A stretch of DNA of 64,000 nt from positions 372,001 to 436,000 of the forward strand of contig NZ_JAHWDQ010000001.1 in assembly GCF_019312595.1 (NCBI RefSeq), written 5' to 3'. The notes beneath the pieces are model-generated. The model made no database searches, was not told the DNA's origin, and saw nothing but the letters and a program-made list of their open reading frames with translations. This DNA comes from Zhongshania aquimaris (GTDB taxonomy: Bacteria; Pseudomonadota; Gammaproteobacteria; Pseudomonadales; Spongiibacteraceae). A program made the translations under genes and the position numbers. Positions 1-64,000 of the stretch are shown here, piece by piece; the first letter of the stretch is position 1; each line of letters starts with the position of its first letter.

Positions 1-16
1 ATTGCGGTATCCGCGC

Positions 17-181
17 CCTAGCAGCTTGTTGATTTTCGTTTTCGAGGAAGCCAATGCAAGCGGAAGGCCTCCCCGATAAAAGCGGTCGAAATATGGGAGT
101 TTATACCCCATAAATGACCGATTTGAGTCCGTTTTTAACGCAGCATTGGCTGCACAGATAGAAAATCAACAAGCTGCTAGG
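17..181. repeat. MITE-like imperfect palindrome with 21-bp terminal inverted repeats
   Basis: The ends at 17-37 and 161-181 are perfect inverted copies of each other (21 bp, beginning cctagcagcttgttg). Further matching blocks lie inside: gccaatgc at 50-57 against gcattggc at 143-150, cggtc at 83-87 against gaccg at 116-120, and tatggg at 92-97 against cccata at 107-112. The whole element can therefore fold into one long hairpin. It carries no reading frame, so it looks like a non-autonomous transposon end pair (MITE) or a large REP-like unit. The outermost CCTAG/CTAGG could include a palindromic target. The family is not identified. Confidence 0.7.
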
Positions 182-278
182 AGACACATATTAACGCCTA
201 GGTAATCGCCTGATAAGGAACTGTGCTAAAGTTCGCGTCCCAAAAAAATCACCTTTAATTAACTCACCGGCAAAATCT

Positions 279-971
279 ATGATTCCCTGGAAAAAACTTG
301 GTATCGCGCAGATACCGAACAATGGCGGTGAATTACAATTATCGCAACGCGGCGAAGAGTTTTCGATACGCCTGTCTGGGGTGCGTGGTGAATTGATGAA
401 TAGCCGCATTTACAATTCCGAACAGATACTAGCAGAGTTAGGCTGCGCCTTAATAAAAGATAAAAGCGATGCGCATGTGTTGGTCGGCGGACTAGGCATG
501 GGCTACACCCTTTCCGCGACCTTGCAAGCGGTCGCCGCTAGCGCTCAGGTCACAGTGGCCGAACTTATTCCGGAAGTCGTTGAATGGAATAAGGGGCCTC
601 TGGGTGATTGCGCACAAAACCCCCTGCGCGATCCCCGCACCAAGGTAGTCTTGGGCGATGTTGCCGAACTGCTTGAGAATCAACATGAGCAATACGACGC
701 CATATTGCTAGACGTAGACAACGGCCCTGAAGGCCTGACCCACACCGATAATAATTGGCTGTATTCACAGCAAGGACTGGAATCCATCTCCAGGACTTTA
801 CGCCCAGAGGGAATGCTGGCAATTTGGTCAGCCGGCGCAGACAGCATGTTTGCGATTCGTCTAAAAAAAGCCCGTTTTAAGGTATCTATTCACACCGTTC
901 GCGCGCGCCCCGGCAAGGGAAGTCGTCACACCATATTTCTCGCCCAAAAGCCGTGGCGGGCATCGGAGTAA
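279..971 (+). CDS. Spermidine synthase-like class I SAM-dependent protein
   Basis: This is a 230-aa protein with a Rossmann methyltransferase fold. The glycine-rich SAM/dcSAM loop VGGLGMGYT is at residues 69-77, followed by an acidic strand end (VAEL), GDV, and the motif YDAILLDVDNGPEG near residue 140. This is the layout of SpeE-like proteins, but the DSTDP-type catalytic segment of true spermidine synthases is replaced by DVDNGP, and the N-terminal beta domain is short. Aminopropyl transfer is therefore doubtful and a small-molecule methyltransferase is equally possible. It stands alone upstream of mutS on the same strand, with 168 bp between them. Confidence 0.7.
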   Translation: MIPWKKLGIAQIPNNGGELQLSQRGEEFSIRLSGVRGELMNSRIYNSEQILAELGCALIKDKSDAHVLVGGLGMGYTLSATLQAVAASAQVTVAELIPEVVEWNKGPLGDCAQNPLRDPRTKVVLGDVAELLENQHEQYDAILLDVDNGPEGLTHTDNNWLYSQQGLESISRTLRPEGMLAIWSAGADSMFAIRLKKARFKVSIHTVRARPGKGSRHTIFLAQKPWRASE

Positions 972-1139
972 ATTTAGCAAACGAGGGCAATCAACGACGC
1001 CCTGCGTAGTGGTTTTATATTTGATTTGCTATCCTTGCGCTCTTTATTCAGCGCCACACATCCAGACAACGATATTCGATCTCAACATTTTTATACAACG
1101 TCGTTTAGCGCACAAACACACAGAGCATAAGCCACCGCT

Positions 1140-3722
1140 ATGACCATTGACGCAAATATTAGCAGCGCCATAGATCCGGGCCACACGCCCATGATGCAGC
1201 AGTACCTAAAAATTAAAGCCGAGCACCCCAACGAAATTGTGTTCTATCGTATGGGCGATTTTTACGAGCTTTTTTTTGACGACGCCAAACGCGCATCAGA
1301 ACTTCTCGATATTACCTTAACCGCAAGAGGTAAATCAGGCGGCAAGCCCATACCAATGTGTGGCGTGCCCCACCACGCAGCAGAAGGCTATCTAGCCAAG
1401 CTCGTTAAAGGTGGCTGGTCAGTGGCCATTTGCGAGCAAATCGGCGACCCAGCAACCAGCAAAGGCCCTGTAGAACGCGCCGTCGCCCGAATCGTCACAC
1501 CGGGAACAATTAGCGACGAAGCCTTATTAGATGAAAGAAAAGACGCCCTGCTGCTAGCGGCTTGTAATCTCGGCCAACAAATCGGCGTTGCCGTGTTAGA
1601 TATGAGTAGCGGACGCTTCCACGTATTTGAAGTGCTCGGACAAGCCGCTTTCCTAGGCGAACTGCAGCGCCTGCGCCCCGCAGAGCTACTGATGTCTGAA
1701 GATATTGTTTTAGACGATATGCCCAAATTACCGGGACTGCGGCGCTTACCGCCATGGGAGTTCGATATTGACGCCGCCACCCGCGGTCTATGTCAGCATT
1801 TCGGGGTACAAGACCTAGCCGGGTTTGGTTGCGACACCTTAAGCCAGGGTATCGGCGCAGCGGGTTGCCTGCTGCAATACGTCAAAGACACCCAGCGCAG
1901 CGCGCTTCCCCACATCAATCAACTCAAACATGAATCTCGCGATGATGCGGTGGCAATGGACGCGGCTACACGCCGCAATTTAGAACTTGATATCAATCTA
2001 GGCGGTGGTACTGAGAACACCCTCGCCTCGGTGTTTGACCGCTGCCAAACCGCGATGGGAAGCCGTTTGCTGCGCCGCTGGCTACATCGCCCACTGCGCG
2101 ATCAGTCCACTCTAAATGCGCGACAAAGTGGCGTTATTGGCCTTATTGAGGACTACCACTTTGAATCGGTGCGAGACACGCTAAAACAGATAGGCGACCT
2201 TGAACGTATTTTATCGCGGGTGGCACTGCGCTCTGCGCGTCCCCGCGATCTTTCGCGCTTGCAGCGCTCACTGGCGACACTGCCTTTACTGCAAAGTCAG
2301 CTAAAGCACTTCGACATTCCCTACCTAATTAATCTGCGAAACGAAGTGAGTGAATTTCCGGCACTCGACGACCTGCTGGCCCGCGCAGTAGCAGAAAATC
2401 CGCCAATGGTGTTGAGGGATGGTGGCGTTATCGCTGAAGGCTACGACAGCGAACTGGACGAATTGCGAAGCTTGAGTAGCGACGCCGGAGAATTTCTACT
2501 AGCAATGGAGCGCCGAGAGCGCGAAAAAACAGGGCTCAGCACCCTTAAAGTCGGCTATAACCGCGTACACGGCTACTACATAGAAATAAGCAAACTGCAG
2601 GCTGCGCAAGCGCCGGTCGAGTATATCCGCAGACAAACGCTCAAAAATGCCGAGCGCTTTATTACGCCAGAATTAAAAACCTTTGAAGACAAAGCCCTCA
2701 GCAGCAAAAGCCGGGCACTGGCGCGGGAAAAACATCTTTATGAGTTACTCCTAGACGCGGTCAACGCCGAATTAAATACGCTGCAAGTTTGCTCGCAGGC
2801 GCTGTGCGAACTAGATGTCATTGCCAACCTTGCAGAGCGTGCGGTGCAGTTAGAGCTGTGCCAGCCACAATTTTGCAACGAGCCTATATTAGATATCGAG
2901 CAAGGCCGACACCCCGTTGTCGAAAGCGTGCTCGACGACCCGTTTATTGCCAACGACCTAAAACTCGCCGAAGACCGACGCACACTGATTATTACCGGCC
3001 CAAACATGGGCGGTAAATCGACCTATATGCGTCAGACAGCATTGATAGTGCTGCTAGCTCATATCGGCAGTTTTGTACCTGCAAAAGCCGTCAAACTGAG
3101 CTTGGTGGATCAGATATTCACCCGAATAGGTTCCTCCGACGACCTCGCCGGCGGACGCTCGACGTTTATGGTGGAAATGACCGAGACCGCAAATATCCTG
3201 CACAATGCTACGGATAAAAGCTTAATCCTGATGGACGAAATAGGTCGCGGCACCAGCACCTTTGACGGCCTATCGCTCGCCTGGGCTTGCGCCATAGACC
3301 TGGCTGACCGCGTGCAGGGCTTTACACTATTCGCCACCCATTACTTCGAACTCACCGTATTACCAGAAACCTACCCCAAGGCCGCGAATGTCCACCTTGG
3401 CGTAACCGAGCACAATGACCATATTGTCTTTCTACACCGTGTTGAAGAGGGCCCTGCCAACCGCAGCTATGGTTTACAGGTCGCTAAACTCGCCGGCATT
3501 CCCGCCAATGTGGTTCGCGCCGCTAAAATCAAACTACAAGAGCTCGAGAATCAAGCCATCGGCCACGGCCAGCTAGTCACCGCAGGGCCTCAAACAGATT
3601 TATTTGCCATGCCAACCGCAGAACACCCTATCATTGAGGCACTAGACGAAATTGACCCCGATAGCCTGAGCCCTCGCCAAGCCCATGAATTACTGTATGC
3701 CTTAAAGGCTAAGCTGTCTTAA
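1140..3722 (+). CDS. mutS: DNA mismatch repair protein MutS
   Basis: This 860-aa protein recognises base mismatches and small loops and recruits MutL. The N-terminal mismatch-reading domain has the Phe-x-Glu motif at F41-Y42-E43. The clamp and lever helices follow, and the C-terminal ABC-type ATPase has Walker [10 protein letters not shown] near residue 620 and Walker [11 protein letters not shown] near 696. Length matches the family (E. coli 853 aa). The start ATG has no strong Shine-Dalgarno, but the N-terminal alignment ([12 protein letters not shown]) fits. Downstream lies fdxA, the same neighbour as in Pseudomonas. Confidence 0.98.
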
Positions 3723-3810
3723 AACGCGAATTAAATGACTAAGGGGTAAAAACGATTAGGCACATATAAATTATTGTTAAGACTTAGGCTATACCGATTT
3801 TTTTCACTGG

Positions 3811-3819
3811 TGTTACAAT
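3811..3819 (+). promoter_or_regulatory. Probable extended -10 promoter of fdxA
   Basis: TGTTACAAT reads as an extended -10 element (TGn + TACAAT) 53 bp upstream of the fdxA ATG. No convincing -35 was found, which is usual for extended -10 promoters. Confidence 0.4.
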
Positions 3820-3872
3820 ACGCCGCTCAAAGAATTACCACCCAAGTCAGGATTAAAAGGGGCTGACCAGAA

Positions 3873-4196
3873 ATGACTTTTGTTGTAGGCGAAGATTGCA
3901 TCAAGTGCAAACATACAGATTGTGTTGAGGTTTGTCCGGTAGACTGTTTTTACGAAGGCCCGAACTTCCTCGTAATTCATCCTGACGAGTGTATTGACTG
4001 CGCATTGTGCGAACCAGAATGTCCAGTAAATGCCATATTTTCTGAAGACGAGCTGCCAGATGACCAGCAAGTATTTCTGGAATTGAACGCGGAACTTGCG
4101 GAAGTGTGGCCAAACATCACCGAGATGAAAACCCCTCCTGCCGACGCAGAGGACTGGGCTGGCAAACCCGACAAGCTTCAATACCTTGAGCGCTAA
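3873..4196 (+). CDS. fdxA: Seven-iron ferredoxin FdxA (3Fe-4S and 4Fe-4S)
   Basis: This 107-aa protein closely resembles Azotobacter ferredoxin I along its whole length. Cysteines are at 9, 12, 17, 21, 25, 40, 43, 46 and 50. The CPVDCFYEG and CxxCxxCxxxCP patterns supply one 3Fe-4S and one 4Fe-4S cluster. The C-terminal tail (LAEVWPNIT, then DAEDW) is also conserved. It is a soluble low-potential electron carrier. It follows mutS with 150 bp between and ends at a strong bidirectional terminator shared with rpoS. Confidence 0.97.
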
Positions 4197-4218
4197 GCAT
4201 CGCCAAGGACATTGATAG

Positions 4219-4254
4219 AACTAAAAAAGCCCGCAATAGCGGGCTTTTTTAGTT
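4219..4254. terminator. Bidirectional intrinsic terminator between fdxA and rpoS
   Basis: A perfect 16-bp stem (aactaaaaaagcccgc, loop aata) has an A tract on one side and a T tract on the other. It lies between two convergent genes and can serve both strands. Confidence 0.93.
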
Positions 4255-4277
4255 TTGCGAACTCTAATCACAGAAAA

Positions 4278-5273
4278 CTAATTAAAGTCCTCTGCAAACA
4301 GCGAAGCGGCACTGAGACCATTCGCTTCAAAAAGCACTCGCATACTTTTTAAAGCCTCTACCTGAATTTGTCTTACGCGCTCGCGCGTTAAGCCAATTTC
4401 ACGTCCGACCTCTTCCAGCGTCGACGATTCATGTCCCCGTAAGCCGAACCGGCGAACGACCACTTCGCGCTGCTTTACACTCAACTCGTCAAGCCATTCA
4501 TCAATACTGCTAGACAAATCTTCGCCCTGCAAAATATCACTGGGATTTAAAGCTTGCGTATCGGCGATCGTATCAAGCAAAACCTGATCGGAATCTTGAG
4601 CCAGGGGCACATCTACGGAGCCAACTCGATCCTTAAGCCCGCATAAGCGTTTTGCCTCAGACACCGGACGATCAAGGGCTTCAGCCATCTCTTCAGGCGA
4701 TGGCATGTGATCTAGCTTTTGAGTGAGCTCTCGCTCCGCCCGCAAATAGCTATTCAGCTCTTTCACTACGTGAATCGGTAAGCGAATGGTTCTTGTCTGG
4801 TTCATGATCGCCCGTTCAATGGTTTGCCTTATCCACCATGTGGCATAGGTAGAAAAGCGAAAACCACGCTCCGGATCAAATTTCTCTACCGCACGAATTA
4901 AGCCGAGATTACCCTCCTCAACTAAATCGAGAAGACTCAAACCACGGTTTAGGTATCGTCGGGAAATTTTTACAACCAGCCGCAGATTACTTTCAATCAT
5001 GCGTTTGCGACCGGCCTGATCGCCTTTGCGCGCAAGACGCGCGAAATGGACTTCCTCTTCGGCGCTTAGCAGCGGCGAAAATCCAATTTCACTGAGGTAC
5101 ATCTGCGTTGCATCAAGATCTGTGCTCTGCCTTCGAGCGCGAGGGGATTTAGTGGCTTTTGCAGCCTTTGTTACCGGGGGTTCTGCAATAAAGTCATCGC
5201 TACTTGCATCTTCATCATTTGGTATTTCAATTAAACTAGAACGATAATTATTACTTTCTTCATATACCCGCAT
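4278..5273 (-). CDS. rpoS: RNA polymerase sigma factor RpoS
   Basis: This 331-aa sigma-70 family protein is the stationary-phase and general stress factor. Region 1.2/2 runs from about residue 54 ([16 protein letters not shown]) through the core-binding and -10 recognition segment ([19 protein letters not shown], then [17 protein letters not shown]). Region 3 follows. The region 4 helix-turn-helix ([18 protein letters not shown]) near residues 285-302 reads the -35 box. RpoD-specific region 1.1 is absent, and the nlpD-rpoS order is diagnostic of RpoS. It is the last gene of the minus-strand run and ends at a bidirectional terminator. Confidence 0.97.
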
Positions 5274-5346
5274 CGTCGAATCCTTATTTTCGTTTTATTG
5301 CTCGACTTGGGTGAAACTTAAGACAATCTCCTGATCGTAATGGCGT

Positions 5347-6135
5347 TCAGCGCCTAGGAAGCAGTCTCAAAGGATCAACCGGTTTTCCGTCTATACGAAC
5401 TTCAAAATGTACTTTTGGCGAATCTGTACCGCTATCGCCTAGCTCTGCGATAACTGCACCCGCCTTTACGCTGTCCCCCTCTTTGACTAATAAACGTCGG
5501 TTGTGCCCATAGGCACTTAAATAGCGATCAGAGTGTTTGAGAATTAATAGATTGCCATAACCTACTAAACCACTTCCCGAATACACCACCACGCCTGCCT
5601 TTGCTGCACGTACAGGCTCACCCATTTTGCCTTTAATATCAATACCTTTATGCTCTTGTCCAGTCGCCACAAAAGATCGAACCAGGGGACCTGAAATCGG
5701 CCAGCGCCAAGCCTCGCTTGAATCCAAAACTGCCGGGATTGATTTAATTGCAGGTTTTGGAATGGGCACTTTTGCCGCCGCAACAGGCTTACTTGGCGTC
5801 ACACGCGCCTTGCTCGTGGATGGCTTATTTTTCGTTGGAGCCGGCTTGGCTGCAGCAGCAATGACTCGCGTACTTTCTTGAAGTACCAAGGCTTGACCGG
5901 GATAAATTGTATAAGGCGGAGCCAATTTGTTAGCAGTCGCTAACCCTTTAACATTGAATCCGTAACGCCATGCAATTGAAAAAAGCGTATCGCCAGCACT
6001 GACAACATAATACGGAGGTGGACGCTCAGAGGGATTATAACGATCAGAAACAGGCGCAGAACCGCCACTTGTAGTGCAAGCTGTAACACTTAAAACCAAG
6101 GTGATTATGCCGAAAAAATATCTCAGCATAGCCAT
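5347..6135 (-). CDS. nlpD: Lipoprotein NlpD: LysM plus degenerate LytM domain
   Basis: This 262-aa outer-membrane lipoprotein should activate the cell-separation amidase AmiC. A signal peptide ends in the lipobox LSVTAC (lipidated Cys20). A LysM peptidoglycan-binding domain spans about residues 42-87 (YVVSAGDTLFSIAWRYG). A Pro/Ala/Lys-rich linker leads to an M23-type domain at about 160-255. The first metal motif survives as HKGID, but the HxH motif reads KVHFEV. The domain is therefore a non-hydrolytic regulator, as in known NlpD proteins. It is directly upstream of rpoS, whose promoter often lies within or near nlpD. Confidence 0.93.
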   Translation of the reverse strand: MAMLRYFFGIITLVLSVTACTTSGGSAPVSDRYNPSERPPPYYVVSAGDTLFSIAWRYGFNVKGLATANKLAPPYTIYPGQALVLQESTRVIAAAAKPAPTKNKPSTSKARVTPSKPVAAAKVPIPKPAIKSIPAVLDSSEAWRWPISGPLVRSFVATGQEHKGIDIKGKMGEPVRAAKAGVVVYSGSGLVGYGNLLILKHSDRYLSAYGHNRRLLVKEGDSVKAGAVIAELGDSGTDSPKVHFEVRIDGKPVDPLRLLPRR

Positions 6136-6303
6136 CGTGTATCCGTCTTTATAAGCACAAAAATAAGCCTTTTTTGCTAAAGAAGTAACACTAAACCCAC
6201 ATCAAATAATGTGTACTCATACTACGATGAGCCGCCGGCGTGGCTCCCTGATTACTAAAAGTACTTTCAAAAGCACGTAATAGAAAAAAACAGTCTTAAA
6301 ATA

Positions 6304-7212
6304 TCACTCGTTTTTCGCTATTTTCTCAACAACTAAGACTAAAAACACCCCGGCCACAGCAATTAGCGACGATGCCAACAATTTCGGATCAGCAATATGG
6401 GCATATTCCCAAGGCAAAACATTCTGCCAACCAGGCGCTAGCGACTCAGCCAATAATTGCCCTTGCGCATCGAGCTTCCAAGGCCAAATTATCGTCAATG
6501 AGCCCAGCAGTATTCCCGTCAAAGAAGCCAACAACTGCGGTCGATGGTGATGCATCAACCACGACAGCAAGCGAACAAATAACATTAGTCCGACAGCACA
6601 ACCGGCCATAAAGCTCAGTAGCGACACTATATTAAATTGCTTAATTGCACCTATCACCGGCTCATACATCCCCAGCAGCAGTAGAATAAAACTACCCGAT
6701 ATTCCCGGCAAAATCATTGCGCATATCGCTAAAGCACCCGATAAAAACAAGGACAACGGTGTTGCGGCAATTTCTGCAGGGCGAATCTCACCGATCACAA
6801 CAGCAAATACAATACCGAAGAACAACCAGCCAATGTGTCGGCTACTTTGCGGTATTTGGCGAAAAACGATGAGAGCCGAAGCGAGAATCAAACCAAAGAA
6901 TAGTGCAGCCAATGGCAGTGGATGCTCTTCCAAACCGTAGGAAATCACGCGCGCTAGAGACGCCACACTCACGGCAATTCCCAGCACTAAGCTCAGCAGA
7001 AACCCACCGTTGATATATTGCCAACACGCGATTGGACCAGACTTAAACAGGAGTTGAAGTGCTTGCAGATTACATGCTTTAAGGCTCTCAATCAGCTGGT
7101 CATAGATACCAGTAATAAACGCAACCGTACCGCCAGAAACACCTGGCACTACATCAGCGGCACCCATTGCGATACCGCGAACAAATACGCCTAGAGAAAA
7201 CCCCTTCATCAA
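6304..7212 (-). CDS. DUF368 polytopic membrane protein, PopT-type polyprenyl-phosphate transporter
   Basis: This 302-aa protein has about eight hydrophobic segments. The family signature occurs twice, as GAADVVPGVSGGT near residues 18-30 and MILPGISGSF around 165, which suggests a duplicated inverted-repeat fold. DUF368 proteins have been described as flippases that recycle undecaprenyl phosphate across the inner membrane (PopT); transfer of that function here is inference. It sits between pcm and nlpD in the same direction, an insertion in the usual pcm-nlpD-rpoS order. Confidence 0.85.
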   Translation of the reverse strand: MMKGFSLGVFVRGIAMGAADVVPGVSGGTVAFITGIYDQLIESLKACNLQALQLLFKSGPIACWQYINGGFLLSLVLGIAVSVASLARVISYGLEEHPLPLAALFFGLILASALIVFRQIPQSSRHIGWLFFGIVFAVVIGEIRPAEIAATPLSLFLSGALAICAMILPGISGSFILLLLGMYEPVIGAIKQFNIVSLLSFMAGCAVGLMLFVRLLSWLMHHHRPQLLASLTGILLGSLTIIWPWKLDAQGQLLAESLAPGWQNVLPWEYAHIADPKLLASSLIAVAGVFLVLVVEKIAKNE

Positions 7213-7273
7213 ACGCCCTTTTTAACTACCAGCTAAGTTTTAATCAATTTACACAACAACGTCACACAACAAA

Positions 7274-7915
7274 TTAAGCAACTACAACGCCCGCCACCAT
7301 CGGCACAAATAACACCGGCTCGATTAGCTGCTCTTCAATACCATCTTCGGTTTTGTCGTATACATATAATGATTGCTGTTTACCCACTGGCCCAACCGGT
7401 ATTACCAAACGCCCTCCCATTGCCAATTGCTCCAACAATTCCGCGGGCACTTGCTCCGGCGCCGCCGCAGAGAGTATGGCGTCAAACGGGCCGCGATCTT
7501 TCCAACCCATACCGCCATCGGCGTGACGCAAATGTACATTGTGTAAGCCGAGTTGACGCAGACGCTGCCGCGCCTTTTCTTGTAAGGGTCGAATACGCTC
7601 TACACTAAATACCCGCTCTACCATTTGGGCGAGAATCGCGGTTTGATAACCTGACCCCGTCCCCACTTCTAACACACGGGTTCGAGGTCCGTTTGCGAGT
7701 AGTAACTCGGTCATACGAGCAACAATATAAGGCTGAGAAAGGGTTTGCTGAAAGCCTATCGGCAGAGAGCTGTCTTCGTAGGCACGGTGCGACAGGGCTT
7801 CATCAAGAAAAATATGGCGGGGAGTCCCCCGTATCACATTCAATACGGCCTTGTCGATAATCCCTTGTTCTGTCAAACGCTCGATCAAACGATCTCGCGT
7901 TCGCTGAGACGTCAT
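7274..7915 (-). CDS. pcm: Protein-L-isoaspartate O-methyltransferase
   Basis: This 213-aa enzyme repairs deamidated and isomerised Asn/Asp residues using SAM. The SAM loop VLEVGTGSGYQTA follows the family motif LPIGFQQTLSQPYIVARMTE. I chose the ATG at 7915 (MTSQRTRDRLIERL), which matches Pseudomonas Pcm N-termini and has an AAGG-type ribosome site. The frame stays open to a GTG at 7945. surE, which normally lies between truD and pcm, is missing here. Confidence 0.93.
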   Translation of the reverse strand: MTSQRTRDRLIERLTEQGIIDKAVLNVIRGTPRHIFLDEALSHRAYEDSSLPIGFQQTLSQPYIVARMTELLLANGPRTRVLEVGTGSGYQTAILAQMVERVFSVERIRPLQEKARQRLRQLGLHNVHLRHADGGMGWKDRGPFDAILSAAAPEQVPAELLEQLAMGGRLVIPVGPVGKQQSLYVYDKTEDGIEEQLIEPVLFVPMVAGVVVA

Positions 7916-7982
7916 CCCTATGCCTTGCAAATTTAAAATTGTCACCGTGTCTTCTCAATAAACATCAGAGCCGAAAAAGCCC

Positions 7983-8996
7983 CTAGTAATGGATTAATTC
8001 TCGCACAAGCGCGGTAGCGAAACAGCCCCTAGGTAGTGAAAATGCTAGTTCTATGGACTGCTTATCGATTTGCTGCCACTGCAAGTCTTTTGGAACGGTT
8101 CGCAGAGCGCGTCGCTCCATCCTTAAATTATTCTTCAGCAGGCCCGCACATAGATCAGCGAATTCGCCAAACACCTTTTCTTCAAGCTGCGCGACAGCGC
8201 CACTCACAGCGACCTTACTCGCGCTGCCATAAAGTGGCCCGCTGGGGTGAATATCGCCTTCGCTTAGGCGCTGAACTATGTCAGCATCTATTTCTGCCAA
8301 AAACACGCTGCCACTATCGCGCAATGAAAATACATCGCCGTCCAAACCGCGCTGCCAATTTTCTGCGTTGACACGCGCTGCCAATACCGTATTGAAAATT
8401 AGCGATCGTGCAGCGGATAAATACATGCCGCGATCGAATCGTCCCGGACTTAAGTCACCGGCAAACCATTGCCGACAGGCATCAATATTGCCGCCCCCAT
8501 GGCCAAATCGCTGCTCGCCGAAATAGTTCGGAAAGCCTTGCCCAGCTATTGGCAGTCTTGCCTCTAGGTCTGCGAAATCACCCTTTAAATCCGTTAAACG
8601 GAGAATAAAGCGATTATAGCGGTGGCTTCCCAGACGCAGTTTTTGGCGATGACGACCCTGCCGTAAAATCTTCCAACTCTCATTTTCCGGCACGACCCAC
8701 TCAGGTTTATTTTTCCCCGGCAAATGCACGCAAAACCATTGTCGCGTTACCGCGTGACGATCTTTCTGGCCAGAATACGTTACCGCCCGCGGCTGAACCC
8801 CGGCCACTCTTGCCAATTGCCGTGCAACGTACTCGGTATTGTCGCCGCATTTTTCAATCCACAACCAGTCGAATTCACCATCGTCACTGAACTCGAGATC
8901 AAACACCTCCTCGACAACAAAATCCTCAGGTCTGGCTTTTAGTAAACCAGACACCGTGGGCAAACCTTGCGCTCGGGGCCAATCAGCTAGCTGCAT
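7983..8996 (-). CDS. truD: tRNA pseudouridine(13) synthase TruD
   Basis: This 337-aa protein makes pseudouridine at position 13 of tRNA-Glu. The catalytic aspartate is D79 in YSGQKDRHA, matching D80 of E. coli. NYFGEQRFG near residue 160 is the other family hallmark. Its start codon overlaps the ispF stop (TAATG), so the two genes are translationally coupled. Confidence 0.95.
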   Translation of the reverse strand: MQLADWPRAQGLPTVSGLLKARPEDFVVEEVFDLEFSDDGEFDWLWIEKCGDNTEYVARQLARVAGVQPRAVTYSGQKDRHAVTRQWFCVHLPGKNKPEWVVPENESWKILRQGRHRQKLRLGSHRYNRFILRLTDLKGDFADLEARLPIAGQGFPNYFGEQRFGHGGGNIDACRQWFAGDLSPGRFDRGMYLSAARSLIFNTVLAARVNAENWQRGLDGDVFSLRDSGSVFLAEIDADIVQRLSEGDIHPSGPLYGSASKVAVSGAVAQLEEKVFGEFADLCAGLLKNNLRMERRALRTVPKDLQWQQIDKQSIELAFSLPRGCFATALVRELIHY

Positions 8997-9481
8997 TACT
9001 CTGCTCGCTCCAACAACACCACTGCATCCACTGCAACACCTTCACTGCGCCCGACAAATCCTAGTTTTTCCGTGGTAGTAGCTTTCACGCTGATATTGGA
9101 AGCTAAAACACCTAAGGTATTAGCAATAGATTCGCGCATTGCCAAAATATAGGGTGCTAATTTGGGCTGTTGAGCCGCAATGGTGAGATCAGCGTTACCG
9201 AGACAATACCCCTGACCTAAGACTAATTTGTAGCAATGCTGCAGCAGCACTTTACTATCGGCCCCCGCATACTGCGGATCGCTATCTGGAAAATGTTTGC
9301 CGATATCTCCCAAGGCTAAAGCACCGAGCATGGCATCGCACAGCGCGTGGAGTGCAACATCGCCATCCGAGTGAGCAATTAATCGCCACTGACATGGGAT
9401 GCGGACACCACATAAACTGATACCCTCCCCTGATTCAATGCGGTGCACATCGTAGCCATGACCAATGCGAATAGCGCTCAT
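8996..9481 (-). CDS. ispF: 2-C-methyl-D-erythritol 2,4-cyclodiphosphate synthase
   Basis: This 161-aa trimeric zinc enzyme performs the fifth step of the MEP isoprenoid pathway. Metal ligands are D11 and H13 in GHGYDVHRI and H45 in [10 protein letters not shown]. The [10 protein letters not shown] motif follows. The start overlaps the ispD stop by four bases and the stop overlaps the truD start, giving a tight ispD-ispF-truD operon. Confidence 0.96.
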
Positions 9482-10179
9482 TGTTCTTCTCCACGCAGAA
9501 ACACCTCGGCAATAGCGAGATCGTCTGGGTAAGTAATTTTAATATTGCGAGGGCTGCCCTCCACCAACAAGGGTTGACGGCCACAGTGCTCTAACGCAGA
9601 CGCTTCATCAGTCACCAGCAACTGTTGGTCATGGCAAAAGCGCAACGCATCTCGCAGGTCACCATAGCGAAACAGCTGCGGGGTCAGCGCCCGCCATATA
9701 TCCTTGCGATCAACTGTCTCAGCAATTTCCCCCAATGCGGTACTGCGTTTTACGGTATCAACCACTGGCGACGCTAAAATAGCACCCACCGAATGCGCAC
9801 AACCCAATTCTATAAGCCTTTTTATATCCCGATTCGAAACACAGGGACGTGCCGCATCGTGCACCAACACCCAATCTGAATCGGCCGCCTTTTCCAAGGC
9901 AGCTAAGGCATTCGCTACCGAATGTGCTCGTTCGCTTCCGCCATCAACACGCAACACCCGCGAGTCGTTCGCACAAGATAAGGAAGAAAAAAAATGATCG
10001 TCGGGATGCAATGCCACAGCAATGGCGGCAATATCGCTATGCATCAACAATTTTGAAATACTGTGTTCAATAACGGTTTTATCAGCGAGCTTTAGGTACT
10101 GCTTTGGCAGCGCAGCACCAAAACGTGCGCCACTTCCAGCAGCCGGGATAACCGCCCATAGGCGCGGCTTATTTATCAC
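9478..10179 (-). CDS. ispD: 2-C-methyl-D-erythritol 4-phosphate cytidylyltransferase
   Basis: This 233-aa nucleotidyltransferase couples CTP to MEP. The N-terminal CTP-binding loop is [17 protein letters not shown], and [11 protein letters not shown] and VTDEASALE are the other active-site signatures. Length is typical. It lies just downstream of ftsB, as in many gammaproteobacteria, and overlaps ispF. Confidence 0.96.
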
Positions 10180-10229
10180 TGACGTTCTGCCTGTTACTAA
10201 TCAAGCTATTATTCTTCTTATATAAGTAT

Positions 10230-10508
10230 CTATTCATCGACAATGAGATAAAAAGTCTCACCAGATTTAATCAAGCCCATATCGTTGCGGGCGCGCTCCT
10301 CAATACTATCCAAGTCATGCTTCAAGCTGCGCACCTCGCCATGCAATCGCTCATTGCGCAGCTCTAACTCGCTGTTAGTATTTTTTTGAACGGCAATATC
10401 TCGACGCAAGCTGGCAATCTGTTCCCAGCTGCCAGTGCCAGTCCAAAGCCGAACTTGCAACATGACAAGTATTACCAGCAGCAAATAAAATAGCCGACGG
10501 CGAGTCAT
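10230..10508 (-). CDS. ftsB: Cell division protein FtsB
   Basis: This 92-aa bitopic protein has a single membrane helix at about residues 5-21 (LFYLLLVILVMLQVRLW) followed by a periplasmic coiled coil (about 30-70) and a short conserved tail (ARNDMGLIKSGETFYLIV). FtsB joins FtsL and FtsQ in the divisome to control septal peptidoglycan synthesis. Its position between eno and ispD is the usual one. Confidence 0.93.
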   Translation of the reverse strand: MTRRRLFYLLLVILVMLQVRLWTGTGSWEQIASLRRDIAVQKNTNSELELRNERLHGEVRSLKHDLDSIEERARNDMGLIKSGETFYLIVDE

Positions 10509-10593
10509 AGCAAGCCCTTTAAAGGGATATTGATGTTCATCCTAATCCAGAACGACGTCCAATAAAAAAGTAATGAGCACTATAAACAAAGAA

Positions 10594-10609
10594 GGCGGCT
10601 ACTGCCGCC
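10594..10609 (-). terminator. Hairpin downstream of eno
   Basis: A 6-bp GC stem (ggcggc-tact-gccgcc) lies just past the eno stop. The run behind it on the minus strand is only partly T-rich, so this is a weak terminator or a partial attenuator before ftsB. Confidence 0.4.
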
Positions 10610-10619
10610 CCTTATTTTA

Positions 10620-11924
<1,305 letters not shown>

Positions 11925-11935
11925 TCAAAATAAAA

Positions 11936-12799
<864 letters not shown>

Positions 12800-12823
12800 T
12801 TAACTCGCTCAGCCCAACAATGC

Positions 12824-14524
<1,701 letters not shown>

Positions 14525-14587
14525 TCAGTCTAACAGGAAGGACATAGCGAAACAATGAAATTAGGCCTCCGTAGGCTGCCCAGTCTC

Positions 14588-14596
14588 TGTTATAAT
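14588..14596 (+). promoter_or_regulatory. Extended -10 promoter of suhB
   Basis: TGTTATAAT is a consensus extended -10 element. Transcription would start near 14603, giving a leader of about 30 nt before the ATG at 14634. This also argues against a start at 14595. Confidence 0.65.
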
Positions 14597-14633
14597 GCGC
14601 GTCCAATTGCTTGCACATCAAGGCCTTAGTACT

Positions 14634-15437
14634 ATGCAACCCATGCTGAATATCGCATTGCGCGCCGCCCGTAAAGCCGGCGACCTTATCGCGCGCGCTT
14701 CTGAACAAATCGACCGCGTTCAGATTGAAACCAAGGGCGAAAACGATTTTGTTACTGAAATAGACCGCAAGGCCGAGCAGGAAATTATTTATCACCTGCA
14801 AAAAGCCTACCCAGATCACGGCTTTTTAGGCGAAGAATCAGGTCAAACCGGCAATGCCGACAGCCCCTATCAATGGGTAATCGACCCCATTGACGGCACA
14901 ACCAATTTCGTTCGCGGTATTCCGCATTTCGCGGTTTCTATTGCCTGTGTACATCAAGGCCAAATTGAACACGCCGTTATTTTAGACCCCATTCGCCGCG
15001 AAGAATTTACCGCTAGCCGCGGTCGCGGTGCACAGGTCAACGGACGCCGAGTTCGGGTAACCATGAACGCGAGCTTAGAAGGCGCCCTGATTGGTACCGG
15101 CATCCCGTTTAAAGCGCGCAATGAAGCACAAATCCCCGCCTATATGCGCAGTCTTGAAGCTATTGCCGGTGAAACAGCCGGTATCCGCCGCGCTGGCGCC
15201 GCCTCATTAGATTTGGCCTATGTCGCCGCTGGACGCCTTGATGGCTTCTGGGAAATTGGCTTAAACAAGTGGGATATCGCCGCGGGAATTTTGCTAGTGC
15301 GTGAAGCCGGCGGTTTAGTCAGTGACTTTAAGGGCGGTGGTAATTACTACGAAAGCGGCAACATCGTCGCCGCTAATCCGAAATGCTTAAAAGGGATTTT
15401 GCAGGCAATTCGCCCACATTTAGAAAATATTCGCTAA
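14634..15437 (+). CDS. suhB: Inositol-1-monophosphatase family protein SuhB
   Basis: This 267-aa Mg-dependent phosphatase also acts in rRNA antitermination complexes in E. coli. The metal site is formed by the glutamates of LGEESG and the motif DPIDGTTNFVRG, with the C-terminal signature KWDIAAGILLVREAGG. I chose the ATG at 14634 (MQPMLNIALRAARKAG), which matches the E. coli N-terminus (MHPMLNIAVRAARKAG). The frame is open to 14595, but that would overlap the -10 box. It converges on secF. Confidence 0.95.
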   Translation: MQPMLNIALRAARKAGDLIARASEQIDRVQIETKGENDFVTEIDRKAEQEIIYHLQKAYPDHGFLGEESGQTGNADSPYQWVIDPIDGTTNFVRGIPHFAVSIACVHQGQIEHAVILDPIRREEFTASRGRGAQVNGRRVRVTMNASLEGALIGTGIPFKARNEAQIPAYMRSLEAIAGETAGIRRAGAASLDLAYVAAGRLDGFWEIGLNKWDIAAGILLVREAGGLVSDFKGGGNYYESGNIVAANPKCLKGILQAIRPHLENIR

Positions 15438-15456
15438 CTCGGCAGACGCTTGACGG

Positions 15457-15499
15457 GAGATGGAAGACGCAAAAGATGTGCTCTAGCGTCTCCCATCTC
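15457..15499. repeat. Intergenic hairpin, family 1 copy (suhB/secF)
   Basis: Arms at 15457-15470 (gagatggaagacgc) and 15486-15499 match at 13 of 14 positions with a 15-nt loop. The left flank and arm are clearly homologous to the element at 48305-48365 between thrC and hom (GCTTGAYGGGAGAYGG in both). It lies between convergent genes and may also act as a terminator. Confidence 0.65.
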
Positions 15500-15519
15500 T
15501 CCTTATGTATTAGACGTCT

Positions 15520-16443
15520 TTATGGCAAATCGTCAATCTGCGCACCCTCTTTCTCTACCACTATCAAATCATCTTGGCTGATTTTCATGGTCAGCAACAA
15601 GCTCGCCACAATATAGATAGAAGAATACGTACCCACACCAATACCGATCAGCAATGCCAGCGCGAAGCTGTGGATCATTTCGCCGCCAACAAACGCCAGC
15701 GCCAACAGCACCAGCAAGGTTGTCCCTGAGGTAACCAATGTACGATCGAGGGTTTCGGTCAATGAAATATTGATGATCTCGTCAGGATCGTGTTTACGCA
15801 GCTTTCGCAAGTTCTCGCGAATACGGTCAGCAACAACAATTGAGTCATTAAGCGAGTAACCGATAACAGCCAGAATGGCCGCAAGTACGGTTAAATCAAA
15901 ATCCCAGCCGACTAAGGCGAAAATACCGAGGGTAATCAGAACATCGTGCCCCAACGCAGCCACCGCACCGATAGAGAATTTAACTTGGAAGCGCATAGCA
16001 ACGTAAATCAACACCACCACAAGAGCCAATAGCACTGCCAAGCCGCCCTGCTCTCGCAGCTCCTCACCCACTTGCGGACCAACAAACTCAATACGACGAA
16101 GCTCAACTTCGGCCTCGGTGCCCGCCTGTAACACCGCGAGAACCTCTTCGCCCAGGGTGGGACTCATGCCCTCAGGCATTCTCACAAGCACATCCGTATC
16201 CGAGCCAAAATTTACAACAATCGCACTTTCGTAACCAGCAGTGCGCAAATCTTCCCTCACACGCTCTAGGGGCACCGACTCTTCGTAAATAACCTCTATT
16301 AAGGTACCACCGGTAAAATCCAGGCCGAAATTTAAACCCTTCACTGCCAATACCGCAATGGACGCGACCATTACCGCGATAGACATGAACATCGCGATAC
16401 GACGCGCACCCATAAAGTTAACAATTTTTTTAGTGTCAGACAT
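15520..16443 (-). CDS. secF: Protein translocase subunit SecF
   Basis: This 307-aa RND-type membrane protein has a first helix, a periplasmic domain beginning with GLDFTGGTLIEV, and five C-terminal helices (AVIGYSLNDSIVVADRIREN is the family hallmark). With SecD it uses proton motive force to pull exported proteins through SecYEG. It starts 9 bp after secD. YajC, the usual partner gene upstream of secD, is not here. Confidence 0.96.
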   Translation of the reverse strand: MSDTKKIVNFMGARRIAMFMSIAVMVASIAVLAVKGLNFGLDFTGGTLIEVIYEESVPLERVREDLRTAGYESAIVVNFGSDTDVLVRMPEGMSPTLGEEVLAVLQAGTEAEVELRRIEFVGPQVGEELREQGGLAVLLALVVVLIYVAMRFQVKFSIGAVAALGHDVLITLGIFALVGWDFDLTVLAAILAVIGYSLNDSIVVADRIRENLRKLRKHDPDEIINISLTETLDRTLVTSGTTLLVLLALAFVGGEMIHSFALALLIGIGVGTYSSIYIVASLLLTMKISQDDLIVVEKEGAQIDDLP

Positions 16444-16452
16444 ACGTTTCCC

Positions 16453-18324
16453 CTAGATCGCCAGCTTAGTGATACGACGACCGCCGTAAACGAAATTAAC
16501 AACCGCGCGGGTACCCATGATCGCAGTGAACATGGACGTTAAGATACCGATTGACAAGGTCACCGCAAAACCGCGAACCGGACCAGTACCTACGGCGTAT
16601 AAAATCACTGCCACTAATAAGGTCGTAATATTCGAGTCCATAATCGTGACAAACGCACGTCCGTACCCCGCCTCAATAGCGTGCTGCACTGATAGGCCTT
16701 CGCGTAACTCCTCCCGTATTCGAGAGAAAATAAGCACGTTTGCGTCTACTGCCATACCCACTGTCAGCACAATACCGGCGATACCCGGCAGGGTTAAGGT
16801 CGCCCCCAACAATGACATACAGGCCGTTAATAAAATGATGTTTGCGCCAAGCGCGACTACCGCAATCACACCAAATACGCGGTAGTAAACAATCATAAAT
16901 AGAGCAACCATGCCTAGGCCGATCTTGACGGCATTAAGCCCCTTCTCAATATTTTCTGCCCCCAGCGATGGCCCGACAGTGCGCTCTTCGACAAAGTCGA
17001 TTGGCGCCGCCAGCGCACCAGCACGCAGTAATAATGACAGCTCCGCCGCCTCACCCGGCGCATCAAGACCGGTAATACGGAACTGCACGCCCAAGGCATC
17101 TTTAATGGTGGCAAGGCTGATAATTTTCTTCTCGTCGTAGGGGACTTTCACCGCCTGCTCAACGCCATTAGCATCACGCTCATAGTGAGTACGACTCTTG
17201 CGCTCAATAAACAACACACCAAGGCGGCGGTTAATATTGTGGCGCGTCACTCTGTGCATCAAGGTACCGCCCTGACTATCCAGGGTGATATTGACCTGTG
17301 GCATACCATTCTGATCAAAGCCTGCCTGCGCATTTGCGACACGCTCACCAGTGATAACCACATCTCGTTCTAACCACGCACTCGGCTCGCCGCGGCCAGG
17401 ATTGCGAAATTCAAATTGCTCGCGATCAGATAGTGGCGCGTCGTATTTTGCCTCTAGACGAAAATCCAAATTCGCTGTCTTGCCCAGTATGCGCTTGGCT
17501 TCAGCGGTGTCCTGAATACCCGGTAATTCCACCACAATCCGGTTGCGACCTTGACGCTGAACCAAAGGCTCAGACACGCCGAGCTCATTCACGCGATTAC
17601 GCAGGGTCGTTAAGTTTTGGCTAACAGCATAATCTTCAATTTCCTTGCGCTTAGCCTCACCAATAATAGCGCGCAGGTAAAAAGCATCATCGCCGCTAGG
17701 TGAGTCGAGACGCTCGCCGGTCAACTCAGTAAAGTCTTTGCGGATCAAACCCAAGGCGGTGTCGCGCAGCTCAGCAGAGGTGAACTTACCCGAAATAATG
17801 TCGTCTTCCAGCGTCACAAATCCCCGTATACGCTCTTCGCGCAGCTTCTTTTTTATGCCTGAGCTGTAATGCTCTAGGCGCGTGGCAATCGCCGAATCCG
17901 TATCAACCTCTAACAAAAAATGCACACCGCCACTTAAATCCAGGCCCAGTTTCATCGCCTGCGCGCCTAGATTACTGAGCCAATCAGGTGTATTTGATGC
18001 CAGATTCAATGCCACAACGTAGCCGTCACCCAGAGTGCGCTGCACAATACGCTGTGCACGCAATTGCATATCAGTTTCGTACAAACGAATCAGGCCAGAC
18101 TTACCGGTCTCATCCGCTTTTTCACCAAAGTGCTCAATACCACCAGCATCTAAAGCGGCAGACAAACGCGTCATAAGGGCTTGGTCGATGACCACACCGC
18201 TGCTGTCGCCAGAAACCTGCAGGGCAGGATCTGGTCGATAGAGGTTAGGCACCGCATAGAGAAAACCGATCCCCAGCACTGCAATAATCAGCAGGTTTTT
18301 CCAGAGCGGATATTTATTTAGCAT
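16453..18324 (-). CDS. secD: Protein translocase subunit SecD
   Basis: This 623-aa partner of SecF has the first membrane helix at about residues 8-26, large periplasmic P1 domains (LGLDLSGGVHFLLEVD near residue 125, LRNRVNELGVSEPLVQRQG), and five C-terminal helices from about residue 455 (GMAVDANVLIFSRIREEL). Residues and length are normal for gammaproteobacteria. The gene lies just after the purL terminator and so needs its own promoter in 18325-18425. In most relatives it follows tgt-yajC. Confidence 0.97.
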   Translation of the reverse strand: MLNKYPLWKNLLIIAVLGIGFLYAVPNLYRPDPALQVSGDSSGVVIDQALMTRLSAALDAGGIEHFGEKADETGKSGLIRLYETDMQLRAQRIVQRTLGDGYVVALNLASNTPDWLSNLGAQAMKLGLDLSGGVHFLLEVDTDSAIATRLEHYSSGIKKKLREERIRGFVTLEDDIISGKFTSAELRDTALGLIRKDFTELTGERLDSPSGDDAFYLRAIIGEAKRKEIEDYAVSQNLTTLRNRVNELGVSEPLVQRQGRNRIVVELPGIQDTAEAKRILGKTANLDFRLEAKYDAPLSDREQFEFRNPGRGEPSAWLERDVVITGERVANAQAGFDQNGMPQVNITLDSQGGTLMHRVTRHNINRRLGVLFIERKSRTHYERDANGVEQAVKVPYDEKKIISLATIKDALGVQFRITGLDAPGEAAELSLLLRAGALAAPIDFVEERTVGPSLGAENIEKGLNAVKIGLGMVALFMIVYYRVFGVIAVVALGANIILLTACMSLLGATLTLPGIAGIVLTVGMAVDANVLIFSRIREELREGLSVQHAIEAGYGRAFVTIMDSNITTLLVAVILYAVGTGPVRGFAVTLSIGILTSMFTAIMGTRAVVNFVYGGRRITKLAI

Positions 18325-18425
18325 TGTATTTCCACCAAAACCGTCTGTCGCGACGGTGTCTATTTAGTAACGGACGCCAACAATGGACGTTAATAACAGA
18401 CGGAGCACCCCTGAACCGCCCTTGT

Positions 18426-18448
18426 AAAAACGCCGGCACAAGCCGGCG
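18426..18448 (-). terminator. Intrinsic terminator of purL
   Basis: A 7-bp GC stem (cgccggc-acaa-gccggcg) has five A on its left, which read as a T tract on the minus strand. It is placed 18 bp after the purL stop. Confidence 0.8.
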
Positions 18449-18465
18449 CTCATTTAACTACTTTC

Positions 18466-21400
18466 TTAATTTACCCATACACGTGCATTGCGGAACAAGC
18501 GCATCCAACCGCTATCTTCCACTGAATTGTCTGCCACCCAAGAGTTTTGCACGGTGCGGAAAACCCGTTCTGGATGCGGCATCATGATGGTAACGCGACC
18601 GTCAACGCTACTAGCACCAGCAATCCCAAATGGCGAACCATTCGGATTGGCGGGATAGCGTTCAGTCGTGTTCAGCTGATTATCAATAAATTGCAGCGCC
18701 ACTTTCCCACTCTGCTGTAAATTCTGCAAATGAGCAGAATCTGTAAACTCCGCACGACCTTCGCCGTGGGCAACAGCAACCGGCAAATGCGACCCCGCCA
18801 TACCAGTTAGTAATATGGAGGGTGATTCGGGGATTTCAACCAAGGAAAACCGCGCTTCGAACTGTTCTGAGCGATTGCGCACAAAACGCGGCCAGTATTC
18901 TGCACCCGGAATTAAGGAGTGCAAATTAGACATCATCTGACAACCGTTGCACACCCCAAGCGAGAAGGTGTCGCTGCGCTGAAAGAAGCCGGCAAACTCG
19001 TCACGCGCCAAACCATTAAACAAAATAGTTTTAGCCCAGCCCTCGCCCGCACCTAATACGTCGCCGTAGGAAAAACCACCGCAGGCGGCAAGGCCTTTAA
19101 AATCTTGCAAGCTGACACGACCGCTTAAAATATCACTCATATGAACATCAACAGCGGTGAATCCGGCGCGATCGAATGCCGCGGCCATTTCCATCTGACC
19201 ATTGACACCCTGCTCCCTAAGGATAGCGACTCGCGGACGAACGCCGGAGTTTATAAAAGGGGCGGCAATATTATCCTGCGCATCGAAACGCAATGACTGG
19301 CTTAAACCGGGGTCGCTTTCTGTGATTGAGTCAAATTCCTGTTGCGCACACTCTGGATTATCCCTTAGTGATTGCATACGGTAACTCAGCTGCTGCCATT
19401 TCAGCTGCAGCGCCAAGCGATCATCTCTAAGAACTTCAACACCACCAAAACTAATCGCAACGTCACTACCGGCCACAGCGCGACCTATTTCTTGGACGCA
19501 GGCGGCGATGCCATGCGCAGCAAAGGTATCTATCACCGCTTCAACATCAGCGCAGCGTACCTGTATCACCGCACCGGCTTCTTCGGCAAACAGTGCGCCA
19601 TGCAGTTTACCATGGGCATTCAGCTCAATATCTAGACCGCAATGACCAGCAAAAGCCATCTCTAACAAAGTGAGTACCAAACCGCCATCAGAGCGATCGT
19701 GGTAGGCCATTATTTTTTGCTCTTCTAACAACTGTTGGATTGCATTGAAGAAACCAGCCAACACCGCGGGGTCATCAATATCTGGCGCGTCATTGCCAAT
19801 CTGCTGATAAACCTGCGCTAAACACGAGCCACCCAAACGCTGCTTACCCGCACCCAAGTCAATTAATAACAAGGCATTGTCATCAAGGTCGGTGCGCAGC
19901 TGCGGCGTGACGGTTTTACGGACGTCCGCCACAGGACTAAAAGCAGTAATGATAAGCGACATAGGCGCGGTAACGGCTTTTCTGTCATCGCCGTCCTGCC
20001 AGGTGGTGCGCATCGACATGGAGTCTTTGCCGACGGGAATAGTAATACCCAGCGCCGGGCAAAACTCCATCCCCACTGCCTTGACCGTGTCGAAGAGTAT
20101 TTCGTCTTCGCCAGCATAACCCGCCGCGCACATCCAGTTGGCAGAGAGCTTGATATCAGAAATTTTTTCAATCCGGCTCGCAGCGATATTGCTTAGCGCT
20201 TCCGCAACAGCCATGCGCCCCGACGCCGGGCCATCGATAAGTGCAAGCGGCGTGCGCTCGCCCATCGCCATGGCTTCACCCGCGTAAGAGTCGTAGCTAA
20301 CTGTTGTTACCGCACAGTCTGCAACGGGGACTTGCCACGGCCCAACCATTTGATCTCTATGTACCTGCCCGGTAATAGAACGGTCGCCAATTGTGATCAA
20401 GAAATTCTTGGCGGCAATGGTAGGAAGGGCCAAAAGTCGATCCAAGGCGTCTTCCACATTAATGGCAGAGGCATCAAAGGCCGGTAGCTGCGGATTTTGA
20501 CGAGTAATCTCGCGGTGCATTTTTGGCGGTTTACCAAACAGCACCGACATAGGCAGGTCAACCGGGTTATTGTCGAAATGGGTGTCGCCAACTCGCAGAC
20601 GCTTATCGGCAACAGACTCACCAACCACTGCATACGGCGCGCGCTCGCGATCACAGATGGCTTCAAAGGTGGCGAGGTTTTCAGGCGCAATGGCAATGAC
20701 GTAGCGCTCTTGTGACTCGTTGCACCAAATTTCTAACGGCGACATGCCCGGTTCATCGTTGGGCACTTTGCGCAATTCAAAATCACCACCGCAACCGCCG
20801 TCTTTAACCAACTCGGGGAATGCATTAGACAGACCGCCGGCACCAACATCGTGAATAAAGGCGATGGGGTTGTTGTCAGCCATCGCCCAGCAGCGGTCAA
20901 TCACCTCTTGGCAGCGACGTTCAATTTCGGGGTTTTGACGTTGCACGGAGGCAAAATCTAAATCTTCAGTAGAGGCACCGCTGCTCATTGAAGACGCCGC
21001 GCCACCGCCCAAACCAATCAACATAGCCGGCCCACCCAAGGCCACTAATTTATGACCGGCTGGAAACTCGGTTTTAAGCACGTGCTCTTCTTTTATATTA
21101 CCGTAACCACCGGCGATCATTATTGGTTTGTGATAGCCGCGACGCTCTTTGCCCGCCGCACCCACGGCATTTTCTTCGAAGCTGCGGAAGTAGCCACATA
21201 AATTAGGTCGGCCAAACTCATTATTAAAGGCGGCGCCCCCAATAGGCCCGTCCAACATAATATCGAGTGCGGAAACAATGCGGCCGGGCTTCCCGTAATC
21301 GGCTTCCCAAGGTTGTTCAAACCCAGGGACACGCAAGTTAGATACGCTAAAACCACTCAAGCCCACCTTGGGCTTAGAGCCTCGACCTACCGCCCCCTCA

Positions 21401-22353
21401 TCACGTATCTCACCGCCAGAGCCAGTACCGGCACCAGAGAACGGGGAAATTGCTGTGGGGTGATTGTGGGTTTCCACCTTCATTAATAAATGAATATCTT
21501 CTTGGTGGTACTGGTATTCAGCGGTGCCAGGTTCAGGATAAAAACGGCCGGCGCGGTGACCTTTCACCACAGCTGCGTTGTCTGAATAGGCGCTTAGTAC
21601 ATCCTCACCGCCCAATTCGTGGGTGTTTTTTATCATGCCGAACAAAGAGTGGGACTGCAGCTCGCCATCAATGGTCCAACTTGCGTTAAATATTTTATGG
21701 CGGCAATGCTCAGAGTTCGCCTGCGCGAACATCATCAACTCGACATCGCTAGGATTGCGCGCCAGCTGAATAAAGCTCTCTAGCAGATAATCGATTTCAT
21801 CGTCTGCTAGGGCGAGCCCCAGTTCGCTATTCGCGGCGACTAGCGCATCGCGGCCTCCCGCGAGCACATCGACCGCCTGCATCGGCTTTGGACTCTGGCG
21901 ACTAAACAACACACTCGCTTCTTCCGGCGCGCTTAATACCGACTCCACCATACGGTCGTGGATTGACGCCAAAAGCAGGGCTTGCTGCTCGCCATCAATA
22001 TCGCCCTCAATATCGAAGTGGTACTGCACACCACGCTCAATTCGCGCGATCATATCCAAGCCACAGTTATGGGCAATATCGCTCGCCTTGCTAGACCACG
22101 GCGAGATGGTGCCAGGTCGAGGCACCACGAAATAACTCAGGCCTCCACCCGCGATAAACTCGGCGCGGGGGCCATATTGCAACAACTGGCTCAACACATC
22201 GCTGCGCTCAGTATCGAGCTCAGCAGCGGTATCTACCAAATGAATAAATTGAGCACTCACTCCCTGCAGAGCGGGAATAGAGGGGGCCAAAGCGGCCTTT
22301 AATTTTTCTATACGGAAATCTGAAAGCGCTGGGGCACCAGGAAGAATAAGCAT
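18466..22353 (-). CDS. purL: Phosphoribosylformylglycinamidine synthase
   Basis: This roughly 1,295-aa single-chain enzyme makes FGAM from FGAR, ATP and glutamine in purine synthesis. The central ATP-binding halves contain [27 protein letters not shown] and [11 protein letters not shown]; the C-terminal glutaminase has its nucleophile in [12 protein letters not shown] and ends with [11 protein letters not shown] prefer the ATG at 22353 ([18 protein letters not shown]), which aligns with E. coli MMEILRGSPALSAFR. The frame is open to an ATG at 22395, which has no ribosome site. It is divergent from mltF, as in E. coli. Confidence 0.95.
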
Positions 22354-22495
22354 TCGGGGCGACAACCTCGATCGAATGGGATTAAAGCCGGCCATTGTAA
22401 AGGATTTACGCGAGAATTTTTATCCAAAATAGTCTTTATGGTGCGATCAGTGCCATCCCGATACAATTAGCCCCGAATCCACTGGAGCTTCACAC

Positions 22496-23956
22496 TTGCC
22501 AGCAAGCCGAAAAACATTACGATTTCTAGCAATATGGCTAGTTACAGCGAGCTTCGCGCTTGTAGCCATCGTGCTAAATAGTAGTAAAGACAACAGCGAC
22601 AATCTGCAAAGAATTCGTGATAGCGGTGTTTTACGGGTACTCACCCGCAACGGCTCTACCACTTACTACGAATCTCAAGGTGCGCCAGCGGGTTTCGAAT
22701 ACCAACTCGCCCTCGCTTTCGCCAACCACCTCGACGTTGAACTAGAGATAATTCCTGTTGTTAGCCTCGATGACGTATTTAGTGGACTGGTAAACAATCA
22801 AGCCGATATTGCGGCCGCAGCTCTCAGCATTACGCCCGCGCGACAAGAAACCTTACTTTTCGGCCCAAGTTACCTCAGCGTAAAGCAGTATTTTATCTAC
22901 AACCGCGACGTAAATAGCCCAATGAGCTCAATAGAAGACCTCATCGGCAAGCAAATACGGGTAATTAGTAATACTGCCCACGCCGAGCAACTCAAAACAC
23001 TGCAAAACGAGCACCCGGAACTGACGTGGATGGAAAGCCGCGATCTTGAAACAATTGATTTGCTAGAACAGCTGGCGGACGGCCAAATTGATGCAACCAT
23101 CGTCAACTCGACCGAATACTATGCAAACCGAGCATTTTACCCCAGCTTTCGCATCGCCTTCAGTGCAGGCAAACCACGCAAAATAGCATGGGCAATGGCG
23201 GCGAGCCCTGCAAACGCAAGCCTGATAAAAGAAATGACCATTTTTTTTAAAGGCATCACCGAAAATGGCAAATTAGCCCGTTTAATTGATCGGAACTTTA
23301 CACTTAACGAGCGGCAAACCTTTATTAGCACCCACACCTTTCTGCAAATGAAGGAAGAGCGCCTACCCGAGGTGAAGGGAATTATTGAGCAAGTCGCTAT
23401 TGAATATGATTTGGACTGGCGCTTACTGGCCGCAATCAGCTACCAAGAATCGCACTGGGACGCCGAGGCGCGCTCTCCCACCGGAGTCCGTGGCATGATG
23501 ATGCTGACACGATCCACTGCACGCGAATTGCAGGTAGATGACCGTCTCGACCCACTGCAGAGCCTGCGCGGTGGCGCCCGTTACTACAAAAAACTCTATA
23601 GCCGTATACCCGCGGGAATAGAAGCTCCTGACCGCAGCTGGTTTGCCTTAGCGGCGTACAATATTGGTCTTGGCCACGTCGAAGACGCCAGGGTCATAAC
23701 GCAAAAACTCGGCGGCAACCCAAACCTTTGGAATGATGTAAAAGAAAACTTACCATTGCTGCGGCAACAAAAGTGGTACAAGCCATCAAAATACGGCTAT
23801 GCCCGCGGTGACGAAGCGGCGCGCTACGTGCGCAATATCCGCGATTACTATTCACTGCTAACCTGGGATGAGCTTAATCGCTATCGCGTTCCGCCACCTC
23901 GCATTGTTTCCGATTACCTACCAGCCGAGTTAAATCGCGGTTTTGACGCACTCTAA
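22496..23956 (+). CDS. mltF: Membrane-bound lytic murein transglycosylase F
   Basis: This 486-aa protein cleaves peptidoglycan glycan strands to 1,6-anhydro products. A membrane anchor or signal covers about residues 8-27. A solute-binding family 3 domain (about 40-265) is followed by an SLT lysozyme-like domain (about 290-430) with catalytic Glu318 in ISYQESHW and the RGMMMLTRSTA motif. It begins with TTG at 22496, supported by GGAG 8 bp upstream and by no better in-frame ATG. The neighbours purL and tadA are those of E. coli and Pseudomonas. Confidence 0.94.
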   Translation: MPASRKTLRFLAIWLVTASFALVAIVLNSSKDNSDNLQRIRDSGVLRVLTRNGSTTYYESQGAPAGFEYQLALAFANHLDVELEIIPVVSLDDVFSGLVNNQADIAAAALSITPARQETLLFGPSYLSVKQYFIYNRDVNSPMSSIEDLIGKQIRVISNTAHAEQLKTLQNEHPELTWMESRDLETIDLLEQLADGQIDATIVNSTEYYANRAFYPSFRIAFSAGKPRKIAWAMAASPANASLIKEMTIFFKGITENGKLARLIDRNFTLNERQTFISTHTFLQMKEERLPEVKGIIEQVAIEYDLDWRLLAAISYQESHWDAEARSPTGVRGMMMLTRSTARELQVDDRLDPLQSLRGGARYYKKLYSRIPAGIEAPDRSWFALAAYNIGLGHVEDARVITQKLGGNPNLWNDVKENLPLLRQQKWYKPSKYGYARGDEAARYVRNIRDYYSLLTWDELNRYRVPPPRIVSDYLPAELNRGFDAL

Positions 23957-23990
23957 ATAACTCTAGCGGCCGTCCCGCACCGCGATCAAT

Positions 23991-24473
23991 TTACGCGAGC
24001 TTGTCACGCTTCTTTTCCGCCCTGCGCCGAGCAAAAAAAGCCTGCACAATATCACTCGCCTCATTCGCCAATACGCCGCCGCACCATTCAACCCGGTGAT
24101 TCATTTGCGGCTGATCAAACAATTGCAGATGACTACAAACCGCGCCCGCCTTAGGCTCGCTTGCCGCAAATACAACGCGTGCAATACGGCTATGGATGAT
24201 AGCGCCGGCACACATTGCACAGGGCTCCACAGTCACATACAAAGTTGCCTCAGGAAGACGATAGTTAGCTGCGGCGTTTGCTGCGTGACGAAGCGCGACT
24301 ATTTCAGCATGAGCGCTTGGGTCGGATTGACGAATAGGCTGATTAAATCCTTCGCCAATTATTTCCCCATCGCGAACAATTACCGCGCCAACTGGAACTT
24401 CATTTATTGCCTCAGCCTCTAGCGCCAATGTAAGCGCCTTCCGCATCCATTTTTCATCAAGAGAAGATTCCAT
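23991..24473 (-). CDS. tadA: tRNA-specific adenosine deaminase TadA
   Basis: This roughly 160-aa zinc deaminase converts A34 to inosine in tRNA-Arg(ACG). With the ATG at 24473, the zinc site is H55 (with proton-shuttling E57) in HAE and C85/C88 in PCAMC. The frame is open to a GTG at 24512, so 13 more residues are possible. It converges on mltF. In Pseudomonas guaA lies close upstream of tadA; here an 11.7-kb accessory block separates them. Confidence 0.94.
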   Translation of the reverse strand: MESSLDEKWMRKALTLALEAEAINEVPVGAVIVRDGEIIGEGFNQPIRQSDPSAHAEIVALRHAANAAANYRLPEATLYVTVEPCAMCAGAIIHSRIARVVFAASEPKAGAVCSHLQLFDQPQMNHRVEWCGGVLANEASDIVQAFFARRRAEKKRDKLA

Positions 24474-24687
24474 AAGCGCTGATGCAACCCCTAAACATGA
24501 ACAGCTCAGCACGACACCATTCTCGACTCAATCGAGAACTGAGCTTTACGATTTTTAAATATTATGACACTAATCAGCATCTTGTAGCATCAGCCAATAG
24601 TGAACAACCTAGAAGGGGCAACACATCGATTACAAAAAGTGGGGGGGATATAGACCCTGCAGCATCATCGGAGCAAGGTCTAACAAA

Positions 24688-25524
24688 TTAAGCAGGTATC
24701 GCATCAGAAGTATAGGACGGAGCGCGAACCTCCACCTTGCGGATTGGCTCCGGCATAAACTTTGACGCGCCGTATACTGCCAAAATACACAAACCGTATG
24801 TTAGGAAAGTCGTCGCCCAAATCAACCCTTGGCTAAACTCCGCCTCCGAAAGATGCAAAGAAATGATTATCGGCGCACCAAGACCGCCGTTTGCACCCAT
24901 CATGGTTATGGGAAATATGACAAATAAACCGAGCAAACCTATTGGACTATTTACGCGACGCCAAAATTGCACGGCGAGGACAGTAAATAAGATAACTTGC
25001 GTGCCTTCTAAAACACCAATAACCAATGGATAGTTCCAAATACGCATCACATAGGGGCCGTAATAGGTATACACACCCGTACCGGTACCCACCATCTCAA
25101 AAATACAAGAAACGGTAATTTCAGCCAACCAAATCAAGAACAGTGTCGGTGTAGAAATTCTTCCCTCATAGAGTGCGCGACCTGCATAAAGACATGCAGA
25201 AGAATAGAGAATCATATAACCGCTATGCGTCCAGTTGGGTTGCACAATACCGAAAGCGGTAAAATGAGACCACATAGCGCCAGCAACGCCATTGGACACA
25301 TCGTAAAACCAAAGATCAAACGCTACGTCATAAAGCGGTTCTATATAGGCGCCAACACCTGCGGCTAATACTGCAAAAACATAAAAAGGGGTTTTCTGTT
25401 TCAAACCCATACGAAGGGCAATCAAAAGCATAATGATAACTATGCCCCAGCTTGCCCACGTGAAAACACTTTGCCACATGAGATCTAGCTCACCGGCCAT
25501 AACCTCTGCAGGTACTAAATTCAT
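24688..25524 (-). CDS. Unrecognised multi-pass inner-membrane protein
   Basis: This 278-aa protein has about seven hydrophobic segments starting at residue 20. Polar motifs within the membrane part include EPLYDVAFDLWFY, the glycine-rich CIFEMVGTGTGVYTYYG and a GANGGLG loop. The start at 25524 (MNLVPAEVM) is set by an AGGAG 8 bp upstream. It follows the PF10118 gene by 75 bp on the same strand, so the two are probably co-transcribed. A distant resemblance to AveC-like spirocyclase membrane proteins (acidic residue before a GxYTY motif) is conceivable but unproven. No function is assigned. Confidence 0.7.
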   Translation of the reverse strand: MNLVPAEVMAGELDLMWQSVFTWASWGIVIIMLLIALRMGLKQKTPFYVFAVLAAGVGAYIEPLYDVAFDLWFYDVSNGVAGAMWSHFTAFGIVQPNWTHSGYMILYSSACLYAGRALYEGRISTPTLFLIWLAEITVSCIFEMVGTGTGVYTYYGPYVMRIWNYPLVIGVLEGTQVILFTVLAVQFWRRVNSPIGLLGLFVIFPITMMGANGGLGAPIIISLHLSEAEFSQGLIWATTFLTYGLCILAVYGASKFMPEPIRKVEVRAPSYTSDAIPA

Positions 25525-25599
25525 TATTATTACTCCTAACAAATCGCCACTTACCACTATTGCAACAAGTGACGGTACTTAGCGTTAACCTCTTTAAAC

Positions 25600-26472
25600 T
25601 CAAGCAGGAATAGTTTCTCTTGCCCGTGCAGCCATTTTATTCAGATCTAAGGTTTCAGAGGCAATGGTTAGTACTTCTTCGCAGCCTGGTGGCGCATTCA
25701 AATTTTTAGGATTGTACCAGGGTGAACAGGCCCGCAAAATTCTCGGCGCAATAAAGAAAAACATACTAGAGTACGAACTTACTTTGCGAAGAAATGCCTT
25801 GGGACCGCGCTCCATACGTCCGGCCTTCTTATCTTCATTCTGCATGTATTCACTTAATGGAAAAGCAAACCCGATCAAGTGGAAGGTTGCTTTGAATATT
25901 CCGCGCACTCGCCCCCAATAGGTTCCATACAGCGCTTCAACAACATTGAACGCACAGCAGCGATGTTCGAATTCTTCAGAAAGATGCCAGCGCCAGAGTG
26001 ATAAGGTAATCATATCCACGTCATTATCCTTAACACGCTTGTTTGCCTGAACAAGGAAATAGCTCGCGAATATTGGTCCTGCCGTTTCAAACCCTTCTGC
26101 ATAAAGCATGGCGTAACGCAGACCGAATTTTTTATCAAATTCTTCATATTCTGCGCGAAGTTTGTCCGTGTGCTTATCCATTTCAGGATAGTGGCCCAAA
26201 CCTCGCACCATTTCGTTAAAAGCCATATGGGTTTTTGAATGATTGGCTTCCTGCTTACAAAACAATTCGCAGTCTGCATAAAGATCGTCCCTGTCTTCTG
26301 GCAGCAGCTTTTTTGCCTTAGCCAAAGCGCGAATTAAATATCCTTCTAATAGCGGCAAGCCAATACTCACGGCGTTCCAAAATTGAGCTAACTCCGGATC
26401 TTTTGGTATCCAATCGACTCTCGCCTGTGAAAAATCACACTCGATTTTACGAGCTTCAGGTTTGATATTCAT
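25600..26472 (-). CDS. PF10118-type predicted metal-dependent protein with di-iron ligand pattern
   Basis: This 290-aa protein resembles the family labelled predicted metal-dependent hydrolase (PF10118). It is mostly helical. Candidate metal ligands are E43, E75-x2-H78 (KQEANH), E126 or E129 (AEGFET), and H163-x3-E167-x2-H170 (WHLSEEFEH). That is the E / ExxH / E / HxxxExxH order of ferritin-like di-iron oxygenases such as AurF, so an oxygenase role is at least as likely as hydrolysis (inference). It heads an operon with the membrane protein at 24688-25524. A palindromic operator-like site lies 114 bp upstream of its start. Confidence 0.7.
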   Translation of the reverse strand: MNIKPEARKIECDFSQARVDWIPKDPELAQFWNAVSIGLPLLEGYLIRALAKAKKLLPEDRDDLYADCELFCKQEANHSKTHMAFNEMVRGLGHYPEMDKHTDKLRAEYEEFDKKFGLRYAMLYAEGFETAGPIFASYFLVQANKRVKDNDVDMITLSLWRWHLSEEFEHRCCAFNVVEALYGTYWGRVRGIFKATFHLIGFAFPLSEYMQNEDKKAGRMERGPKAFLRKVSSYSSMFFFIAPRILRACSPWYNPKNLNAPPGCEEVLTIASETLDLNKMAARARETIPA

Positions 26473-26585
26473 TGCCTTGTCCTCTTTTTCGACCCCGAAA
26501 TATTACTTATAGAAACGGAGCCCACTGTCAAAGTTGCAATGCGGCTGCCCGCAAAGGCTTTACCTCATGATTCTATTTGAACATA

Positions 26586-26605
26586 TATTGACCTTAAGAT
26601 CAATA
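26586..26605. promoter_or_regulatory. Operator-like palindrome, site A (PF10118 operon)
   Basis: TATTGA-ccttaaga-TCAATA; with two flanking bases on each side, 22 of 24 positions are palindromic. The same half-sites and 8-bp spacing recur at 27501-27520, 30974-30993 and (one mismatch) 31140-31159. It lies upstream of the PF10118 gene, about 65 bp beyond a TTGACA box that may be its -35. Confidence 0.7.
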
Positions 26606-26668
26606 TAAGTTGGCGATACAACAATTGCACGGAGATTTATCCACCCTCCACAAGTCAATCAATCGCGC

Positions 26669-26693
26669 AAAAAAAGCCCGGCAAAAGCCGGGC
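26669..26693 (-). terminator. Intrinsic terminator of the SnoaL-like gene
   Basis: A 7-bp stem (gcccggc-aaaa-gccgggc) is followed on the minus strand by seven T. It lies 27 bp past the stop of the gene at 26720-27466, so that gene is a single transcription unit. Confidence 0.88.
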
Positions 26694-26719
26694 AAATCAC
26701 TCTTGGAGCACCTAGATAA

Positions 26720-27466
26720 TTACTTTTTTAGCCAGAATTTATTTGGCTCAGGAACCACACCTAATTGCACTGCGACACCTCGGAAATTCCAGTAGGTAAA
26801 CTCTCGAACAACCTTGCGATCTTTGTAACAATGAAAAGTCATTCCACGCGTGTGTGTTGTTTTACCTGTGGCCGGCAAGCCAAGAAAATCGACATAGTGT
26901 TCAGATTTCCAAATCCACTGCATCACTCCCCACTCGTCATAGGAATGATCAGCACCTTCCATGGTGTCCTTTGTCCACATATCCCATTCGGCGGCCTGAT
27001 ACTGTGGCGGGCGCTCTAAACGCAGTTGCGACGTTCTATCACCGGCTAAACCGCCGTCGTAGCGAATAACATCAAAATAATGCTTACCTACATTGGACTC
27101 TTTATTAAAAGGCAAAAAGGCGTTATACAATTCTTCTTTATCCGTAATGGTTTGGAAAAGTGTAATATCTTCAAAAACAAAGTCATCTGCGTAGTAATGA
27201 ATTATGCCAGCGGCACCTTCATTGAAAAACGTATCTATCCAATCCTCACCACTAGACATGCCCATACGGCCAGTCCCTTTAAATCCCTTGGCGGCCTGCT
27301 CTGCCTCAGCCGCAGAGGACATACCAAACGCGACAGATGGTGCTACACCACCTACCATAATTGCCGCACCCGCCTTTTTTAAAAAAGAACGCCGACCGGC
27401 TTCTTTTTTTAATTTTTCTTGTTGCGCCGCTAACTCGCGCCCCTCTTCCAAATACCCAAGATGCAT
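26720..27466 (-). CDS. Tat-exported SnoaL/NTF2-like protein
   Basis: This 248-aa protein has a twin-arginine signal (RRSFLKK at residues 25-31 followed by an Ala/Gly-rich hydrophobic stretch) after an unusually long 24-residue N-region. The mature part looks like the NTF2-like/SnoaL fold: a short helix, YADDFVFEDIT, then beta strands with W and H residues (WKSEHYVDF, THTRGMTFHCY, FTYWNFRGVAVQLG). SnoaL-like proteins range from cyclases and isomerases to non-catalytic binders; the substrate is unknown. An AGAGG ribosome site precedes the ATG. A TATTGA-N8-TCAATA site overlaps its likely -35 region. Confidence 0.72.
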   Translation of the reverse strand: MHLGYLEEGRELAAQQEKLKKEAGRRSFLKKAGAAIMVGGVAPSVAFGMSSAAEAEQAAKGFKGTGRMGMSSGEDWIDTFFNEGAAGIIHYYADDFVFEDITLFQTITDKEELYNAFLPFNKESNVGKHYFDVIRYDGGLAGDRTSQLRLERPPQYQAAEWDMWTKDTMEGADHSYDEWGVMQWIWKSEHYVDFLGLPATGKTTHTRGMTFHCYKDRKVVREFTYWNFRGVAVQLGVVPEPNKFWLKK

Positions 27467-27500
27467 GTTTCCGACCTCTATTTATACTATGTAGTTATAT

Positions 27501-27520
27501 TATTGACTTAAAGATCAATA
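27501..27520. promoter_or_regulatory. Operator-like palindrome, site B (SnoaL-like gene)
   Basis: TATTGA-cttaaaga-TCAATA, centred 45 bp upstream of the ATG at 27466. On the minus strand a TTTAAG-N17-TAGTAT promoter can be read, with its -35 inside the palindrome; this placement suits a repressor. Confidence 0.7.
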
Positions 27521-27743
27521 AATATACTCTCCCATTATCAAACCCCTGTCAATTACAAACTTCCACACTGCCCAAAATATCCGAGAAACCACATTCTTAG
27601 ACGTAATGATCGGAATATCTGCGCAATAATTCTGATCGACACAGGCTGAACGGATATTGAAAATCAGGATGAAATCGAAGACACAGAATTAAAAACACCT
27701 GCGTAAAAATACTCTTATAGCTACAGGATAATTTTACAAACAT

Positions 27744-27775
27744 AAAAAAAGGCGACAAGTAGAACTTGACGCCTT
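27744..27775 (-). terminator. Intrinsic terminator after the Gly-rich secreted protein gene
   Basis: Arms aaggcgacaagt (27749-27760) and acttgacgcctt (27764-27775) pair at 11 of 12 positions with a 3-nt loop. Seven A at 27744-27750 give the minus-strand T tract. It ends the TonB receptor-Gly-rich protein unit. Confidence 0.85.
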
Positions 27776-27793
27776 ACATATAAAATTAATTTA

Positions 27794-28429
27794 TTACATG
27801 GAGAATGGCTGGGTCAAAAATGGCACGCCAGGGAATGCAGAATTACCATTAGTACCGTCGAGGGCAGGTGTTAATATCGTCCCACCACCAAGAAGAAAAT
27901 CAAATACACCAGCGGGGTTTTCCATCAACACAGCAAGTATAGGTGCCGCGCCGACACCAGCATTCACACCAAGCTCATTCACAGTCGAAAAGACCGCTTC
28001 CGGCTCGCCAGCAGCGCCAAAGATAATATTAGTCACGATAGCCTGACCGCCTGCAAGTTGCATTAACTGCGTCTGATCGGGAAGTAAGCGCGGAAGAAAA
28101 TCACCGTCAACAATAAACGCTAAACCGCCGCCAATACCAGGAATGCTATCAAATCCGCCGGCACCGCCGCCCATTTCAGGTAGACCCGGTAAAGCGTCTA
28201 AAGATGGCAAACCAGCCATCCCGCCCATTCCAGCCAAATCAGTTGGAATAGGCAAAGAGTCTAATGAAGGAAGACCACCCGCCCCGCCTGCTAATGGCAG
28301 CGCGGACAAGCCACCCAAACCACCGCCAAGGCTGGTTAGAGCAGAAAGATCAGGAAGCTGCGCATGACTTGGACTTGCGCCAAGTACCACCAAACTAGCT
28401 ACTGCCAACGTGCTTTTAACTAATTTCAT
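27794..28429 (-). CDS. Secreted Gly/Leu/Pro-rich protein of unknown function
   Basis: This 211-aa protein has a clear signal peptide (MKLVKSTLAVASLVVLGASPSHA, cleavage after A23). About residues 24-100 are low-complexity, built from recurring LPSLDxLP and GGxGGL units (SLDSLPIP, SLDALPGL, FDSIPGIG). The C-terminal half is more ordered (LPRLLPDQTQLMQLAGGQAIV, then a hydrophobic end). No known domain was recognised. It follows the TonB receptor by 103 bp with no terminator between, so the two likely share a transcript. A periplasmic or surface binding role linked to the receptor is conceivable. AGGAG lies at the start. Confidence 0.65.
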   Translation of the reverse strand: MKLVKSTLAVASLVVLGASPSHAQLPDLSALTSLGGGLGGLSALPLAGGAGGLPSLDSLPIPTDLAGMGGMAGLPSLDALPGLPEMGGGAGGFDSIPGIGGGLAFIVDGDFLPRLLPDQTQLMQLAGGQAIVTNIIFGAAGEPEAVFSTVNELGVNAGVGAAPILAVLMENPAGVFDFLLGGGTILTPALDGTNGNSAFPGVPFLTQPFSM

Positions 28430-28532
28430 ATTATTCTCCGGAATTGATTTTCGACACCATCATATTTCTTTTAGCAGTTGTGAGATGTGAAACAACCCAC
28501 AACCTAACGACATACTTAAGCCTTGCCAACAA

Positions 28533-30827
28533 TCAGTATTTGTACTCAATGCCAACACCGTACATACGTGGTGCCGCATATGATTCACCCACACCAAAGT
28601 CCTGACGGAATTTCTGCAAGTGGCTAACTTCGTTGTTCAAGTTCTTGCCCCAGGCATAAAGCTTAAGATTGGTTTCAGGATCATACAAACTAGCGCGCGC
28701 ATTGGTTTTGGTGTATTCCTCTTCTTCTACATTGTTGTTCGGGTTAAACCAAAAACCAGAGTTATAATAAGCACCTGCGCCAATTTCTGCTTCAAATCTA
28801 GATATAGTAAATGAATACGAGATATCAAGTGTGCCGGAAAAATCGGGAGTACGGATAGTGTCTTTGCCAGAGCAATCAAAGGTCCGCTGCAAACCGGTTT
28901 CTGGATCAAAACCAGTGCACTCGAACTCATCGTACTCACCGTCCAACCACGTACCTGCAAACGTTAATCGCAAACCATCGACTAATCCCGAGTAGGTAAT
29001 CTCTGCTTCAGCGCCCTCTACTGTGTACTCAGAGGCATTCTCTAGACGAGTTACACCACCACTCGCTAAAGACAAGATTTGCGAGTGACCGTTTTCAATC
29101 GTCGTGCTAAACACGGCAAAGTTGGTGCGCAAATCACCATCGAACCAGTCAGCTTTCAAGCCAATTTCATGTGACTCTGCCTCTTCTGGCTCAATCGCTT
29201 CTGGCGCCGCGTTGATATTCAAAGCGTTGTAGTTACCAGATTTAAAGCCCGTTGAGTAACTGTAGTAAAGCATTGAGGTATCGTTGTAACGCCAATCTAC
29301 ACCAGCGCTTGGATTAAAATCATCCCAAGATCTTTCCTCGGCAGGATAATCAAAAACTCGGATAAAATCAGTAGCGCCTATCAAGGGCAGCCCCTGCGCC
29401 CGCGCATCTACATAAGATTCTGTAATTTCGCGAGTTTCATCTGAGTAACGACCACCAATACGCGCCGAAATTGTCTCTGTAATATCAAATGTAAACTCAG
29501 CAAACGCTGCAAATGCATCGGTTTGAACGCCGCCATACAACACAGCGTTGATATTTTCTGTATCAGACAAGCCAAATGCGCCAAGCCCCAAAGCACCGAC
29601 TAGATCGTTTAATGCCCCCAGATCCGTGCCGACAAGACCGCTCGCTACTGCCACTGCGTCAATATAGATAGGAGTACGCTGGTCTTTAAACGTATCCTCG
29701 ACATAGATACCGCCAACCCATGAGAACCAATCTGGGCCCCACTCCGAAGAGTTGAAAACAATCTCTAGAGAATCCGTGTCCGCCGTATTGGGAACCGCCT
29801 CAATGATCAGCACTTTCTCTTGTGACAAATCGTAATCCCAGAAGATATTACTGAAGAACTCAGTGTGACCGAACAGGATTTTGGTGTTCACGTACTCAGA
29901 TAAAATATCGAAAGATATTTGACTAGAGACGGACTCCATCTCGGTGAATACTTCTGTACCCACACCAGTCTCAAAAGGCGTATCGTTCTCAGTTAGCACA
30001 GCTTCAAAAGCAGGACTAACGTCGGAATTTGTTAAAGGCACACCATCGGCAGATGAATGGCGAATTTTATAGTGGCTGGCATTCACTTCAAGCCAGTCAG
30101 ACGGCGCCCAACGTGCAGCGACTTTATAGCCGCGATCATCGTAATCTATATGCTTTTGGCTGGGATCTGGCGTGTAGGTCAGGTAGGTTTCACGATTTGT
30201 GTACATGCCCGACAAACCGAAAGCAAATTTATCGCCAACAGGACCAGACACATGGGCCCTGCCCTTCAATAAATTATAATTACCCCCTTCAGCAGCGAGA
30301 ACAACTTCCGGCTCTTGAAAAGATGGCTTTTTAGTTTCGACAACGATGGCACCGCCAACAGCGTTACGCCCATAGAGTGTACCCTGGGGCCCTTTCAGTA
30401 CGTTCACGGATTCAACCACACCCAATGACTGCGCTTGGCTTGATGTATATGTAATGTACAGACCATCCATATAGGTAGCAACACTGGAATCAATTGGCCC
30501 CTGGAAGGAGTCAGACCCGATACCGCGCAGGAAGATCAAGCTGTAGCTGGCCATCTCGGTAACAATTAGACCGGGCGTGACGTTCTGCAGATCTTTGATA
30601 TCAGCAACACCTTGCGAGTTAAGAGCGTCGCCGCTGAACGCTGAGATACTGGTAGAGACATCTTGCGTATCGGCAGACATTTTACGCGCCGATACAACCA
30701 CCTCCTCCAAGGCATTTTTACCATAACTTAATGACGATCCCACTGACACGGCGAGACAAAGGCCAACCGCACTCGCTGTCTTATTTACACCAGAGGACAT
30801 ACCGACGCTCTTCGTTTTTTTTATCAT
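28533..30827 (-). CDS. TonB-dependent outer-membrane receptor
   Basis: This 764-aa receptor has a signal sequence with a long charged N-region (to about residue 36), a TonB-box-like EEVVVSARK at about 41-49, the plug domain (VSTSISAFSGDALNSQG, PGLIVTEM, VLKGPQGTLYGRNAVGGAIVVETKKP) and a beta-barrel ending in an aromatic residue (GVGIEYKY). No FecA-type signalling extension is seen. Its closest-looking relatives are the large group of receptors near catabolic genes in marine and sphingomonad-like bacteria, whose substrates are often hydrophobic organics rather than siderophores (inference). One palindromic operator overlaps its likely -35 and another lies further upstream. Confidence 0.92.
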   Translation of the reverse strand: MIKKTKSVGMSSGVNKTASAVGLCLAVSVGSSLSYGKNALEEVVVSARKMSADTQDVSTSISAFSGDALNSQGVADIKDLQNVTPGLIVTEMASYSLIFLRGIGSDSFQGPIDSSVATYMDGLYITYTSSQAQSLGVVESVNVLKGPQGTLYGRNAVGGAIVVETKKPSFQEPEVVLAAEGGNYNLLKGRAHVSGPVGDKFAFGLSGMYTNRETYLTYTPDPSQKHIDYDDRGYKVAARWAPSDWLEVNASHYKIRHSSADGVPLTNSDVSPAFEAVLTENDTPFETGVGTEVFTEMESVSSQISFDILSEYVNTKILFGHTEFFSNIFWDYDLSQEKVLIIEAVPNTADTDSLEIVFNSSEWGPDWFSWVGGIYVEDTFKDQRTPIYIDAVAVASGLVGTDLGALNDLVGALGLGAFGLSDTENINAVLYGGVQTDAFAAFAEFTFDITETISARIGGRYSDETREITESYVDARAQGLPLIGATDFIRVFDYPAEERSWDDFNPSAGVDWRYNDTSMLYYSYSTGFKSGNYNALNINAAPEAIEPEEAESHEIGLKADWFDGDLRTNFAVFSTTIENGHSQILSLASGGVTRLENASEYTVEGAEAEITYSGLVDGLRLTFAGTWLDGEYDEFECTGFDPETGLQRTFDCSGKDTIRTPDFSGTLDISYSFTISRFEAEIGAGAYYNSGFWFNPNNNVEEEEYTKTNARASLYDPETNLKLYAWGKNLNNEVSHLQKFRQDFGVGESYAAPRMYGVGIEYKY

Positions 30828-30972
30828 TAACTCTTACCCCAATGCAAAAGCCACAAAAATAACGCAGCTGTTTGACGCAATTTTTTATCTTTCGAAAACC
30901 AAGCACTCTCCCGCCTATCCACTCGGGAAACTCGGCTAGGAGACAAGATTCAACCCGAGGTTTAATTTAACA

Positions 30973-30994
30973 CTATTGATTACAGAGTCAATAG
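30973..30994. promoter_or_regulatory. Operator-like palindrome, site C (TonB receptor)
   Basis: CTATTGA-ttacagag-TCAATAG, with seven-base perfect half-sites and the same 8-bp spacer as sites A and B. It lies about 146 bp upstream of the receptor ATG. On the minus strand TTGACT within it could be a -35 box with a weak -10 17 bp on. Confidence 0.7.
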
Positions 30995-31139
30995 CGTTAT
31001 TGCGAAAATAGAGACTCTGATCACAAACCTAATTCGGCAAGAGTCTCGCTGCTATGCCTAAAAATTAAATAAGCCATTGTTTTTATTGAATAAAATTTGG
31101 ATTACCGATTATAGACCACTGAAGCGAAACTTATTATTT

Positions 31140-31159
31140 TATTGACCCACAAATCAACA
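31140..31159. promoter_or_regulatory. Operator-like palindrome, site D (imperfect)
   Basis: TATTGA-cccacaaa-TCAACA, one mismatch from the consensus and the same spacing. A lone TCAATA half-site follows at 31177-31182. It is about 150 bp further upstream of the receptor than site C and could be an auxiliary site. Confidence 0.45.
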
Positions 31160-31211
31160 CCATTATTGCTACTGACTCAATAAGAGATAAAAACCACGCA
31201 TCTTAACTAAG

Positions 31212-31511
31212 CTACAAGCGCGAGATTCGCACTTCCGACAAACCAATTCCACGATCATAAACAAAGCTGACGATCCAACCGTAGTCAATATAATCGCTAA
31301 CAAGATGACTATGGTGAGACCAAGAAGCGTCGTTACCCAAGGTTACGAAAAACAATAAACAACTCGTATTTGTTTCAATAAGAAGCAGCTATTACCAGCG
31401 AATTCGTCATTTCCGAATTTAGCTTGCGTGATAACGTGGCGCAAATCACCTTGTACGTGAGCGCCGCCAAGTAGATTAGCAAACGCAAAGGGTTTCCTAT
31501 CGAAAATACTG
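31212..31511 (-). pseudogene. Carotenoid oxygenase (RPE65/lignostilbene dioxygenase family) C-terminal relic
   Basis: Translating the minus strand gives FDRKPFAFAN, then DLRHVITQAKFGNDEFAGN in one frame, and after a shift DYIDYGWIVSFVYDRGIGL, then SEVRISRL and a stop, in another. These follow the C-terminal pattern of carotenoid cleavage oxygenases (RPYRYAYA; FGPGRFAGEPVFVPR; EDDGWLLSFVYDA...SELVILD). The start and most of the gene are missing and the frame is broken. It lies between OmpW and the TonB receptor. Confidence 0.6.
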
Positions 31512-31536
31512 AACCAAACTTAATTGCGCGGGTTGA

Positions 31537-32376
31537 TCAGCCATCACCCCAACGATAGGAAAGTAGCACGGACGAGATAATCGGGTTCAACTCTAATTTA
31601 CTGCGGCTTTCAGATAAAAGGGCACCATCTTTTGCGGTAATGGCAATATTCGATGTCGTCTCCAACGCCAAATAAGATACAGAAGCAGATAGGCTCCATC
31701 TATCATCCAACTCCATTGCTAGACCAACATTAAATATAGGAGCGATATCAGAGTCTGCCTCGCTATCAATAAATGTTTCGCTCCCGCTTCCGGTCGCCAG
31801 CGCCAACACTGAGCCAAAGTTTTGCTTAAGACTTTGCTCAAAACTCTTATTAAGTTCAATATTGTCAAACCAGGTATACATAACACCGACCCCAATATAC
31901 GGCCGCAAGCGGGCGCTAACATCTCCAAAGCAGTACTGCGCAAGTATTGCTGGGCTCCACTGCCGCACCGTTGCAAGCGGATTGTTCTGCACACCACCAA
32001 GGTCGACACTAAGCAACTCACCTGCCACACCGGTCGGACGCACAAGCCCCTGCCCCGACAATTCAAACTCAGCGGGAACGCCACCCTCCAACTTGATAAC
32101 AAAGTGGTCCGTGAGAAAATACGATAAGGTTAACGCTGGAGTACTGGAGTCATTCACGGATAAAGATGTGCCGGGTGAGCTAAACTCTTGCTCTATTCCG
32201 AGCACACTACCAAGCAAGCTGGGGGCAAGTTTTGTATTAAGCGGCGTACTCGACTCCTGCGGTGAAAGAAAAAACCAGCCGCCCTGAACGACTACGTCAC
32301 CCGCCTTAAGCGCCTGCGCCGTTGGCGCCGCAATAGCAAAACAACACCAGCACCAATTCCGAAGCTTCATTCTCAC
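31537..32376 (-). CDS. OmpW-family outer-membrane protein
   Basis: This 279-aa protein has a signal peptide (about 22 residues, Cys/Trp-rich) and the eight-stranded-barrel motifs of OmpW: AGDVVVQGGWFFLSPQESS at the mature N-terminus, ALTLSYFLTDHFVIKLEGGVP, RPYIGVGVMYTWFD and a C-terminal aromatic-rich strand (SVLLSYRWGDG). It is longer than E. coli OmpW (212 aa) because of extended loops. OmpW/AlkL proteins give small hydrophobic molecules a lateral route through the outer membrane. It is divergent from a LysR-LuxR pair across 590 bp. Confidence 0.85.
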   Translation of the reverse strand: MRMKLRNWCWCCFAIAAPTAQALKAGDVVVQGGWFFLSPQESSTPLNTKLAPSLLGSVLGIEQEFSSPGTSLSVNDSSTPALTLSYFLTDHFVIKLEGGVPAEFELSGQGLVRPTGVAGELLSVDLGGVQNNPLATVRQWSPAILAQYCFGDVSARLRPYIGVGVMYTWFDNIELNKSFEQSLKQNFGSVLALATGSGSETFIDSEADSDIAPIFNVGLAMELDDRWSLSASVSYLALETTSNIAITAKDGALLSESRSKLELNPIISSVLLSYRWGDG

Positions 32377-32966
32377 CCCCGAGCCTCTGCCTAAAGAGCT
32401 GATTGGGCGTCATATTGGCAAAGACTGAATATTTGCGAACCATATTATTCAGACCGCCTACTTAGAAATGGTTTACTGAGACACTAGGATTTTTCATTTT
32501 TCTATCTCTACCCCTACCGGGCGCATCAATCTGACCGAGTCAATGTGACCGAGTCAAACTAACAAAAGGCATACACTGAAGCCTCTCGCAGCAAGGTCTG
32601 CTCAGCACACACCCTGCTGCGCCCGCCAGACACGCAGCATTTGATTTAAATGACTGCTGATCCAATCTGCACTATTGACGATATAAGTATCGCAAACGTG
32701 CTACGTAACGATTGAGATGAAAGAACACACGAGTCGCCGATCGCACATCTTTTAGCGACTCACTATTGCTGGACTTGGCAAAACTGCGCGTTTATCCTGC
32801 TTATCCCCCTTAAACGGGGGGGTGAGGAGAACTAACGGCGCCCTGCGAGATGGCGGCACAAGCATTCCAAAATGATAAAAATCATGGGGTAGAAGTACGA
32901 TTGTTTAATCGTCGATCTTCCAAACTTAAATAGGTCCACGGATAGCAAATCTGAGTTTTTCAGCAA
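32377..32966. other. 590-bp intergenic region between divergent ompW-like and lysR genes
   Basis: It contains a tandem 12-bp direct repeat (tgaccgagtcaa) at 32532-32543 and 32546-32557, a 14-bp period close to 1.3 helical turns, and a C5/G5 hairpin at 32805-32820 without a T tract. No coding frame was recognised. The repeat may be a regulator site for either gene. Confidence 0.5.
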
Positions 32967-33875
32967 ATGAGTAATCAACACCTTCCCTCCCTGAATTTGA
33001 TTCGTGTTTTCGAAGTGGCGGCTCGTCGTATGAGCTTCAAAGACGCGGCGGACGAGCTCTTTGTGTCGCCGCCCGCGGTCAGTCATCAAATTAGAGCTCT
33101 TGAAGAAAACCTTGGCGTTACGTTGTTCAAACGGGCAAACCGGAAAATCACGCTGACTCCTGAAGGCAAACGCTACTACCTGCACATTAAACGCGGACTT
33201 GACTTAATTCACACCGCGACCTTGGCTGTGCGCAAAGAGAAAAAGCAACGGCGCTTCGTGATTAATACCCTCCCCAATATTGCGAGCCTACTGCTATTTC
33301 CCAATATCCATGAATTCCAAGCAGAACACCCTGAATTAAACATTCAGATTGATTCCGACGTATCGAGAATCGATTTAGAGAATTCTGAAACCAATGTAGC
33401 CATTCGTCACGAATGTGGTAATGAGCCCGAGCTGACCTATCATCCATTAGTGCAAATTGCCCTCACGCCAATCTGCAGCCGCAGCTACCTTGAGCAACAC
33501 CCTAAACTACGCAAAGGTGATTTCCGCAACTGCCGCCTCATCAAAATCTCGGGCGACACGTATCAGTGGCCTCGCTGGCAAACCCAATGGAACCTGCTTC
33601 CAGACACCCAAAATGAACTCGTTGTCAGCACCGTACAAGCCAGTATCGAAGCTGTTAAAAACAATATTGGCGTAGCGATGGGCTACCTCCCCACGGCGCA
33701 CCAATTTATGAATAAAGACGACGACCTTGTGCTTCCTATGCCCGACAAGGTGACTCCCCACGGCGAGTGTTTTCTGACTTACTGCAATAGCAATGCTGAT
33801 GACGAGATCATCAAAGCCTTCTATGACTGGATGGTAAGAATCATCGCCGAAGAATGGAAAGATAAGAAAAACTAA
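32967..33875 (+). CDS. LysR-family transcriptional regulator (GcvA-like)
   Basis: This 302-aa protein has an N-terminal winged HTH at residues 7-66 (SLNLIRVFEVAARRMSFKDAADELFVSPPAVSHQIRALEENLGV has the GcvA/AmpR-group pattern) and a C-terminal effector-binding domain (about 92-295). The inducer is unknown. It is divergent from ompW and followed at 54 bp by a LuxR-type gene, so it may control ompW and itself. Confidence 0.88.
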   Translation: MSNQHLPSLNLIRVFEVAARRMSFKDAADELFVSPPAVSHQIRALEENLGVTLFKRANRKITLTPEGKRYYLHIKRGLDLIHTATLAVRKEKKQRRFVINTLPNIASLLLFPNIHEFQAEHPELNIQIDSDVSRIDLENSETNVAIRHECGNEPELTYHPLVQIALTPICSRSYLEQHPKLRKGDFRNCRLIKISGDTYQWPRWQTQWNLLPDTQNELVVSTVQASIEAVKNNIGVAMGYLPTAHQFMNKDDDLVLPMPDKVTPHGECFLTYCNSNADDEIIKAFYDWMVRIIAEEWKDKKN

Positions 33876-33929
33876 CCCGAAGTGTGGTAACTTTTCATTT
33901 GTCAGCCCCTCGTTTGCGGGGGAAGATAC

Positions 33930-34247
33930 TTGGCAATCGCAAACAGAAAAGTGATCGCCAAAATGCCCTTAGATAGCCACAATCCAATACAGCAACCGCT
34001 TCAAGCCCTCCCGCTCACGCCACGTGAACACGATGTCCTGAGGGAACTCGCGCAGGGTAATAGCAATAAGACAATTGCAAAAACCTTATCCATCAGCACC
34101 TATACGGTTGACGGGTATGTAAAGGACATCTTCAGGAAACTGGGGGTTAGAAATCGCTCGATGGCTGCCGTGGTCGCTTTTCATCACGGTATGCTCGAAA
34201 TGGCGTCTCCGGTAAAACACACCACGCAGGCCCGCGCGAATCTGTAA
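33930..34247 (+). CDS. Stand-alone LuxR-type HTH protein
   Basis: This 105-aa protein has only a LuxR/GerE DNA-binding domain at about residues 28-92 (LPLTPREHDVLRELAQGNSNKTIAKTLSISTYTVDGYVKDIFRKLGVRNR) and no receiver or autoinducer domain. The frame begins at TTG 33930, with a purine-rich GGGGGAAG just upstream; an ATG at 33963 is an alternative that keeps the domain whole. It probably shares a transcript with the LysR gene. Confidence 0.72.
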   Translation: MAIANRKVIAKMPLDSHNPIQQPLQALPLTPREHDVLRELAQGNSNKTIAKTLSISTYTVDGYVKDIFRKLGVRNRSMAAVVAFHHGMLEMASPVKHTTQARANL

Positions 34248-34695
34248 AGTCAGCCATTTGCCGCTACGCGAAGAGCCAATCGCATCGCCGACGCTGCTAA
34301 GGCCATTGTTCAGCACTTGACTGGCTTGCTATAAATGCAAACCATCCGTTCCGACAGATACCTGAATTCATCAAGCGATGAATTGCACATGCGCGACCCG
34401 TCTCCCAAATACTTATTTTTACCGAGTGAAGCACACCTTATAGACCACTGTTGAGCTATCAAGTCTCTAAGCAAAAAAGAGGGCAATGCGTAGCTGTCTT
34501 ATCTCCCACATTAAGCGATGAATCGATCTTAAGCCTATACCGACAGGGCTTTTCGTGCGAGCTGGCGCGAGCCTGAAGGTGCTGAACGTGAAAAGGTTTG
34601 GAACTATATGGTCGATTGTTAACCCTTTTATGCAGTCTACCAGACCCAAACCGAACGCATCATTCCTCTGCTGATGCTGAAACCTATAGCGTAAG
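34248..34695. other. Non-coding, decayed sequence upstream of the IS relics
   Basis: No intact gene was recognised in this stretch. A short perfect inverted repeat (aattcatc-aagc-gatgaatt) lies near 34363-34382. Short frames translate to fragments that I could not place. Confidence 0.4.
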
Positions 34696-34920
34696 TACCT
34701 GTGTGGCGAAACGTATTTTCAGCACATTTTCCCCATTCAACGCTCGTCCATGACCCACTGGCGCCACCGGCTAGGCGAAGACTTCTGTGCAAGCTTGATC
34801 AAAGAATGAAGGTCGCCCATCAAAGCACTTCACACTCGCCATCTCTACCGCGTGGTGGTGGATACCACGGTTCAACCAAAGGCGGTTACCTTCCCTACTG
34901 ATGTAAAGCTGCGCTATCGC
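34696..34920 (+). mobile_element. IS5-family transposase relic
   Basis: The frame reads YLCGETYFQHIFPIQRSSM, then THWRHRLGEDFC, an in-frame stop, then RHLYRVVVDTTVQPKAVTF and PTDVKL. These are the two conserved N-terminal blocks of IS5-type transposases (CGexYFQhxfPidpSSMtrWR..lGe and VDTTVQpKaitfPTDakL), with the material between them deleted. It is non-functional and joined directly to an IS66 fragment. Confidence 0.75.
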
Positions 34921-34922
34921 TG

Positions 34923-35198
34923 AAGTACGCCTGCAAAGTGTGTGAATCCACTGTACGCACCGCAGCATTACCTGCGCAGCCCATTCCAAAGAGCAATGCG
35001 AGCCTTGGGCTACTGGCCTATATCGCTACCGCGAAATACCAAGATGCGCTGCCACTGCACCGCCAAGAAAGTATCTTCAAGCGGATGGAGATAGACATTC
35101 CCCGCAACACCCTCGCAAACTGGATGATGCGCAGTGGGGAATTGATTGCACCGCTGATCGCCCAGCGTCTTTCACTAAGCACACAGATAACAACATGA
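34923..35198 (+). mobile_element. IS66-family transposase relic
   Basis: From the frame change at 34923 the translation is KYACKVCESTVRTAALPAQP, then IPKSNASLGLLAYIATAKYQ and DALPLHRQE, with RMEIDIPRNTLANWMMRSGE further on. This is the Cys-rich and middle part of the IS66 TnpC transposase (IPKS.AS.GLLA.I...KY.D.LPLYRQE). The start, catalytic domain and insertion ends are missing. Confidence 0.82.
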
Positions 35199-35435
35199 TG
35201 TTTACGCCCAACTATTTTCGGCAAACGCTAAGCACCTGCGGCCAGCGCCGCCGGTGATAAAGTTCTCTTTTCGTTATTATTTTTCCCAAGAATATCGGCA
35301 CACTAGAGATAGAGTAGTTGAATGACCGCATCGTAACTAACACATGAAACTGTTAGGCTTACAGAAAATTCACGGCACATTAAAGCTGACAAGATATCGT
35401 AAGCAAATCATGCAAATTTAAATCGGCTAAGGAGC

Positions 35436-36164
35436 TTACTTCCTTATCGCAAAGTGAATCTCGCTCTTATTAGTAGAATCGAAATAAATAAGCTCGCCTC
35501 CACTGCGCTCCAGCACAAAACCTATCATGCCGATCACGTTTGTTTCATCGTAGGTATAGATATGATGATGACCATCATTATCTTTGAAAGCCTGAATTAT
35601 ATCGGCCTCAGTATGGTTATCGTAAACAACATGATTGTCCGTATTAACGTATACGTCTCGATACTCGTCTACGGTATAACCCCAATGGTTATGCACATAT
35701 TTTTCTATTAAAACATCAACGTGAGTCGTCTCTCTTTTTCGGTCATAAGTGTATTTTTTATTAGGTATGATCGTGTACACAATGCCGCCAGACCTTAATA
35801 CCCGTATATAGTCTATAAGGGCAGCTATCGGATTAGAAGAATGCTCAAGTGAATGCGCGGAGAACACGGTATCGACACTGTCCGATTTCACGCTAACAAG
35901 TGGAGGCTCGTTGGCGCCGAACACGATATCCACATCGACAAAGTCATCCTTGCGCTGGTGGTAATCAAAATATCCTATTTTCTCAAGCGCACCTGCAGTC
36001 TGCTCTTTACTACCAACATCAGCGTATCTAATCGATATCGCATTTGGAAAAAACGCTGGCGCAGAAAGTGCGCCGATCTCTATACACTCACCTCTGCACA
36101 ACTTTGCGATCGTTTTATTAGCTTGAACTCGTAAACCAAGTCGACGTCGTAACCAATGTTTCAT
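35436..36164 (-). CDS. Orphan class I SAM-dependent methyltransferase
   Basis: This 242-aa protein has a methyltransferase core: ECIEIGALSAPAF replaces the usual GxGxG loop after residue 29, then VDTVFSAHSLEHSSNPIAALIDYIRVLRSGG (the Methyltransf_11 motif), followed by an unusual His/Tyr-rich segment (NHWGYTVDEYRDV, GHHHIYTYDE). Its sequence is more AT-rich than the neighbouring guaA, fitting recent acquisition. Similar proteins often sit in surface-polysaccharide loci, but none is visible here. The substrate is unknown. Confidence 0.7.
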   Translation of the reverse strand: MKHWLRRRLGLRVQANKTIAKLCRGECIEIGALSAPAFFPNAISIRYADVGSKEQTAGALEKIGYFDYHQRKDDFVDVDIVFGANEPPLVSVKSDSVDTVFSAHSLEHSSNPIAALIDYIRVLRSGGIVYTIIPNKKYTYDRKRETTHVDVLIEKYVHNHWGYTVDEYRDVYVNTDNHVVYDNHTEADIIQAFKDNDGHHHIYTYDETNVIGMIGFVLERSGGELIYFDSTNKSEIHFAIRK

Positions 36165-36275
36165 TTCAAGCTTCTACTCCCTCACCTGTTCTGGCTTCCA
36201 TGCTGCAATACAATCCATATGCACCATTTCTTACTTTCTAATGGCTTTTTGAAAACCAATTCTATTATGTTGTCA

Positions 36276-37859
36276 CTACTCCCATTCAATCGTAGCAGGT
36301 GGTTTACTACTGACATCATAAGCTACTCGCGACACTTGTTTGATTTCATTTATGATGCGATTTGATACCGTTTCTAAAAGCTCATAAGGCAAGTGCGCCC
36401 AACGCGCTGTCATGAAGTCGATAGTTTCCACTGCACGCAGCGCGATCACATATTCGTAGCGACGGGCGTCCCCTACTACACCGACCGATTTCACGGGCAG
36501 GAAGACAGCGAATGCCTGACTAGTCTTGTGATACCAATCTGCGCGGTGCAATTCTTCTAAAAAGATTGCGTCTGCTTCGCGAAGAATATCGGCATATTCT
36601 TTTTTTACTTCGCCAAGAATTCGCACACCTAAACCAGGGCCTGGGAAAGGATGGCGGTACACCATGTCGTAGGGCAAACCCAACTCCAAGCCAATGCGGC
36701 GCACTTCGTCTTTGAACAACTCGCGCAAGGGCTCTACTAAATCCATTGCCATATCGTCTGGCAATCCGCCCACGTTATGGTGGGATTTAATGACGTGGGC
36801 TTTACCGGTTTTTGATGCTGCAGATTCAATAACGTCAGGGTATATAGTGCCCTGCGCAAGAAAGTTAACGTCTTTAAGTTTGGTCGCTTCTTCATCAAAA
36901 ATAGTAATGAAGGTATTGCCGATAATTTTGCGTTTTTTCTCTGGGTCAGCTTCGCCAACGAGCTTGCTCAAAAACGCGTCTTCGGCGTCGGCGCGAATCA
37001 CCTTAACACCCATGTTTTTAGCGAACATATCCATGACCTGATCGCCTTCATTTTTGCGCAACAGGCCGTTATCGACAAATACACAGGTGAGCTGCTCGCC
37101 AATAGCCTTATGCAGTAAAGCGGCCACTACCGAGCTATCTACACCACCAGACAAACCCAATAATACTTTTTGCGTGCCGACTTGCGCGCGCACTTTTTCA
37201 ATCGCGTCTTCGACAATATTAGCTGGCGTCCAAAGTGCATCGCAGCCGCATAGCTTTAATACGAAATGTTCAAATATACGCTGTCCCTGAAGCGTATGAG
37301 TCACTTCTGGATGAAACTGCACCCCGTAGAATTTCTTGTCTTCACACTGCATGGCGGCGATTGGGCAAGACGGTGTTGAGGCCAACACTTCGAAGCCTTC
37401 CGGTAGACGAATCACTTTGTCGCCGTGACTCATCCACACGTCTAATAATGTTTTGCCGTCTTTAGCATCAAGATGATCGGCAATATCCAAAGTTAAGGCA
37501 CTGCTGGTTTCGAGTTTGATTTGCGCGTAACCAAACTCGTGTACTGGTGACCCTTCGACTTTGCCACCCATCTGCTCAGCCATGGTTTGCATGCCATAGC
37601 ATATGCCTAATACGGGCACACCAAAATCGAACACTTTTTGCGGTGCGCGGGGCGAACCTAGTTCCGTGACTGACTCTGGGCCACCCGCCAAAATAAAACC
37701 GCTAGGATTAAATTCTTCAATATCTGCGTCATCGATATCAAAGGCGCGAATTTCACAGTACACCCCAATTTCGCGAATACGACGTGCGATAAGCTGAGTA
37801 TATTGCGAGCCAAAATCTAGGATCAAAATTCGATGGGCGTGGATATCAGGGATGGACAC
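36276..37859 (-). CDS. guaA: GMP synthase (glutamine-hydrolysing)
   Basis: This 527-aa enzyme converts XMP to GMP. The N-terminal class I glutaminase has its nucleophile in GICYGMQ (near residue 85) and VQFHPEV; the ATP-pyrophosphatase domain has the PP-loop LSGGVDSSV near 236; the dimerisation domain ends in [10 protein letters not shown] set the start at GTG 37859 ([17 protein letters not shown]), matching the family length and preceded by a GAGAG ribosome site; upstream codons in the frame add 13 unconserved residues. It is the second gene of guaBA. Confidence 0.96.
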
Positions 37860-37910
37860 AGTGATTCTCTCTACAGGGCTCACAACGATTGTGAGCATAA
37901 ATAAAACAGC

Positions 37911-37933
37911 AAACCCGCTGCGTTAGCGGGTTT
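37911..37933 (-). terminator. Hairpin between guaB and guaA
   Basis: A 9-bp perfect stem (aaacccgct-gcgtt-agcgggttt) lies in the gap between guaB and guaA. The minus-strand T run behind it is broken, so it may act as a partial terminator that lowers guaA relative to guaB, or as an mRNA-stabilising hairpin. Confidence 0.5.
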
Positions 37934-37962
37934 GTAAATTCCACACAAAAAAAACGGTTCCA

Positions 37963-39468
<1,506 letters not shown>

Positions 39469-39523
39469 TTAATTGATGGGCGCCGCTGAGTAAACCGATA
39501 CTTCGCGATCAAATCCCATATCT

Positions 39524-39532
39524 TGGTATAAT
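39524..39532 (+). promoter_or_regulatory. Extended -10 promoter of xseA, start site at the ATG
   Basis: TGGTATAAT is a consensus extended -10 whose last base is 7 bp before the xseA ATG (39539). RNA start would fall on or next to the ATG, implying a leaderless message. No Shine-Dalgarno fits in the gap. Confidence 0.6.
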
Positions 39533-39538
39533 GCGTCA

Positions 39539-40891
39539 ATGACTACACAAGAACCGCCACAAACCCTAAGCGTCAGCCAATTAAACGGCTTGGCAAAACA
39601 ATTGCTCGAAGACTGCTTTGCGCAGGTCAATGTCACCGGTGAGCTGTCTACCCTATCCCGCCCTAGCTCCGGGCACTGGTACTTCACCCTTAAAGATGAC
39701 CGCGCCCAAATTCGCTGCGCTTTTTTTAAGGGTAAAAATATGCGGGTTAATTTTAGCCCCGAGCCAGGCCAACAAGTGAGTGTGCGCGGGAAAGTCAGCC
39801 TGTACGAGGGCCGCGGCGACTACCAGCTGATTGTCGACAGCATGCAGCCCGCTGGCGCAGGCGCCTTGGCCTTAGCCTTTGAGCAATTAAAACAAGAGTT
39901 ACTAGCGGCAGGATGGTTCGATACCGACACTAAAAAGCCACTTCCCGACACCATTCGCCATATCGCCGTAGTGACATCACCAACCGGCGCCGCGATTCAC
40001 GACATTCTGTCGGTATTACAGCGACGTTGGCCCAGCATGCAAATCAGCGTACTACCGGTCCTTGTGCAAGGCGAGCACGCCGCCCAGCAAATTGCTAACG
40101 CCATATTGCAAGCCAATATTTGGCAAAGTCAGGGCCGCAAAGACTTTGACGTTATCCTGGTATCTCGCGGTGGCGGATCGCTAGAGGATCTATGGCCCTT
40201 CAATGAGCGCATCGTTGCTGAGGCTATTCACAACTCCGCTCTCCCTGTGGTGAGCGCAGTCGGCCATGAAGTGGATTTTAGTATCAGTGATTTTGTCGCC
40301 GACATTCGCGCGGCAACCCCGTCTGCGGCTGCTGAATTACTCAGCCCAGATCAAAGTGAATTGGTGTCGAAATTACATTTACTCAAAGGCCGACTCGCCA
40401 ATAGCCAGCTTCGCAGAATAAACCGCTGGCGAGAACAACTGCTCTCGCTAAGCCGACGTGTACGCGATCCCCGCAGCCAATTGCGGGAGCAAAGTCAGCG
40501 CTTAGACGATTTAGAGATTCGTCTTCAGCGCCAGTGGCAACAAACTCAGCGCCAGCGCCAGCAGCGACTAACTGCAGCCATTCAGCAACTGTCACTGCTA
40601 AACCCGGAGCGGCAACTCAAAGCGAAATATAAAGAATTGAGCACCCTGAACCACCGCATGCAACATGCGATGAAGCAGCTACTTCAACAACAGCGCCGCA
40701 ATGTAAAAAACACAGTGCAACAATTGCGGGCACTGGGACCTGAACAAACCTTGAACCGAGGGTATGCCATTATCAGCAACGCCACCGGCACGATTGTTCG
40801 CGATGCAGCTATGCTAGAAACAAATCAGCAACTAAATGCAACATTTAGCAAAGGGAAAGCCGAACTGATCGTTCAAAAACTATCTAGCTAG
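39539..40891 (+). CDS. xseA: Exodeoxyribonuclease VII large subunit
   Basis: This 450-aa subunit has an N-terminal OB-fold (VTGELSTLSRPSSGHWYFTLKDDRAQIRCAFFKG), the catalytic middle domain (VVTSPTGAAIHDIL, VSRGGGSLEDLWPFNE, SAVGHEVDFSISDFVADIRAATPSAAAEL) and a long Gln/Arg-rich coiled-coil C-terminus. With XseB it degrades single-stranded DNA. xseB is not adjacent. Its mRNA may be leaderless. Confidence 0.96.
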   Translation: MTTQEPPQTLSVSQLNGLAKQLLEDCFAQVNVTGELSTLSRPSSGHWYFTLKDDRAQIRCAFFKGKNMRVNFSPEPGQQVSVRGKVSLYEGRGDYQLIVDSMQPAGAGALALAFEQLKQELLAAGWFDTDTKKPLPDTIRHIAVVTSPTGAAIHDILSVLQRRWPSMQISVLPVLVQGEHAAQQIANAILQANIWQSQGRKDFDVILVSRGGGSLEDLWPFNERIVAEAIHNSALPVVSAVGHEVDFSISDFVADIRAATPSAAAELLSPDQSELVSKLHLLKGRLANSQLRRINRWREQLLSLSRRVRDPRSQLREQSQRLDDLEIRLQRQWQQTQRQRQQRLTAAIQQLSLLNPERQLKAKYKELSTLNHRMQHAMKQLLQQQRRNVKNTVQQLRALGPEQTLNRGYAIISNATGTIVRDAAMLETNQQLNATFSKGKAELIVQKLSS

Positions 40892-41333
40892 AGTAAGTGC
40901 CAACCTTAATTATTATCGTTGGCGCAGTGCGCTGAAAACGGTCACAACACCGCCATCTGAAATCAAACACGGAGCGCCACAATAACTAGTGGACTCGGCC
41001 GGACAGGCGCACTCTCTAACGCCGTCACCACACACCTCAAACAAAACGTTCAAACCCAGTCCGCTGACGGTATTCGCCACGCCGGCAATATCGTAGAACA
41101 CGGCAGTAAATCACGAATCAACAAGTTATCGCCAAGTGGCTCACCACAGCTGGGGGAACTTTCGATCGACCGACACCGGAAGGCATCTCTAGCGAATATC
41201 TATATTTCGAAACGAATACGCCACAAAATCTTCTGACCTCAGGGCACAAGACGCAGAAAGCCTTGGTATCGACTCGATGACGTTTGACGTGAAGGTTAGC
41301 TGGGAAGGGCTTTGAAAATACATAACGCGAACG
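40892..41333. other. About 440 bp without a recognised gene
   Basis: Both strands carry short open frames (for example minus 40913-41101 and a plus-strand frame ending SMTFDVKVSWEGL at about 41316) that match nothing I recognise. The region may hold a decayed gene. Confidence 0.35.
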
Positions 41334-41362
41334 TATGGCGCGTCAAAAAATTACGCGCCATA
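41334..41362. terminator. Hairpin (distal) downstream of the Crp/Fnr-like gene
   Basis: A perfect 10-bp inverted repeat tatggcgcgt / acgcgccata with loop caaaaaatt. It is the second of two tandem hairpins after the regulator gene. Confidence 0.5.
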
Positions 41363-41363
41363 C

Positions 41364-41399
41364 AAAAATTCAGCATATCTGCAATTAGCTATGCTGAAT
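41364..41399 (-). terminator. Probable terminator of the Crp/Fnr-like gene
   Basis: A 10-bp perfect stem (attcagcata / tatgctgaat, 12-nt loop) is followed on the minus strand by a short T run. It starts 5 bp after the stop codon. Confidence 0.65.
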
Positions 41400-41403
41400 G
41401 AGT

Positions 41404-42057
41404 TTAGTAACTTTCTGGCAGCTTGCGTTTAATAATAATATGGCGACCATCAACATCGATGTATTCGCCGATGGTAAGGTCTTTCAAAATACGCGCTACC
41501 ATTTCCCGCGAAGAACCGACCCGATCGGCAATTTCTTGTTGGGTGAGTTTTTCATCGATACGCATACTGCCATCTTCTTCCGCTGGCAGCGCCAAACCAG
41601 TCAGCACTTTTACTACGCGACCATAAACGTCTTGCAGCGCCAAGCTCTTAACATCGTTTGTTAACTTGCGAATTCGACGGGTAAGATTTTTATTTAAAAT
41701 GCGCGTGATATTGGGATGCAGATCCAAAATCGCTTTGAAATCCTCTTTATAGATAATGCGAACTTTGCTGGCTTCCATAGCTCGCACCGAGGCCGAACGC
41801 TTATCGTCATCAAGCAAGGCGAGCTCGCCAAAATAGTCACCGTGCTCAAGAATATTCAGCACAAAGTCTTTACCACCTTTGTCACTGCAATAGACTTTAA
41901 CGCGGCCGGACTCGACCACATAAAGTGAATCGGCAACGTCGCCTTCGTGTATTAATACGGTATTTTTTGCAAATTCACGAACCACACTGGTATCGCGTAA
42001 AATCTGAATTTCTTCCGGCATCAGACCGTCAAATAAATCGACGTTTTCGATACTCAT
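41404..42057 (-). CDS. Crp/Fnr-family transcriptional regulator
   Basis: This 217-aa protein has an N-terminal cyclic-nucleotide-binding jelly roll (about residues 8-125; GDYFGELALLDDDKRSASVRA is the phosphate-binding cassette) and a C-terminal winged HTH (LTQQEIADRVGSSREMVARILKDL). No FNR-type cysteine cluster is present. The cassette retains the Arg expected to meet the cyclic phosphate, so cAMP or cGMP binding is possible. I chose ATG 42057 over an in-frame TTG at 42072 because GGGGA lies 9 bp upstream. Confidence 0.88.
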   Translation of the reverse strand: MSIENVDLFDGLMPEEIQILRDTSVVREFAKNTVLIHEGDVADSLYVVESGRVKVYCSDKGGKDFVLNILEHGDYFGELALLDDDKRSASVRAMEASKVRIIYKEDFKAILDLHPNITRILNKNLTRRIRKLTNDVKSLALQDVYGRVVKVLTGLALPAEEDGSMRIDEKLTQQEIADRVGSSREMVARILKDLTIGEYIDVDGRHIIIKRKLPESY

Positions 42058-42141
42058 TCCCACATTCCCCAAAGACGATAAAACGTGGAGGTCACTATAG
42101 CATAGTTGCGTAAGCAGCTGTCTAGACAGGTTTTAAGCTGG

Positions 42142-42214
42142 GCGTCAGAAGTCGAATGTCAGACGCGTGTAATGAGTTCTTTACACGTCCGACGCCAGAC
42201 TTCCGACCTCAGTC
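42142..42214. repeat. Intergenic hairpin, family 2 copy (downstream of lysS)
   Basis: The arm at 42142-42172 (gcgtcagaagtcgaatgtc...) and the arm at 42181-42210 are inverted copies, about 75 percent paired, with a short loop. The same GTCrGArGTC-type sequence forms an inverted pair at 43728-43869 on the other side of lysS. It may double as the lysS terminator. Confidence 0.6.
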
Positions 42215-43711
42215 TTACTCTGGTCGCATATGTGGGAACAACAATACATCTCTTATCGACGGCGCATCGGTGAACAGCATCACCAGACGGTCAATACCTA
42301 TGCCCTCGCCCGCCGTTGGCGGCAGGCCATATTCCAGTGCAGCGATAAAGTCGGCATCGTAATGCATGGCTTCGTCGTCACCGCCGTCTTTTTCAGCAAC
42401 CTGCGCCATAAAACGCTCAGCTTGATCTTCTGAATCGTTCAGCTCCGAAAAGCCGTTGGCAAGCTCACGGCCGCCCACAAAAAACTCAAAGCGATCCGTC
42501 ACAAACGGATTATCGTCGTTGCGACGCGCCAGCGGAGATACTTCGGTAGGGTATTCAGTAATGAAGGTCGGCTGATCGAGCTTGTGCTCAACAGTCTCTT
42601 CAAAAATTTCGATCTGAATTTTCCCCAGACCCCAGCTATCTTTCACATCAACGCCGAGTTTTTTGGCAATGGCGGTGGCCTGCGCCATATCAGACAATTG
42701 TGCTGCGCTGATATCGGCATTGTATTGCAGTACCGAATCGAAAACCGAGAGACGGGTAAACGGTTTGGCAAAGTCGTACTCGCTGCCCTGGTAATTTATG
42801 GTGGTAGTACCCAGCACTTCCTGCGCGGTGTTGCGCAACATGGACTCGGTCAAATCCATCATGTCTTTGTAGTCAGCATAGGCTTGGTAGAATTCGATCA
42901 TAGTGAATTCTGGGTTGTGACGGGTCGATAAGCCTTCGTTGCGGAAGTTACGGTTAATCTCAAAGACCCGCTCAATACCACCGACGACCAAACGCTTTAA
43001 ATACAATTCTGGAGCGATACGCAAATACATATCCATGCTCAGGGCATTGTGATGCGTCACAAAGGGTTTCGCGCTGGCGCCACCTGGAATGACCTGCATC
43101 ATTGGCGTTTCTACCTCGACGAAATCGCGCTGCTGTAAGAAGTTGCGAATCGAGCTGATCATTTTTGAGCGAATCGCGAAGGTGCGACGCGAAGACTCAT
43201 TCATGATGAGGTCGACATAACGCTGACGATAGCGAATTTCTTGATCTTGCAGTCCATGGAATTTATCAGGCAAAGGCCGCAGGGATTTGGTCAGCAGCGA
43301 GGTTTCTTTCATGTAAACGTACAGGTCGCCCTTGCCTGACTTATGCACCGGACCGCTGGCAGAAATAATATCGCCAATATCCCAAGTTTTGATTTCGTCC
43401 GCTAATTCTTCTGGAAACTGCTTCTTATCCACATAGACCTGAATACGCCCAGTCATGTCTTGCAGCACCATAAACGGCCCGCGCTTAGCCATAATGCGAC
43501 CGGCGATGCTGGCTTGACGATCTAAAGTCTCTAACTCTTCTTTGCCCTTTTCGCCCAACTCGACCAGCAGACGGTCGGCGTAATCTTCACGACGAAAGGT
43601 GTTAGGAAAGGCATTGCGCTTTTCGCGAATCGCACTTAATTTAGCGCGACGTTCAGCGATAAGGCGGTTCTCTTCCTGGGCATTTTCAATTTCGTTGAGA
43701 TTGTCAGACAT
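42215..43711 (-). CDS. lysS: Lysyl-tRNA synthetase (class II)
   Basis: This 498-aa enzyme charges tRNA-Lys. The N-terminal OB-fold anticodon-binding domain (about 60-150) is followed by class II motif 1 ([18 protein letters not shown]), motif 2 ([27 protein letters not shown]) and motif 3 ([24 protein letters not shown]). It is third in the recJ-prfB-lysS order shared with E. coli. Confidence 0.98.
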
Positions 43712-43727
43712 GTTAAGTTCCTGGGTC

Positions 43728-43869
43728 GGGCGTCGGAGGTCGAACGCCGGACGTATTAAAAGCAGCGTGCTGCTTATTTGTATTTGAAAACTAAAGCACC
43801 AAGCTTAGCGCTTCACTTAAAATCGTGCGTTGTTCTCGTCAGACATCAGACTTCTGACACCCGACTCGG
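43728..43869. repeat. Inverted repeat pair, family 2 (prfB/lysS gap)
   Basis: gtcgggcgtcggaggtc... at about 43728-43758 and its inverted homologue at about 43839-43869 match at roughly 24 of 31 positions, separated by about 80 bp that include a small palindrome (agcagcgtgctgct). The arms resemble those of the hairpin at 42142-42214. Confidence 0.55.
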
Positions 43870-43873
43870 CCTG

Positions 43874-44972
43874 TTAAAGACCGAACTTCAAACTTGCTTC
43901 AATAAACTGATCTAAATCGCCGTCTAGCACCGCACCGCAGTTACTGGTCTGCACATTAGTGCGCAAGTCTTTAATGCGTTGGTCGTCTAAGACATAGGAG
44001 CGAATCTGGCTGCCCCAGCCAATATCCGATTTACTGTCTTCCAGTTCCTGCGCCGCGCTGTTGCGCTTCTGCATTTCCAACTCGTAAAGCTTTGCTTTCA
44101 ACATTTTCCAGGCGCTGTCGCGGTTCTGATGCTGCGAGCGCTGGTTTTGACACTGCACGACGATGTTAGTAGGAACGTGAGTTAAACGCACCGCCGAATC
44201 GGTTTTATTGATGTGCTGACCACCGGCCCCGCTGGCGCGGTAGGTATCGGTACGCACATCCGAGGGATTAATATCTATTTCGATATCATCATCAATCTCT
44301 GGTGAAATAAACACCGAACAAAAAGACGTGTGGCGACGATTGCCTGAATCGAAAGGAGACTTACGTACCAGGCGATGAACGCCGGTTTCTGTGCGCAGCC
44401 AACCAAAGGCATACTCACCCTGAATATGGATTGTCGCGCTTTTAATTCCTGCTACTTCACCATCTGACAGCTCAACTAACTCAGCTTTAAAACCGCGACT
44501 TTCACACCAGCGCAAATACATGCGCAAGACCATATTAGCCCAATCCTGTGCTTCGGTACCGCCGGAGCCGGATTGAATATCCAAATAGCAGTTATTGGGA
44601 TCCATCTCGCCAGAAAACATACGGCGGAATTCTAATGTCGCTAATGAGGTTTCCAGGCGGTCGACATCAGCCTGCATACCGCTGATGGTATCGTCGTCGC
44701 CCTCTTCTACTGCCATATCCAGCAGCTCGCTGCAATCGGCGACGCCACTATCTAACTCGTCAATGGTCTCAACTACTGCCTCTAAAGACGCTCGCTCGCG
44801 ACCTAAGTCTTGGGCACGCTTTGGGTCATCCCACACTTTTGGGTCACCCAGTTCTAGCTCAACTTCCGTTAAACGTTCTTTCTTGTTGGCGTAGTCAAAG
44901 GTACCCCCGAAGCACGTCGGTTCTTTCGCTCATGCTTTTAAGGGATTGGCGTATGGCATTTACTTCTAACAT
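43874..44972 (-). CDS. prfB: Peptide chain release factor RF2 with programmed +1 frameshift
   Basis: RF2 ends translation at UAA and UGA. The first frame begins at ATG 44972 and encodes 25 residues ([14 protein letters not shown]...DVLRGYL) before an in-frame UGA at 44895-44897. Shifting +1 at CUU-UGA-C continues as [13 protein letters not shown] and on to 43874, giving 365 aa, exactly the E. coli length. The SPF stop-recognition tripeptide (RKSPFDSGN) and the catalytic GGQ ([14 protein letters not shown]) are present. Without the shift only a truncated 320-aa product could be read. Confidence 0.96.
44894..44909 (-). promoter_or_regulatory. prfB autoregulatory frameshift site
   Basis: The minus strand reads CGGGGG-UAC-CUU-UGA-C. 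A Shine-Dalgarno-like GGGGG three bases before the slippery CUU, and a UGA followed by C, are the known elements that let low RF2 levels trigger +1 slippage. E. coli has AGGGGG-UAU-CUU-UGA-C. Confidence 0.95.
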
Positions 44973-45097
44973 TAAGCAATATCCAGTCAGACGTGGAAAA
45001 GGCGGGCATTTTACCTGATGCGCGGCACTGAGCAAAGCGTAGCTATGAATCAGACGAGGCTACAAAGAGCGGAAGTAATTAGATGGCCCTAAAAGTC

Positions 45098-46876
45098 CTA
45101 CAATACCACCCGCAGATGGTCGACCAATAATTGCACCGATAGGCGCTCTCTGAACAAATTGCTATCCAGCTTGTACACCAATTCCACTTCGTCAGCCTGC
45201 TGATTCGGCCACTGCGCGGTATCAATATTGAAGGCGATTGCATCAATTATTTGCTGATCAGCACCGATTGGAGATAACACCATTTTCAATTGGCGCTCAC
45301 CCACAATGCGCTGCTGGACAAGGCGAAACCTGCCGTGGAACTTAGGCTCCGGAAAGTTTTGCCCCCACGGCCCAGCGCTGCGCAATAACTCGGCGTGCTC
45401 AATGGAAAAATCCGCTGGCAGTAACTCGCCATCGCTATGCACGGCGGCGGTGAGTTGTTCTTCGTTTGTCAGCTCCGCCACAATCGCGTCGAAGGCAATT
45501 TCAAATCGCGAGTAATCTGCCTTAGCCAAACTCAATCCGGCGGCCATGGCGTGGCCACCAAACTTATTCAGTAGGCCCGGGTTTCTCTTGGCTAAAAGGT
45601 CTAAGGCATCTCGTAAATGCAGGCCGGGAATGGAGCGCGCAGAGCCCTTCATTTCCTCGTCATCTGCGTCTGCAAACGCGATAACCGGTCGATGGTATCT
45701 GTCTTTAATCCGCGAAGCCAAAATACCGACCACGCCCTGATGCCAAGTGGGATCGTAGAGGCAAATACCATTGGGAATATGGCTGGCATCCAACTGCAAA
45801 TGCGCCAACACACGCATGGCGTCATCTTTCATGCTCTGCTCGATGGCACGACGCTCGCGGTTTAAGTCGTCGAGTTCCGCCGCCAAGCTTAGCGCCACAT
45901 CCTCGTCATCGGTGAGGAGGCATCGAATCCCCAAGCTGATGTCGTCCAAGCGGCCCGCGGCATTTAAGCGCGGACCAAGGGCAAACCCCATGTCGGCAGC
46001 AACTAAGCGAGCGGCCTCTTTGCCCGCAACGCGAAGTAAAGCCTTAATACCCGGACGGCAACGACCAGCGCGAATCCGTCGTAAGCCCTGGGTTACCAGC
46101 ACTCTATTCACCTGCTCAAGTGGCACCACATCCGCGACGGTACCTAGGGCGACCAAGTCTAATAACTCGGCCAAGTTAGGCTCGGGGCGCTCACCAGAAA
46201 ACCATGCCCGTTCGCGCAACTCGCTGCGCAAGGCCAGTAGCACGTAAAACATCACCCCGACGCCGGCTAGCGATTTTGCCGGAAACGGGCAGCCATGCTG
46301 ATTGGGATTAACAATTGCCGCCGCATCTGGCAGGGCATCGCCAGGTAAATGATGATCTGTCACTAAGACCGGAATACCGAGCCTAGCCGCGGCAGCAACA
46401 CCGTCAATACTGGAAATGCCATTGTCGACAGTAATAATTAAATCGGGTTGGCGCTCTGCTGCCACGGCCACAATTTCGGGTGTTAAACCGTAACCGTATT
46501 CAAAGCGATTGGGCACAAGGTAATCTACATGCTCCGCACCTAAAGCGCGCAAGCCCAACAGGCCAACACAGGTACTGGTGGCGCCGTCACAATCGAAATC
46601 ACCCACGATCAACAGACGCTGATTATTTTGTATCGCGTCGGCCAACAAAGTGCAGGCCTGCGGCAAGCCTTTCATATCAGGCTTGGGAAGTTGCTCCAGG
46701 CCCGTTTCAATTTGCTTGTCGCTGACCACGCCACGCGCACCGTAGAGTTTTTGCAGCAAAGGGGGAACCGCCGCAGAAAAATCTGTGGCGGCGCTGGTAC
46801 GCAAAATTATTTTAGGAAAATCAGACACCGACTCAGGCGCGGACGTTGGCAGCGATAAACGCGTGAACATCCGCAA
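45098..46876 (-). CDS. recJ: Single-stranded-DNA-specific exonuclease RecJ
   Basis: This 592-aa 5'-3' exonuclease acts in recombination and mismatch repair. The DHH-superfamily metal site is seen in DFDCDGATSTC, VDNGISSIDGV and TDHHLPGD; the DHHA1 domain has FGGHAMAAGLSL. The C-terminal OB-fold follows. The ATG lies inside the end of thrC (44-bp overlap); ATG 46870 is another choice. Gene order recJ-prfB-lysS is conserved. Confidence 0.96.
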   Translation of the reverse strand: MRMFTRLSLPTSAPESVSDFPKIILRTSAATDFSAAVPPLLQKLYGARGVVSDKQIETGLEQLPKPDMKGLPQACTLLADAIQNNQRLLIVGDFDCDGATSTCVGLLGLRALGAEHVDYLVPNRFEYGYGLTPEIVAVAAERQPDLIITVDNGISSIDGVAAAARLGIPVLVTDHHLPGDALPDAAAIVNPNQHGCPFPAKSLAGVGVMFYVLLALRSELRERAWFSGERPEPNLAELLDLVALGTVADVVPLEQVNRVLVTQGLRRIRAGRCRPGIKALLRVAGKEAARLVAADMGFALGPRLNAAGRLDDISLGIRCLLTDDEDVALSLAAELDDLNRERRAIEQSMKDDAMRVLAHLQLDASHIPNGICLYDPTWHQGVVGILASRIKDRYHRPVIAFADADDEEMKGSARSIPGLHLRDALDLLAKRNPGLLNKFGGHAMAAGLSLAKADYSRFEIAFDAIVAELTNEEQLTAAVHSDGELLPADFSIEHAELLRSAGPWGQNFPEPKFHGRFRLVQQRIVGERQLKMVLSPIGADQQIIDAIAFNIDTAQWPNQQADEVELVYKLDSNLFRERLSVQLLVDHLRVVL

Positions 46877-48230
46877 TTTTGTTATCGATTACTTCGTAGC
46901 GCTCATCCAGGTCGAACAAATCACTCATGTGATGTGGCAGCGCTGGCGCTGTCGGATAGCCCGCTTTCATAACCGCTTCAGGGAATTTCGCGGGATGCGC
47001 AGTCGCCAGAGTAATCATTGGCGTGTCCATATCGCGTCGACATTCGCGCGCCGCTTTCACACCAATAGCCGAATGTGGATCTAATAGATATTCACTGGCG
47101 TCGTAAATTGAGGCGATTGTTGCAACGGTTTCCGCGTCGTCAACACCGTAGCTGTCAAACAGACCACGCACCTTAGCGAAGGCACTGTCTGGAATAGAGA
47201 CCGTCTCGGTATTCATGCGCTCCATTAGGTCCGCAATCGCTGCGCCGTCGCGGTCGTAGCAGTCAAACAGCATGCGCTCAAAATTACTGGACACCACGAT
47301 ATCCATGCTGGGCGACAGCGTGTGTTGCAGCTCATGCTTTTCAAATTTATTGCCGCTGATAAAACGGTGCAGAATATCGTTTTGGTTGGTGGCAACCACT
47401 AGCTGGTCTATCGGCAAGCCCATACGTTTAGCCAAATAGCCAGCGTAGATATCACCAAAATTACCTGTCGGCACAGAAAAACTCACCGAACGATTGGGTG
47501 CGCCAACAGCGTAAGCCGCATAAAAATAGTAAACGATCTGCGCCATAATCCGCGCCCAGTTGATCGAGTTAACCGCCACCAGTTGACGCCCTTCCGGCAG
47601 GAAACCTTGATCGGCGAAACTGGCTTTTACCATGGCTTGGCAATGGTCGAAATGGCCACGCAAAGCAATATTGTGAATATTGTCGCCAACCACCGTCGTC
47701 ATCTGGCGGCGCTGCACTTCTGATACGCGCTGGTAAGGGTGCAGAATAAAAATATCGATATTCGTGCAGCGCTTACAGCCTTGAATCGCCGCAGAACCGG
47801 TATCCCCAGAGGTCGCCCCCATAATCACCACTTTTTGCTGTCGGCGCTCTAATACGTAGTCCAGCAAACGCCCCAGCATCTGTAGTGCAAAATCTTTAAA
47901 CGCCAAGGTTGGCCCCTGGAATAATTCGAGTACCCATTCATTGCGATCAAGCTGCACTAAAGGCGCTATCGCAGGGTGGCGAAAATCCACGTAGGTGTCA
48001 TCGATAATCGCTTTTAAATCATCGTCCGGAATACAGCCGCCGATGAATGGCTGAATAATCTGGAAGGCCAAATCGGTATACGACAGAGACGACCACGCGG
48101 CAATCTGTTCTTTGCTGTATTCCGGTAAGGTTTCTGGCACATACAAGCCGCCGTCTGGTGCTAAACCAGTAAGCAAAACATCTTCAAAATTCAGGGCGGG
48201 CGCTTTGCCACGGGTGCTTATGTATTTCAC
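46833..48230 (-). CDS. thrC: Threonine synthase
   Basis: This 465-aa PLP enzyme converts O-phosphohomoserine to threonine. The PLP lysine is in PTLAFKDFALQMLG near residue 112; MGATSGDTGSAAIQG binds the cofactor phosphate. The N-terminal MKYISTRGKAP and the SVPTGNFGDIYAGYLAK segment are typical of the long (class 2) form. It is downstream of hom and overlaps recJ. Confidence 0.97.
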   Translation of the reverse strand: MKYISTRGKAPALNFEDVLLTGLAPDGGLYVPETLPEYSKEQIAAWSSLSYTDLAFQIIQPFIGGCIPDDDLKAIIDDTYVDFRHPAIAPLVQLDRNEWVLELFQGPTLAFKDFALQMLGRLLDYVLERRQQKVVIMGATSGDTGSAAIQGCKRCTNIDIFILHPYQRVSEVQRRQMTTVVGDNIHNIALRGHFDHCQAMVKASFADQGFLPEGRQLVAVNSINWARIMAQIVYYFYAAYAVGAPNRSVSFSVPTGNFGDIYAGYLAKRMGLPIDQLVVATNQNDILHRFISGNKFEKHELQHTLSPSMDIVVSSNFERMLFDCYDRDGAAIADLMERMNTETVSIPDSAFAKVRGLFDSYGVDDAETVATIASIYDASEYLLDPHSAIGVKAARECRRDMDTPMITLATAHPAKFPEAVMKAGYPTAPALPHHMSDLFDLDERYEVIDNKIADVHAFIAANVRA

Positions 48231-48304
48231 GTGCGATTAGCTCTCAATGTTCGTTAAAAATATGACTGAGCGTTGCGCTATTAGCAGTTGCTCAGTTAGC
48301 AAAA

Positions 48305-48365
48305 TGCTTGATGGGAGACGGGAAACGCTAAAGCCGTCTTGGCGTCCGCCGTCTCCCGTCTAGCA
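48305..48365. repeat. Intergenic hairpin, family 1 copy (hom/thrC)
   Basis: Arms 48305-48329 and 48341-48365 pair at about 19 of 25 positions (tgcttgatgggagacgg... against ...ccgtctcccgtctagca). The left arm is nearly the same as that at 15457-15499 near secF, so this is a dispersed repeat and not just a terminator. Confidence 0.65.
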
Positions 48366-48375
48366 TAAAGCGAGC

Positions 48376-49683
48376 TTAGCCCGCCAATGACTCCACACGA
48401 ATCCGTGTCACTTCGCCAACTATACTCTCTAGCCCTTCGATCTGAGTAACCGCTGCGGAAAGCTTGGCTTCCACAGTGCGGTTGGTCAGTATAATCATGG
48501 GCACCAGATTCGCGCCGTCAGCGGGTTCTTTTTGGATTAAGGCTTCGATGCTGATACCGCCGTCACTTAAAATTTGTGCAACTTTAGATAAAACGCCGGG
48601 CTTATCTACCGCAGCCATACGCAGGTAATACGCGGTCTCTACCGCATCTATCGGTAGTATTGGATGCGTGCTCAGAGATGCGGTTTGGAAAGATAAGTAC
48701 GGCACACGATTACTCGGCTGCGCACTCAAGGTACGCGCCACATCAATAATATCCGCGACCACTGCTGATGCTGTCGGCTCACCGCCGGCACCAGCGCCGT
48801 AGTAAAGGGTTGGGCCAACCGCGTCAGACTGAACCAGCACCGCGTTCATCACGCCGTTTACGTTGGCGATTAAACGCTTTTCTGGAATGAGCGTTGGGTG
48901 AACGCGAAGCTCTATACCGTCGTTGGTATCGCGAGCAATACCGAGATGTTTAATACGGTAGCCAAGCTCTTCGGCGTAAATCACGTCTTCTTGGGCGATG
49001 CGGCTAATGCCTTCGGTAAATACTTTGTCAAACTGAAGTGGAATACCAAAGGCCAAGGACGCCAAAATTACTAGTTTATGAGCGGCATCGATCCCTTCTA
49101 CGTCAAACGTCGGGTCAGCCTCGGCGTAGCCAAGCGCCTGCGCCTCTGCCAACACATCGGCGAAATCACGGCCCTTTTCGCGCATTTCAGACAGAATAAA
49201 GTTGCCAGTACCGTTAATGATACCCGCCAACCACTGAATTTTATTGCCCGCTAAACCTTCGCGCAGCGCTTTAATAATCGGAATACCGCCGGCTACTGCT
49301 GCTTCAAATGCAACGGTCACGCCTTTCTCAGCCGCCGCTGCAAAAATTTCATTGCCGTGTTCAGCGATTAGGGCCTTGTTCGCAGTAACAACGTGCTTGC
49401 CATTGGCGATTGCACGCAATACCAATTCTTTAGCAACCGTCGTACCGCCGATCAACTCAACGAGAATATCGATCTCTGGGTTATCAGCCACCGCAAATAC
49501 ATCGCGCTCGATGGCCACGCTACTCAAATCATATTTTGGATTATCGCGACGCGAACCAACCTGCGTCACCACAATATCTGCGCCCACTCGTGCCGCAATT
49601 TCTGTCGCGTTACGAGCCAATACCGCAAATGTGCCGCCACCGACGGTTCCTAAACCACATATTCCTACTTTGACCGAATCCAC
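48376..49683 (-). CDS. hom: Homoserine dehydrogenase
   Basis: This 435-aa monofunctional enzyme reduces aspartate semialdehyde to homoserine. The NAD(P)-binding loop is GICGLGTVGGGTFAVL at residues 8-23; the catalytic domain contains EAAVAGGIPIIKALREGLAGN and TFDVEGIDAAHKL; a C-terminal ACT domain (about 350-430) should give feedback control by threonine. No aspartokinase domain is fused. It is followed by thrC. Confidence 0.97.
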   Translation of the reverse strand: MDSVKVGICGLGTVGGGTFAVLARNATEIAARVGADIVVTQVGSRRDNPKYDLSSVAIERDVFAVADNPEIDILVELIGGTTVAKELVLRAIANGKHVVTANKALIAEHGNEIFAAAAEKGVTVAFEAAVAGGIPIIKALREGLAGNKIQWLAGIINGTGNFILSEMREKGRDFADVLAEAQALGYAEADPTFDVEGIDAAHKLVILASLAFGIPLQFDKVFTEGISRIAQEDVIYAEELGYRIKHLGIARDTNDGIELRVHPTLIPEKRLIANVNGVMNAVLVQSDAVGPTLYYGAGAGGEPTASAVVADIIDVARTLSAQPSNRVPYLSFQTASLSTHPILPIDAVETAYYLRMAAVDKPGVLSKVAQILSDGGISIEALIQKEPADGANLVPMIILTNRTVEAKLSAAVTQIEGLESIVGEVTRIRVESLAG

Positions 49684-49883
49684 CGCTGCTCCTTAAACGT
49701 CAGGTAAACCATTGGGTGCGTCGCTCATGCTTACTCACGCAGATATACGTGGAAGCACCAGAGTATTTTGTACCCGAAAGGGGTGCATTTTAGTCAAGGT
49801 AAGGCGCTAAGGCTATGGGCTGTCGCAATTCAAGGCAGTTTATTCAGCCGCATCACCCCTGTGAGGTCAAAATATTCCTCAAA

Positions 49884-49920
49884 TAGCAAAACAGCCACAT
49901 GAAATGCAGCTGTTTTGCTA
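49884..49920 (-). terminator. Probable terminator of the acyl-CoA catabolic operon
   Basis: A perfect 12-bp inverted repeat tagcaaaacagc / gctgttttgcta with a 13-nt loop lies 26 bp after the last operon gene. It lacks a clean T tract but its arms are T-rich. Confidence 0.6.
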
Positions 49921-49945
49921 AAGGTGCTCCTTATAAAGAAGAGCG

Positions 49946-50932
<987 letters not shown>

Positions 50933-50956
50933 CTACATCCTTTAATCTACAAGCAA

Positions 50957-52192
50957 CTAGATACGCTCAATAATGATTGCAGGTGCCATGCCGCCAGCCG
51001 CACACATGGTAACCAAACCGCGCTTAAGGCCACGGCGCTCTAACTCGTCTAATACCGTGCCAATCAAGATTGCACCGGTAGCGCCGATAGGATGGCCAAG
51101 TGCCATTGCGCCGCCGTTGACGTTGACCTTGTCACGATCCAATTTCAGGTCGCGAATATACTTTTCAGCAACAACTGCAAAGGCTTCGTTGATTTCAAAT
51201 AGGTCGATATCATCAACGGTTAAACCGGCTTTTTTGAGCACTTTCAACGTTGCTGGTACGGGTGCATTTAGCATAAGGGTTGGTGAGTCACCCATATTTG
51301 CCATAGCAACAATTTTCGCGCGCGGCTTGAGGCCATTTGCTTTTGCATATTCTGGCGACGTCAGCAAAATAGCCGCTGCACCATCAACTACACCTGAGGA
51401 GTTACCGCCGTGGTGAACGTGGCTAATTTTTAGGTCTGGGTAGACTTTATTCACTAGACCCGCGTAGGTAGTACCCGCCTCATCTAGCGGGTAATAAGCC
51501 AGCTCAGCAAAGGCGGGCTTAAGCTGCGACAAACCTTCTAATGTCGTGCTAGGACGCGGAAATTCTTCCTTGTCCAAAGCAAGCGAGCCGTCTTCGCGGT
51601 ATACGGGCACTAGGCTTTTGTCGAAGTGACCATTCTCTATAGCGTGGGCAGCGCGTTGCTGACTAGTGAACGCTAGCTTATCCAAGTCTTCACGCGTAAT
51701 ACCTTCTAAGGTGGCAATCGCATCGCCACACACACCTTGGTGAGGCTGAGGGTGGACCTCACGCAATACCATATTGCCGTTATCCAGGAACATAGACGGG
51801 TCGTTGCCGTTCTGCCCGTAGTTCGACATCATTTCAGTACCACCGGCAATAACCACATCTTCCATACCAGACATGATTGACGAGGCTGCCAAATTAACAA
51901 CGGTGATACCAGAGCCACAAAAGCGATCTAGAGTTACTGCACTGCTTTTCACATCATAACCTGCCGTTAATGCAGCCATACGACCCAAATCGCCAGACTG
52001 TTCGCCACGCTGTGAACTGGTACCCCAGATAATATCGTCAACATCGGCCGTGTTTAATTTATTGCGCTCAGCAAGTGCCTTTAACACGGTAGCGCCCAGC
52101 TGATGTGGGTGAATACCAGCCAATGAGCCTTTGCCAACTTTGCCAATACCACGCGGAGTGCGGCAGGCGTCTATAATCCATGCTTCTTTCAT
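50957..52192 (-). CDS. Acetyl-CoA acyltransferase (thiolase)
   Basis: This 411-aa thiolase has its nucleophilic Cys in LDRFCGSGITVVNLAA, the His in FEINEAFAVVAEKYI, and the second Cys in TMCAAGGMAPAIII, after GGAMALGHPIGATGA. The start at ATG 52192 (MKEAWIIDACRTPRG) has GAGGA 7 bp upstream. It should perform the thiolytic step of beta-oxidation for the operon. Chain-length or ring-substrate preference is not evident. Confidence 0.92.
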   Translation of the reverse strand: MKEAWIIDACRTPRGIGKVGKGSLAGIHPHQLGATVLKALAERNKLNTADVDDIIWGTSSQRGEQSGDLGRMAALTAGYDVKSSAVTLDRFCGSGITVVNLAASSIMSGMEDVVIAGGTEMMSNYGQNGNDPSMFLDNGNMVLREVHPQPHQGVCGDAIATLEGITREDLDKLAFTSQQRAAHAIENGHFDKSLVPVYREDGSLALDKEEFPRPSTTLEGLSQLKPAFAELAYYPLDEAGTTYAGLVNKVYPDLKISHVHHGGNSSGVVDGAAAILLTSPEYAKANGLKPRAKIVAMANMGDSPTLMLNAPVPATLKVLKKAGLTVDDIDLFEINEAFAVVAEKYIRDLKLDRDKVNVNGGAMALGHPIGATGAILIGTVLDELERRGLKRGLVTMCAAGGMAPAIIIERI

Positions 52193-52224
52193 CATTATTT
52201 CCTCGTTATAAGCCCTGCGGGCGA

Positions 52225-52989
52225 TTAACAACCTTTCCAGTTTGGCGCGCGTTTTTCCGCAAAAGCTGTCGCCCCTTCAATGGCATCTTTACTACTAAAT
52301 ACCGGATCAACTATTTTAGCTTGCTCTGGGAACATGTCGTTTTGCTGCCAGTCCTGCGAGTTGATAACAACCTGCTTACTCGCAATAACAGCCATGGGGC
52401 CATTGGCTGCAATGCTACGTGCGAAGGCTTTCGCACCTTCTAGTGCGCCACCGGCCTCAACAACTTTATTGACCAAACCTAAATCATAGGCCCGTTGCGC
52501 GCTGATAAAATCGCCCGTTAAAGCCATTTCCATTGCTACGCGAGAAGGTATTTGACGCGGCAAACGCATCAGGCCACCCGCTGCCGCCGCCAATCCACGC
52601 TTAGCTTCAGGAATACCAAATTTGGCATTATCCGCAACCACAATCAGGTCGCAGCAAATAGCCAATTCAAAACCGCCAGCCAAAGCAAAACCTTCTACCG
52701 CTGCAATTAAAGGCTTCTTTGGGGGCTGCTCACACAAACCCGCGAATCCACGGCCTTTAATAATAGGCATTTCACCAGTAACAAAGGCTTTTAGATCCAT
52801 CCCGGCGCAAAATGTATTATCCGCACCGGTCAAAATCGCGGCGCGAATCTCATCGTTGCTATCCAACTCTTCCATTGCCGCAGCGATGCCCTTGGCAACG
52901 GCGAGGTTCACAGAGTTTTTTGCTTTTGGACGATTGATGGTCACAATCATCACACCGTCTTCAACACTGACTAATACTTCATCACTCAT
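52225..52989 (-). CDS. Enoyl-CoA hydratase (crotonase family) with both catalytic Glu
   Basis: This 254-aa crotonase has the oxyanion-hole segments TFCAGMDLKAF and FALAGGFELAICCD. Both glutamates of true hydratases are kept, in GGFE and in FGIPEAKRG. It probably hydrates an enoyl-CoA in the pathway shared with the downstream thiolase, which starts 32 bp on. The C-terminus is normal length. Confidence 0.9.
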   Translation of the reverse strand: MSDEVLVSVEDGVMIVTINRPKAKNSVNLAVAKGIAAAMEELDSNDEIRAAILTGADNTFCAGMDLKAFVTGEMPIIKGRGFAGLCEQPPKKPLIAAVEGFALAGGFELAICCDLIVVADNAKFGIPEAKRGLAAAAGGLMRLPRQIPSRVAMEMALTGDFISAQRAYDLGLVNKVVEAGGALEGAKAFARSIAANGPMAVIASKQVVINSQDWQQNDMFPEQAKIVDPVFSSKDAIEGATAFAEKRAPNWKGC

Positions 52990-53043
52990 CTTTCTATCCT
53001 CGTTTCAGCGCGGACGCTGTTATCAAAATAATTCTCAAAAAAC

Positions 53044-53826
53044 TTACTCCCCGCGAAATACGGGCGGCCTTTTTTCAAAGAATGCTTGCATCGCCTCTTT
53101 AGCATCAGCCGTTTCAACACAAATTTTCTGCGCCTTTGCCTCACGCTTTACGGTTTCGTCATAACTATCATCTGCAGCTTGACGAAGTAGCTTTTTCATC
53201 TCACGCAATGCCACCGGCGCTCGCAGGGCAAGTTTTTCTGCCCACGTCATTGCGGTGTCAAGTACCTGATCTGCAGGAGCCAACTTATTTGCGATGCCGG
53301 CATTGAGACAGATTGATGCGTCGATGCGGCCACCCTCAGCCATTAAAGCGTAACAGCGCTGGTACCCTAAATAGCGCAGCAACTGCCAACTCGCACCGCC
53401 ATCCGGTACGAGTCCGACATTGCTAAATGCCATCATTAAATTACCGGTCTCAGCCATCACCAGAAGATCGCAACGCATTGCGATCGCCGCGCCAACACCC
53501 GCCATAACTCCCGGAGATGCGGCAATGACAGTTTTATCCATTGCGCCGATTAATGACAGTATCGGCCCGTATTCATCAAGGATCTGATCTTCAACGGTTT
53601 GACCATCAAGAAACCCTTCAGCCAAATCCGCTCCAGATGAAAACCCCCGCCCATTGGCGCCGAGAACAACAACGCGAACATCACTATCTTGATTCGCGTG
53701 CTCAAGCGCGATTAGTAGCTCGCTACGCATCTGACGATTGAAGGCATTTAAGGAATCCGGACGATTCAAATGGATTGCCGTGACCATCCCGACCTTTTTA
53801 TATTCAAGACATTGGTAGTCTGACAT
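53044..53826 (-). CDS. Crotonase-family protein lacking hydratase Glu residues (PaaG-like isomerase type)
   Basis: This 260-aa crotonase keeps the CoA-binding and oxyanion motifs (GFSSGADLAEG, SPGVMAGVGAAIAMRCD), but the first hydratase Glu is replaced by Ala (GVGAA) and the second site reads MAFSNVGLVPDGGAS. The VPDxGG pattern with Asp is that of PaaG/enoyl-CoA isomerase-type members. A double-bond shift or similar isomerisation is more likely than hydration. It lies between the SDR gene and the other crotonase. Confidence 0.86.
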   Translation of the reverse strand: MSDYQCLEYKKVGMVTAIHLNRPDSLNAFNRQMRSELLIALEHANQDSDVRVVVLGANGRGFSSGADLAEGFLDGQTVEDQILDEYGPILSLIGAMDKTVIAASPGVMAGVGAAIAMRCDLLVMAETGNLMMAFSNVGLVPDGGASWQLLRYLGYQRCYALMAEGGRIDASICLNAGIANKLAPADQVLDTAMTWAEKLALRAPVALREMKKLLRQAADDSYDETVKREAKAQKICVETADAKEAMQAFFEKRPPVFRGE

Positions 53827-53890
53827 AGCAGCTCCTTTCTTTGGCGTCGCGCAATCGCTACGACGCCATATTCGGCTTGGTTAAGCGCAA

Positions 53891-54664
53891 TTAGCGAGGC
53901 TGCATACGAATGGCACCATCCAAGCGGATAGACTCGCCGTTCATATATTCGTTTTCAGCAATCATGACTGACAGGTGAGCGATCTCATCTGGGCGACCCA
54001 GACGCTGAGGATTAACCACGCTGTTTTCCAAGGATTTGTAGGCGGCTTCTGGAATAGTCTCAAACAGCGGCGTGTGAATCAGACCAGGTACAATTGTGTT
54101 CACACGAATGCCATATGACGCCAAATCACGTGCCATTGGCAACGTCATTCCGACAACGCCGCCTTTTGAAGCACTGTAGGCAACTTGGCCAACTTGACCT
54201 TCATAAGCAGCAACCGATGCGGTGTTGATAATAACACCACGCGCATTGGCGCCATCGTAGGGCTCGTTTTTCGCCATCTGCTCGGCGACTAGACGCGCAA
54301 CATTGAAAGTGCCAATTAAATTCACATTAATAACGGCTTTATATGCGTCGAGTGGGAATGCGCCGTTTTTGCTCAAGGTTTTAGCCGCACTGCCGATACC
54401 CGCGTAGTTATTGCAGATATGGATTGCACCAAACTTTGCCATGACTTCGGCGATGGCCGTCGACACAGAGTCTTCATCCGCGACATTAACATTGTGGAAG
54501 CTGACCTTATCCGCACCCAGCTCGGCAACGATGGCGTTGCCACGGTCGGCGTTCATATCAAAAATAGCGACCTTGCCGCCTTTCGAAACATAAGCGCGCA
54601 CAGTACCTTCACCTAAGCCTGAAGCACCACCGGTGACAACTGCTACTTTCCCGTTAATATCCAT
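53891..54664 (-). CDS. SDR-family 3-hydroxyacyl-CoA dehydrogenase (HSD17B10-like)
   Basis: This 257-aa short-chain dehydrogenase has the NAD loop TGGASGLGEG at residues 12-21, NNYAGIG (an extra Tyr in the NNAG motif), the catalytic Ser in NTASVAAYEGQ and YSASKGG as the Tyr-x3-Lys. Long stretches (GTFNVARLVAEQMAKNEP, RGVIINTASVAAYEGQVGQ, RLDGAIRMQPR) follow mitochondrial HSD10/type II 3-hydroxyacyl-CoA dehydrogenase. It is the first intact gene of the operon. Confidence 0.9.
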   Translation of the reverse strand: MDINGKVAVVTGGASGLGEGTVRAYVSKGGKVAIFDMNADRGNAIVAELGADKVSFHNVNVADEDSVSTAIAEVMAKFGAIHICNNYAGIGSAAKTLSKNGAFPLDAYKAVINVNLIGTFNVARLVAEQMAKNEPYDGANARGVIINTASVAAYEGQVGQVAYSASKGGVVGMTLPMARDLASYGIRVNTIVPGLIHTPLFETIPEAAYKSLENSVVNPQRLGRPDEIAHLSVMIAENEYMNGESIRLDGAIRMQPR

Positions 54665-54697
54665 CTGTCTTCTCCCATTTGTAAGGTGAGTTAAAAT

Positions 54698-54970
54698 TTA
54701 GCGCCTTTCAAAAATTGAACGCGCGATGATTTTTTTCATTATTTCTGATTTACCGGCCAGTATTTGGTCGATACAGGCGTTAACTTAGAGATTACAAATT
54801 GCGTATTCCTGCATATGACTCGCACCGTCGCATAGCTGCACACCTTCATCCACCATGCGACCTTACAGCTCAGGACAATATAGCTTAGCCTTGGATGCAG
54901 AATCTGTCGTCAGGCGCCCATTATTGTGCTCAGTGACACACTGATCGATAAATGCCAAGCCTCCCACGAC
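54698..54970 (-). pseudogene. Acyl-CoA dehydrogenase C-terminal relic
   Basis: The minus strand reads GGLAFIDQCVTEHNNGRLTT, DSASKAKLYCPEL, stop, GRMVDEGVQLCDGASHMQEY, AICNL, stop, VNACIDQILAGKSEIMKKII, ARSIFERR, stop. This is the C-terminal end of an acyl-CoA dehydrogenase (F.D.CV..H..GRL.T..ASMAK...TEL..RVVDECVQLHGG.GYM.EYPI...D.RV..I.AGTNEIMKEIIARS). Two in-frame stops and loss of HGG and TNE show decay. It sits just 5' of the SDR gene, where an intact dehydrogenase would have completed the operon. Confidence 0.85.
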
Positions 54971-55036
54971 ACAAATTAACGGCGAGCACATTAAAATCAG
55001 GAGGGCTATTCTGGAACAAAGAGATGAGGTGTAACC

Positions 55037-55117
55037 ATGTCGATTAGCAACAAAAAAAATGACATTTGGTTACAAAGTTGGAGCGAAGAAAAAAGCAGGA
55101 TGGAAATCAGCGCATAA
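55037..55117 (+). CDS. Possible 26-aa small protein
   Basis: An ATG at 55037 has GAGG about 8 bp upstream and opens a frame MSISNKKNDIWLQSWSEEKS plus RMEISA that stops directly before a hairpin terminator. The peptide is polar and charged. Nothing similar is recognised, and the short length means chance is a real alternative. Confidence 0.3.
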   Translation: MSISNKKNDIWLQSWSEEKSRMEISA

Positions 55118-55142
55118 AAAAAGGAGCTAATTGCTCCCTTTT
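55114..55142. terminator. Terminator hairpin (bidirectional, stronger on minus)
   Basis: The stem ggagc-taatt-gctcc has AAAAAAA on its left (T tract on the minus strand) and cttttaa on its right. It would end the dsbC transcript after it passes through the 302-bp palindromic element, and could also end a plus-strand small RNA or ORF. Confidence 0.7.
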
Positions 55143-55152
55143 AACGCTATTT

Positions 55153-55454
55153 GCTAGGGTCTGCTGCCGTTTCATCACCGCCTCTGTTGCGCCTGAAAGC
55201 GCGCCAATTTAGCGGAACCCCGCCGGGACGCGACGAGTGTGGTTTGGTGGTTCCAAATGAGCGAGGAGCAACGACAAGTGGCGCGCTTTCAGGCGCACCC
55301 CAAAGGGCCGGGCGGCGTTCCGCTGGGGCCATTTTTCCGTCTAGCAGCGTTATCAGTCACTTATTTGGAACCACCAAACCGCGTTCCTTCTGCCTTGCCA
55401 GACGGAAAAATGACCTCCAGCAGTGGTGGTGCTGAAACGGCAACAGACCCTAGC
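55153..55454. repeat. 302-bp element of interleaved inverted repeats
   Basis: Outer arms 55153-55182 and 55425-55454 match at 27 of 30 positions. Inside are four further inverted pairs: 55189-55206 with 55279-55296 (18/18), 55211-55227 with 55307-55323 (about 15/17), 55241-55258 with 55363-55380 (18/18), and 55330-55345 with 55398-55413 (about 15/16). Arm order is A B C D B' C' E D' E' A', so pairs cross and do not nest. The element ends 2 bp from the dsbC stop and has no credible gene; open frames through it arise from its GC-rich symmetry. Confidence 0.8.
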
Positions 55455-55456
55455 TA

Positions 55457-56212
55457 TTAATTCAGTATCATCGGCCCTAACTGCTGAGCAGTTTTATAGC
55501 CAGGAATCATACTGCCGTCTTCCAGCACGATAGCTGGTGTTCCCGTTACCCCCATTTGAGCCCCAAGCTGATACTCTGCGGCAATGGGGTTAGTACATTT
55601 TTTAGGATCAATTGCAGCGCCTACCTTTAGCGAATCCATCGCCGCTTTGCGGTCATCTGCACACCACGCTGACACCATTTTATCGTAAGTCGGCGTACCT
55701 AAACCCGCACGTGGATAACCGAGATAACGCACCTCTATGCCCATTGCGTTTAATTGCGGTACTTCTTCATGAAGCTTGCGACAGTAACCGCAATCCACGT
55801 CGGTAAAAACATAAACAGCGCCCTTGGTTTCACCTTTAGGGCTAAAAACAATCATGTCCTCACGCTTTATTTGTGCAAGCAACTCCTTGCGCACCGGCTT
55901 AAGCTTTTTCTCAGCCACGCTTTCAATACCCGCCGCGCTGATTTCAAACATATCGCCGGCGATAAAATAACGGCCGTCCGCACTAGCGTAAACTGTAGGG
56001 CCGTTTTGCATGCTAACAACGTATAAACCAGGTATGCCACTGGCCTCTATTTGACTAATGACGATATCAGGTCGCGTTGCCTTAAAAGACGCACGAATTG
56101 CCGTGTCGGCGGCTTTATCAATCACGACCGACGCGGCGGCGTGACTGGATAACTGAAACAGCGCAGCACCAAAGGCCAGCAGCAAGAAAACACGACGCAC
56201 AATAACTCTCAT
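55457..56212 (-). CDS. dsbC: Periplasmic thiol:disulfide isomerase DsbC
   Basis: This 251-aa protein has a signal peptide (MRVIVRRVFLLLAFGAALFQ..., cleavage after HAAA), an N-terminal dimerisation domain (about 27-85) and a thioredoxin-like domain with the active site DCGYCRKLHEE and the cis-Pro loop VTGTPAIV. DsbC reshuffles wrong disulfides in exported proteins. The frame is open upstream to 56431, but the signal peptide fixes ATG 56212. In Pseudomonas it lies between xerD and hom; here xerD is absent and hom is 5.8 kb away. Confidence 0.93.
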   Translation of the reverse strand: MRVIVRRVFLLLAFGAALFQLSSHAAASVVIDKAADTAIRASFKATRPDIVISQIEASGIPGLYVVSMQNGPTVYASADGRYFIAGDMFEISAAGIESVAEKKLKPVRKELLAQIKREDMIVFSPKGETKGAVYVFTDVDCGYCRKLHEEVPQLNAMGIEVRYLGYPRAGLGTPTYDKMVSAWCADDRKAAMDSLKVGAAIDPKKCTNPIAAEYQLGAQMGVTGTPAIVLEDGSMIPGYKTAQQLGPMILN

Positions 56213-56461
56213 GTAATTATTCAAACAACTTCTCCAGATTCTGCGAATATCGAACACCTCAATATGAACGATTTTATCGCTACAAGTTTCATCCACCCAA
56301 GCACTATCAAACTTGTGTACCGCCTCAGGGAAGCTAGCGCGATCTTGCGGCGGGGACAGGCTAGAAAGTATGCGATGAAAATACACTCTACGCACTCGCT
56401 TTTTTCCACTTATTCTGATTTGTAATCTCACGCCGCGAGCGACTTAATTTACTCACCAAGA

Positions 56462-56493
56462 AAACAAAAAAGGCAGCCAATGGCTGCCTTTTT
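56462..56493 (-). terminator. Intrinsic terminator of the rpsP-rimM-trmD-rplS operon
   Basis: The stem aaaaaggcagcc / ggctgccttttt with loop aat is flanked by A on the left, the minus-strand T tract. It lies 16 bp past the rplS stop. Confidence 0.92.
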
Positions 56494-56508
56494 AGGACTA
56501 TCAAAAAC

Positions 56509-56871
56509 TTAGGCTTTTGCGCCCAACTTTTCTTTAATACGTGCTGCACGACCGCTCAGTTCACGCAAGTAGTAAAGTTTCGCTTGGCGCACGTCGCCGC
56601 GACGCTTAACCTCAATGCTGTCGATCAATGGGCTGTATGTCTGGAAAGTACGCTCTACACCGACACCGTGAGAAATTTTACGTACGGTGAAAGCAGAGTT
56701 CAGGGCACGGTTACGGATACCAATAACAACACCTTCAAAAGCCTGAAGACGCTCACGAGCACCCTCTTTCACTTTTACCTGAACGACAACGGTGTCACCG
56801 GGGCTGAATTCCGGCAGCTCTTTGGTGGCCTGCTCTGCTTCCAGTTCGGCAATAATTTTGTTGGTGCTCAT
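56509..56871 (-). CDS. rplS: 50S ribosomal protein L19
   Basis: This 120-aa protein lies at the 30S-50S interface. The family core is clear: [75 protein letters not shown]. It is the last gene of the rpsP operon, 48 bp after trmD. Confidence 0.98.
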
Positions 56872-56919
56872 GGCATGCTCCTAAATTCGAAAGTTTATAG
56901 CTTCACAGCTAGATGTCAG

Positions 56920-57660
56920 TTAATCGTCAAGCTCACGGATAAATTCCGCCAGCAATGTATTTTGTTCGCTACTCAGCTCTACTTTTTGCAGTAGATCTCT
57001 GCGCCGCAACCAAGTTCGGCCCAGCGACTGCTTAAGTCGCCAACGCCGTATCGCTTCGTGATTACCACTTAACAACACGTCTGGCACCGCTCTATCACGG
57101 TAATGCTCAGGCCGCGTGTAATGCGGACAATCTAACAATCCGTCGGCAAACGAATCTTGCTCCGCCGACAAGTGATGTCCCAATACCCCTGGTAGCAAAC
57201 GACTCAATCCGTCGATCATCACCATGGCGGCCAGTTCACCGCCGCTTAGCACGTAATCGCCTATCGACCACTCTTCGTCGACTTCGGCCTCAATTAGGCG
57301 CTCATCTACTCCTTCATACCGCCCCGCCAATAACACCAGTGACGGCCTTTGTGCTAACTCCAACAAGCCCTGCTGGTCTAGTTGGCGCCCCTGCGGCGAC
57401 AAATATATCACCGTCGCACCTAGCGCTACCTTCGCTTTGGCGGCGTGGATAGCCTGCTCAAGCGGGGCTGTCATCATCACCATTCCTGGGCCACCGCCGT
57501 AGGGCCGGTCGTCCACTGTCTGATGACGATCAGTGGTGTAATCACGTGGATTACAACACGAAATATTCAATAGACCCTTTTGAACTGCGCGACCGGTTAC
57601 ACCGTAATCGCTGACTGCAGCGAACATCTCGGGAAAAAGGCTGACCACCGATATGTCCAA
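56920..57660 (-). CDS. trmD: tRNA (guanine-N1)-methyltransferase
   Basis: This 246-aa SPOUT enzyme methylates G37 of tRNAs read next to proline and leucine codons, preventing frameshifts. The trefoil-knot SAM site is seen in [15 protein letters not shown] and [32 protein letters not shown] and [10 protein letters not shown] are further family blocks. It lies between rimM and rplS. Confidence 0.97.
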
Positions 57661-57686
57661 AACGTCGTCCCCTTAGCCCTTTTTAA

Positions 57687-58232
57687 CTAGAACTCAGGAT
57701 CCCAGTCCACCAATATCATCCCCGTATCTAGGTTGATATTTTTTATAAATTGCTCCGGCACATAAGGAATTAAACGCTCCTTATCATCCAGACTTCCCAT
57801 GCATTTCTGCACGACAAGAACATCGTTTGCACCCGTTTCAAGTAGGTGACTAACTTCACCAAGCAATACCGGCTCCGCCGAAGAGTAAAGTGTTGCCACT
57901 TTCAAGCCTGTCAGTTGATGCCAGTAAAAATCATCACCTTCAAGCTTGGGCAGCAGCGCTTCTGCAACTGACAACTCAAGACCGCAGTAGCTTGCAGCCA
58001 CATCGCGATCATCAACCCCTTTCAGGTGGCCAATAATACCCTTGCCATGTGCACGGCACTCATCAAACTCTGCACGCTGCCACTTCTCAGCCCTGCAGAA
58101 GTACATATCGCTATAATCAAAAAAATTACTTATGGGATCGGTGAATGAATGTATTTTCACCCATCCCTTTACCCCGTACACCGCAGAAATCTTAGCGATA
58201 ACAACCCGATTTTCCGGGGTAAATGCTGTCAT
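57687..58232 (-). CDS. rimM: Ribosome maturation factor RimM
   Basis: This 181-aa protein aids 30S head assembly by binding S19. The N-terminal RimM domain (ISAVYGVKGWVKIHSFTD) and the C-terminal PRC-barrel (FYWHQLTGLKVAT, GEVSHLLETGANDVLVV, LIPYVPEQFIKNINLDTGMI, DWDPEF end) are both present. It begins one base after the rpsP stop. Confidence 0.96.
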   Translation of the reverse strand: MTAFTPENRVVIAKISAVYGVKGWVKIHSFTDPISNFFDYSDMYFCRAEKWQRAEFDECRAHGKGIIGHLKGVDDRDVAASYCGLELSVAEALLPKLEGDDFYWHQLTGLKVATLYSSAEPVLLGEVSHLLETGANDVLVVQKCMGSLDDKERLIPYVPEQFIKNINLDTGMILVDWDPEF

Positions 58233-58481
58233 TTAAGCGGCAGCTGCTGCGTCTTTAAGCAGTTTTGCAACGCGATCAGACACTTGAGCACCTTGCGAAA
58301 CCCAGTGGTCTACACGCGCACTGTCAACGCGTAAACGCTCTTCGTTACCGCGAGCAACTGGATTAAAGAAACCAACGCGCTCAATAAAACGACCGTCGCG
58401 TGAAGTGCGGCTGTCAGTAACTGTCAGATGATAAAATGGGCGCTTTTTAGAGCCGCCACGTGCCAAACGAATAGTGACCAT
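58233..58481 (-). CDS. rpsP: 30S ribosomal protein S16
   Basis: This 82-aa protein starts at ATG 58481 ([20 protein letters not shown]), the family N-terminus; the seven codons upstream in the frame are not conserved. [13 protein letters not shown] and the [18 protein letters not shown] segment are typical. It heads the rpsP-rimM-trmD-rplS operon, driven from the 296-bp gap before ffh. Confidence 0.97.
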
Positions 58482-58798
58482 TCTTGTTTCATTTCCTAGC
58501 ATTTGGGCAGGTTTTCATACCTGCTTATCGAAAAATTCGAAGCGATTATATGACCGAAGCCATAAAGGCGCGGAATTATAAGGGAAATCGATGATATATG
58601 AAACACTTAGCGCGCTTTTTCTTAGCGCCCCCAAATGCATGCTAAAGCTAGAGAATGGAAGGCAGTTGCAAACCTAAAGAAAAATAAAAATTTATTATAT
58701 TTATCAATCAATTAACGGCAAAAATTATACGCGACATCAAGATAAGAACGGGCGATTATTCTACACAAGGATAACCGCACCAACCTTAGCTCAAGCCA
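58482..58798. other. Gap between ffh and rpsP, AT-rich promoter region
   Basis: Both genes are on the minus strand. The ffh-proximal 120 bp are very AT-rich, and TATAAT can be read on the minus strand at 58724-58729, which would give rpsP a long leader (about 240 nt). No clear ffh terminator was found. Confidence 0.35.
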
Positions 58799-60178
58799 TT
58801 ACATTCCAGGGAAGCGACCACCTCCGCCACCAGGTGGCATCATTCCACCCATGCCACGCATCATATTTGTCATACCACCCTTCTGACCCATTTTTTTCAT
58901 CATCTTCGCCATTTGCTTATGCTGCTTGAGCAAACGGTTCAGATCTTGAATTTCGGTGCCAGAACCGACAGTGATGCGGCGCTTGCGAGAACCATTTAAC
59001 AAATCCGGATTGCGCCGCTCGGCGGGCGTCATTGAATTGATAATCGCCTCCATGCGGGTGAACATCTTATTGTCCATCTGGCTTTGCGCCATTTGCGCCA
59101 TATTTCCCATGCCCGGCAATTTATCTAGCAGGCCTTTCATGCCGCCCATATTCTGCATTTGCTGGAGCTGATCACGCAGATCTTCTAAATCAAACTTCTT
59201 ACCCTTTTTAAGCTTTTTGGCGAGCTTCTCCGCCTTATCTTTATCGAGCTTGGACTCCGCCTCGTCGATAAGCGACAAAATATCGCCCATACCTAAGATG
59301 CGCGACGCAATCCGGTCTGGGTAAAAGGGATCAAGCGCATCGGTCTTTTCGCCAACCCCGATGAATTTAATGGGCTTGCCTGTAATATGGCGCACCGACA
59401 GTGCCGCACCACCGCGGCTATCCGCGTCTGCCTTGGTCAAAATGACACCGGTCAGCGGCAGTGCCTCGCCAAATGCCTTGGCGGTATTCGCCGCATCTTG
59501 ACCAGTCATCGCATCGACAACAAACAAGGTTTCAATCGGCTTAATAGCCGCATGAAGATCCTTTATCTCGGCCATCATATCGGTATCAATATGCAAACGG
59601 CCGGCGGTGTCGACAATCACCACATCGTAAAAGCGCAACTTCGCTTCGGCAATGGCTGCATTGGCAATATCAACTGGCTTTTGATCAATGTTGCTTGGAA
59701 AGAAACCCGCACCAATATCATTCGCCAGTGTTTCCAGCTGCTTTATTGCCGCTGGCCGATATATATCGGCGCTGACCACCAAGACCTTCTTTTTATGCTT
59801 TTCTTGTAGAAATTTTGCCAGCTTGGCAACAGATGTGGTTTTACCCGCCCCCTGCAAGCCCGCCATTAACATTACTGCCGGAGGCTGCGTGGCCAGATTC
59901 AATGTCTCGTTCTGACTGCCCATGATCCGCTCCAGCTCCTGCTGGACGATCTTGATAAACATTTGACCTGGGCTCAGGCTCTTACTCACCTCCTGACCCA
60001 CCGCCCGCGCTTTAACCGCCTCGACGAAATCCTTTACTACCGGCAAGGCAACATCGGCCTCTAACAGGGCCATACGCACATCGCGCATGGCATCGGCTAT
60101 ATTGTCTTCACTCAACCGCGCCTGACCAGTGACATGGCGCAGGGTCTGCGAAAGGCGTTCGGTTAAATTCTCAAACAT
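58799..60178 (-). CDS. ffh: Signal recognition particle protein Ffh
   Basis: This 459-aa GTPase binds signal peptides of nascent membrane proteins with 4.5S RNA. An N-domain helix bundle precedes the G domain (P-loop GLQGAGKTTSVAKLA near residue 108, DTAGRL, TKADADSRGGAALS). The methionine-rich M domain has the RNA-binding segment NGSRKRRITVGSGTEIQDLN and a Gly/Met-rich tail. It is divergent from the ypjD-like gene, as in E. coli. Confidence 0.97.
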   Translation of the reverse strand: MFENLTERLSQTLRHVTGQARLSEDNIADAMRDVRMALLEADVALPVVKDFVEAVKARAVGQEVSKSLSPGQMFIKIVQQELERIMGSQNETLNLATQPPAVMLMAGLQGAGKTTSVAKLAKFLQEKHKKKVLVVSADIYRPAAIKQLETLANDIGAGFFPSNIDQKPVDIANAAIAEAKLRFYDVVIVDTAGRLHIDTDMMAEIKDLHAAIKPIETLFVVDAMTGQDAANTAKAFGEALPLTGVILTKADADSRGGAALSVRHITGKPIKFIGVGEKTDALDPFYPDRIASRILGMGDILSLIDEAESKLDKDKAEKLAKKLKKGKKFDLEDLRDQLQQMQNMGGMKGLLDKLPGMGNMAQMAQSQMDNKMFTRMEAIINSMTPAERRNPDLLNGSRKRRITVGSGTEIQDLNRLLKQHKQMAKMMKKMGQKGGMTNMMRGMGGMMPPGGGGGRFPGM

Positions 60179-60379
60179 GCGTAAACTCTCTGAAAGCTAA
60201 AAGTAATTAATATGGCAACACGGTTCAAGTCGACATACTATCGTGAACCCGCTTACAATCTGATCGCTGTGCTACACCGTAAATAGAAGGCGCGGCGTAA
60301 AATAATGTAGCAGTATAACCGAGTCATCAGGCAGACCCAACGCTCTTAAACAATACGGATATAACGGCCACACATAACG

Positions 60380-61177
60380 ATGAATTTATACAGCAGTATC
60401 GCCGCCATTGCTTTTTATACTATTGCCGCAGGCATGCAATACCGCGACCTAAACCGCGATCTCAGCCGGCCCAGCCTACTGACCGGCTTGGCTGCCGTAT
60501 TGTGTCACGCTGTTGCCGCAATTACCGCCATCCACACCGTCAACGGCATGGATCTCGGCGTTATTCAGGTTTTATCCCTGATTACTTGGTTGATTTGCTT
60601 AATCACCGTGAGTGCAAGCTTGCGCAGACCACTCCACAACCTGCTAATCCCCTTGTACCCACTCGCCGCGGTGAGCTTATTTGCAGAACTTTTAATCCCT
60701 GAGCGCCAACAATTACTTCAACACCAGCCAATTGGTGTCTTATGTCATATTTTGCTTTCGATATTGGCTTATAGCGTGCTTACCATAGCAGCCACTCAGG
60801 CCATAGTGCTTGCTCTCCAAGATCGCATGTTACGCGAACATCATTTAAAGGGCTTACCGAGCATTTTGCCTCCCTTGCAAACAATGGAGGCAATGCTATT
60901 CGAACTTATTTGGGCTGGCTTTGCACTGCTGTCTCTGGCCATAATCACCGGCGGCATCTATGTCGACGACATGCTCGCCCAACACTTGCTTCATAAAACC
61001 GCTTTTTCTGTTCTGTCGTGGATATTATTAGCGATATTACTCTGCGGCCGCGTGGCACTGGGCTGGCGCGGAAAAGTCGCCATTCGCTGGACCTTATGGG
61101 CGTTTGCCTGCCTATTACTAGGCTACCTCGGCACCAAAATCGCCTTGTCTATCATCATCCATGTGAGCAGCACCTGA
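60380..61177 (+). CDS. YpjD/CcsA-like inner-membrane protein
   Basis: This 265-aa protein has eight or so membrane helices and the cytochrome c assembly (CcsA/ResC-like) layout: HILLSILAYSVLTIAATQAIVLALQDRMLREHHL, LFELIWAGFALLSLAIITGGIY, HKTAFSVLSWILLAILLCGRVALGWRG. The WWD heme-handling motif of true CcsA is absent, as in E. coli YpjD, whose role is unclear. It lies next to ffh and before the corC-like gene, as in E. coli (ypjD-yfjD). Confidence 0.85.
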   Translation: MNLYSSIAAIAFYTIAAGMQYRDLNRDLSRPSLLTGLAAVLCHAVAAITAIHTVNGMDLGVIQVLSLITWLICLITVSASLRRPLHNLLIPLYPLAAVSLFAELLIPERQQLLQHQPIGVLCHILLSILAYSVLTIAATQAIVLALQDRMLREHHLKGLPSILPPLQTMEAMLFELIWAGFALLSLAIITGGIYVDDMLAQHLLHKTAFSVLSWILLAILLCGRVALGWRGKVAIRWTLWAFACLLLGYLGTKIALSIIIHVSST

Positions 61178-61251
61178 GATTACGCTTGTCGCGCCCCCTT
61201 TTTTTGGTCAAGATTAGCGCTCTTTTAAGTAACTAAGGAGTTTTGGGCTTT

Positions 61252-62520
61252 TTGAACGAGGCACCGCTGGGTCTTCTTTTTGGCATTTTAGCTGCATTAA
61301 TCGTCCTGTCCGGTTTTTTCTCCGGCTCAGAAACCGGGATGATGTCCCTCAACCGATATCGTATGCGTCATCGCGCAAAATCCGGCCATCGAGGTGCTAA
61401 ACGCGCCGCAAAACTACTTGAAGAGCCTGACAGTCTGATCAGCACTATTTTGATCGGCAATAATCTGGTCAATAATTTAGCTGCGTCCATCGCTACAATT
61501 GTCGCAATTCGGCTTTACGGCGATAACGCCGTCGTTCCCGCGTCAATATTGCTAACCTTGGTTTTCCTTATCTTTGCGGAAATCATTCCCAAAACCATCG
61601 CTGCGTATAAATCAGAAACCGTCGCCTATACGGTCAGCCATGCATTGCTGCCACTGAAAGCCTTCTTGTTTCCTGTGATTTGGCTAGTCAGTCACGTCAC
61701 CCAGTTTGTGCTCCGCCTAACGCGCATAGAAAAAAACGACGGAACAGAACATATCGGCCTAGACGAGCTGCGGACGATTGTGGGGGAAGCCGGTCATTTA
61801 ATTCCCAAACACCACAAAGGGATGTTAATGAACATCCTCGACCTCGAACAAATCACGGTGGACGATATTATGATCCCCCGCAACGAGGTCTTTGGTATCG
61901 ACGTCGATGCCGACACCGACACCATCATTCGCAAATTGCGCGACGCCGAATTCACCCGTATTCCAGTCTATCAAAATGACATCGACAACATTGTCGGCAT
62001 TCTGCATCAGCGCGACATCATTAACAGTGTAGATGCCCAAGGTCGCGTTCAGCGCGATGCTTTACTCCAGGCGATTAGAGACCCTTACTTTATTCCAGAA
62101 GGCACCCCACTCAATACTCAGCTATTTAATTTTCAGAAACAAAAACGCCGCATGGGCATAGTCGTTGACGAATACGGCGTGATGCAGGGAATTGTGACCT
62201 TGGAAGACTTGCTGGAAGAAATTGTCGGCGAATTTACGTCGAACCTAAGTACTGACACCGAGGATATCGTGCATCAGGCGGATGGTACTTACCTGGTAGA
62301 CGGCACCACAACAATCCGAGACATTAATAAAAGTATGAAGTGGGACTTACCTACAGATGGGCCAAAAACCTTGAACGGCCTGCTGCTAGAGAAATTGGAA
62401 TCGTTTCCAGAAGGCTCAGTCGGGTTAACCATAGATCGCTACTACTTTGAAATTCTCGAAATGAAAGGCAATCTAATCCAGTCCGTTCGAGCTTATAGCA
62501 AGGGCAAAAACCGGCGCTAG
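61252..62520 (+). CDS. CNNM/CorC-family (YfjD-like) membrane protein with CBS domains
   Basis: This 422-aa protein starts with the DUF21/CNNM transmembrane domain (SGFFSGSETGMMSLNRYRMRH; LIGNNLVNNLAASIA; EIIPKTIAAYKSE), followed by a CBS pair (VDDIMIPRNEVFGID; FTRIPVYQNDIDNIVGILHQRD) and a CorC_HlyC C-terminal domain (WDLPTDGPKTLNGLL). The family is tied to Mg/Co transport or sensing. No ATG is available; TTG 61252 is 11 bp after AAGGAG, whereas TTG 61243 would be too close. The stop codon lies inside the loop of a terminator hairpin. Confidence 0.88.
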   Translation: MNEAPLGLLFGILAALIVLSGFFSGSETGMMSLNRYRMRHRAKSGHRGAKRAAKLLEEPDSLISTILIGNNLVNNLAASIATIVAIRLYGDNAVVPASILLTLVFLIFAEIIPKTIAAYKSETVAYTVSHALLPLKAFLFPVIWLVSHVTQFVLRLTRIEKNDGTEHIGLDELRTIVGEAGHLIPKHHKGMLMNILDLEQITVDDIMIPRNEVFGIDVDADTDTIIRKLRDAEFTRIPVYQNDIDNIVGILHQRDIINSVDAQGRVQRDALLQAIRDPYFIPEGTPLNTQLFNFQKQKRRMGIVVDEYGVMQGIVTLEDLLEEIVGEFTSNLSTDTEDIVHQADGTYLVDGTTTIRDINKSMKWDLPTDGPKTLNGLLLEKLESFPEGSVGLTIDRYYFEILEMKGNLIQSVRAYSKGKNRR

Positions 62521-62528
62521 TGCGCCGG
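62506..62528 (-). terminator. Terminator of the tgt-to-DUF1289 operon inside the corC-like 3' end
   Basis: The stem ccggcgc-tagt-gcgccgg spans the stop codon of the convergent gene. Five A at 62506-62510 are the minus-strand T tract, so the signal serves the minus-strand operon ending at 62540. Confidence 0.75.
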
Positions 62529-62539
62529 CAAATATCGCC

Positions 62540-62737
62540 CTAGCCCAGATCGCCATAGCGATTGCGGCAGCGTTTATTTGCCAGCACAATCACTTCACGC
62601 TTGCGCACATTATCCATTTCCGACCAGTCGCCAATCTCTTTTAGCGTTCGGTAGCAGCCGGTACACATGTCGTCATTGTCCAATGCGCAAACCGAGACAC
62701 AGGGCGACGCTACCGCTTTTTCTTTGCCATCACTCAT
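62540..62737 (-). CDS. DUF1289 small Cys-rich protein
   Basis: This 65-aa protein has four cysteines in the pattern C13-x3-C17-x7-C25-x2-C28 (SPCVSVCALDNDDMCTGCYR), followed by TLKEIGDWSEM, the DUF1289 signature. A metal or iron-sulfur site is expected from the cysteines, but the role is not known. Its start overlaps the stop of the gamma-carbonic anhydrase gene by four bases. Confidence 0.88.
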   Translation of the reverse strand: MSDGKEKAVASPCVSVCALDNDDMCTGCYRTLKEIGDWSEMDNVRKREVIVLANKRCRNRYGDLG

Positions 62738-63264
62738 GCCATGTCCTGAGGCTTTAACTGGGCGGCGAAATGATGACCATTTTCAACATAATGCGCAGCA
62801 GACATCATCAGTGCCGCCTGTTCTTCAGCGCTTAAGCTACGGCGTATTTTAGCCGGCGACCCCAACACCATTGAGCCATCGGGTATTTCCATACCTTCTG
62901 TCACTAACGCGTTTGCACCGATCAAGCAGCCTTTGCCGATCTTGGCACCATTAAGCACGACTGCGTTTATTCCAATTAGGCTGCCTTGACCGATAGTGCA
63001 ACCATGCAACATCGCCTTGTGACCCACCGTGACGTCGTCGCCAATATGCATGGGAAAACCCGCGTCGGTGTGAAGAATCGAGCCGTCTTGAATATTGCTG
63101 CGCGCGCCGATCACGATGTCATCGACATCGCCGCGAATGACCACGTTAAACCAAATACTGGCATTTTCTTTTAGCGTCACCGAGCCGATAACGGTCGCGT
63201 TATCCGCGACAAAATGACCACTGCCCTCAAGCTGAACACGGCGCTCACCCAATTGGTACAACAT
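62734..63264 (-). CDS. Gamma-carbonic anhydrase-like protein (YrdA/PaaY type)
   Basis: This 176-aa left-handed beta-helix protein is built of hexapeptide repeats (IGARSN, IGDDVT, IGQGSL, IGKGCL). The three zinc histidines are H65, H82 and H87, with the spacing of the gamma class. Members include true carbonic anhydrases and the thioesterase PaaY, so activity is not settled. It lies between the NIF3-like gene and DUF1289. Confidence 0.9.
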   Translation of the reverse strand: MLYQLGERRVQLEGSGHFVADNATVIGSVTLKENASIWFNVVIRGDVDDIVIGARSNIQDGSILHTDAGFPMHIGDDVTVGHKAMLHGCTIGQGSLIGINAVVLNGAKIGKGCLIGANALVTEGMEIPDGSMVLGSPAKIRRSLSAEEQAALMMSAAHYVENGHHFAAQLKPQDMA

Positions 63265-63291
63265 AGTGAATCTCCTTAAAAAGGCAACAAT

Positions 63292-64000
<709 letters not shown>

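Follow-up and report, generated by a model that had tools for sequence, protein, structure and literature searches.

In the 64,000-nucleotide stretch of Zhongshania aquimaris DNA analysed here (the window), one palindrome, TATTGA-N8-TCAATA (N8), recurs in front of several genes, which raises the question of whether these sites are operators of a common regulon and which protein would read them. The preliminary description had listed three exact sites and a one-mismatch copy, distributed over different transcription units. The exact site at 26586..26605 (TATTGACCTTAAGATCAATA) is upstream of the unit formed by a PF10118 protein (25600..26472, minus strand) and, behind it, a membrane protein (24688..25557, minus strand), and the centre of the site at 27501..27520 (TATTGACTTAAAGATCAATA) is 44 bp upstream of a SnoaL-like gene (26720..27466, minus strand). 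The third exact site, 30974..30993 (TATTGATTACAGAGTCAATA), and the distal one-mismatch copy, 31140..31159 (TATTGACCCACAAATCAACA), both precede the TonB-dependent receptor TonB1 (28533..30827, minus strand), behind which a Gly-rich secreted-type protein is encoded (27794..28429, minus strand). All four sites and their units were thus recovered as described, a number above the expectation from 100 dinucleotide shuffles (mean 0.21, maximum 2).

TonB1 scored above the cut-offs of PF00593 and PF07715, and the Gly-rich protein had no Pfam match. The PF10118 protein reached 145.8 bits (curated family cut-off 33.2); E43, E75xxH78, E126/E129 and E167xxH170 are invariant in 8/8 alignment rows, and it is probably a di-metal four-helix-bundle protein, the fold match being of low confidence; ferritin-like di-metal carboxylate proteins have E, ExxH, E and ExxH ligands on a four-helix bundle. 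The SnoaL-like protein carries a twin-arginine motif recognized by eye (RRSFLKK), and its name denotes likeness only, the scores for PF07366 (22.8 bits, cut-off 28.4) and TIGR02096 (68.4 bits, cut-off 97.1) being below the curated cut-offs. The label AveC, considered for the membrane protein, was dropped, as neither Pfam nor NCBIfam gave a match.

For whole genomes the form TATTGAYN6RTCAATA was counted against the reversed motif, a control that makes N8 look better than warranted. The 4.25-Mb genome of this organism contains five exact matches (control 0) and 15 with at most one mismatch (control 1), seven of which are divided between the window and a second locus, C5:461554-467433. The other eight are situated between ORFs (C6:155193, C1:1873944 and C6:297887), over an ORF start (C1:14326), inside ORFs (C1:1850003, C7:248149 and C8:14732) and at C6:93469, where no ORF of 90 aa was called over the match in the 3 kb examined. 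That 8 of the 15 matches lie outside the two loci speaks against the overall explanation; AT-rich coding matches also occur. According to hand sums, the 12 family genomes that possess the regulator gene TetR-A (see below) hold 158 one-mismatch matches (13.2 each; control 26) and 40 exact ones, and the nine without TetR-A hold 61 (6.8 each; control 9) and 5, respectively. The possibility of a merely random frequency was thereby answered: N8 is above random in its own and in related genomes.

The spacing is distinctive as well. In 600,053 bases of related loci, exact half-sites were separated by eight bases in 36 cases and by seven in four, and none was found at nine other spacings; with one mismatch the numbers were 55, 28 and 1-10 each. 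N8 was found upstream of 11/11 SnoaL-like, 9/9 TonB1, 8/9 PF10118, 8/8 aldehyde dehydrogenase and 8/8 SDR1 genes, compared with 9/304 other ORFs (start codons called by a longest-ORF script), counts that are biased because part of the loci were retrieved through the motif itself (TonB1 of G008, G015 and G017; PF10118 of G016 and both of G017; monooxygenase of G012 and G016; ECH-AtuA of G008 and G012), while those for aldehyde dehydrogenase, SDR1 and carboxylase derive from TetR-A loci. The SnoaL-like set came from a protein search with 12 matches, of which 11, including that of the window, were examined and the G016 copy, at a contig edge, was left out. The one PF10118 gene lacking a site (G019) follows a Gly-rich gene with an N8 site of its own.

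Conservation upstream of orthologues, which the preliminary description had proposed as a check, was borne out by aligned upstream regions, where the half-sites are kept and the flanks and most of the spacer have diverged (51-62% mean column identity). Site 26586-26605 is conserved in 7/7 and site 30974-30993 in 4/4 of these regions; the half-sites of 27501-27520 are conserved as well, with G004 differing at one end base. The close relatives are Zhongshania: of the 78 loci given by a contig scan, seven are close relatives, which belong without exception to Zhongshania or Spongiibacter thalassae, and the others are distant TetR. The motif, its fixed spacing, its conservation and the genes downstream of it are established by the sequence. 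Because of the spacing profile, the positions upstream of orthologues and the way the half-sites stand out from their flanks, the regulon is almost certainly real, with the window sites as its operators, and it is wider than first seen; part of the genus Zhongshania has retained it.

The N8 regulon is larger than the window set and in five relatives includes a soluble di-iron monooxygenase. This enzyme is of the soluble methane/alkene type, with two Phenol_Hydrox subunits, MmoB/DmpM and a reductase, and the best PDB match of its alpha subunit was sMMO (1.4e-72). The fifth case, in G006, was called as two ORFs, and N8 sites lie ahead of the first of these at distances of 71 and 102 bp. At the N8 sites of the present genome no soluble di-iron monooxygenase was seen.

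It had also been suggested that the palindrome overlaps -35 boxes, as for a repressor. The overlap itself is plausible: site 30974..30993 overlaps a promoter-like -35 (TTGACT-16-TAAATT, fitting TonB1), and TTGACT-17-TATATT fits the PF10118 gene of G004 and G017. As evidence it is weak, since promoter-like matches in the region are at the level of shuffles (10 against 8.3), and promoter inspection found no good -10 after the palindrome at the SnoaL-like gene of this genome. The chance level of these matches is a second observation that speaks against the overall explanation. Repression would be the likelier sign of N8 control.

The second spacing seen in the profile belongs to a sister palindrome, N7 (TATTGAGYNNNRCTCAATW), one base shorter than N8 and a predicted second operator that belongs mainly to an acyl-CoA carboxylase/AtuA-type pathway. 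Counted by hand, 28 of 34 N7 sites with at most one mismatch lie at the SDR1-carboxylase, ECH-AtuA or TetR-A promoter, and the exact form ATTGAGYN3RCTCAAT occurs at 17 sites in 8/21 genomes, all with TetR-A (control 1). This genome has AtuA-family genes scoring 526.9 and 523.6 bits for PF07287, and an exact N7 site precedes one of them. An N7 sequence of this genome lies at C5:467719-467735. TetR-A (G000:C5, L020:12839-13519), which has a TetR_N domain (PF00440, 52.4 bits, cut-off 24) and is encoded at this pathway, most likely reads N7. Genome G013 has TetR-A and lacks the second regulator TetR-B; in its TetR-A cluster both promoters bear N7-type palindromes, and the genome has no N8 match at one mismatch or fewer. 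Outside the genus TetR-A was found in 2/390 sampled genomes of the order (E 1e-55). Around the TetR-A relatives of G188 and G271, also outside the genus, about 3.7 kb each held no N7 or N8 at the thresholds used. The two palindromes also form composite sites, in which the distance between centres is 26.5 bp at SDR1-carboxylase (six genomes) and 23.5 bp at TonB1 (two genomes). In the window a degenerate N7 at 31164..31182 (TATTGCTACTGACTCAATA) adjoins the distal N8 site, again at 23.5 bp between centres, and the same neighbours are present in G008 (2057 of L084) and G017 (9187 of L102).

The preliminary description had expected a TetR- or MarR-type dimer encoded outside the window. The even symmetry agrees with this, two TetR families accompany the system, and TetR-type candidates were found elsewhere in the genome (TetR-B on C6, TetR-A on C5). 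A TetR-type regulator probably binds N8. Judged by co-occurrence and neighbourhood, TetR-B (210 aa; G000:C6:228181-228810, minus strand; PF00440 40.9 bits, cut-off 24) is the best candidate, and we put moderate confidence in it. It is present in 10/21 genomes, nine of which have exact N8, and was not found among the 390 sampled genomes of the order outside the genus (E 1e-40). In G015 it is divergent from TonB1 with two N8 sites between them, in G004, G018 and G019 it lies within about 4 kb of TonB1, and in G017 about 6 kb from PF10118. Several facts weigh against TetR-B: it is unlinked to the window genes, no N8 was found in the 16-kb surroundings of the gene in this genome, only 2/11 TetR-B ORFs have N8 upstream, and G007 has N8 sites without an intact TetR-B or a detectable relic. 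Several regulon genes of G007 are broken, and its N8 sites may therefore be relics.

A single regulon in which TetR-A binds both N8 and N7 is an alternative that we consider unlikely. Intergenic exact N8 occurs in 10/12 genomes with TetR-A and 0/9 without, and in 9/10 with TetR-B and 1/11 without, so that in Fisher tests, which ignore relatedness, TetR-A matches the distribution about as well as TetR-B; all ten site-bearing genomes, including G007, have TetR-A, and N8 precedes the operon of TetR-A itself in 8/8 SDR1 cases. Against this, one dimer would have to tolerate two spacings, and G013 and G018 have TetR-A without exact Y/R-type N8, G013 having N7 only. The HTH region of TetR-A in G013 closely resembles that of the other copies, so an altered reading head poorly explains the missing N8. 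The spacing profile and G013 are the grounds on which TetR-A gave way to TetR-B as the preferred regulator of N8.

Control of N8 by some further dimeric regulator of the MarR or TetR type, so far unseen, is about equally doubtful. Only two TetR families were traced across genomes, out of 20 to 55 first-look TetR candidates per genome, yet TetR-B and TetR-A are the regulators that adjoin the sites in several of them. An AraC-type gene next to aldehyde dehydrogenase/thiolase in eight relatives was not found at the C5 locus of this genome, and AraC was rejected as the N8 binder. FNR/CRP and LysR were rejected on spacing and symmetry. FNR/CRP sites, a LysR site or mere inverted -35 boxes are very improbable. 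The TTGA/TCAA halves resemble those of FNR, TTGAC resembles a -35 box, and a LysR gene (32967-33875) is near TonB1; but FNR/CRP spacing is TTGA-N6-TCAA, and N6 gave 0 exact and 2 one-mismatch matches against 36 and 55 for N8, as the preliminary description had held for the spacing. The LysR dyad, T-N11-A, needs an odd centre and that of N8 is even, the LysR gene does not adjoin TonB1 in either G006 or G012, although G006 has a LysR of 22% identity nearby, and a -35 box would leave the conserved second half unexplained. Least credible is that the sites are functionless, by chance or shared ancestry, since, although all site-bearing genomes belong to one genus and coding matches exist, the half-sites are kept amid changing flanks, and the sites reappear at several loci of one pathway that are not linked to each other.

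Known systems include the acyclic terpene utilization regulon AtuR/atu of Pseudomonas and, in P. nitroreducens, RdmA/dmg. There a TetR controls adjacent genes for AtuA, enoyl-CoA hydratase, acyl-CoA dehydrogenase, SDR and a biotin-dependent carboxylase, a make-up like that of the TetR-A/N7 set. The N8 set (TonB1, PF10118, SnoaL-like, monooxygenase) is not known to be part of atu. The AtuR/RdmA operators quoted in PMC9973270, AGCAAGCGCTTGG and CCAAGCGCTTGCT, are unlike the N7 and N8 consensus. Unlike the Atu carboxylase, the enzyme here is closer to MCC than to GCC (beta subunit 3e-186 against 6.6e-137). According to PMC4673880, MCC beta is marked by Phe191, and GCC beta by Gly in its place and no 3-residue insertion before it. 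Geranyl-CoA carboxylase was rejected as the C5 enzyme, 9/9 orthologues (without G013) having Ala at this position in a gap-free alignment to MCC; the Ala, which follows a Phe or Tyr, also departs from the Phe191 of MCC. TetR-A has a TetR_C_4 domain, and its best NCBIfam match is FadR of Bacillus (YsiA-type TetR, NF053878, E 8.4e-30), although its 104 bits fall short of the curated cut-off of 200 for membership. The site of E. coli RutR, TTGACCANNTGGTCAA, shares the TTGA-N8-TCAA frame with N8, whereas RutR controls different genes. RutR itself, according to PMC10891134, is a TetR-type dimer on a palindrome of ~16 bp.

We infer the binding protein, the sign of control and the ligand, as well as the substrate, a branched or unsaturated hydrocarbon. 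A TetR-type homodimer would bind TATTGAYN6RTCAATA at or near promoters and most likely keep the genes silent, a hydrophobic ligand serving to release it. Its targets would be, in the window, the PF10118-membrane protein unit, the SnoaL-like gene and the TonB1-Gly-rich unit and, on C5, an aldehyde dehydrogenase-epoxide hydrolase-like unit, a CoA ligase and the divergent SDR1-ECH-TetR-A and biotin carboxylase-BCCP-carboxyltransferase-acyl-CoA dehydrogenase-SDR2 units, which also bear N7. Under N8 the substrate would be taken up, oxidized to the acid and activated with CoA, and the N7 layer would serve carboxylation and breakdown of branched acyl-CoA, with N8 control on top. The added members (epoxide-hydrolase-like protein, aldehyde dehydrogenase, CoA ligase, soluble di-iron monooxygenase and acyl-CoA carboxylase) fit a hydrophobic substrate. 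Tentatively, a spacing code can be imagined, in which two TetRs share the TATTGA half-site and are told apart by the spacer: eight bases (TetR-B) for uptake and oxidation of isoprenoid-like or unsaturated hydrocarbon, with an sMMO-like monooxygenase in some species, and seven (TetR-A) for an atu-like pathway whose carboxylase is unusual (Ala for Phe191 on an MCC scaffold), with composite sites at fixed distance.

A literature search with limited coverage of subscription journals found no operator or regulator for Zhongshania hydrocarbon genes; the genus increases in cold seawater microcosms with crude oil, according to PMC8478444. The motif yields a testable list of genes (TonB receptor, PF10118, membrane protein and SnoaL-like, with the soluble di-iron monooxygenase in relatives) that would serve one substrate class. 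If true, N7 and N8 would be a compact natural example of operator spacing separating two related regulons.

The palindrome TATTGA-N8-TCAATA (N8) occurs in the window in three exact copies (26586-26605, 27501-27520 and 30974-30993) and one copy with a single mismatch (31140-31159), as the preliminary description had it; shuffling gives an expectation of 0.21. The gene content was also as first described, with PF10118 and a membrane protein, a SnoaL-like protein with a twin-arginine motif, and a TonB-dependent receptor (TonB1) with a Gly-rich protein; the SnoaL label derives from family matches under curated cut-offs, and the twin-arginine motif was spotted by eye. Beside these genes, at 31537-34247, lie an OmpW-family gene, a GcvA-like LysR gene and the gene of a 105-aa LuxR-type HTH protein; N8 is absent from the 450 bp in front of the OmpW and LysR genes.

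The form TATTGAYN6RTCAATA, allowing one mismatch, has 15 matches in the whole genome (4.25 Mb in 12 contigs, window included), seven of them in the window and in one locus on contig C5 (L020, L021). This locus, with N8 sites between its genes, encodes an epoxide hydrolase-like protein and an aldehyde dehydrogenase (ALDH), a CoA ligase, an operon of biotin carboxylase, BCCP, carboxyltransferase, acyl-CoA dehydrogenase and an SDR, and, downstream of an SDR and an enoyl-CoA hydratase, the TetR protein TetR-A. Far from the regulon loci, an exact site at C6:155193-155212 (L022:7194-7213), between DJ-1/PfpI-like and RDD-like membrane protein ORFs (both labels by eye), is either a chance match or an additional member. 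The one-mismatch site TAATGATTATGCTGTCAATA at C1:14326-14345 (L026:5827-5846) overlaps the start of a metallo-hydrolase-like ORF and recurs with almost the same letters in G004, G006, G007 and G008. Matching ORFs of about 180 aa have N8-type sites close to their 5' ends at C8:14732-14751 (L023:6733-6752) and L106:6644-6663 (G016); these sites would be real if the true start is further in.

Among 21 genomes of the family Spongiibacteraceae, 40 exact N8 matches fell in the 12 with TetR-A and five in the nine without it; with one mismatch allowed the difference shrinks (158 versus 61; all hand sums). Three of the five exact matches in genomes without TetR-A were examined and lie within ORFs; the other two, both in G011, are identical in letters to two examined ones, one as reverse complement. 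In a sample biased by loci partly chosen through the motif, N8 was found within 450 bp upstream of SnoaL-like (11/11), TonB1 (9/9), PF10118 (8/9), ALDH (8/8), SDR1 (8/8), biotin carboxylase (7/9) and monooxygenase beta (4/5) ORFs, against 9/304 other ORFs. These counts, and upstream alignments in which the half-sites stand out against diverged flanks, bear out the proposal that the palindrome is non-random and kept upstream of orthologues. Of 81 sites, 94% have C or T at position 7, counted by a script without selection on that position, some loci having come from a pattern that included this choice. Seven copies in named genomes match the TetR-A alignment closely, all from Zhongshania or Spongiibacter thalassae. 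Counterparts of both the window and C5 loci lie within one stretch of less than 50 kb in G004 and G019. The regulon of G007 (L085, L086, L087) is decaying with N8 sites still there: PF10118 is reduced to residues 7-61 and TonB2 to a C-terminal piece, ECH is in separated pieces and the CoA ligase is split over two frames.

In five relatives (G006, G012, G016, G017, G019) a soluble di-iron monooxygenase lies behind N8 sites. Its ORFs in G006 are Phenol_Hydrox beta (two-part), MmoB/DmpM, alpha and reductase, and the nearest PDB match of the G012 alpha subunit is soluble methane monooxygenase. Other genes with N8 in front of them are second SnoaL-like genes and one that resembles glycerol-3-phosphate acyltransferase genes. 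Another TonB receptor ORF, with exact N8 about 150 bp upstream (L114:6354-6373 in G006, L107:2192-2211 in G016), is likely a further member in these two relatives. In G016 (L109:6613-6632) and G012 (L115:6238-6257), where the gene order matches, an exact N8 site separates an SDR from a 353-aa ORF. COX3-like membrane protein genes (L088:1841-3219 and L110:12357-13744 in G015, L249:7291-7887 in G018) occur in the vicinity of N8 sites and of TetR-B or TonB1 genes; G015 adds a second small membrane protein.

When spacings of 3-13 were scanned over 600,053 bases, N8 gave 36 exact and 55 one-mismatch matches, the one base shorter N7 gave 4 and 28, and the remaining nine spacings gave no exact and 1 to 10 one-mismatch matches. 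By hand count, 34 N7 sites (G013 included) comprise 22 at the SDR1-carboxylase promoter, four at ECH-AtuA, two at the TetR-A promoter (G013, G015), three beside distal N8 sites of TonB1, two at second SnoaL-like genes and one elsewhere. A genome-wide scan for ATTGAGYN3RCTCAAT gave 17 sites, spread over 8 of the 21 genomes, every one with TetR-A (reversed control, one match); two of the three in the own genome are at the carboxylase promoter and one is 129 bp before ECH-AtuA. The N8-N7 centre distance is 26.5 bp at SDR1-carboxylase (G000, the own genome, and G006, G008, G012, G016, G017) and 23.5 bp at TonB1 (G000, G008).

Judged from gene and site distribution, TetR-A most probably reads N7, because G013 has TetR-A and N7-type palindromes (one mismatch each, at both promoters of the TetR-A cluster), and neither TetR-B nor an N8 match was found there. 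TetR-A might also act at N8, which its presence across genomes fits about as well as that of TetR-B. We regard TetR-B, a second TetR family found in 10 of 21 genomes, as the best N8 candidate, at slightly better than even confidence. In G015 it is divergent from TonB1 with two N8 sites between; it lies about 4 kb or less from TonB1 in G004, G018 and G019; in G017 its distance to PF10118 is about 6 kb. Against TetR-B, G007 carries N8 sites without it, though several of its regulon genes are broken; in the own genome TetR-B is unlinked, N8 being absent from its 16-kb surroundings; and N8 lies upstream of just 2 of 11 TetR-B ORFs.

At two of the sites the palindrome had been described as overlapping the likely -35 box, as for a repressor. 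Its gene-distal half does overlap a promoter-like -35 at TonB1 and PF10118, but the region holds no more promoter-like matches than chance would give, and N8 at the SnoaL gene of the own genome is not followed by a good -10. The overlap is consistent with repression through promoter blocking, in which a regulator on N8 would obstruct the promoter; we infer this sign of control, and likewise the ligand.

The nearest relative of the carboxyltransferase is methylcrotonyl-CoA carboxylase (MCC). According to PMC4673880, Phe191 in MCC versus Gly in geranyl-CoA carboxylase is the distinguishing rule; all nine orthologues read have Ala there. From these residues a substrate bigger than 3-methylcrotonyl-CoA is possible, though the Phe or Tyr preceding the Ala might occupy the pocket.

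The nearest known kind of system is the AtuR-type TetR-controlled catabolic regulon, whose operator (PMC9973270) is unlike N8 and N7. No earlier description of the N8 motif was found in the literature searched, which includes only a minority of subscription journals. The N8 system is a new regulon of a kind already known, and its unusual feature is the N7/N8 split. In microcosms with crude oil Zhongshania increases, and the same paper (PMC8478444) cites Z. aliphaticivorans as a degrader of aliphatic hydrocarbons. The enzymes under N8 are consistent with import of a hydrophobic compound, its oxidation to the acid and its activation with CoA, and the N7 set fits breakdown of a methyl-branched acyl-CoA.
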